Shown here: one piece after another, positions 1 through 32,009 of the stretch
Layout: each line of letters starts with the position of its first letter
Position numbering within the stretch: position 1 is the first letter of the stretch
DNA from: Candidatus Omnitrophota bacterium
GTDB lineage: Bacteria; Omnitrophota; Gorgyraeia; JABMRN01; RBG-13-46-9
NCBI GenBank assembly: GCA_020346285.1
Contig: CP070780.1
Coordinates: forward strand, 788,277 to 820,285
Direction of reading: 5' to 3'
Length of the DNA: 32,009 nucleotides
Program-made: the position numbers and the translations under genes
Notes under the pieces: generated by a model
Database searches by the model: none
What the model saw: only the letters and a program-made list of their open reading frames with translations
What the model was told of the DNA's origin: nothing

Positions 1-39
1 CGCGTCCTTTTTGCCTATATATCCTATTATCCCGCACAT
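1..39 (-). CDS. glmS: Glutamine-fructose-6-phosphate aminotransferase, N-terminal fragment (cut by window edge)
   Basis: Reading the minus strand from the ATG at 39-37 gives MCGIIGYIGKKDA, the diagnostic N-terminus of GlmS: after removal of Met, Cys1 is the catalytic nucleophile of the class II glutamine amidotransferase domain. GlmS makes glucosamine-6-phosphate from fructose-6-phosphate and glutamine, the first step toward UDP-GlcNAc for peptidoglycan and LPS. Only 13 codons are in the window. A GGAG Shine-Dalgarno sequence lies in the last codons of the upstream EamA gene, whose stop codon is 3 bases before this ATG, so the two are almost certainly co-transcribed. Another class II amidotransferase (for example PurF or AsnB) also starts MCGI, but the GYIG continuation favours GlmS. 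Confidence 0.8.
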   Translation of the reverse strand, partial: MCGIIGYIGKKDA

Positions 40-42
40 GCT

Positions 43-468
43 TTAGCTCCGTACAAACCAGATACCAGCTATTATAAGAATTGTTCCGATTAAACGTAAA
101 AAGGTAACGTGCTCACCGAGAATAAGCACGCTCAATATAGCCGTAACCAGGGGATAGGTCGCGGCGATGGGCACAATCTGCGACGTAGCGCCTCGCTTAA
201 GAGCGATAAAATATGTGAGCATGCCAAGGAGCCCTGCCATCAAACCTGTTACGGAAAAGATAACCCATGTCTTAAAATCGACCTGAAAAACCTGTCTGGC
301 TTTCCCGGCAAGAACTAAATATATAACCAGCGCCACGGTAACAGCGATGCTTCTTATAGCAACCCCTGTCAGCGGATCGGTGCTGCCTAAACCAATCTTT
401 TCCAGAACAGGTGTTGTGCCCCACAAAAAAGCCGTGATAAGGAGCAGTAAAATTACTTCCGGCCTCAT
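43..468 (-). CDS. Single-domain EamA/DMT-family membrane protein
   Basis: This 141-aa protein is almost entirely hydrophobic, with about four or five membrane segments. It begins with an LLLITAFLWGTTPVLEKIG motif (residues 8-26), typical of an EamA repeat of the drug/metabolite transporter superfamily. Most EamA transporters are about 300 aa with two such repeats; this one has a single repeat and so resembles small EmrE-like members that work as dimers. It overlaps the stop of the upstream glycosyltransferase by 4 bases (ATGA) and is followed closely by glmS, so it lies in an envelope-related operon. A role in moving a lipid-linked sugar or small metabolite is plausible from context, as with ArnE/F-like proteins, but the substrate cannot be told from sequence. 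Confidence 0.75.
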   Translation of the reverse strand: MRPEVILLLLITAFLWGTTPVLEKIGLGSTDPLTGVAIRSIAVTVALVIYLVLAGKARQVFQVDFKTWVIFSVTGLMAGLLGMLTYFIALKRGATSQIVPIAATYPLVTAILSVLILGEHVTFLRLIGTILIIAGIWFVRS

Positions 469-1667
469 TTTATGCCTGTCACTTGTTTATATATCTTGAT
501 ATTATTCTCCGCCATAACCCCTTTTGTGAACCTGAGCTCGGCGAACTTTCTACCCGTCGAACCGATCCGCTCTCTTAATCCTCCGTCATCTAAAAGTGTA
601 ATAATTTTGTTAGCTATCGCTTCGTAGTCCTTTATCGGAACAACGTAGCCGTTTATCCCGTCCTGGATAATTTCCGGCATGCCGCCTGAATTCGTTACAA
701 TCATGGGTTTCCCCGAAGCCAGGGACTCCAGCATTGTCAAGCCGAACGGCTCTCCTACCGTAGATGGATACAGGCAGACTTCTGAAATGGCATAGAGCTT
801 TACCATTTCGTCCAATGTAAACATCTCGATAAAGACATTATTCTTTATGCCCGATTCATCTATCAAATCTACAATGTAGGCAATATCCTTCTGTTGCGTG
901 GCCGTCCAATCCACGATATTTTTTGTGCCGGCCAGGACTAAAACCGCGTTTGGAAATTTCTTTATAACGAGCCTCATCGCCTTCACGCTGATGTCGCATC
1001 CTTTGGCAATGCCCATCCTCGCAGGATGGAAGATAACCTCTTTATTTTTTAGAAAAGCAAGCCTTCCGCTGTATGCCTTCCGGTTTGTCGGCTTAAATCT
1101 ATTTATATCTATGCCGTGGTGAATGGTTGTTACCTGGTTACTGTCACAACCTATGCCCATAAGTTCCTTTTTGATATAAAAACTTACCGCAATGATGTGG
1201 TCCCATCGGATTTTTCTCGTAAGCCGTAAAAAGAGCATATCGTCCCAGGAGTTATGCGCCGTTAGAACAAGAGGTATCTTTCTCTTTTTTACCTCCTCGT
1301 CCAGGACCTTGGCATGTGTCTTGCTGAAATAATTCATGTTATGCGCGTGAACAACATGGGGCCTTGCCCTGTCCAAGAAAGAACCTACTACATTCCTTAC
1401 TTCGCTTTCTATCCCGACTAATCCCCTTTTGCTCAACCAGTTTAAATTCATTATAGGCGCGCGGGTTATCTTAACGCCTTTGTAGGTCTCGTGAACGCTC
1501 GCTCCTTCTGCAGAGCCGGTAAGCAGACTCGCTTCATGGCCCCTTTTAACAAGTTCCGGAAGGAGCATTACAAGGTGCGTCTCCACCCCGCCTATAATCG
1601 GCGGAAACGCCCAGTGCACATGTGCAATCCGAAGTTTTTTGTGCCTTTTTGTCTTTTTTGCTACCAT
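465..1667 (-). CDS. GT4-family (GT-B fold) glycosyltransferase
   Basis: A 400-aa cytoplasmic or membrane-associated glycosyltransferase. The N-terminal acceptor domain carries the GGVE motif (residues 26-29) near the expected Gly-rich loop, and the C-terminal donor-binding domain carries HPARM (214-218) and the E-x7-E signature of GT4 enzymes (E306 and E314 in EPFGLTMLE), followed by SGGMPEII. These features fit a retaining transferase using a nucleotide-sugar donor, likely in glycolipid, exopolysaccharide or LPS assembly; donor and acceptor are unknown. The start is supported by a GGGGAG ribosome-binding site 6-7 bases upstream. It is the first gene of a probable GT4-EamA-glmS operon, and the ATGA overlap with EamA indicates translational coupling. 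Confidence 0.88.
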   Translation of the reverse strand: MVAKKTKRHKKLRIAHVHWAFPPIIGGVETHLVMLLPELVKRGHEASLLTGSAEGASVHETYKGVKITRAPIMNLNWLSKRGLVGIESEVRNVVGSFLDRARPHVVHAHNMNYFSKTHAKVLDEEVKKRKIPLVLTAHNSWDDMLFLRLTRKIRWDHIIAVSFYIKKELMGIGCDSNQVTTIHHGIDINRFKPTNRKAYSGRLAFLKNKEVIFHPARMGIAKGCDISVKAMRLVIKKFPNAVLVLAGTKNIVDWTATQQKDIAYIVDLIDESGIKNNVFIEMFTLDEMVKLYAISEVCLYPSTVGEPFGLTMLESLASGKPMIVTNSGGMPEIIQDGINGYVVPIKDYEAIANKIITLLDDGGLRERIGSTGRKFAELRFTKGVMAENNIKIYKQVTGIK

Positions 1668-1690
1668 ATTAAACTCCCCTACATTCTGTT

Positions 1691-1722
1691 GTTGTAGGAG
1701 GGGTTTAAACCTCTCCTACAAC
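1691..1722. repeat. 32-bp perfect-length palindromic repeat element
   Basis: Two 16-base arms (GTTGTAGGAGGGGTTT and AAACCTCTCCTACAAC) meet without a loop and differ from perfect symmetry by one base pair. It lies between the small membrane-protein gene and the glycosyltransferase. There is no T tract, so it is not a classical terminator on either strand. It resembles dispersed palindromic elements seen in intergenic spaces of many uncultured bacterial genomes; whether other copies exist in this genome cannot be seen here. Confidence 0.7.
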
Positions 1723-1726
1723 TATC

Positions 1727-1957
1727 CTATTTTTGCTGCCCAATATTCACTATTACTGTAGAGCCGCTTGCCGCTTCAATTTTGTCTATTTTGGCTCTGA
1801 ATCCCGTCGGTGCATTCTCATAATATCGCGTTTGCTGTAATTCCTTAGCTGATTTATTAACTTCCTTTCGGTCTTTCAACATTACCACATTTGTCAATAT
1901 ACTTGATACTGCGGCAATAACAAAAATGATTTTTATTATTACGGCTATAATCTTCAT
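1727..1957 (-). CDS. Small membrane-anchored protein of unknown function
   Basis: I do not recognise this 76-aa protein. It has one N-terminal hydrophobic segment (about residues 3-26, KIIAVIIKIIFVIAAVSSIL...) and then a basic and polar stretch of about 50 residues, ending in a short beta-like sequence (GSTVIVNIGQQK). It could be a single-pass inner-membrane protein with a small periplasmic tail, or a signal peptide with an unusual cleavage site. An AGGAGAG ribosome-binding site lies properly spaced before the ATG, which supports it being a real gene despite its size. It lies upstream of the glycosyltransferase on the same strand, separated by the 32-bp palindrome. Confidence 0.55.
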   Translation of the reverse strand: MKIIAVIIKIIFVIAAVSSILTNVVMLKDRKEVNKSAKELQQTRYYENAPTGFRAKIDKIEAASGSTVIVNIGQQK

Positions 1958-2096
1958 AATCTCTCCTCGGGAATCTACCCCTTGAGATTTCCTAACTTCT
2001 CTATTTTTACCTCACACAACTCGCTCCGAAGGAAAGGGGTAACAGGTCGCCGAAGGCGACCGCCATAGGGGAAAACCTGGGTTTTCCCCTTGGACA

Positions 2097-2180
2097 GGTG
2101 CGGACGCAAGTCCTTTTGCCGAAGGCAAAAGGCCGAGGAGAAAAAAGAGTATTCCTCGCTTTTTTCTCCGAGGCCGCACC
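2097..2180. repeat. Nested inverted-repeat cluster closed by GGTGCGG/CCGCACC
   Basis: The arms GGTGCGG (2097-2103) and CCGCACC (2174-2180) enclose two further stems, CCTTTTGCC/GGCAAAAGG (2112-2120 with 2124-2132) and an imperfect 15-base pair with an A6/T6 core (2133-2147 with 2159-2173). Folded as single strand this would be a multi-branched structure of about 84 nt. It has no recognisable match to a known RNA family. It may be a structured repeat, a recombination site or an RNA. Confidence 0.5.
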
Positions 2181-2187
2181 TTGTAGA

Positions 2188-2206
2188 GCGACCCCAACGG
2201 GATTCG
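2188..2206. repeat. 19-base duplicate of the tRNA-Glu 3' end (possible att remnant)
   Basis: The sequence GCGACCCCAACGGGATTCG occurs here and again at 2364-2382, where it covers the discriminator base, 3' acceptor strand and half of the T arm of tRNA-Glu on the minus strand. The copies are in the same orientation, 176 bases apart, and the match stops abruptly on both sides. Duplicated tRNA 3' ends are the usual trace of site-specific integration by tyrosine recombinases. No integrase lies between them, so this would be a remnant. Confidence 0.6.
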
Positions 2207-2361
2207 CCTACTACGGCGCACGGAGCGCGCCTGCGTAGGCTCCCCTCGCTCGCTTACGGCCGGTCCTTTCGGACTTACGGCCTTTTCCTCCCTACGGTCG
2301 GCGCTCGCTCGCTTCGAATCCCTTCCCACGAGTCTAGAGCCGCGTAAATAAACGAGCAGTG

Positions 2362-2437
2362 TGGCGACCCCAACGGGATTCGAACCCGTGTTACCAGATC
2401 GAAAATCTGGTGTCCTAAACCACTGGACGATGGGGTC
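2362..2437 (-). tRNA. tRNA-Glu (anticodon UUC)
   Basis: The minus strand folds into a complete cloverleaf: acceptor GACCCCA/TGGGGTC, anticodon stem CCAGA/TCTGG with loop TTTTCGA giving anticodon UUC, T arm ACGGG-TTCGAAT-CCCGT, discriminator G and a genome-encoded CCA. The D region (CGTCCAGTGGTTTAGGACA) is typical of tRNA-Glu. Its 5' end is only 3 bases after the gyrA stop codon on the same strand, so it is probably cut out of the gyrase mRNA by RNase P. Part of its 3' end is duplicated about 176 bases away. Confidence 0.97.
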
Positions 2438-2440
2438 TTT

Positions 2441-4870
2441 TTAATCTTCCTTTACTACTTTTGCTACCGAGGCGACTTTGTCGGTTTTATCCAACCTGAT
2501 AATGCGAACACCCTGTGCAGCGCGGCCGGTAGCGCGTATATCCTTAACTGCGCAGCGCACAACCATGCCCTTCGAGGTTATAATCATTACCTCGTCTTTA
2601 TCCGAAACCAGCTTGAGGCCGATCACGGGGCCATTTTTCGCGGTTACTTTTAAATTAATAATACCTTTGCCACCGCGTGACTGGATCCGATACTCCTGTG
2701 CCTCTGTCCTCTTGCCGAATCCGTTTTCCGTAATGCTCAAAAGCCGCGCTTTCTTATCCCTTATAACCTCCATGCCGATAACCGCGTCCTTTTTGCCCAA
2801 CCTTATGCCGCGCACCCCGGAAGCGCCCCTTCCCATGTCTCTTATGTCTTCCTCGGAAAACCTTACGGCTTTTCCTTCTTTCGTAGCGATAAAAATCTCA
2901 TCCTTGCCGGAAGTATAGTTGGCCGATATCAGCCTGTCATCCTTGGCTAAAGAGATGGCTATTATACCGCTTTTTCTTATATTTGCAAATGCAGAAAGCT
3001 TGCTCTTTTTTATCTTGCCCGTCAGCGTTGTCATCATAAGAAATTTTCCTTCTTCAAAACCTTTAACGGGGATACTGGATGTTATTTTTTCGCCGCTCGA
3101 TATGGAAAGCATGTTCACAATGGCCCTCCCCTTCGCTGTGCGGCTTACCTGGGGAATGTCGTAAACCTTCAGGGCATAGGCCTTGCCTTTATCCGTAAAG
3201 AAAAGGATATTATCGTGCGTCGAGGCAATAAATAAATCCTCTATAAAATCTTCTTCTCTCATCCCTGCCCCTGTTATGCCCTTGCCGCCGCGGTGTTGCT
3301 TCCTATACGAGCTTACGGGAAGGCGTTTTATATATCCCGAATGGCTTATGGTTATTACCACATCTTCTTCCTGGATCAGGTCTTCCATTTCCAGCTCTTC
3401 GACCTCGGCCATAAGCTGGGTGCGCCTTTCGTCCCCGAATTTCTTGTTTAATTCGGCGAGCTCTTGTTTGATTATATCTAAAACCTTTTTCTCGCTGGCT
3501 AAAATAGAGTTGAGAAACGCTATTTTCTTAATCAGCTCTTTGTATTCTTTATCTATTTTTTCCCTCTCAAGATTAGTGAGCCTCTGCAATTGCATCTCAA
3601 GAATTGCCTGAGCTTGCCTGTCGCTTAAATCGAATTTCTTTATAAGTTCTTTTTTGGCTGTTTGCGGGTCTTTTGATTTCTTTATAATACTTATTATCTT
3701 GTCGAGATTTTTGAGGGCTATTTTTAAGCCCTCTAATATATGCGCCCTTGCCTCGGCTTTCTCTTTTTCAAACCTTGTCCTTCTTATTATTATATCTTTC
3801 CTGTGGTTTATATAAAGCGAGAGCATTTCTTTTAAGTCGAGCACTCTCGGCCGATTCTCCACCAGCGCCAGCATTATGACGCCATACGTGGTCTGCATCT
3901 GGGTGCGCTTATAAAGTTGATTGAGGGTTACCTGCGCATTCTGCCCGCGCCTGAGTTCCACGACAATTCTCATACCCTCTTTATCCGACTCATCCCTTAG
4001 GTCCGTGATGCCTTCAATTTTTTTCTCCTGCACAAGCCTTGCGATGGATAAAATTAAATTATTTTTGTTTACCTGATAAGGTATTTCCGTAATGATTATG
4101 TTCTCTTTTCCGTTTTTCTGGCTTTCGATGGAGGCCTTGGCGTGGACGAGAAGCCTTCCCCTGCCTTTTTCATACGCTTCTTTTATGCCGCCCTTCCCGC
4201 ATATAATGCCGCCCGTCGGGAAGTCGGGGCCTTTTATTATTTTCATTAAATCCTTGATTTCACAGTTGGGCGTGTCGATTAAATACGTTATACCCTGTAT
4301 TATTTCACTCAAATTGTGAGGTGGTATATTTGTCGCCATCCCGACGGCGATACCGCTTGAGCCGTTTAATATAAGGTTGGGAAGCACCGCGGGAAGAACG
4401 CTCGGTTCCGCGAGAGAATTGTCGAAGTTGGGGACAAATTTAACTGTATTTTTTTCGATATCAGCGAGCATCGAATCCGTCAGACGAGCCATCCGCGCTT
4501 CTGTATAACGCATGCTCGCAGCCGAATCCCCGTCAACGCTGCCCCAGTTGCCCTGGCCATCAACCAAAGGATATCTTAATGAGAAATCCTGGGCCATCCT
4601 TACAAGCGCATCATAAATTGCTATATCGCCGTGAGGATGAAATTTTCCTAAGCAATCACCGACTATTCTCGCGCTCTTTTTGTAGGGTTTGTTGTGCTCG
4701 AGATTAAGCTCCTTCATGGTAAAAAGAATCCGCCTGTGAACCGGTTTCAATCCGTCCCTTACATCCGGAAGGGCCCTGCCTACAATTACGCTCATTGCGT
4801 AATTGATGTAAGAATCCTTCATCTCCTCTTCTATATAGACCGGAACTAATTTTTCATTTCGCGTATACAT
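2441..4870 (-). CDS. gyrA: DNA gyrase subunit A
   Basis: This 809-aa protein is the DNA breakage and reunion subunit of gyrase, which with GyrB introduces negative supercoils using ATP. The N-terminal winged-helix domain has the catalytic tyrosine in [11 protein letters not shown]121-Y122, the same numbers as in E. coli. The C-terminal pinwheel begins near residue 500 and has a GyrA-box-like QHRGGKG (canonical QRRGGKG) and a second QSRGGKG, which argue for gyrase rather than ParC. In the quinolone-determining region [10 protein letters not shown] the position equivalent to E. coli Ser83 is Ile, while Asp87 is kept. Its ATG is 9 bases downstream of gyrB, so the pair is one transcription unit; tRNA-Glu follows the stop immediately. 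Confidence 0.97.
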
Positions 4871-4879
4871 AAAACTTCC

Positions 4880-7297
<2,418 letters not shown>

Positions 7298-7582
7298 TTA
7301 CACTTCTCCGATTCTAAATTGTAACTCTTTAATTTTTTTTCTGCCTTTTAGGTCTTTATTGAACCCTTGTATCAACTTATCCTTCTCCATAGTCAGCTTG
7401 TAAAGCCACGACGAATCACTTACGTTTACGACAAGCCGTTTTGATTTAAGAAAAGCCGGTTTTGTGTGTTTTGAAGCTTTTTTACCGGCTACCTTTTCCC
7501 ATATTTTGCAAACATCCAGTTCTTCTTTTTCTCTTTTTTCTAAATCAGTTATAACTTTTTTGACTATATCTTTTAATTCCAT
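7298..7582 (-). CDS. dciA: DciA-like DUF721 protein (probable helicase loader/operator)
   Basis: A 94-aa protein with the DUF721 pattern: an acidic-basic N-terminal helix, a W-x-x-VAG motif (WEKVAGKKASKHTKP, about residues 28-42), then a beta stretch KSKRLVVNVSDSSWLYKL. DciA proteins of this family assist loading of the replicative helicase DnaB in bacteria lacking DnaC or DnaI. Its place between dnaN and gyrB is the classical DUF721 location, often beside recF, which is missing here. A GGAG ribosome-binding site precedes the ATG. An 8-base inverted repeat (GATTAGCA/TGCTAATC, 7591-7609) separates it from dnaN and may affect message stability or translation. Confidence 0.8.
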   Translation of the reverse strand: MELKDIVKKVITDLEKREKEELDVCKIWEKVAGKKASKHTKPAFLKSKRLVVNVSDSSWLYKLTMEKDKLIQGFNKDLKGRKKIKELQFRIGEV

Positions 7583-7607
7583 CTAACTCCGATTAGCAAC
7601 CTGCTAA

Positions 7608-8705
7608 TCATGTAATCTGCATGGGCAGGACAACATATACATATTCGCTGCCCAGCCTTATAACTCCCGGTTTGTCGATATCTGTGATTTCAAGCCCTAC
7701 ATCTTTCACGTCGATATTTTTCAATACCTCTATAATATAGTTAGGATTAAATCCTATAGAGAGGTCTTTGCCCTTGTATAATATCTCCAGCTCTTCTCTT
7801 ACTTCCCCCATATAAGGCGTATTTTTAGAAACCGCCATTTTATCTTTGGATATATCCAGCCTGATTGCCATGGAATCCTGGTTTGTAAGTATCGAAGCCC
7901 TTTTCGTGGCCGCCAGGAGAGATCCCTTATCGATTATTATTTTCTCTTTAATCTCCTTTGGTATGACCTGTTCATAACTGGGAAACTCCCCCTCTATGAG
8001 CCGGGAAATAATAAGGGTATCCCCCAAATCAAAAAGAACCTGGTTTTCATCAAAAAGAATTTTGATTTCGCCTTCTTCCTGCAACAACCTGTTCAACTCC
8101 TGAATTGTTTTTGTCGGAATAATGATTTTTTTCTCTGTAACGGTCTCCTCCGGAAGTTCTTTTTCCACAACCGCTAATCTTCTTCCGTCCGTGGCGACAA
8201 GTTTAATGGTCTTGTTTTTTATTATAAATAATACGCCATTTAATATATATCTTGTTTCATCGCGGCTTACGGCAAATGCCGTTATGGATATTATATTTTT
8301 CAAAAAACTCTGGAGAAGGGTTATTGCGTCTTTGTTTTTGAAATTAGGGGGTTGCGGAAATTCTTCTTTCGGCAGGCCCACTATTTTGAAGATTATTTTA
8401 CCGCTTTCTATAGTGGCCATATTATTCTTTTTTGTCGATACGGATATATCGGACCCATCCGGGAGCTCTTTTATAATATCCATAAATTTTTTGGCCGGGA
8501 GCGTTATGGCGCCCTCTCTTTCGGTTTTTATGGGTATTGTTGAGGATATACCTATATCTAAATCTGTGGCTGTTATTTTCACAATATCATTGTAAGCTTC
8601 CAGCAGTATATTTGATAATATAGGTAAGGTGCCCTTGGATGATATCGCGTTCTGCACTTTCTGGATTGTCTTAAATATACGATTTTTATCTGTTTTGAAT
8701 CTCAT
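7608..8705 (-). CDS. dnaN: DNA polymerase III beta sliding clamp
   Basis: This 365-aa protein matches the usual length of the beta clamp (about 366 aa) and shows its threefold repeated fold. The N-terminus MRFKTDKNRIFKTIQKVQNAIS is followed by TLPILSNILLEA, and the C-terminus ends in the clamp-typical YVYVVLPMQIT (LPMR/LPMQ motif lining the partner-binding pocket). As a dimeric ring it tethers polymerase, and other proteins bearing QLxLF-type peptides, to DNA. It lies directly downstream of dnaA on the same strand, with an AAGGGG ribosome-binding site. The gene that normally follows, recF, is absent. Confidence 0.96.
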   Translation of the reverse strand: MRFKTDKNRIFKTIQKVQNAISSKGTLPILSNILLEAYNDIVKITATDLDIGISSTIPIKTEREGAITLPAKKFMDIIKELPDGSDISVSTKKNNMATIESGKIIFKIVGLPKEEFPQPPNFKNKDAITLLQSFLKNIISITAFAVSRDETRYILNGVLFIIKNKTIKLVATDGRRLAVVEKELPEETVTEKKIIIPTKTIQELNRLLQEEGEIKILFDENQVLFDLGDTLIISRLIEGEFPSYEQVIPKEIKEKIIIDKGSLLAATKRASILTNQDSMAIRLDISKDKMAVSKNTPYMGEVREELEILYKGKDLSIGFNPNYIIEVLKNIDVKDVGLEITDIDKPGVIRLGSEYVYVVLPMQIT

Positions 8706-8863
8706 GTGTTATACCCCTTCTATTCTTTTATATTATTTAAAATACAGTAATAACCGTAGTAAGCGGATTAGATTGTTGATATCAACGTAACACATTAAAT
8801 TTAAAGGAGATACAATATAAAAACAATACACAGGTTATCAACATATCCACAAATACCGTTTCA
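8706..8863. promoter_or_regulatory. dnaA-dnaN intergenic gap with degenerate DnaA-box-like sites
   Basis: This 158-base A/T-rich gap contains TTATCAACA (8835-8843) and ATATCCACA (8843-8851), each one mismatch from the DnaA box TTATCCACA, and a perfect 12-bp palindrome GTTGATATCAAC (8775-8786). These could support DnaA-dependent control of dnaN or form a secondary part of a bipartite origin. The evidence is weaker than for the dnaA-rpmH gap because none of the boxes is perfect. Confidence 0.35.
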
Positions 8864-10222
8864 TCACCCCTTTATATCCAAAATCAGCTTATCTATAATC
8901 CAGCGCACCTTCTCGTCCATTTTTAAACCTTTTTCAATCTTCTCACACGCATGGATAACCGTTGTATGGTCCCTACCTCCAAAAAAATGCCCTATTTCGG
9001 GTAATGAAAGGTCTGTAAGGTCTCTGCTTAAATACATAGCAATCTGGCGCGGATAAGCAATCGTCTTGGTTCTTTTCTTCCCCTTCATATCCTGGGGGCC
9101 CATATCAAAATATTGCGCAACCTTTTTTTGGATTAGTTCGACATTGATCTTTTTTTCGCCTTCAATAATCATCCCCTTCAATATTTCTTTGGCAAGGCCC
9201 ACCGTTATTTCTTTATTCATTAATTTAGCATAAGCAACCACTCGAATAAGAGCCCCCTCCAATTCCCTTATGTTTGTTTTTATATTTTCGGCCAGGAAAA
9301 AGAGAAGCTCATCGGGCAGGTATACAGTTTCTTTTTCACTTTTTTTTCTTAAAATAGCTATTCTTGTTTCAAAATCGGGCGCCTGGATGTCTGTTATCAA
9401 GCCCCATTCAAACCTCGAGACAAGTCTTTTTTCAAGGGTGCGGATTTCCTTCGGAGAACGGTCGCTCGACATGACTATCTGTTTATGAGCGTCGTATAAA
9501 GAATTGAAAGTGTGGAAAAATTCCTCCTGGGTGGATTCCTTCCCGGCTATAAAGTGTATGTCGTCGATTAAAAGCACATCGACATTTCTGTATCTTTGCC
9601 GGAATTTAGGCGTTGTTCGGTGTTGTATCGCGCTTATCAGCTGGTTTGTAAATTCTTCGCTTGATATGTAAAGAATCTTTGTTTTTGCGGATTTTTTAAT
9701 CAATTCGTTCCCCATTGCGTACATAAGATGAGTTTTCCCCAGGCCTACGCCGCCATATATAAAGAGAGGATTATATGCCTTGGCAGGGGATTCCGCAATG
9801 GCCAGGCAAGCGGCATGAGCGAATCTATTACCGGGGCCTACGACAAAATTTTCAAAAGAATATTTTGAGTTTAAACGAGTCTCCTGCGGAGGAACCTCTC
9901 CGACCTGCCGCGGGAATACAGACCTGAACCATCCCTTATGGGGCTCGGATTTTGGAGCCGGGGGTTCTTGAGGCGACGAAACGGCAAATTCCACGCCTAT
10001 TTTCTTATTGGTTATTCCCGTTAGGCTGGAATTTAGAAGGCCCGTATATCTTTCCATAACCCACTCTCTGAAAAATTTATTAGGCACCCCAAGCGTTAGC
10101 TTGTTATCTGAAAGAGAAAGGGGTGTTATCGGCACGAACCAGGCGTTAAATGCTTGCTCACCAACCTCATCTTTTAGGCGGGTTAGAAGATTGTTCCACA
10201 ATTCGACGTGGCTATTTTCCAT
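8864..10222 (-). CDS. dnaA: Chromosomal replication initiator DnaA
   Basis: A 452-aa AAA+ initiator that binds DnaA boxes and melts the origin. Domain I (about 1-80) is the helicase-interaction and oligomerisation module (WFVPITPLSL); domain II is a short Pro-rich linker (about 83-120). Domain III has Walker A GGVGLGKTH (157-165) and Walker B LLIDDIHF (217-224). Domain IV ends in the DNA-binding signature GGRDHTTVIHA (415-425). The ATG at 10222 is supported by the domain I start, though the ribosome-binding site is weak. A perfect DnaA box lies 3 bases upstream of the start codon, suggesting autoregulation. It is divergent from rpmH across the proposed origin. Confidence 0.97.
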   Translation of the reverse strand: MENSHVELWNNLLTRLKDEVGEQAFNAWFVPITPLSLSDNKLTLGVPNKFFREWVMERYTGLLNSSLTGITNKKIGVEFAVSSPQEPPAPKSEPHKGWFRSVFPRQVGEVPPQETRLNSKYSFENFVVGPGNRFAHAACLAIAESPAKAYNPLFIYGGVGLGKTHLMYAMGNELIKKSAKTKILYISSEEFTNQLISAIQHRTTPKFRQRYRNVDVLLIDDIHFIAGKESTQEEFFHTFNSLYDAHKQIVMSSDRSPKEIRTLEKRLVSRFEWGLITDIQAPDFETRIAILRKKSEKETVYLPDELLFFLAENIKTNIRELEGALIRVVAYAKLMNKEITVGLAKEILKGMIIEGEKKINVELIQKKVAQYFDMGPQDMKGKKRTKTIAYPRQIAMYLSRDLTDLSLPEIGHFFGGRDHTTVIHACEKIEKGLKMDEKVRWIIDKLILDIKG

Positions 10223-10225
10223 AAG

Positions 10226-10289
10226 TTATCCACAACGTTTTACAGGGTAATTCAATATAAATATACAACTTATTCACAAGTTATCCACA
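10226..10289 (+). promoter_or_regulatory. Cluster of three DnaA boxes upstream of dnaA
   Basis: TTATCCACA at 10226-10234, TTATTCACA at 10270-10278 and TTATCCACA at 10281-10289 all fit TTATNCACA, are in the same orientation, and the last two are 2 bases apart. The first ends the dnaA leader directly before the start codon. DnaA binding here could both start replication and repress dnaA. Confidence 0.75.
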
Positions 10290-10497
10290 GATCTGGGGAT
10301 GCATTTCTGTTGTGTTCATGTCTTTTCTTACCATTGCTTAGGCCGGAGGCACCCCTCTCCGCATATCCCATTTAGGCCCTCTCGTCTTATTAACATTTGT
10401 TATCCCATAGACAAAAAAATGCTATGCCACGGGATGCAACAATTATATCAAAACAATAATTTTTTGCAAGAAATTTTTTATAAGTTTTAATTTCTTC

Positions 10498-10525
10498 TTG
10501 ACTGGAACGGAAATTATGTTATAAT
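10498..10525 (+). promoter_or_regulatory. Sigma70-type promoter of the rpmH-rnpA-yidD-yidC operon
   Basis: The -35 TTGACT (10498-10503) and -10 TATAAT (10520-10525) are separated by 16 bases. Transcription would begin at about 10532, only 2-3 bases before the rpmH ATG at 10535, and no Shine-Dalgarno sequence is present, so the transcript may be leaderless. Confidence 0.75.
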
Positions 10526-10534
10526 TAATGCCCT

Positions 10535-10672
10535 ATGAAAAAGACACTAAAATCAAAATCAAATTTGAAAGGAAAACGCAGGCACGGATTTCGTCGTCGA
10601 ATGCGCACAAGGGCGGGACGGGCAGTATTAAGAAGGCGAAGAAGAAAAAAATATAAAAGATTAACTATTTAA
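10535..10672 (+). CDS. rpmH: Ribosomal protein bL34
   Basis: This 45-aa very basic protein is bL34 of the large ribosomal subunit. It has the family core KGKRRHGFRRRMRTRAGRAV (about residues 12-31) followed by LRRRRRKKYKRLTI. The usual opening MKRTYQPS is replaced by MKKTLKSKSNL, which is divergent but acceptable. The stop codon overlaps the rnpA ATG by one base (TAATG), as expected for the near-universal rpmH-rnpA pair. The -10 box of its promoter ends 9 bases before the ATG and there is no ribosome-binding site, so the message may be leaderless. Confidence 0.95.
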   Translation: MKKTLKSKSNLKGKRRHGFRRRMRTRAGRAVLRRRRRKKYKRLTI

Positions 10673-11046
10673 TGAAAGAAAAATTTCGTCTTCGGAAATC
10701 GGAAGATTTTAGAAAAGTATTCAAAGAGGGCAAAAAATTTTTAAGCCCTCACTTTATTTTATATATACACAATAATATATTACGGCAGACTGCCGATGAT
10801 AAACAGGCCTGCCTGCGCGGCGCAAGAATCGGCATATCGATTTCAAAGAATCATTTTAAACTTGCCACGAGAAGAAACAGATTAAGGAGAATAGCGAAAG
10901 AATTGTTTAGAAAAGAATTGAGTGCCCGTTTTAAAGGATATGACTTTGTTGTTACCTCGAGACGAGCCCATCCCCGCTCAAATATCAATAAAGTTGTCAA
11001 GGAACTAAAGTATTTAATAACAAACCCGCGTTATGTGGATATATGA
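10672..11046 (+). CDS. rnpA: Ribonuclease P protein component
   Basis: A 124-aa basic protein that binds the catalytic RNase P RNA and helps it remove 5' leaders of tRNA precursors. It has the N-terminal [19 protein letters not shown], a [10 protein letters not shown] strand and the RNR signature in [15 protein letters not shown] (about residues 66-80). The length fits the family (about 110-130 aa). The ATG overlaps the rpmH stop, and its own stop overlaps the yidD ATG by 4 bases, so expression is coupled along the operon. About residues 36-50 ([14 protein letters not shown]) form a small insertion before the GxxxG-like strand. Confidence 0.93.
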
Positions 11047-11255
11047 TTAAGCGCCTATTTATTTTTATCATAAATTTTTATCGTAACTATTTATCGCCAT
11101 TGAAGTTACAAACATGCAGATTTTATCCAACCTGTTCGGAATATAGCCTGGAGTGTCTCCAAAAATTCGGCGTAATTAAAGGAATTTTTAAAAGCGCAAA
11201 GAGAATTTTAAAATGCCACCCCTTTCACGGGGGCGGATATGACCCGGTAGAATAA
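11043..11255 (+). CDS. yidD: Membrane protein insertion efficiency factor YidD
   Basis: This 70-aa protein has the YidD family hallmarks: an amphipathic N-terminal helix ([18 protein letters not shown]), [10 protein letters not shown] with its conserved cysteines (about residues 25-34), and a C-terminal [13 protein letters not shown]. YidD sits at the inner face of the inner membrane and promotes insertion of membrane proteins with YidC. Gene order rnpA-yidD-yidC is the classic arrangement. It starts within the rnpA stop (ATGA) and ends 4 bases before yidC. Confidence 0.95.
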
Positions 11256-11259
11256 ATAA

Positions 11260-12852
11260 ATGGAAAAACGACTTATTATAGCCATAGTCTTATCAATTTT
11301 AGTCATAAGCATATTCCAAATTTTATTTCAACCACCAAAGAAAACACAATCCTCGCCTCCGATTCAAAAAATGATTACATCCCCCGCTAAAAAAGAAATA
11401 ATATCAAAAAATGTTTTTCAAAAAACAATATCTAAAGAAAAAAAGACCATAATAGAAACAGAAAAATATATTTTAACTTTTACAAATAAAGGTGGTTCTT
11501 TAAAAGATATCAAATTGAAAGAATATACCGATTCCAACAGTGATTCTCCTTTGCATTTAATCAAAAATATAGAAAAAGATAGGGCAATCTTTTCTATGGA
11601 AAGCGAAACATTGCCGGAAGAGCTTAGTGAATGCGAGTTTATCCTGGCCAAAAAATCCAGAAATGAAATTGCATATACTTATTCGGTTCCCGGCAAGTTT
11701 AAGCTTATCAAGGAATATTATTTTCATAACACCAATGATTACATAGAGTTACGTATATCAGTTCAGAATTTGGGGGACGCTACAATCTATAGGGACTATG
11801 CTCTTTTAGGAGCCTCCGGCCTTCAGCCAACGAGCTCGGTTATGGGGAGAAGATTTATAGAAATAAATTCAATTGTAGACGGCAAGATTGTAAGAAATAC
11901 GAGGGTAAAGAACGGAGATTCATTCATTAAAGGTATTGTTTCGTGGACAGGCGTGAAAGAAAGATATTTTTCTATCATTCTCAAGCCGCAGCAGGATGTA
12001 GAAGGCGTTATATTAAAACAGATTAATAAAACCGATTTAGCCAGCGGGATAAAGACAAAAAGAAATCCTATCTATCCCGGCACAACAATGATGGATTCTT
12101 ATATTTTATATATCGGACCTAATGATATTGCCAAATTAAGTAAAGTAGGTTTTGGATTAGAACAAATTATAAATTACGGTATATTTGGCGGAATAAGCAA
12201 ATTTTTACTTATAATATTAAGAATGTTTTATAAAATAGTAAGAAATTGGGGTATCGCGATTATATTGCTTACATTTCTTATTAATATTACTCTTTTCCCT
12301 TTAACTAAAAAAAGTTTTCTTTCTATGAGAAAAATACAGGAAATTCAACCCCATATAGAGAAATTAAGGAATGTTCACAAGGACAACCCCCAGAAATTGA
12401 ATAAAGAATTAGCCGCCATCTATAGGGAATATAATATAAATCCTTTAGGAGGATGTCTGCCGCTTTTAATACAGATGCCGATATTCATTGCCCTGTATCA
12501 GGGGTTAATTCGGTCTATTGAATTAAAAGGAGCTAACTTCTTATGGATAAAGGACTTATCGAATCCTGACTTTGTGCGCATACCTTTTAATCTGCCCTTT
12601 TTAGGTAACGAAATCCATATACTACCTTTACTTATGGTGGGAGCAATGTTCTTCCAGCAGAAAATCTCCACTAAAAGCACAGCTGTTGCAAGCAAAGAAC
12701 AACAGCAACAGCAGAAGTTTATGATGGCTTTCTTCCCATTATTTTTTGGATTTCTGTTCTACAATTTCCCTTCCGGCTTGGTTCTTTATTGGCTTACCAA
12801 TACAATTTTGATGGTTATAGAGCATTCCAGCATGAGGAGGTCGCTCAAGTGA
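11260..12852 (+). CDS. yidC: Membrane protein insertase YidC (Oxa1 family)
   Basis: A 530-aa inner-membrane insertase. It has an N-terminal membrane anchor (about residues 5-23), a large periplasmic domain of the Gram-negative type (about 60-310, beta-rich with TFTNKGGSLKDIKLKEY), and a C-terminal 60KD_IMP core of five membrane segments beginning about residue 312. The conserved groove arginine is probably R357 in SMRKIQEIQP. NPLGGCLPLLIQMPIFIALYQ is the signature segment of the core. The periplasmic domain shows that the cell has an outer membrane. The 3' end contains AGGAGG, the ribosome-binding site for the next gene, which starts inside the yidC stop. Confidence 0.97.
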   Translation: MEKRLIIAIVLSILVISIFQILFQPPKKTQSSPPIQKMITSPAKKEIISKNVFQKTISKEKKTIIETEKYILTFTNKGGSLKDIKLKEYTDSNSDSPLHLIKNIEKDRAIFSMESETLPEELSECEFILAKKSRNEIAYTYSVPGKFKLIKEYYFHNTNDYIELRISVQNLGDATIYRDYALLGASGLQPTSSVMGRRFIEINSIVDGKIVRNTRVKNGDSFIKGIVSWTGVKERYFSIILKPQQDVEGVILKQINKTDLASGIKTKRNPIYPGTTMMDSYILYIGPNDIAKLSKVGFGLEQIINYGIFGGISKFLLIILRMFYKIVRNWGIAIILLTFLINITLFPLTKKSFLSMRKIQEIQPHIEKLRNVHKDNPQKLNKELAAIYREYNINPLGGCLPLLIQMPIFIALYQGLIRSIELKGANFLWIKDLSNPDFVRIPFNLPFLGNEIHILPLLMVGAMFFQQKISTKSTAVASKEQQQQQKFMMAFFPLFFGFLFYNFPSGLVLYWLTNTILMVIEHSSMRRSLK

Positions 12853-13046
12853 AAGATAGAATTATAGAAGTAGAAGCAAAAACGAGCAAAGAGGCAATAA
12901 GAATAGCTCTTGAAAGACTTAAGGTAAAAAAAGAAGATGTTGAGATAAAGATTTTATCTGAAGAGCATAAAGGCCTATTTGGAATGGAAGGCGCTGAACC
13001 TGCTAAAATAAAAGTTATTGTTAAAGAGAAGAAGAAGAAAACTTAA
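12849..13046 (+). CDS. Stand-alone Jag_N domain protein
   Basis: This 65-aa protein starts at GTG 12849, overlapping the yidC stop (GTGA) with AGGAGG 8 bases upstream (12835-12840). This start is better than the ATG at 12789, which lies deep inside yidC. The sequence (EVEAKTSKEAIRIALERL, then VEIKILSEEHKGLFGM) is the N-terminal Jag_N domain of KhpB/Jag (SpoIIIJ-associated) proteins, with the KGLFG motif at about residues 41-45. Normal Jag proteins continue into KH and R3H RNA-binding domains; here translation stops after a Lys-rich tail (KEKKKKT), so those are absent. Position after yidC is the usual jag locus. It may be a natural minimal form that acts with a KH protein encoded elsewhere. 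Confidence 0.8.
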   Translation: MKDRIIEVEAKTSKEAIRIALERLKVKKEDVEIKILSEEHKGLFGMEGAEPAKIKVIVKEKKKKT

Positions 13047-13062
13047 TCCCGTCGTCGAGAAT

Positions 13063-13091
13063 TTGACATTTGCGTATATATTAGGTATACT
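13063..13091 (+). promoter_or_regulatory. Consensus promoter of parA
   Basis: TTGACA (13063-13068) and TATACT (13086-13091) are separated by 17 bases. The predicted start of transcription falls at about 13098, the first base of the parA GTG, so the mRNA is probably leaderless. The -10 box runs into the parS-like palindrome. Confidence 0.8.
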
Positions 13092-13104
13092 TTCCACGTG
13101 GAAA
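13091..13104. promoter_or_regulatory. parS: parS-like palindrome over the parA start codon
   Basis: TTTCCACGTGGAAA is a perfect 14-bp palindrome centred at 13097/13098, with the CACGTG core of bacterial parS sites (B. subtilis consensus TGTTNCACGTGAAACA; pseudomonad variants contain TTCCACGTGGAA). The parA GTG start codon (13098-13100) is its right half. It is a credible ParB-binding centromere site and could also repress parA. I saw no second good copy in the window. Confidence 0.65.
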
Positions 13105-13922
13105 CTAAAACGATAGCCATTTGCAATCAAAAAGGCGGAGTTTCAAAAACAACAACCGCTATAAACCTCTCCTCTTACCTTGCCCTTGAGAACAGAAAAA
13201 CCCTTCTTATAGACCTTGATCCACAGTCAAATGCCACAAGCGGTATCGGTATCGATAAACGCTCTGTCAAGTCCAGCATCTATAATGTATTACACGGACA
13301 TGCATCTTTAGAAAACATTATCAAGCCGACGCAAATAGATAATCTTAATATAGCCCCTTCCAGTCTTGATCTTACCGGCGCAGAGGTTGAGCTTGTAAAT
13401 ATTATGAGCAGAGAATATAGATTAAAAAAAGCTATAGAAATAATAAAGAATCAATATGACTTTATTTTTATTGATTGTCCACCTTCATTAGGGCTTTTAA
13501 CTATTAATGCACTTACTGCTTGTGATTCAGTTATTATACCGATTCAATGCGAATATTACGCATTAGAGGGATTATCTCAACTTGTAAATACTATAAATCT
13601 CGTCAAAGATAACTTAAATAACGCATTGAGAATCGAAGGCGTATTACTTGCCATGGCTGATTACAGGACTAATTTAACTAGAGAAGTTATAGAAGAGGTT
13701 AAAAAATTTTTTGGCGACAAGGTTTATAGAACGGTAATTCCCAGATCTATTAAATTAACAGAAGCGCCTGGATTTGGTAAACCAGTTGCATTGTATGACA
13801 AAAATTCGATAGGCGCGGAAGCATATTATAATCTGGCAAGAGAAGTCATAGGTGAATTTCCACAACCTATTGAAAATAAAGAAGTTAAGACATTTCGTTC
13901 CGAAACATCGGAACCCATTTAA
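13098..13922 (+). CDS. parA: ParA/Soj chromosome-partitioning ATPase
   Basis: A 274-aa deviant-Walker ATPase that binds DNA non-specifically and moves ParB-parS complexes to segregate replicated origins. The Walker A' motif is KGGVSKTT (residues 12-19) with signature lysine K12 and catalytic K17; the residue normally Gly at position 16 is Ser. LLIDLDPQSNAT (about 36-47) and FIFIDCPPSLG (Walker B region, about 123-133) follow. GTG 13098 is the only start giving the family N-terminus; there is no ribosome-binding site and the promoter predicts a leaderless message. parB is separated from it by a large surface-protein gene, which is unusual. Confidence 0.95.
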   Translation: METKTIAICNQKGGVSKTTTAINLSSYLALENRKTLLIDLDPQSNATSGIGIDKRSVKSSIYNVLHGHASLENIIKPTQIDNLNIAPSSLDLTGAEVELVNIMSREYRLKKAIEIIKNQYDFIFIDCPPSLGLLTINALTACDSVIIPIQCEYYALEGLSQLVNTINLVKDNLNNALRIEGVLLAMADYRTNLTREVIEEVKKFFGDKVYRTVIPRSIKLTEAPGFGKPVALYDKNSIGAEAYYNLAREVIGEFPQPIENKEVKTFRSETSEPI

Positions 13923-13935
13923 AGGAGGCATAATC

Positions 13936-15669
13936 ATGACAACACAAGTTAAGTTACTCAAGAATCTCTTTCTCATGGCAATAGCGGCACTGATTATAAT
14001 TCTTGCGCCGCCGTTGAACGTTATCGGAGAAGAAATCGTTACCCTCACCACTATTATGCCGAGCCAGGATACGCTAAGAGTAGAAAGAGGAGCCGTAGGC
14101 ACAAACTACAGACAGGTAGAGACCCTTACAGATGAAGACATAGGCGATGATAACCTGCTCATCGAAGGCAACGTCGGTATCGGCACGACGGAACCAAATA
14201 ATAAGCTGGAAGTAATTGCAAATAATGATTATAGCGCTTTTAAGGTAGAGCAAACAGGTACCGGGAGTATTGCCAGTTTTGACAGGTCAGGCGGGTGGAC
14301 AGTTTTTAGAATTAATAATGAGGGTGCCGTTACTATTCAAGCCGAGAATGCGGTGACTGACGGACTTACGATAAGTGATACGGATTTTACTAATGCCATT
14401 AATCTCGGAGGAAATAGAATCATTGGCACTACGAGTCTCTGGGATGGCGACGGTAATGTAGGCATCGGAACGACAACGCCGGAATTCAATCTTAGCCTTG
14501 CTGTTGATGGAGGAATAATTAGTACCGGAACTTTTGGTTCCGGAGCGACTTTAACTACTTCCGGAACGGGAGTAAGGATGTTTTGGTATCCCCGCAAGGG
14601 AGCATTTCGGGCAGGCCGTGCTTATTTGACTGAGTGGGATAACAGTATGATTGGCAATTATTCGGTAGCGATGGGCTCGAATACCCTTGCATATGGGAGT
14701 GGTTCCGTAGCGATGGGGGACGATAATGAGGCTTGGGGGAGTGGTTCCGTAGCGATGGGGTATGGTAGTCAGGCCATATCTTCGCGTTCCATAGCAATGG
14801 GGTATAGTTGCTATGCCAGGGGCGACGGTTCCGTAGCGATGGGGAACGATAATACTGCCGACGGCAGTGGTGCCGTAGCGTTGGGACGTCGTTGCGAGGC
14901 CACTGGCGACTATTCCGTAGCAATGGGGAATAATAGCGATGCCACCTCAACTGCTTGCGTAGCACTTGGATATAGCGCCGAATCCACCGGCTATTATTCA
15001 ATGGCTGCAGGCTTTCGAGCCAAGGCAGTAAATCCCGGTTGTTTTGTCTGGGCGGATTCTCAAAGCGCGGATTATTCATCAACCAACTCAAATCAATTCC
15101 GTATTCGCGCTGCAGGTGGAATTTTTCATGCCGGCACTTCTATTCATGATATCGCAGAATTTATGGATGTGCTGAAAGAGGACGATGTGCGGGAAGGACA
15201 GATTGTCTCATTGGCGCAAGATGATAAACTGGGAAAAAGTAAGGGAAATTATGATGAAAATCTTATTGGCGTGGTTAGCGGTGAGAGAACTACTACGTTG
15301 CATTTAGCTAATGAAAATGCCAGTTATGAAGATACCGTACGTCTTCCTATAGCTTTAGTGGGCAGGGTTTATGTAAAAGTGAATAATGAGTCAGGTCAGA
15401 TTAGGGTAGGCGATCCGATTACATCTTCATCGCAGCCCGGCATAGGCATGAAAGCAACCAGGACAGGGAAAATCATCGGCTATGCTATGGAAGAGATAGA
15501 TTTCAAAGAGAGCAGGCAAGATGAAATTCTGGTCTTTGTGAACACGGGTTATTATGTTTCAGGTGAGGATTGCGCAAAACTGGACAGGATTGGCAGATTA
15601 GAAAACGAGCTGGATGGCCTTCATAGCGAGATAGAGATATTGAAGGAAGCAATTGAGAAAAAAATTTGA
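13936..15669 (+). CDS. Secreted YadA-head/'NVGIGTT' repeat surface protein
   Basis: This 577-aa protein starts at ATG 13936 with AAAGGAGG 7 bases upstream; an earlier in-frame ATG lies inside parA and lacks that site. It has an N-terminal signal sequence (residues 7-31), then two NVGIGTTxP motifs (79-87 and 174-182) typical of tail-fibre-like and surface proteins. Nine 14-residue YadA-head repeats of the form SVAMGxxxxAxG follow (241-366), a left-handed beta-roll that trimerises. A C-terminal domain (about 400-545, DIAEFMDVL...GVVSGE...ALVGRVYVKV) and a short coiled coil (551-577) end it. There is no YadA beta-barrel anchor, so export or attachment must differ from classical trimeric autotransporters. 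It sits between parA and parB with normal spacing, and I infer an adhesin or surface fibre. Confidence 0.8.
   Translation: MTTQVKLLKNLFLMAIAALIIILAPPLNVIGEEIVTLTTIMPSQDTLRVERGAVGTNYRQVETLTDEDIGDDNLLIEGNVGIGTTEPNNKLEVIANNDYSAFKVEQTGTGSIASFDRSGGWTVFRINNEGAVTIQAENAVTDGLTISDTDFTNAINLGGNRIIGTTSLWDGDGNVGIGTTTPEFNLSLAVDGGIISTGTFGSGATLTTSGTGVRMFWYPRKGAFRAGRAYLTEWDNSMIGNYSVAMGSNTLAYGSGSVAMGDDNEAWGSGSVAMGYGSQAISSRSIAMGYSCYARGDGSVAMGNDNTADGSGAVALGRRCEATGDYSVAMGNNSDATSTACVALGYSAESTGYYSMAAGFRAKAVNPGCFVWADSQSADYSSTNSNQFRIRAAGGIFHAGTSIHDIAEFMDVLKEDDVREGQIVSLAQDDKLGKSKGNYDENLIGVVSGERTTTLHLANENASYEDTVRLPIALVGRVYVKVNNESGQIRVGDPITSSSQPGIGMKATRTGKIIGYAMEEIDFKESRQDEILVFVNTGYYVSGEDCAKLDRIGRLENELDGLHSEIEILKEAIEKKI
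14656..15033 (+). repeat. Nine tandem 42-bp repeats encoding YadA-head motifs
   Basis: Codons 241-366 of the surface-protein gene are nine units of exactly 14 codons, e.g. NYSVAMGSNTLAYG, SGSVAMGDDNEAWG and DGSVAMGNDNTADG. The DNA is also similar between units (recurrent TTCCGTAGCGATGGGG), so the number of units could change by recombination or slippage. Confidence 0.9.
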
Positions 15670-15727
15670 AATAGAAGTGAGAAAGTGCTCAATTTCGCGA
15701 AGCTAAAAATAAAAGAAGGGGTGAAAT

Positions 15728-16564
15728 ATGGAAAAAAGATTAGGCAAAGGATTAGGCGCTTTAATTCCTGAAAAAATCGCTACTTCTGATATGGCTGAAA
15801 AAGTGGACAAAATAAAAATCAGCTCTATAAAACCAAATAAACTGCAGCCGCGAAAGAAATTCAATTCGGAAAAGTTAAAAGAATTAAAAGATTCAATTAA
15901 AGAGAAAGGCGTTATTCAACCAGTTATTGTTAGGCCTAACGAAGATGGTTATGAACTTATTGCCGGTGAGCGGCGTTTCAGGGCCGTAAAAGAGTTAGGT
16001 TATGACGAAATCCCCGTTATCGTGAAAGAAGTAAGCGATGCGGATAGTTTGGAATTAGCCCTGATTGAGAATATACAACGGGAAGAGTTAAATTCTATCG
16101 AAGAAGCTAACGCGTATATGGATTTAATCGAAAAATTTAATTTTTCACAGGAAGAAATCTCAAAAGCGGTGGGAAAAGACAAATCCACCGTCTCAAATAC
16201 ATTGCGGCTTCTTGCCTTGCCGAAGTTAATACAGGACTATGTCTCCGAAAGCCTGATTTCGATGGGCCATGCCAAAGCCATCCTTTCTCTGCCGACGGAA
16301 AGGTCGAGGATTAGATTTGCGAAAAGAATCATAAAGAAAAACTTCTCCGTGAGACAGGCGGAGGAATTAATAAGACAGAAACTGCAAAAACCAATCCGCA
16401 AGACCCGCGAGAAGGATGAGCATCTGGCCCGTATCGAAGAGGACTTGCAGCACCTTCTGGGAACACGTGTCAAAGTTATCCAGGGTAAAAAACGCGGCCG
16501 GCTGGAGATTTTCTATTATTCAAACGAGGACCTGGACCGAATTTTAGATTTGATAAGAAGATAA
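15728..16564 (+). CDS. parB: ParB/Spo0J chromosome-partitioning protein
   Basis: A 278-aa CTP-dependent parS-binding clamp. The opening RLGKGLGALIPE is the ParA-stimulating basic N-terminal peptide. The CTPase domain has the box II motif GERRFRA (residues 80-86) and ENIQRE (114-119). The helix-turn-helix (about 139-162, FSQEEISKAVGKDKSTVSNTLRLL) and MGHAKAIL (179-186) recognise parS, and a C-terminal dimerisation segment ends the protein. A GAAGGGG ribosome-binding site precedes the ATG. It is the partner of parA, from which it is separated by about 1.8 kb. A consensus promoter for the pyr operon follows directly. Confidence 0.96.
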   Translation: MEKRLGKGLGALIPEKIATSDMAEKVDKIKISSIKPNKLQPRKKFNSEKLKELKDSIKEKGVIQPVIVRPNEDGYELIAGERRFRAVKELGYDEIPVIVKEVSDADSLELALIENIQREELNSIEEANAYMDLIEKFNFSQEEISKAVGKDKSTVSNTLRLLALPKLIQDYVSESLISMGHAKAILSLPTERSRIRFAKRIIKKNFSVRQAEELIRQKLQKPIRKTREKDEHLARIEEDLQHLLGTRVKVIQGKKRGRLEIFYYSNEDLDRILDLIRR

Positions 16565-16583
16565 AGAGCCACTATAATAAAGC

Positions 16584-16612
16584 TTGACAAACAGCCATGC
16601 GCGTGGTATATT
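16584..16612 (+). promoter_or_regulatory. Consensus promoter of the pyr operon
   Basis: TTGACA (16584-16589) and TATATT (16607-16612) are 17 bases apart, predicting transcription from about 16619. This leaves a leader of about 200 nt before pyrR that contains a PyrR-type hairpin, a terminator and a small ORF. Confidence 0.85.
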
Positions 16613-16627
16613 AAGAGTAAAATTTAA

Positions 16628-16661
16628 CCTTTTAAACCCGGTCCCGCGAGGCCGGAAAAGG
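16628..16661 (+). promoter_or_regulatory. PyrR-binding RNA hairpin overlapping a ribosome-binding site
   Basis: GGTCCCGCGAGGCC (16640-16653) fits the Bacillus PyrR recognition sequence ARUCCNGNGAGGYU except at its two end positions, which change together from A-U to G-C and so keep the pair. It caps a stem with CCGG/CCGG and, below a 4-base bulge, CCTTTT/AAAAGG (16628-16633 with 16656-16661). The AAAAGGAG Shine-Dalgarno sequence of the leader ORF (16656-16663) forms the 3' strand of the lower stem. PyrR binding in the presence of UMP would therefore hide that ribosome-binding site. Confidence 0.8.
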
Positions 16662-16668
16662 AGTAAAA

Positions 16669-16821
16669 ATGAAGCATATAAATATAAACCTACCTAAACT
16701 AAGAAGGGTAGGTTATTTTTTTAATGAGACCATAATTTACGGCAATCTATCAGATTGCCGTAAATTATATGGTCGAATTAATCCCGAGCAAAGCGAGGGA
16801 TCTCAGGAGGATCGAAAATGA
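16669..16821 (+). CDS. 50-codon leader ORF running through the pyr attenuator
   Basis: An ATG 5 bases after AAAAGGAG opens a 50-aa ORF ([18 protein letters not shown]...) whose stop overlaps the pyrR ATG (ATGA). It has no recognisable homology. It spans the terminator hairpin, whose T tract is read as Tyr-Phe-Phe, and a long second hairpin. A translating ribosome would prevent the terminator from forming, as in the E. coli pyrL leader. The coding value of the peptide itself is doubtful: its role is more likely the act of translation. No independent evidence of expression can be seen here. Confidence 0.55.
16687..16722 (+). terminator. Intrinsic terminator (attenuator) in the pyr leader
   Basis: AACCTACCT (16687-16695) pairs with GGGTAGGTT (16706-16714), nine pairs including one G-U, and is followed by A and seven T residues (16716-16722). 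It lies between the PyrR hairpin and pyrR, inside the leader ORF, and is in the right place to stop transcription when pyrimidines are plentiful. Confidence 0.8.
16728..16774. repeat. Long hairpin between the attenuator and pyrR
   Basis: AATTTACGGCAATCT (16734-16748) and AGATTGCCGTAAATT (16752-16766) are perfect 15-base complements with a 3-base loop. The stem is extended by GACCAT/ATGGTC (16728-16733 with 16769-16774) across a 2-base bulge, giving 21 pairs. No T tract follows. It may be a small palindromic repeat, an RNase III-type processing site or a further control structure. Confidence 0.75.
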
Positions 16822-17396
16822 CTTTTAAAGAAAAAGCCAGGATATTGGACGCGGAAGGCATAAAGAGAGCCGTAACGCGAATTTCACACGAGATACTGGA
16901 AAAGAATAAAGGCACGGAAGATTTGGTAATTATAGGGATAAGGAATAGGGGCGAGCACCTCGGCCATAGAGTCGCAGATTTTATAGAGAAGATTATAGGA
17001 AAGAAGGTCCCTTTCGGTATTTTAGATATTACTCTTTATAGAGATGACCTTACAGAAGTAGCCGAACAGCCGATCTTAAAAGAGACCCGTATAGACTTTG
17101 ATATAACCGGTAAAAAAATCGTCCTGGTAGACGATGTCCTGTTTACGGGCCGCACTATAAGGTGCGCCATGGATCAATTGATAGATTTTGGAAGGCCTAC
17201 CGTAATCCAGCTCGCAGTGCTTGTAGATAGGGGCCACCGGGAACTTCCGATAAGGGCGGATTACGTCGGCAAGAATGTGCCGACGGCGTTAAATGAGGTT
17301 ATAGAGGTAAAACTGAAGGAGTATGATGGTGTTGACGAAGTCGTTATATGCGAAAAATCCGGGGGGAAGGAGCAAGGCCTCCCCCAAAGGGGATAA
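16818..17396 (+). CDS. pyrR: PyrR bifunctional regulator/uracil phosphoribosyltransferase
   Basis: A 192-aa type I phosphoribosyltransferase-fold protein that in Bacillus binds pyr mRNA with UMP and also has weak uracil phosphoribosyltransferase activity. The PRPP loop is [14 protein letters not shown] (residues 101-114), and GIRNRGEHL (40-48) and [19 protein letters not shown] (about 136-154) are characteristic PyrR segments. AGGAGG lies 7 bases before the ATG. The last about 12 residues ([12 protein letters not shown]) lie beyond the normal end and are encoded by palindromic repeat-like DNA. The upstream hairpin matching the PyrR consensus supports autoregulation of the operon. Confidence 0.95.
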
Positions 17397-17397
17397 A

Positions 17398-18348
17398 GTG
17401 ACAGCCAAAAAGGCAGTTACATGGACAAAAAAAGACCTTTTAGGGCTGGAGTATTTAACTAAAGAGGAAATCGAGCTTATACTGGATAATGCAAGGTCTT
17501 TTAAAGAAGTGCTTGCAAGGCCGTTAAGAAAGGTCCCGACATTACGCGGGAAGACCATCGTTAATCTATTTTATGAACCCTCCACCAGGACCCGGACATC
17601 TTTTGAACTTGCCGCCAAGAGGCTTTCCGCCGATGTTATAAACATGGTAAAGGAATCTTCAAGCATACAGAAGGGAGAAACCCTTATCGATACGGCGAGA
17701 AACCTTGAGGCGCTTAAGATAGATATAATAGTCGTCAGGCACAACTGCTCCGGAGCGGCAATGATGTTGTCCCGGGCGGTTAATATAAGCGTTGTCAACG
17801 CCGGAGACGGCTGGCATGAACACCCAACGCAAGGGCTTCTGGATATCTTTACTTTAAGGGAAAAACTCGGGTCTATCAAAGGGCTAAACGTAGGTATCAT
17901 AGGCGATATAGCCCATTCGAGGGTAGCGCGTTCTAATATATGGGGTCTTACGAAATTGGGCGCAAACGTTACGGTCTGCGCTCCCAAAAAACTTATACCT
18001 GCCGGGATTGAGAAATTAGGCGTCAAGGTTACAAACGATGTTGACGAGGTAATAAAAAAAGCCGACGCAATCAATGTTCTCCGCATGCAGTTTGAAAGAG
18101 ACGAGAGCCGCGCGTTTCCTTCCAAGATAGAATATTTTAAGACCTTCGGCATAACAGAGGAGAGGCTCAAGAAGGCAAAAAAGGGTATAATCGTCATGCA
18201 CCCCGGCCCTATCAACAGAGGCGTTGAAATGTCGGCAGAGGTTGCGGATGGCGCCAACTCTGTTATATTGGAACAGGTTACAAACGGCATAGCGGTTCGG
18301 ATGGCGGTATTGTATCTGGTTTCGACCGCGAAAAGGCAGAAAAAATGA
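17398..18348 (+). CDS. pyrB: Aspartate carbamoyltransferase catalytic subunit
   Basis: PyrB joins carbamoyl phosphate and aspartate to carbamoyl aspartate, the committed step of pyrimidine synthesis. I choose GTG 17398, one base after the pyrR stop and just behind AAAGGGG; this gives 316 aa, close to the usual about 310. The ATG at 17323 would lie inside pyrR and add repeat-coded residues. The carbamoyl-phosphate motif STRTRTS is at 62-68, HPTQGLLDIF holds further active-site residues, and MHPGPINRGVEM contains the conserved loop near the C-terminus. No pyrI regulatory gene is nearby. The stop overlaps pyrC by 4 bases (ATGA). Confidence 0.95.
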   Translation: MTAKKAVTWTKKDLLGLEYLTKEEIELILDNARSFKEVLARPLRKVPTLRGKTIVNLFYEPSTRTRTSFELAAKRLSADVINMVKESSSIQKGETLIDTARNLEALKIDIIVVRHNCSGAAMMLSRAVNISVVNAGDGWHEHPTQGLLDIFTLREKLGSIKGLNVGIIGDIAHSRVARSNIWGLTKLGANVTVCAPKKLIPAGIEKLGVKVTNDVDEVIKKADAINVLRMQFERDESRAFPSKIEYFKTFGITEERLKKAKKGIIVMHPGPINRGVEMSAEVADGANSVILEQVTNGIAVRMAVLYLVSTAKRQKK

Positions 18349-19643
18349 TTATAAAGAACGGTTATATTATAGACCCGTCGAACAAAAAAGAGGGCGTATT
18401 TGACATATTGATAGAGGGGTCAAAAATCAAAGAGGTATCAAAAAGCATAAAAGCAAAAGATAAAGAGATTATTGACGCTAAAAAGAAAATAATAATCCCG
18501 GGCCTTATAGACATGCATGTCCATTTGAGGGAGCCGGGGAGAGAGGATATCGAGACGGTAAAATCCGGGACAGGCGCCGCAATCTCGGGCGGCATAACAA
18601 GCATATGTTCGATGCCCAATACACGGCTATCGATGGATAATATCGAGAATCTGGAGCTTCTAAAAAGCATTATAAAAAGAGACGCCGGGGCTTTTGTTTC
18701 TATCATAGGCGCTATTACAAAAGGCCGGGAAGGCAAAGAGATTGTGGATATGAAAATGATGAAAGAAAAGGGCGCCATTGCCTTATCGGACGACGGCAAT
18801 TCCATACAGGATGAGCGCGTTATGCTTGATGCCCTCAAGAAGGCAAAAGAGAATGGCCTTCTTTTAATATCCCACTGCGAAGATAAGACAATTTCAAAAA
18901 ATGGCGTTGTAAACGAAGGAATAGTGGCTACAAAATTGGGATTACGCGGCATATCTAAAAAGGCAGAATATGAATTCGTAGGCCGCGATATAGAACTTGC
19001 CCGAAAGACAAAAGCGAAACTCCATATAGCGCATGTAAGCTGCAAAGAGTCGGTAGATATGATAAGAAAAGCGAAGAAAGACGGCGTAAAAGTTAGCGCA
19101 GAAACCGGCCCGCAGTATTTCAGCCTGCGGGATGAATGTTGCGTTACCTATGATACGCGCACGAAGATGAACCCGCCTTTACGCTCGGCCGAAGACGTCG
19201 AGGCCATAAAAAAAGGCCTGACGGATGGAACGATTGATGCGATAGCTTCAGACCATGCCCCGCACGGGAAGCACGAAAAAGAGATAGAGTTCGACCTTGC
19301 GGCATTCGGCATTATAGGGCTTGAAACATCGCTGGCCCTGGCTATTATGAATCTCGTTGAAACAAAGCGGATTTCCTGGATGAGGCTGGTTGAGCTAATG
19401 TCGGCAAATCCGGCTAAAATTTTAGGCTTAAATCATAAAGGCAATTTGTCGCCGGGAAGCGATGCCGATATAACCATAATTGACCCGGAGAAAAAGTGGG
19501 TTTATACGAAAGATTCAATCCGGTCAAAAAGCAAAAACTCCCCCTTTATCGGCTGGCAGTTTAAAGGAAAAGTGACAGGCGTGATTGTCGGGGGAAGAAA
19601 TTCCCCTCACCTTAGTCCTCTCCCCAAAGGGGAGAGGAGATAA
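18345..19643 (+). CDS. pyrC: Dihydroorotase (class I)
   Basis: A 432-aa zinc amidohydrolase that cyclises carbamoyl aspartate to dihydroorotate. Metal ligands are visible: DMHVHLREPG (H58, H60), HCED (H177), HIAHVSC, and ASDHAPH with the catalytic Asp. LSDDGNS (148-154) is also a family motif. The catalytic part ends around residue 415 (FKGKVTGVIVGGR); the final 14 residues (NSPHLSPLPKGERR, 419-432) are the translation of a palindromic repeat element and replace the normal end. The stop codon TAA shares its last base with an ATG of the next gene. Confidence 0.95.
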   Translation: MIIKNGYIIDPSNKKEGVFDILIEGSKIKEVSKSIKAKDKEIIDAKKKIIIPGLIDMHVHLREPGREDIETVKSGTGAAISGGITSICSMPNTRLSMDNIENLELLKSIIKRDAGAFVSIIGAITKGREGKEIVDMKMMKEKGAIALSDDGNSIQDERVMLDALKKAKENGLLLISHCEDKTISKNGVVNEGIVATKLGLRGISKKAEYEFVGRDIELARKTKAKLHIAHVSCKESVDMIRKAKKDGVKVSAETGPQYFSLRDECCVTYDTRTKMNPPLRSAEDVEAIKKGLTDGTIDAIASDHAPHGKHEKEIEFDLAAFGIIGLETSLALAIMNLVETKRISWMRLVELMSANPAKILGLNHKGNLSPGSDADITIIDPEKKWVYTKDSIRSKSKNSPFIGWQFKGKVTGVIVGGRNSPHLSPLPKGERR

Positions 19644-19695
19644 TGAGGAAAGAGGAATTCCCTCTCCCCGTAGGGGAGAGGGTTAGGGTGAGGGG
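19603..19695. repeat. Large palindromic repeat spanning the pyrC end and next gene start
   Basis: A 23-base arm at 19603-19625 (CCCCTCACCTTAGTCCTCTC...) is complementary, with three mismatches, to 19673-19695 (GGGGAGAGGGTTAGGGTGAG...). Two further hairpins lie inside, built on CTCCCC-AAAG-GGGAG and CTCTCCCC-GTA-GGGGAGAG. It contains the pyrC stop codon and one candidate start of the next gene. This repeat type (CCCTCACCCTAACCCTCTCC-like) is widespread in environmental bacterial genomes. Confidence 0.85.
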
Positions 19696-19708
19696 GGATA
19701 GATTGGTT

Positions 19709-20155
19709 ATGAAGTTCATCTTAACTAAAGAATTAGGCCGCCTGGCCCGATGGCTACGCATTCTGGGATACGACGCTATTTATTATGATAAAGACGATAG
19801 GTCGCGCCTTGTCATGACAGCTTTGAGGGATAAAAGGGTTATTTTAACCCGCAGCTCCAGGATGTCGAAATTTACAGGCATAAGGATGTTATGCATAACC
19901 GAAGATGACGTTGAGAAACAATTAGCGCAGGTCGTAAAAGAGCTCGATTTAAACATAGAAGAAGATAAAACCTTTTTAAGATGCGTAGATTGCAATGAAT
20001 CTCTGGCTGTTATCAAGAAGAATGAGGTAAAGGATAAAGTTCCTCCCTATGTTTTTGAAACACAGAAGGAATTCAAGACGTGCCCCGTCTGTAATAAAAT
20101 ATTTTGGAAGGGAACACACTGGCAGCTGGTAAAGGAGTTTTTGAAATGTTTATAG
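19709..20155 (+). CDS. Mut7-C family RNase/PIN-like protein with zinc ribbon
   Basis: From ATG 19709 the protein is 148 aa and begins MKFILTKELGRLARWLRILGYDA, the typical start of Mut7-C (PF01927) proteins. Acidic residues in YYDKDD and LTRSSRM correspond to the PIN-like nuclease core. The C-terminal half has a zinc-ribbon pair CVDC (about residues 90-93) and CPVC (about 127-130). An alternative ATG at 19643 overlaps the pyrC stop but would add 22 residues coded by the palindromic repeat. Members are presumed RNases; substrates are largely unknown. It lies inside the pyr operon and its end overlaps the endonuclease Q gene by 10 bases. Confidence 0.85.
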   Translation: MKFILTKELGRLARWLRILGYDAIYYDKDDRSRLVMTALRDKRVILTRSSRMSKFTGIRMLCITEDDVEKQLAQVVKELDLNIEEDKTFLRCVDCNESLAVIKKNEVKDKVPPYVFETQKEFKTCPVCNKIFWKGTHWQLVKEFLKCL

Positions 20156-21375
20156 CCGATTTTCATATTCATTCAAAATACTCCCGCGCAACCAGCAAAG
20201 ACATGGATATCGAAAATCTTTCTAACTGGGCCGGCGTAAAGGGGATAAATCTCCTGGGCACAGCCGATTTTACCCACCCGGATTGGCTGAGGGAGTTAAA
20301 GAATAAACTGGAAAAGGCAGAATACGGTATCTACCGGCATAAAAACATATTTTATATGCTGACCTCGGAAGTATCGAACATCTATTTTAAAACCGGCAGG
20401 GTACGGAAGATTCATAATATTATTTTCGCGCCTTCATTTGAAATCGTAGATGAAATTAATAAATTTTTATCACAGCACGGCAATCTCTATTCGGACGGGA
20501 GGGCTATATTAAGGCTCGAGTCGGATAAGATGGTTAAAGGATTGGGTAAAATCTCAAAGGACATATTTGTAGTCCCCGCTCACGTCTGGACGCCTCATTT
20601 TAGCTTATTCGGCGCAAATTCCGGTTTTGACTCCATAGAGGAATGCTTCGACGATGTTACGGATAAAATATATTCTCTGGAAACGGGGCTTAGCTCCGAT
20701 CCAGCGATAAATTGGCGCTGGAGTGCCTTGGACAGATTTAGTTTAATGAGCAATTCCGATGCGCATAGCCCGTCTAAAATAGGAAGAGAGGCGAATGTTT
20801 TTAAAGAAAAATTCGGCTATAAAGAGCTTATAGAAATATTAAAGACAAAAGATAAAGAAAAATTTTTATACACGGTAGAATTCTTTCCCCAGGAAGGGAA
20901 GTATCACTGGGACGGCCATAGAAAATGTAACGCCAGGCTCGCGCCTTCGGAATCTAAAAATTTGAATTACACATGTCCGAAATGCGGAGCGAGAGTAACG
21001 GTAGGCGTTATGCACCGGGTAGAAAAACTCGGCGATAGAAACGAGGGATTTGCGTTAGAGGGCGCGCCGTCTTATAAAAATCTCGTCCCTTTAATCGAGA
21101 TAATAGCCTCGGCCTTGAACGTGGGCAGCCTTACACAGGTTGCGCAAAGAGAATATAATATGTTAATAAACAAGTTTGGAAGCGAGCTTAAGCTCCTATT
21201 GGAAACACCGGAAAAAATGATAGAAGACGAATGCCCGCCAAAGATTGCCACCGGCATATTGAATGTGAGGAGAGGGGCGCTTGAGATTATCCCCGGATAC
21301 GACGGCGTCTACGGCAAGGTAAATGTTTATAAGAGCGGAAAAGAAAAAAAGGAAAAACAGCTGGAACTGTTTTAG
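20146..21375 (+). CDS. Endonuclease Q-like DNA repair nuclease (PHP domain)
   Basis: A 409-aa PHP-type metallo-nuclease. The start ATG 20146 has AAAGGAG 8 bases upstream and immediately precedes ADFHIHSKYSRATS (PHP motif I). Other metal-site motifs are TADFTHPDWL, SEVSNIY, PAHVWTPHFS and SNSDAHSPS. A treble-clef-like element with Cys in HRKCNARLAPSE and CPKCG follows (about residues 258-285), then a helical C-terminal part. This architecture matches endonuclease Q, known in archaea and some bacteria to cut DNA 5' of deaminated bases (uracil, hypoxanthine) and abasic sites. The last residues, QLELF (405-409), match the beta-clamp binding consensus. It is embedded in the pyrimidine operon. Confidence 0.85.
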   Translation: MFIADFHIHSKYSRATSKDMDIENLSNWAGVKGINLLGTADFTHPDWLRELKNKLEKAEYGIYRHKNIFYMLTSEVSNIYFKTGRVRKIHNIIFAPSFEIVDEINKFLSQHGNLYSDGRAILRLESDKMVKGLGKISKDIFVVPAHVWTPHFSLFGANSGFDSIEECFDDVTDKIYSLETGLSSDPAINWRWSALDRFSLMSNSDAHSPSKIGREANVFKEKFGYKELIEILKTKDKEKFLYTVEFFPQEGKYHWDGHRKCNARLAPSESKNLNYTCPKCGARVTVGVMHRVEKLGDRNEGFALEGAPSYKNLVPLIEIIASALNVGSLTQVAQREYNMLINKFGSELKLLLETPEKMIEDECPPKIATGILNVRRGALEIIPGYDGVYGKVNVYKSGKEKKEKQLELF

Positions 21376-21378
21376 CGC

Positions 21379-22155
21379 ATGAAACAATTTAAAGCAAAAA
21401 TAATCTCGAACAAAAAAATAGCGCCCGGGCATTATATATTATCCTTTAAGGCGCCGAAAACAGCAAAAAATACAAAGCCGGGGCAATTCTTTAATATAAG
21501 AGTAAGCCAAACTTACGAACCCTTTTTAAGAAGACCCTTCAGCGCCCATAAAATCGCGCGGAATAAAATTGAAATTTTATACAAGGTTGTCGGGAAAGCA
21601 ACAGAGATTCTTTCTATGAAGAAAAAAGGCGATATATTAGATGTGCTTGGCCCGTTAGGCAACGGATTTGATTTAGAGACCGGAGTTTCCTCGGTCTTTT
21701 TAGTAGCCGGCGGCCATGGCGTCGCTCCGCTTTATGCCTTGGCGGAACAAATCATAAGGGGTAAATCGCGGGCCCTGATTTTCATCGGCGGCAAAACCAA
21801 AAAACACATTGTCAGCGATAAAGAGCTTAAAGAACTCGGCGCCAAAGTATATATCTCTACCGAAGATGGCTCAAAGGGTTATAAGGGCTTGATAACCGAC
21901 TTAGTTATCCGTCATTGTAAGGCCGCTTCGCGCCTCGCAATGACAACCATCTATGCCTGTGGCCCAAAACCGATGCTTAAGGAAGTGGCAAAACTCGCAA
22001 GACGCTATAAAATGCCGTGCCGGGTGTCTCTCGAAGAATATATGGCTTGCGGCATAGGGACATGCCTGGGTTGCGCCGTAAAGACACGGACAGGATTCAA
22101 GCTCGTCTGCAAGGACGGCCCGGTTTTTGACTCAAGGGAAATTATATGGACCTAA
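21379..22155 (+). CDS. pyrK: Dihydroorotate dehydrogenase electron-transfer subunit
   Basis: This 258-aa FAD and 2Fe-2S protein passes electrons from PyrD to NAD+ in class 1B dihydroorotate dehydrogenase. It has the FAD motif RRPFS (51-55), GPLGNGF (91-97), nucleotide-binding GGHGVAPL (111-118), CGPKPML (194-200), and cluster cysteines C224, C229, C232 and C244 in MACGIGTCLGC and LVCKDGP. Residues about 176-190 (VIRHCKAASRLAMTT) are the in-frame translation of a palindromic repeat placed in the variable loop before CGPKPM. It overlaps pyrD by 10 bases, as expected for stoichiometric partners. Confidence 0.93.
   Translation: MKQFKAKIISNKKIAPGHYILSFKAPKTAKNTKPGQFFNIRVSQTYEPFLRRPFSAHKIARNKIEILYKVVGKATEILSMKKKGDILDVLGPLGNGFDLETGVSSVFLVAGGHGVAPLYALAEQIIRGKSRALIFIGGKTKKHIVSDKELKELGAKVYISTEDGSKGYKGLITDLVIRHCKAASRLAMTTIYACGPKPMLKEVAKLARRYKMPCRVSLEEYMACGIGTCLGCAVKTRTGFKLVCKDGPVFDSREIIWT
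21911..21944. repeat. Palindromic repeat element inserted in frame within pyrK
   Basis: GTCATTGTAAGG (21911-21922) and CCTCGCAATGAC (21933-21944) form arms with two mismatches around CCGCTTCGCG. The right arm's complement, GTCATTGCGAGG, recurs exactly at 31801-31812 in an intergenic repeat, so this is a mobile or dispersed repeat read as protein. Confidence 0.8.
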
Positions 22156-23063
22156 AAATCAAAATTGGTAAATTAAAATTGGAAAATCCGGTAATATTAG
22201 CTTCCGGCACAGCCGGATTCGGTAAAGAAATGAAAGATTTTATCGATATAAATAAACTCGGAGCCATTGTTACCAAAACAATTACCCTGAACAAAAGAAA
22301 AGGGAACCCGCCCCCTCGCGTTATTGAGACGCCCGGCGGTTTATTGAATTCGATAGGGTTGGATAACGGCGGGCTTAAAGATTTTATGTTTGAAAAAATT
22401 TCTTTTCTTGAAAATCTAAAAATACCGGTAATTGTAAGCATAGCCGGGGATACCATAGATGAGTTTGTAGAGCTGGCAAGGGAACTTTCAAAAGCAAGAT
22501 GTATTCGGGCTATAGAAATAAATCTTTCATGCCCTAATATCCGGCACAAGAATACGAAATTTCCGCTTTTGGCCCAGGATAGAAGGGCCGTAGAGAAAAT
22601 AATTTCGAGATTGCGAAAAACAACAACGAACACATTGATAGCAAAACTTTCGCCTAATGTGGCTGACATAAAAGAAATCGCGAAGGCCGCTGAACACGCG
22701 GGCGCGGATGCCATATCTTTAATAAATACGTATCCGGGCATGCTCGTAGATATTAATACTATGAAACCGAAATTAGGCGGGGTAACAGGGGGCTTAAGCG
22801 GCCCGTCCGTGAAACCGTTAGCTTTAAAATGTGTCCGGGATGCGTATAACGCCGTTAACATACCTGTTATAGGCATGGGCGGTATTATGGATGCGCGGGA
22901 CGCCGTCGAATTTTTTATATGCGGCGCAAGCGCGATTCAAATAGGAACCGCGAATTTTGTAAATCCCGGCGTCTCTTTGGAGATTTTAGAGGGTATAAAA
23001 GAATATTTGAAAAAGAAAAAAATAAAAGCAATTAAAAATTTAATAGGAAAATTAAAGATATGA
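22146..23063 (+). CDS. pyrD: Dihydroorotate dehydrogenase B catalytic subunit
   Basis: A 305-aa FMN TIM-barrel enzyme that oxidises dihydroorotate to orotate in the cytosol. NPVILASGTAGFG (14-26) and VTKTITL (42-48, K44) are FMN and substrate contacts. The catalytic base is Cys in EINLSCPN (C129), the mark of class 1 enzymes, rather than the Ser of membrane class 2. INTYPGM, GGLSGP and GMGGI (phosphate-binding) follow in order. With pyrK directly upstream it forms the NAD-linked 1B type. The stop overlaps pyrF by 4 bases. Confidence 0.96.
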   Translation: MDLKIKIGKLKLENPVILASGTAGFGKEMKDFIDINKLGAIVTKTITLNKRKGNPPPRVIETPGGLLNSIGLDNGGLKDFMFEKISFLENLKIPVIVSIAGDTIDEFVELARELSKARCIRAIEINLSCPNIRHKNTKFPLLAQDRRAVEKIISRLRKTTTNTLIAKLSPNVADIKEIAKAAEHAGADAISLINTYPGMLVDINTMKPKLGGVTGGLSGPSVKPLALKCVRDAYNAVNIPVIGMGGIMDARDAVEFFICGASAIQIGTANFVNPGVSLEILEGIKEYLKKKKIKAIKNLIGKLKI

Positions 23064-23722
23064 GAAACAGGCTTATCGTCGCGCTTGACGTAAATTCTTT
23101 TGATAAAGCGAAAAAGCTTGTCGACAAATTATCGCCGTATGTAAATATATTCAAGGTAGGAAGCCGGCTTTTTACGGTTTGCGGCCCCAAAATAATAAAT
23201 TATATAAATAAAAAAAGAAAAAAAACATTTCTTGACCTTAAATTTTTCGATATACCCAATACGGTAGAGGGGGCTGTCCGGGCAGCGGCGAAATACGGGG
23301 TATTCATGACAACGCTTCATATTTCCGGCGGATTCGATATGTTAAAAAAAGCGGCCGGCGCCTTAAAAGGCAAAAAGAAAAAGCCGTTACTTGTCGGGGT
23401 TACGGTTTTGACGAGCAAAGCAGGCAAAGATATCGCGAAAGAAGTAATAAAGCTTGCGCTAATAGCGAAAAAAGCGAAACTTGACGGCGTTGTATGCTCG
23501 CCAAAGGAAACAAGGCAGGTTAAAAGAGCTTGCGGGAACAAATTTATCGTCGTAAATCCCGGCATCAGGCCTTTATGGGCGATGAGGGGCGATCAAAGGC
23601 GGGTTACCACGCCCGAAAAAGCAATAGAAAACGGCGCGGACTTTATCGTCGTCGGCAGGCCTATAATAAAAGCGAAATACCCTTCGCTGGCGGCTCAAAA
23701 GATATTAGAGGAAATGGTATGA
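23060..23722 (+). CDS. pyrF: Orotidine 5'-phosphate decarboxylase
   Basis: A 220-aa TIM-barrel decarboxylase that converts OMP to UMP, the last step of the pathway. The catalytic DxKxxD motif is in FLDLKFFDIPNT (D59, K61, D64). IVALDVNSFDKA at the start and VVNPGIRP with VVGRPII near the C-terminus complete the phosphate-binding loops of group I enzymes. The gene starts inside the pyrD stop and its own stop lies inside the pyrE start (ATGA). It is somewhat short but all key motifs are present. Confidence 0.95.
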   Translation: MRNRLIVALDVNSFDKAKKLVDKLSPYVNIFKVGSRLFTVCGPKIINYINKKRKKTFLDLKFFDIPNTVEGAVRAAAKYGVFMTTLHISGGFDMLKKAAGALKGKKKKPLLVGVTVLTSKAGKDIAKEVIKLALIAKKAKLDGVVCSPKETRQVKRACGNKFIVVNPGIRPLWAMRGDQRRVTTPEKAIENGADFIVVGRPIIKAKYPSLAAQKILEEMV

Positions 23723-24294
23723 CGGATAAACAAATTTTAGAAATTTTCGGGAAAACAGGCGCCTTTCTCAAAGGCCATTTCAAGCTTTCCAGCGGGCTTC
23801 ATAGCGCGCAGTATCTCCAGTGCGCACGCGTTTTGCAGCACCCGCAGCACGCCGAAAAACTTTGTAAGGCACTTGCTGAAAAATTCAAAAAAACCGGGCC
23901 CGATATTGTCATAGCGCCTGCTTTAGGCGGTATTTTAGTTTCATATGAGGTTGCGCGGGCGCTTGGGGTAAAAAGCCTTTTTATGGAAAGGGTGAACGGT
24001 AAGATGGCGCTGCGACGGGGCTTCGAAATAAGCAAAAATGATAAAGTTCTTATCGTAGAAGATGTGATTACTACGGGGCTTTCTACTAAAGAAGTTATAG
24101 AAGCGGTAAAATCTTTCACTTCGGCTATCGTCGGCGTCGGATGCCTTGTTGACCGTTCGGGCGGTAAGGTCGATTTTGACATGCCATTTAAAAGCCTCTT
24201 TAACTTAGATATGCCTACCTTTAAACCTGAAAATTGCCCTCTGTGCAAAGATAAAATTCCCCTTACGAAGCCCGGCTCAAGGCTTCCTTCTTGA
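23719..24294 (+). CDS. pyrE: Orotate phosphoribosyltransferase
   Basis: PyrE attaches orotate to PRPP to make OMP. ATG 23719 overlaps the pyrF stop and gives a 191-aa protein beginning MTDKQILEIFGKTGAFLKGHF, the family-typical start; longer readings would run into pyrF. The PRPP motif is VLIVEDVITTGLST (about residues 109-122), and GHFKLSSGLHSAQYLQC holds the N-terminal substrate loop. The C-terminal CPLCKDKIPLTKPGSR is typical of the long bacterial subgroup. It is the last pyr gene; the -35 box of the ATPase promoter overlaps its stop codon. Confidence 0.95.
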   Translation: MTDKQILEIFGKTGAFLKGHFKLSSGLHSAQYLQCARVLQHPQHAEKLCKALAEKFKKTGPDIVIAPALGGILVSYEVARALGVKSLFMERVNGKMALRRGFEISKNDKVLIVEDVITTGLSTKEVIEAVKSFTSAIVGVGCLVDRSGGKVDFDMPFKSLFNLDMPTFKPENCPLCKDKIPLTKPGSRLPS

Positions 24295-24319
24295 CAAAAG
24301 AGCCGGGACAAGTTATGCT
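24291..24319 (+). promoter_or_regulatory. Promoter of the V-type ATPase operon
   Basis: TTGACA (24291-24296) and TATGCT (24314-24319) are 17 bases apart. The -35 box overlaps the pyrE stop codon. An inverted repeat CCCGGCTC/GAGCCGGG (24271-24278 and 24300-24307) brackets the -35 box and may be an operator or a weak pyr-operon hairpin without a T tract. Confidence 0.65.
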
Positions 24320-24332
24320 ATAGAAAAAGTTC

Positions 24333-24385
24333 CCTCACCCCGCACTACGGGGTTGAGGATGAAAATTTTTTAAGGCAAAATTTTC
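24333..24385. repeat. Two hairpins in the V-ATPase leader
   Basis: CCTCACCCCG with CGGGGTTGAGG (24333-24358) is a palindromic element similar to the CCCTCACC repeat family seen at 19603. Directly after it, GAAAATTTT and AAAATTTTC (24361-24369 and 24377-24385) form a second hairpin that ends immediately before the GGGAGG ribosome-binding site (24386-24391). They could influence initiation at the first ATPase gene. Confidence 0.65.
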
Positions 24386-24399
24386 GGGAGGCAAGAACC

Positions 24400-25014
24400 A
24401 TGGAAATGGAGCTTAATAATCTTATAGATAAAATAAAACGTGAAGGCGTCGAAGAGGCGGAAAAAGAAGCCGGCGAGCTGGTTTCTGACGCGCAGGGGAA
24501 AGCCAGGCAGATTATAAATACCGCCGAGAGCGAAAAGGCCGATATCATAAAACAGGCGGAAGGAGAAATCAGGAATTTCAGGAAGAATGCGGAGAAGGCC
24601 GTCAAGCAGGCCGCAAGAGACGCCCTCCTTAATTTAAGGGAGAGGGTAAACGAGTTTTTCGTCAGGATGGTAAAGGACAAGATTTCCGGGGAGTTAACGC
24701 CGGAGGTTTTGAAAGAGGTTATTATCAAGGCCATAGCAAATTTCAGAAAAGACGGCACCTCGGATATAGAGGTCCTGGTAAGCAAAAAGGATAGAGACGA
24801 GCTCCAAAAATCCCTCTTTAAGGCCCTCGCGAAAGACATAAAGCTCACGCTTACAGGAGCTCCCGGTATAGAAAAAGGCTTCCGCATAGGCGAAAAAGGC
24901 AAGGACTCTTATTTTGATTTTACCGGCGAGGCCATCGCCGAATCATTTACGCGCTATCTCAATCCAAAATTAGCCGAAATGTTAAATATCAATTTAGGCC
25001 TGGGTAAAAAATAA
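24400..25014 (+). CDS. atpE: V-type ATP synthase/ATPase subunit E
   Basis: This 204-aa protein is the peripheral stalk subunit E. It has a long charged, Ala/Glu/Lys-rich N-terminal coiled coil (about residues 10-85) and a C-terminal mixed domain ending in YLNPKLAEML. This organisation and length fit bacterial and archaeal E subunits, which brace the A3B3 head against subunit I. GGGAGG 8 bases before the ATG supports the start. It is the first gene of a seven-gene ATPase operon. Sequence conservation in E is low, so context contributes strongly to the call. Confidence 0.85.
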   Translation: MEMELNNLIDKIKREGVEEAEKEAGELVSDAQGKARQIINTAESEKADIIKQAEGEIRNFRKNAEKAVKQAARDALLNLRERVNEFFVRMVKDKISGELTPEVLKEVIIKAIANFRKDGTSDIEVLVSKKDRDELQKSLFKALAKDIKLTLTGAPGIEKGFRIGEKGKDSYFDFTGEAIAESFTRYLNPKLAEMLNINLGLGKK

Positions 25015-25017
25015 AAG

Positions 25018-25521
25018 ATGCCTAACAAATATTATTATCTGGTTGCGTCCCTCGCATACCTTGAATTCGAAAAAACACCCCCTATTACAAAATACGAATT
25101 TTTGTCCGAATGTAAAAAATGGCTTGACGCGGATGATTTTAAGAAACTCGCGGGTATAGATATAAGCGATATCGAGATACGCCCGCGGGACCTGCCGATA
25201 ATTAAAGAATGGAAGTCCTTTGACCTTGCCCTGCGTAAAGGTCTCGGCGAGATACGGGAGACGAGAAAAAAATCTTTGCACGAGAAAATACCTGTCCGCT
25301 TCATGGATGTATTTGAAGAGCCGACGCCTTTACTTATGGAGAGGAAGCTCGAGAAAAAGAGATGGGATTTTATAGAAGAAAAAGAATTCGGCCGCCATTT
25401 TGATATAAACGCGCTGGCGCTTTATTTTTTAAAAATCCAGATCCTGGAAAGGCTGGCCGTATTTGAAGAAGAAAAGGGAAAAGCCCGTTTCGAGCGCTTG
25501 TCGGAGGTAACCTATGCGTAA
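25018..25521 (+). CDS. DUF2764 family protein of V-type ATPase operon
   Basis: A 167-aa soluble, largely helical protein. The start MPNKYYYLVASLAYLEF, with LPxLxF-like spacing, and the rest match DUF2764 proteins that replace a recognisable subunit C in V-type ATPase operons of Chlamydiae, Bacteroidetes and relatives. It occupies the position between E and A where they are always found. A role as a short C-like socket linking the central rotor to the K ring is inference. It is 3 bases after atpE and overlaps atpA by 8 bases. Confidence 0.75.
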   Translation: MPNKYYYLVASLAYLEFEKTPPITKYEFLSECKKWLDADDFKKLAGIDISDIEIRPRDLPIIKEWKSFDLALRKGLGEIRETRKKSLHEKIPVRFMDVFEEPTPLLMERKLEKKRWDFIEEKEFGRHFDINALALYFLKIQILERLAVFEEEKGKARFERLSEVTYA

Positions 25522-27259
25522 AAATCTCGGAAAGATTATCTCCATAACGGGCAACATGATAGGCGTTGTAATCCACGGGCATATTACCCAGAACGAAGTG
25601 GCCTATGTGATCAGGGGAGATAAGCGGCTTAAATCCGAAGTCATTAAGGTAGAAGGGAATGTTGCGTACCTTCAGGTATTCGAATACACAAAAGGTATAA
25701 AAATCGGCGATACGGTCGAGTTTTCGGACAAGATGCTTTCTGTACAGCTCGGGCCGGGATTGCTTGCCCAGATATACGATGGATTGCAGAACCCGCTTCC
25801 GAAACTTGCCGAGGAATTCGGTTTCTTCCTGCCCGTTGGAGTAGAGCGTAACGCCATATCCCTCGAGAAAAAATGGGAATTTAAACCCTCCGTAAAAAAA
25901 GGCGATAAGGTAATCGCCGGAAGCGTTCTTGGCCATGTTCCCGAGGGGATTTTCAAACATAAAATAATGGTTCCTTTCTATTTAAAGAATGAATATGTAA
26001 TTAAAGAGATAGCCGGCCAGCGTGATTATACAGTTGACCAGGTCATCGCAAAACTAAAAGGCAAGAAGGGCGAAGTCATCGATGTAAGCATGGTCTTTGA
26101 GTGGCCGGTTAAGATTCCTATAGAGGCGTATAAGGAAAAACTCCCCCCTAAGGAGACCCTTATTACGAGGGCCCGGATTATCGATACATTTTTCCCGGTC
26201 GCCAAAGGCGGGACATACTGCATACCGGGCCCGTTCGGAGCCGGAAAAACGGTTCTCCAGCAGCTTACCAGCCGTTATGCCGAAGTTGATATAGTGATAA
26301 TTACTGCATGCGGCGAACGGGCGGGGGAAGTTGTTGAGACGTTGAGGGAATTTCCCCACATTACGGATTCCAGGACGGGAAAATCGCTTATGCAACGCAC
26401 CGTTATTATCTGTAATACGTCTTCGATGCCTGTTGCCGCGAGGGAATCCTCGGTCTATACAGGGGCCACGATCGCCGAGTACTACAGGCAGATGGGGCTT
26501 GACGTATTGCTTCTTGCGGATTCCACATCGCGCTGGGCGCAGGCGATGAGGGAAATTTCCGGCAGGCTGGAAGAGATTCCCGGGGAAGAAGCGTATCCCG
26601 CCTATCTCGAATCCCGCATAGCCCAGTTTTATGAACGCGCGGCGGTCGTAAAGTTGCACGACGGAGAAACAGGAACGCTTACTATCGGAGGCACGGTGAG
26701 CCCGGCCGGCGGAAACTTCGAGGAACCCGTTACGCAAAGCACGCTTAAGGTTGTAAGCGCTTTTCACGGGCTTTCACGCGACCGGGCAAACGCGCGCAAA
26801 TTTCCCTCGGTTGACCCTCATGAAAGCTGGTCCAAATATAAGAGCTTCGTAAGGGATGACCTGGTGAATTTTGCGAAATCGATATTATCAAAAGGCAACG
26901 AGATACAGCAGATGATGAAGGTAATAGGAGAAGAGGGAACCTCCACGGAGGATTTTGTAATTTACCTTAAAAGCGAATTCCTGGATGCGGTTTACCTTCA
27001 GCAGAACGGTTTTGACCCGGTGGATGCCTCGACGGATGCCAAGCGCCAGGAATACGTATTCTCAAAAATAGTAACAAATATTTTACGAAAGGAATTTTCC
27101 TTCAGCGATAAAGAAGACGCGCGCCATTTTTTCTATACCTTAAGGCAATTTTTTATAGATTGGAACTATAAGGAATGGAAAACGAGAAAGTTCTCGGAAC
27201 AGGAAGGCAAAATAGACAAATTATTGTCTGATAATTCCCATGCGAAAAGTATGCACTAG
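25514..27259 (+). CDS. atpA: V-type ATP synthase/ATPase catalytic subunit A
   Basis: A 581-aa catalytic head subunit. Walker A is GPFGAGKT (239-246), and the catalytic Glu is in CGERAGE (E268). The non-homologous insertion typical of A subunits (about residues 115-190) and [19 protein letters not shown] are present. Three A and three B subunits form the rotary head that couples ATP synthesis or hydrolysis to ion flow. It starts within the DUF2764 gene and overlaps atpB by 20 bases, suggesting tight translational coupling. Length and motifs indicate a normal protein. Confidence 0.97.
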
Positions 27260-28532
27260 GATATTGAGCATAGTCGGCAATGTATTGACTGTCCGGGCAG
27301 AGCAGGTAGCCTACGAAGAGCTGGCCCGGGTGTCAACATCAATGGGCCCGTCCCTCGCGCAGGTAATCCGCATGGACAAGGATATAGTTTATCTTCAGGC
27401 CTTTCAGGGGGCAAGGGGCATATCCACCGGCGACGAAGTAACGTTTCTCGGCCATCCCATGAAAGTAGGGTTTTCACCTAACCTTTTGGGAAGAATTTTT
27501 AACGGGAGCGGAATACCGCGTGACGGAGGCCCCTCGCTTACAGAAAATCTCATAGAGATTGCGGGCCCCGCGGTAAACCCGGCGAAAAGAATTATTCCCA
27601 GCCAGATGATAAGGACGAATATCCCCATGATAGATGTCTTTAATTCACTGGTGGAATCCCAGAAACTTCCGATATTTTCTGTTTCCGGAGAGCCGTACGA
27701 CGAACTTCTGATGAGGATTGCGCTTCAGGCAGAAGTGGACATGATAATTTTAGGCGGTATCGGGATTAAATACGACCGGTACATGTATTTCAGAAATACG
27801 CTCGAAGAGGGAGGCGCGTTGGCAAAGTCTGTTTTCTTCATTCACACGGCATCCGACCCCATCGTAGAAGGCCTTATGGTGCCTGATATGTGCCTGGCGG
27901 TAGCCGAGAAGTTTGCGCTGGCCGGCAAAAGGGTGCTCGTGCTTTTTACTAACATGACAAATTTCTCCGATGCCTTAAAGGAGATAGCCATTACCATGGA
28001 ACAGGTTCCCTCAAACAGGGGATACCCCGGCGATCTCTACAGCCAGCTTGCCGCGCGGTATGAAAAAGCGGTGGATTTTGAAGGAGCGGGTTCTATTACC
28101 GTCCTGGCGGTAACAACCATGCCGGGCGACGACATAACCCATCCCGTTCCTGACAATACGGGCTACATAACAGAGGGGCAGTTTTACTTAAGAAACGGCA
28201 GGATCGAGCCATTCGGGTCCTTGAGCAGGTTGAAGCAACTTGTTAACAAAAAGACCCGCGAAGATCATAGAAGCATTATGGACGGGATGTTGCAACTATA
28301 TGCCCAGTATAGAGAAGCAGAGGAAAAGAGAACCATGGGCTTCCGTATGAGCGAGTGGGACAAGAAGCTTTTGAAATACGGAAAACTTTTTGAAGACAAC
28401 ATGATGGATTTAAAGGTAAACATCCCTCTCGAAAAAGCCCTGGATAACGGCTGGAGAATAATGGCCGATTGCTTTAGCCCGGAAGAAAGCAATTTCCGCA
28501 CAGAACTCATAGAAAAATTCTGGCCGCGGTAA
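27240..28532 (+). CDS. atpB: V-type ATP synthase/ATPase subunit B
   Basis: The 430-aa non-catalytic head subunit. It lacks a Walker A loop: the corresponding segment reads [20 protein letters not shown] (about residues 147-166). [35 protein letters not shown] and [22 protein letters not shown] are conserved B-subunit blocks. It alternates with A in the hexameric head. It is a little shorter than the usual about 460 aa, mainly at the C-terminus. Starting within atpA by 20 bases, it is followed 3 bases later by atpD. Confidence 0.96.
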
Positions 28533-28535
28533 GTC

Positions 28536-29150
28536 ATGGGAAGAGTAAAACACACCAAAAACGAGCTTAAAAGGCAAAAAGATGACCTTAAAAGATTCAT
28601 TCGCTACCTCCCTACTCTTGCGCTTAAAAAACAGCAACTGCAGGCAGAGATAATAAGGATTCTGCATGCCAGAGACGAACTGGAAAAGCAAATAGAGATA
28701 TTCAGGGAGTCGGTATATAAATGGGTAGCGGTATTTGCCGAAGAGGTGCATATCGAAAAGCTCGTCGGCATAGAAAAGATACGGGTTTCGACGGGAAACA
28801 TAGCGGGGATAGGCATACCGGTATTCGAAAAAGTAGATTTCAGGGAAAATAATTACGATATTATTAAAACGCCCTTGTGGGTGGATTACGGAATCGAGGC
28901 GATAAAAGAACTCGCCACTTTAAAAGCGCGAAGCCGGGTCCTCGAGAAACAACTCGAGCTCGTAAGAGAAGAGCTTAGGATTACAACCCAGAGGGTAAAC
29001 CTGTTTGAGAAGATAAAAATACCCCAGGCACGCGAAAACATACGAAGAATTAGTATATTCCTCGGCGATTTACAGACCGCGGCGGTTGTTACCGGAAAAA
29101 TAAGCAAAAATAAGATAGAGAAAAAAGCGGGAGCGCTTGCATCATGGTAG
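28536..29150 (+). CDS. atpD: V-type ATP synthase/ATPase subunit D
   Basis: A 204-aa central-shaft subunit. The family pattern is clear: an N-terminal helix with NELKRQKDDLKRFIRYLPTLALKKQQL, a short middle region, and a C-terminal helix RVNLFEKIKIPQARENIRRISIFL with the invariant RVNxFE-type sequence. The two long helices form the coiled-coil axle that rotates inside the head. No subunit F gene, its usual partner, is in the operon. It overlaps atpI by 7 bases. Confidence 0.95.
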   Translation: MGRVKHTKNELKRQKDDLKRFIRYLPTLALKKQQLQAEIIRILHARDELEKQIEIFRESVYKWVAVFAEEVHIEKLVGIEKIRVSTGNIAGIGIPVFEKVDFRENNYDIIKTPLWVDYGIEAIKELATLKARSRVLEKQLELVREELRITTQRVNLFEKIKIPQARENIRRISIFLGDLQTAAVVTGKISKNKIEKKAGALASW

Positions 29151-30928
29151 TCAGAATGAAAAAACTCACTCTCCTTGTCTCCGAAACCGGGAGAGAAGAA
29201 CTTCTTTTAAAATTGCGCAAACTTGGGACGCTTCACGTTAAAAACGTAACCAAGCCCTCTGCCAGAGAGATAGGTTCGCTTGAAGGGGCAATCTCGCAGG
29301 TTAAAAAAACCATTTCAATACTTGAGAATTATCCAATCCCGGCCTCCGGGAAAATCAGCTGGGGAATGCAGGAAATACCCGGCAACGCGAAAGAAGTAGT
29401 TTCGATCGCAGGGGAAAAAGAAGAAGCGATAAGAAATCTCGAGTATGTTAAAAGCCAGATAGAATGGTATAGGCCGTGGGGCTCCTTTAATCCGGAGGAT
29501 ATCGAACGGCTTAAGCAAAAAAAAATCTTTGTAACCTTATATCGCACAAGTAAAGGAGCCCTCAAAAAGCTCGGCGAAAAAAAGAATATTCATATTATAA
29601 GCAGGGATAAACAATACGCGTATCTGGCTCTAATTTGCGATAACCCAGACGAGCGGCTTCCGTTTGAAGAGATTGAACCGGCCAGGCATAGTTTTGATGA
29701 GTTCCATAAGAGGCGCGAATCCTTAGAAATAAGACTTAAAGAAATAGAGAGCATTCTCGAGAATATGGCAGGGGCAAAGGACTGCTTAAAAAATTGCCTT
29801 CCGAAACTGGAAAAGAAATATAATTTTTTAAATGTCATGCACGGCATGAAGGAAGAAAAAAAGTTTTCATATCTTCGAGGTTTTTGCCCGGCGGATAAAG
29901 TAAAGGAAGTAGTCGCTCTTGCGAAAGCGCATGGGGCCGGCTATCTTATAGAGGAACCGGATGAACCGCTGGAAACACCCACCCTTATCAGGAACCCCGG
30001 GTGGGTCAGTATAATAAACCCTGTATTCAAGTTTATGAATACGCTGCCGGGTTACAACGAATATGACATAAGCCTGTGGTTTTTGATGTTCTTTAGCATT
30101 TTCTTCGCCATGCTTATAGGCGACGGGGGTTACGGCCTTTTGTTTGTAGCGCTGACTTTTTTTGCGAGGAGAAAGCTGAAAAACGTACGCAAGGAACCGT
30201 TTCTTCTCATGTATACCTTGAGTTTTGCGACCGTTATCTGGGGGGCGATAACCGGCACGTGGTTTGGGGCTGAAAGGATTGCCCAGATGCCTTTTCTTAA
30301 TGCGTTGGTTGTAGAAAGAATAGATAGTTTTGTTACCACTAATCAGAATTTTATGATTTACATGTGTTTTGTAATCGGCGTCATACAGTTGAGCATAGCG
30401 CATTTTATAAGAGCCTTCAGGATAATCAATACCTTTAAAGCCCTGGCCGAAGCGGGATGGATTTTAACCCTATGGGGTCTTTTTTTTACCGCCGGGACAC
30501 TTGTCCTGAACAAGCCGTTCCCCGCGTTTGCGGGGCATTTTCTTGTCGCGGGGGCAACGCTGGTGCTATTATTTTCAAATCCGCAAAAAAACATAATAAA
30601 GGGAATACTGCTTTCCTTAGGCACTATTCCGCTTAAAATAGTCAGCTCTTTTTCCGACGTTGTGTCGTATATCAGGTTATTTGCCGTCGGGTACGCGTCT
30701 CTCGTGCTGGCGAGCACTTTTAACAATATGGCAATGCAGGTTGGGTTTGACAATGTTATGTCGGGGCTCGGATCTGCATTAATTATGTTTTTTGGCCATG
30801 CGCTGAATATCGCTCTTTGCCTTATGGCGGTTATTGTGCACGGCATAAGGCTCAATATGCTTGAGTTTTCAGGACAGATGGGCATGGAATGGTCGGGAAG
30901 GGAATACAACCCTTTTAGGGAAAAATAG
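29144..30928 (+). CDS. atpI: V-type ATP synthase/ATPase subunit I
   Basis: A 594-aa membrane stator subunit (subunit a equivalent). The first half (to about residue 285) is cytoplasmic and coiled-coil-rich; the second half has about seven to eight membrane spans beginning with PGYNEYDISLWFLMFFSIFFAMLIGDGGYGL (split here by a charged loop). VVSYIRLFAVGYASLVLA contains the conserved Arg (in YIRLF) that separates the ion half-channels. It is slightly shorter than typical (about 620-660 aa). A second in-frame ATG at 29156 gives MKKLTLLVSE and could be the true start. Confidence 0.95.
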   Translation: MVVRMKKLTLLVSETGREELLLKLRKLGTLHVKNVTKPSAREIGSLEGAISQVKKTISILENYPIPASGKISWGMQEIPGNAKEVVSIAGEKEEAIRNLEYVKSQIEWYRPWGSFNPEDIERLKQKKIFVTLYRTSKGALKKLGEKKNIHIISRDKQYAYLALICDNPDERLPFEEIEPARHSFDEFHKRRESLEIRLKEIESILENMAGAKDCLKNCLPKLEKKYNFLNVMHGMKEEKKFSYLRGFCPADKVKEVVALAKAHGAGYLIEEPDEPLETPTLIRNPGWVSIINPVFKFMNTLPGYNEYDISLWFLMFFSIFFAMLIGDGGYGLLFVALTFFARRKLKNVRKEPFLLMYTLSFATVIWGAITGTWFGAERIAQMPFLNALVVERIDSFVTTNQNFMIYMCFVIGVIQLSIAHFIRAFRIINTFKALAEAGWILTLWGLFFTAGTLVLNKPFPAFAGHFLVAGATLVLLFSNPQKNIIKGILLSLGTIPLKIVSSFSDVVSYIRLFAVGYASLVLASTFNNMAMQVGFDNVMSGLGSALIMFFGHALNIALCLMAVIVHGIRLNMLEFSGQMGMEWSGREYNPFREK

Positions 30929-30938
30929 GAGGAATAAT

Positions 30939-31376
30939 ATGGTAGCAGGATTAGGGGATATGGGTTTTTCTCTGGCATTGGCGGCATTGGGTTCCGCGCT
31001 CGGTACAGGGGTCGCCGGGATGGCGGCAATCGGGGCGTGGAAAAAAGCATTCATGCAGAATAAGGCAGCACCTTTTATTTTAATCGCTTTTGTCGGAGCG
31101 CCGTTATCTCAAACAATCTACGGTTTTATTCTGAAAAACCAGATAAAAGCAGCTAATCTCCCTCCCGAATCTTATACATATCAGATTATATTAGGGGCAA
31201 TCGCGGGATTGGCTATAGGGCTCTCCGCCTGGATGCAGGGTAAAGCCGGCGCAAGGGCAGCGGACGCGCTGGCAGAGTCGGGAAAAGGCTTTGGCAATTA
31301 TATCATGGTCTTGGGCGTAATAGAAACAGTCGCGCTCTTTGTCATGGTATTTACCATGACGGCTTTACCGAAGTAA
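30939..31376 (+). CDS. atpK: V-type ATP synthase/ATPase membrane ring subunit K
   Basis: A 145-aa proteolipid with four membrane helices formed from two tandem hairpins. ATG 30939 follows AGGAGGA; earlier in-frame starts lie within atpI. The ion-carrying carboxylate is E129 in VLGVIETVALF of helix 4; helix 2 has S57-Q58-T59 and helix 3 Q100 (AWMQGKAG), positions that resemble the Na+-liganding set known from Enterococcus NtpK (Thr/Gln, Gln, Glu). This suggests a Na+-coupled ring with one carboxylate per four helices, but needs structural comparison. It is the last gene of the operon. Confidence 0.95.
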   Translation: MVAGLGDMGFSLALAALGSALGTGVAGMAAIGAWKKAFMQNKAAPFILIAFVGAPLSQTIYGFILKNQIKAANLPPESYTYQIILGAIAGLAIGLSAWMQGKAGARAADALAESGKGFGNYIMVLGVIETVALFVMVFTMTALPK

Positions 31377-31382
31377 AAGTAA

Positions 31383-31411
31383 TTGACAAAGAACCCTTGT
31401 CAGTAGATAAT
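31383..31411 (+). promoter_or_regulatory. Promoter of the tRNA-Val/tRNA-Asp unit
   Basis: TTGACA (31383-31388) and GATAAT (31406-31411) are 17 bases apart, starting transcription at about 31418, some 24 bases before tRNA-Val. It lies 7 bases after the atpK stop, so the tRNAs can be expressed independently of the ATPase operon. Confidence 0.75.
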
Positions 31412-31441
31412 GTAATCTCTTGAAAATCAAAGAGTTCCATT

Positions 31442-31518
31442 GGGCGGGTAGTTCAGTTGGTTAGAACGGTTGACTTACATTCAACAGGTCACAGGTTCGA
31501 GTCCTGTCCCGCCCACCA
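31442..31518 (+). tRNA. tRNA-Val (anticodon UAC)
   Basis: A full cloverleaf: acceptor GGGCGGG/CCCGCCC, D arm GTTC/GAAC, anticodon stem GTTGA/TCAAC with loop CTTACAT giving anticodon UAC, T arm ACAGG-TTCGAGT-CCTGT, discriminator A and encoded CCA. Confidence 0.96.
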
Positions 31519-31568
31519 GATTTGCGAACGCAGTAAGCAGATCTCTCCCGAGGAAAATACAATTTTAA

Positions 31569-31645
31569 GGGGACGTAGTTCAGATGGATAGAACGCGAGC
31601 TTGTCACGCTCGAGGTCGCGGGTTCGAGTCCCGTCGTCCCCGCCA
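31569..31645 (+). tRNA. tRNA-Asp (anticodon GUC)
   Basis: A full cloverleaf: acceptor GGGGACG/CGTCCCC, anticodon stem CGAGC/GCTCG with loop TTGTCAC giving anticodon GUC, T arm CGCGG/CCGTC-type pairing with TTCGAGT, discriminator G and encoded CCA. It is 50 bases after tRNA-Val and probably shares its transcript. Confidence 0.96.
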
Positions 31646-31655
31646 CTTAATATAA

Positions 31656-31684
31656 CTGTCATTCCCGCGAAAGCGGGAATCCAG
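31656..31684. repeat. Short palindromic repeat (ATTCCCGC-GAAA-GCGGGAAT)
   Basis: ATTCCCGC (31661-31668) and GCGGGAAT (31673-31680) flank GAAA; with the neighbouring CTGTC and CCAG this matches a dispersed repeat type found in many proteobacterial and environmental genomes. It lies between tRNA-Asp and the terminator. Confidence 0.8.
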
Positions 31685-31691
31685 ACGACAA

Positions 31692-31733
31692 CCCTATTTA
31701 CTGTCGAGAAATCGACAATAGATAGGGTTTTTT
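31692..31733 (+). terminator. Intrinsic terminator after the tRNA genes
   Basis: CCCTATTTACTGTCGA (31692-31707) pairs with TCGACAATAGATAGGG (31712-31727) around a GAAA tetraloop, 16 positions with one G-U and one mismatch, followed by six T (31728-31733) and more T-rich sequence. Confidence 0.9.
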
Positions 31734-31799
31734 GTTTTCTTTGAAATCTTGGCAATCTTGGTAAATTAACACACTTCTGGCACACAACTGCCACACTCG

Positions 31800-31846
31800 T
31801 GTCATTGCGAGGAGGCTGCCGAAGGCAACCGATGAAGCAATCTCAT
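31800..31846. repeat. Dispersed palindromic repeat (GTCATTGCGAGG type)
   Basis: GTCATTGCGAGG at 31801-31812, then a GCTGCCGAAGGCAAC hairpin core and GAAGCAATCTC at the other end. The 12-base start is identical to the complement of the right arm of the repeat inside pyrK, showing at least two copies in this window. Confidence 0.8.
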
Positions 31847-31862
31847 AGAAGGAAATATGCAT

Positions 31863-32009
31863 ATGAAAGGTTATCAATTCCTCGAAAACGACTTTTTTGA
31901 CCTGTGTAAAACTCGAGAGATAGGTCGAATTCCGATGTTATTATATATTTATCTCAGAGGTCTCTATTGTCGCTTTCAGAAGCCTATTTTTACCTGGTAT
32001 GATAAGAAG
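31863..32009 (+). CDS. Start of an unidentified gene (cut by window edge)
   Basis: From ATG 31863, with AAGGA 9 bases upstream, 49 codons stay open to the window end (MKGYQFLENDFFDLCKTREI..., continuing LLYIYLRGLYCRFQKPIFTW). The mix of aromatic and basic residues and the pattern LLYIYLRG resemble the N-terminal region of helix-turn-helix replication or mobile-element proteins, but I cannot assign a family from this fragment. ATG 31857 is in frame two codons earlier but too close to the ribosome-binding site. TGGCA-N6-TGCCA (31778-31793) and a 9-base tandem repeat (31745-31762) lie upstream. Confidence 0.5.
   Translation, partial: MKGYQFLENDFFDLCKTREIGRIPMLLYIYLRGLYCRFQKPIFTWYDKK

Follow-up and report, generated by a model that had tools for sequence, protein, structure and literature searches.

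Endonuclease Q and an altered Mut7-C protein are encoded within the pyrimidine operon of Candidatus Omnitrophota

A nine-gene pyrimidine block with two additional genes

The stretch of DNA that we analysed (the window; 32,009 nucleotides of a Candidatus Omnitrophota genome, contig CP070780.1) carries a plus-strand run of nine genes in the order pyrR, pyrB, pyrC, mut7, endoQ, pyrK, pyrD, pyrF and pyrE. The run opens with pyrR (16818–17396), encoding the pyr operon attenuation regulator/uracil phosphoribosyltransferase (NF003549, 249 bits against a cut-off of 138). It is followed by pyrB for aspartate carbamoyltransferase (17323–18348; NF002032, 412 bits, cut-off 263), for which the start codon is uncertain and homology runs from around 17431 onward, and by pyrC for dihydroorotase (18345–19643; TIGR00857, 415 bits, cut-off 279). 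At the distal end lie pyrK for the electron-transfer subunit of dihydroorotate dehydrogenase (21379–22155; PF10418 and NF000798, 221 bits, cut-off 219), pyrD for its catalytic subunit (22146–23063; NF005574, 383 bits, cut-off 269), pyrF for OMP decarboxylase (23060–23722; NF001273, 258 bits, cut-off 193) and pyrE for orotate phosphoribosyltransferase (23719–24294, with the start taken from the sequence; TIGR01367, 239 bits, cut-off 150). Between pyrC and pyrK, as an earlier note on this DNA had read them, two further genes lie on the operon strand, one for a Mut7-C protein of 148 amino acids (mut7, 19709–20155) and one for an endonuclease Q (EndoQ) homologue of 409 amino acids (endoQ, 20146–21375).

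The earlier note had also described both genes as translationally linked to their neighbours. Linkage holds for mut7 and endoQ, which overlap by 10 nt (the endoQ ATG is at 20146 and the mut7 stop ends at 20155), with an AAGGAG Shine–Dalgarno-like sequence for endoQ inside mut7 (20132–20137, plus strand), and for endoQ and pyrK, which are 3 nt apart, but not for pyrC and mut7, which are separated by 65 nt. In the window genome this last gap is mostly repeat-derived; in a genome of the same genus (G001), pyrC joins mut7 directly and the repeat is absent. Among relatives, tight spacing (a start/stop overlap or a gap of at most 30 nt) was found in 48 of 70 pyrC–endoQ pairs and 19 of 30 mut7–endoQ pairs. 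From this spacing we infer that endoQ is co-transcribed with the pyr genes.

The repeat between pyrC and mut7 (19604–19700) is GC-rich and palindromic (CCCTCACC..CTCTCCCC / GGGGAGAGGG..), contributes the last codons of pyrC and has 48 matches, mostly partial, in the 1.43-Mb genome; a similar fragment lies at the pyrR–pyrB junction (around 17365–17395). Upstream of the block, positions 13852–15669 encode a secreted-looking protein of 605 amino acids; it resembles a YadA-type head, and its gene contains a 42-bp repeat in six copies (GSVAMG.. motifs).

A probable PyrR attenuator in the operon leader

The operon is headed, at 16624–16722 on the plus strand, by a probable PyrR-binding attenuator with an intrinsic terminator, recognised from an RF00515 match, a loop and a hairpin. 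No PyrR element was found at the Rfam gathering threshold; the match emerges only in a low-threshold search, at 49.4 bits (E = 1.5e-5) against a gathering score of 54. The leader contains the PyrR loop TCCCGCGAGGC, and its terminator consists of a CCTACC/GGTAGG stem followed by the T-rich TTATTTTTTT. A simple and crude form of the loop motif was present in 35 of 92 leaders (38%), compared with 0.8% of control windows. The operon is thus probably under PyrR attenuation. PyrR favours termination when UMP is high, so with such an attenuator EndoQ would be expected to increase as UMP falls. Between the PyrR-like terminator and pyrR there is also a near-perfect inverted repeat of around 20 bp (16729–16775; ACCATAATTTACGGCAATC...GATTGCCGTAAATTATATGGT, −24 kcal/mol), which matched no Rfam family.

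The EndoQ homologue retains both domains and a predicted clamp motif

Endonuclease Q is a DNA-cutting enzyme that acts at damaged, deaminated bases. The window protein, which has no Pfam match, aligns with the Pyrococcus furiosus enzyme PfuEndoQ (5zb8) across both domains (phmmer, E = 1.5e-52, residues 4–396) at around 33% identity. Its predicted structure superimposes on 5zb8 (Foldseek, E = 6.8e-40, TM-score 0.86) and on the dU-DNA complex 7k30 (TM-score 0.83). Eleven residues (H7, H9, D41, E75, H90, H146, D205, H207, C261, C277 and C280) are invariant across 16 aligned sequences that include PfuEndoQ, and from what is known of the PHP fold we take these to be PHP-type metal residues and zinc cysteines. 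The first zinc ligand of the window protein is probably His258, where PfuEndoQ has a cysteine.

Against the NCBIfam model TIGR00375 the protein gives E = 2.8e-58 but only 198 bits, below the curated cut-off of 326.6, which is passed in just 1 of the 59 genomes of our class sample. This low score could be taken to mean that the substrate of this EndoQ branch is no longer deaminated DNA but something else, such as nucleotides or RNA, and the fold matches do show phosphoesterases and RNase AM among the PHP-domain proteins. We consider such a change of substrate highly improbable, given that both domains, the zinc cysteines and every residue invariant with PfuEndoQ are kept and that the model can be aligned with the dU-DNA complex.

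The last five residues of the protein are QLELF (codons at 21358–21372, plus strand), a predicted sliding-clamp-binding motif, and a similar ending is present in 94 of the 104 pyr-linked EndoQs with a readable C terminus. The equivalent motif of Thermococcales EndoQ mediates its binding to PCNA and its stimulation by PCNA, and bacterial EndoQs have likewise been noted to carry clamp motifs (PMC4858679). No fusion of EndoQ to PyrC or to Mut7-C was found. In three relatives the gene carries an intein-like in-frame insert (L081 6054–8393, minus strand; L082 1759–4089; L085 8487–10808, minus strand). As measured in L081 and L082, the insert is around 361–363 amino acids long, splits EndoQ at a conserved ETGLS/SDPAMNW site and has intein-like ends, with Cys at the start and GN at the end; the entry junction in L085 is the same.

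EndoQ is linked to the pyrimidine operon across the class

The earlier note had proposed a survey of gene neighbourhoods in relatives, where unrelated locations for these genes would have spoken against its reading. We found instead that the linkage is class-wide. Among the 59 class-sample genomes, 48 encode EndoQ, and in 44 of these 48 the gene lies within the pyr operon (the exceptions are G008, G014, G028 and G036). In a wider set of Omnitrophota EndoQ loci, 108 of 147 are pyr-linked, mostly with endoQ directly 3' of pyrC or mut7. A tree of 205 EndoQs places every pyr-linked protein in a single clade of 123 tips, 116 of which are pyr-linked, with five label changes; pyr-linked EndoQ thus has a single origin and has been inherited across the class. 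Pyr linkage was found at none of the named loci from phyla other than Candidatus Omnitrophota, and the pyr-linked records under other titles (for example L226) come from metagenome bins and may be labelled with out-of-date titles.

A single origin is also what would be seen if endoQ had joined the operon once in the ancestor of the class and been kept by descent for no functional reason, and unrelated neighbours do persist: a V-type ATPase subunit gene is found 3' of pyrE in 17 of 37 loci, so adjacency by itself is no proof of function. Gene order around the operon nevertheless decays, with parB kept directly upstream of pyrR in only 3 of 75 loci, and the interval between pyrC and pyrK turns over freely among relatives, yet endoQ keeps its tight place after pyrC or mut7. 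We therefore regard inertia of gene order as an improbable account; set against the parB–pyrR control, linkage in 44 of 48 genomes shows that the arrangement is more than chance.

Other EndoQ neighbourhoods were also recorded. In other Omnitrophota classes EndoQ at first seemed to stand beside dihydroorotase, a reading that we rejected: the neighbour is amidohydrolase-like, scores only 51–98 bits against the pyrC model and mostly has an exported-looking N terminus. Long EndoQ open frames of 1,004–1,138 amino acids occur outside the pyr operon (L175, L178, L179, L180, L181, L191, L192; L265, L275, L276), and the three that we read whole (L175, L180 and L191) are fusions to a UvrD-type helicase, named from sequence. 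A DUF763 protein adjoins EndoQ in one Omnitrophota pyr operon (L052 10792–11889, minus strand) and, independently, in Thermodesulfobacteriota (L249). Patescibacteria often encode EndoQ close to a PolX-like DNA polymerase (named from sequence), with no pyr genes nearby (L214, L219, L234, L248, L255, L264, L268).

Operon partners and the distribution of uracil-DNA glycosylase

The endoQ–pyrK interval of relatives holds genes for CarA, CarB, a flavodoxin-like protein, LOG-family and YjbQ proteins and the DNA glycosylase Fpg. Across the 108 pyr-linked loci, Fpg is encoded in 45 (of the 51 Fpg open reading frames found, 49 keep the PELPEVE motif at the N terminus), LOG-family proteins in 37, flavodoxin in 23, YjbQ in 22 and dCTP deaminase in 3. 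Of these, Fpg and dCTP deaminase are in line with base damage as a common theme; the genes for flavodoxin and LOG-family proteins fall outside it.

Across 193 genomes of the phylum, 62 encode both EndoQ and uracil-DNA glycosylase (UDG), 67 EndoQ alone, 55 UDG alone and 9 neither (Fisher P = 1.8e-7, uncorrected for descent). Counted by family, all 14 families without a majority of UDG have EndoQ (P = 0.025), a figure biased by the nine genomes with neither enzyme being unassigned to families. Within the 59-genome class sample the trend was not significant (P = 0.10). That UDG and EndoQ tend to stand in for one another within the phylum supports a uracil-repair role for EndoQ. The window genome itself encodes both UDG and dUTPase, so EndoQ is not its sole uracil defence, and we discarded the idea that EndoQ is a plain UDG substitute there.

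These observations bear on the earlier suggestion that co-expression with UMP synthesis matches repair capacity to the pyrimidine pool. The uracil role survives, favoured by the exchange between UDG and EndoQ and by the co-operonic dCTP deaminase and Fpg genes; a simple match to the pool does not, because the probable PyrR attenuator predicts that EndoQ rises as UMP falls.

They bear equally on a less specific account, in which the pyr operon is simply a well-expressed, growth-linked transcript and EndoQ carries out repair with no particular tie to uracil or pyrimidines, sharing its reason for being there with Fpg, LOG-family, flavodoxin and YjbQ genes. That the operon hosts LOG-family, flavodoxin and YjbQ genes, which have no obvious pyrimidine link, is in keeping with such growth-rate coupling, as are the V-ATPase subunit gene after pyrE and the Patescibacteria loci described above. 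However, the pyrC–endoQ linkage is much more stable than that of the LOG-family, flavodoxin and YjbQ partners, and both the distribution of dCTP deaminase and that of UDG point to uracil. Growth-rate coupling as the whole story is therefore a genuine possibility, if a rather unlikely one.

The operon Mut7-C proteins form an altered branch

The window Mut7-C protein matches PF01927 over profile positions 1–145 of 146 (152 bits, cut-off 23.3; E = 1.5e-44). A sequence search gave no convincing solved structure; the predicted model (pLDDT 86) has as its best PDB fold match the C-terminal domain of C. elegans MUT-7 (8q66, TM-score 0.51). Mut7-C scored above the cut-off in 18 class-sample genomes, and 17 of these 18 genes sit in the pyrC–endoQ slot. 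The remaining one (in G018; L097 9346–10116) keeps the conserved aspartate discussed below and has a longer N-terminal part, which is probably a Ub-like domain.

We compared 36 operon Mut7-C proteins with a set of 22 from Omnitrophota and other phyla. The operon proteins group together on a single branch (support 0.87) and are set apart at two positions. An aspartate conserved in 21 of the 22 comparison proteins is replaced in all 36 operon copies, by Thr in 32, Ser in 3 and Asn in 1, and two positions later all 36 have Glu where 20 of the 22 have Met (T6 and Glu8 in the window protein). The zinc-binding cysteines C92, C95, C125 and C128 are kept in all 36, D22, R43, T47 and R48 are also retained, and the aspartate of the TRD motif varies in both sets alike. 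Charge and pI do not differ between the operon proteins and the comparison set.

The earlier note had suggested that the protein might act as an RNase that returns nucleotides. A working RNase with a rearranged active site, used in trimming or recycling RNA, would agree with the Pfam family name, with the report of PIN-like catalytic residues in Mut7-C (PMC1779556) and with the continued conservation of D22, R43, T47 and R48. It is difficult to reconcile with the loss of the aspartate in 36 of 36 operon proteins; moreover, the Mut7-C domain of animal MUT-7 is reported to bind RNA and aid a partner nuclease, with no cleavage of its own reported (PMC11347159), and the literature we examined shows no nuclease activity for a stand-alone Mut7-C protein. 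We thus consider the RNase reading very improbable: the operon protein is probably not an RNase. Aspartate loss and the likeness to the MUT-7 domain favour a nucleic-acid-binding helper instead, and Mut7-C may be such an accessory of EndoQ.

Consistent with an association, Mut7-C distances follow those of EndoQ most closely (Mantel r = 0.48, against 0.36 for pyrC and 0.22 for pyrB). The gene is patchy: its distribution over the EndoQ tree takes 27 changes, where shuffled labels take 32.7 on average and 28 at the least, so EndoQ does without Mut7-C in most genomes.

A model for EndoQ in the pyrimidine operon

The position of endoQ amid the genes of UMP synthesis across the class means that DNA repair and pyrimidine supply are seemingly co-expressed. 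We propose that EndoQ is a stable, inherited member of the pyr operon in the Omnitrophota lineage, joined in around one-third of genomes by an accessory Mut7-C protein. Transcription would begin upstream of pyrR, and the PyrR–UMP attenuator would allow the operon, EndoQ included, to be made when UMP is low, as when cells grow fast or are short of pyrimidines. Tethered to the sliding clamp by the QLELF motif at its C terminus, EndoQ would nick DNA on the 5' side of uracil, hypoxanthine, xanthine or abasic sites, a repair route that would overlap that of UDG and stand in for it in many lineages. Mut7-C, in which the conserved acidic residue is gone but the zinc site and basic character remain, would be translated in step with EndoQ and serve as its nucleic-acid-binding helper. 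Taken whole, this explanation of a stably inherited, clamp-tethered EndoQ controlled by PyrR and UMP and assisted by Mut7-C seems to us evenly poised between right and wrong.

A bolder version, which we offer as a speculation that is unlikely to hold in full, is that the altered Mut7-C joins EndoQ in a repair complex of two parts. The former nuclease would be the nucleic-acid-sensing or loading subunit, and UMP, acting through PyrR attenuation, would determine how much of the complex is made. If true, this would be a direct regulatory tie between pyrimidine supply and the repair of uracil in DNA, and in relatives of oxidised bases too.

Relation to known systems

The protein families involved are known. 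In the papers searched we found no description of their arrangement, of its class-wide single origin, of the probable PyrR control or of the altered Mut7-C branch; nor did we find any report that brings EndoQ together with dihydroorotase or that relates to the Omnitrophota pyrimidine operon. The impression given earlier, that the combination was undescribed, thus agrees with our search. Bacterial EndoQ has been described as confined to a few genera (PMC4357722). Its being common in an uncultured phylum, and fixed there in a central metabolic operon, gives the enzyme a physiological setting and a predicted timing of expression. The Mut7-C branch, with a presumed loss of nuclease function that can be tested, could reveal what stand-alone Mut7-C proteins do.

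With the characterised enzymes PfuEndoQ (PF1551), TkoEndoQ and Bacillus pumilus EndoQ, the Omnitrophota protein shares full-length homology, the PHP-type metal residues, the zinc cysteines and the C-terminal clamp motif; unlike them, it is encoded within a pyr operon, often beside Mut7-C, and falls under the TIGR00375 cut-off. The EndoQ–UvrD helicase fusions, found in other Omnitrophota and matched in length by open frames in other phyla, contain the same EndoQ domain but are single proteins of at least 1,000 amino acids encoded outside pyr operons. The operon Mut7-C proteins have the Cys4 zinc site and the RCxxCN and WxGxH motifs in common with the rest of the PF01927 family (stand-alone archaeal and bacterial proteins, Ub-like/Mut7-C fusions and the C-terminal domain of MUT-7/EXD3), from which they differ in forming a separate, EndoQ-tied branch with Asp changed to Thr, Ser or Asn and Met to Glu. 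In Halobacteria, Mut7-C adjoins PolX (PMC9226535), likewise placing a DNA-repair enzyme gene beside Mut7-C; that neighbourhood is archaeal, involves a different repair enzyme and has not been reported to include pyrimidine genes. Finally, the operon resembles the Bacillus-type pyr operons controlled by PyrR in having pyrR first, a probable PyrR-like leader attenuator and the pyrB-C-K-D-F-E order, whereas Omnitrophota add mut7 and endoQ, and in relatives also fpg and dcd, and have carA and carB only in some genomes.
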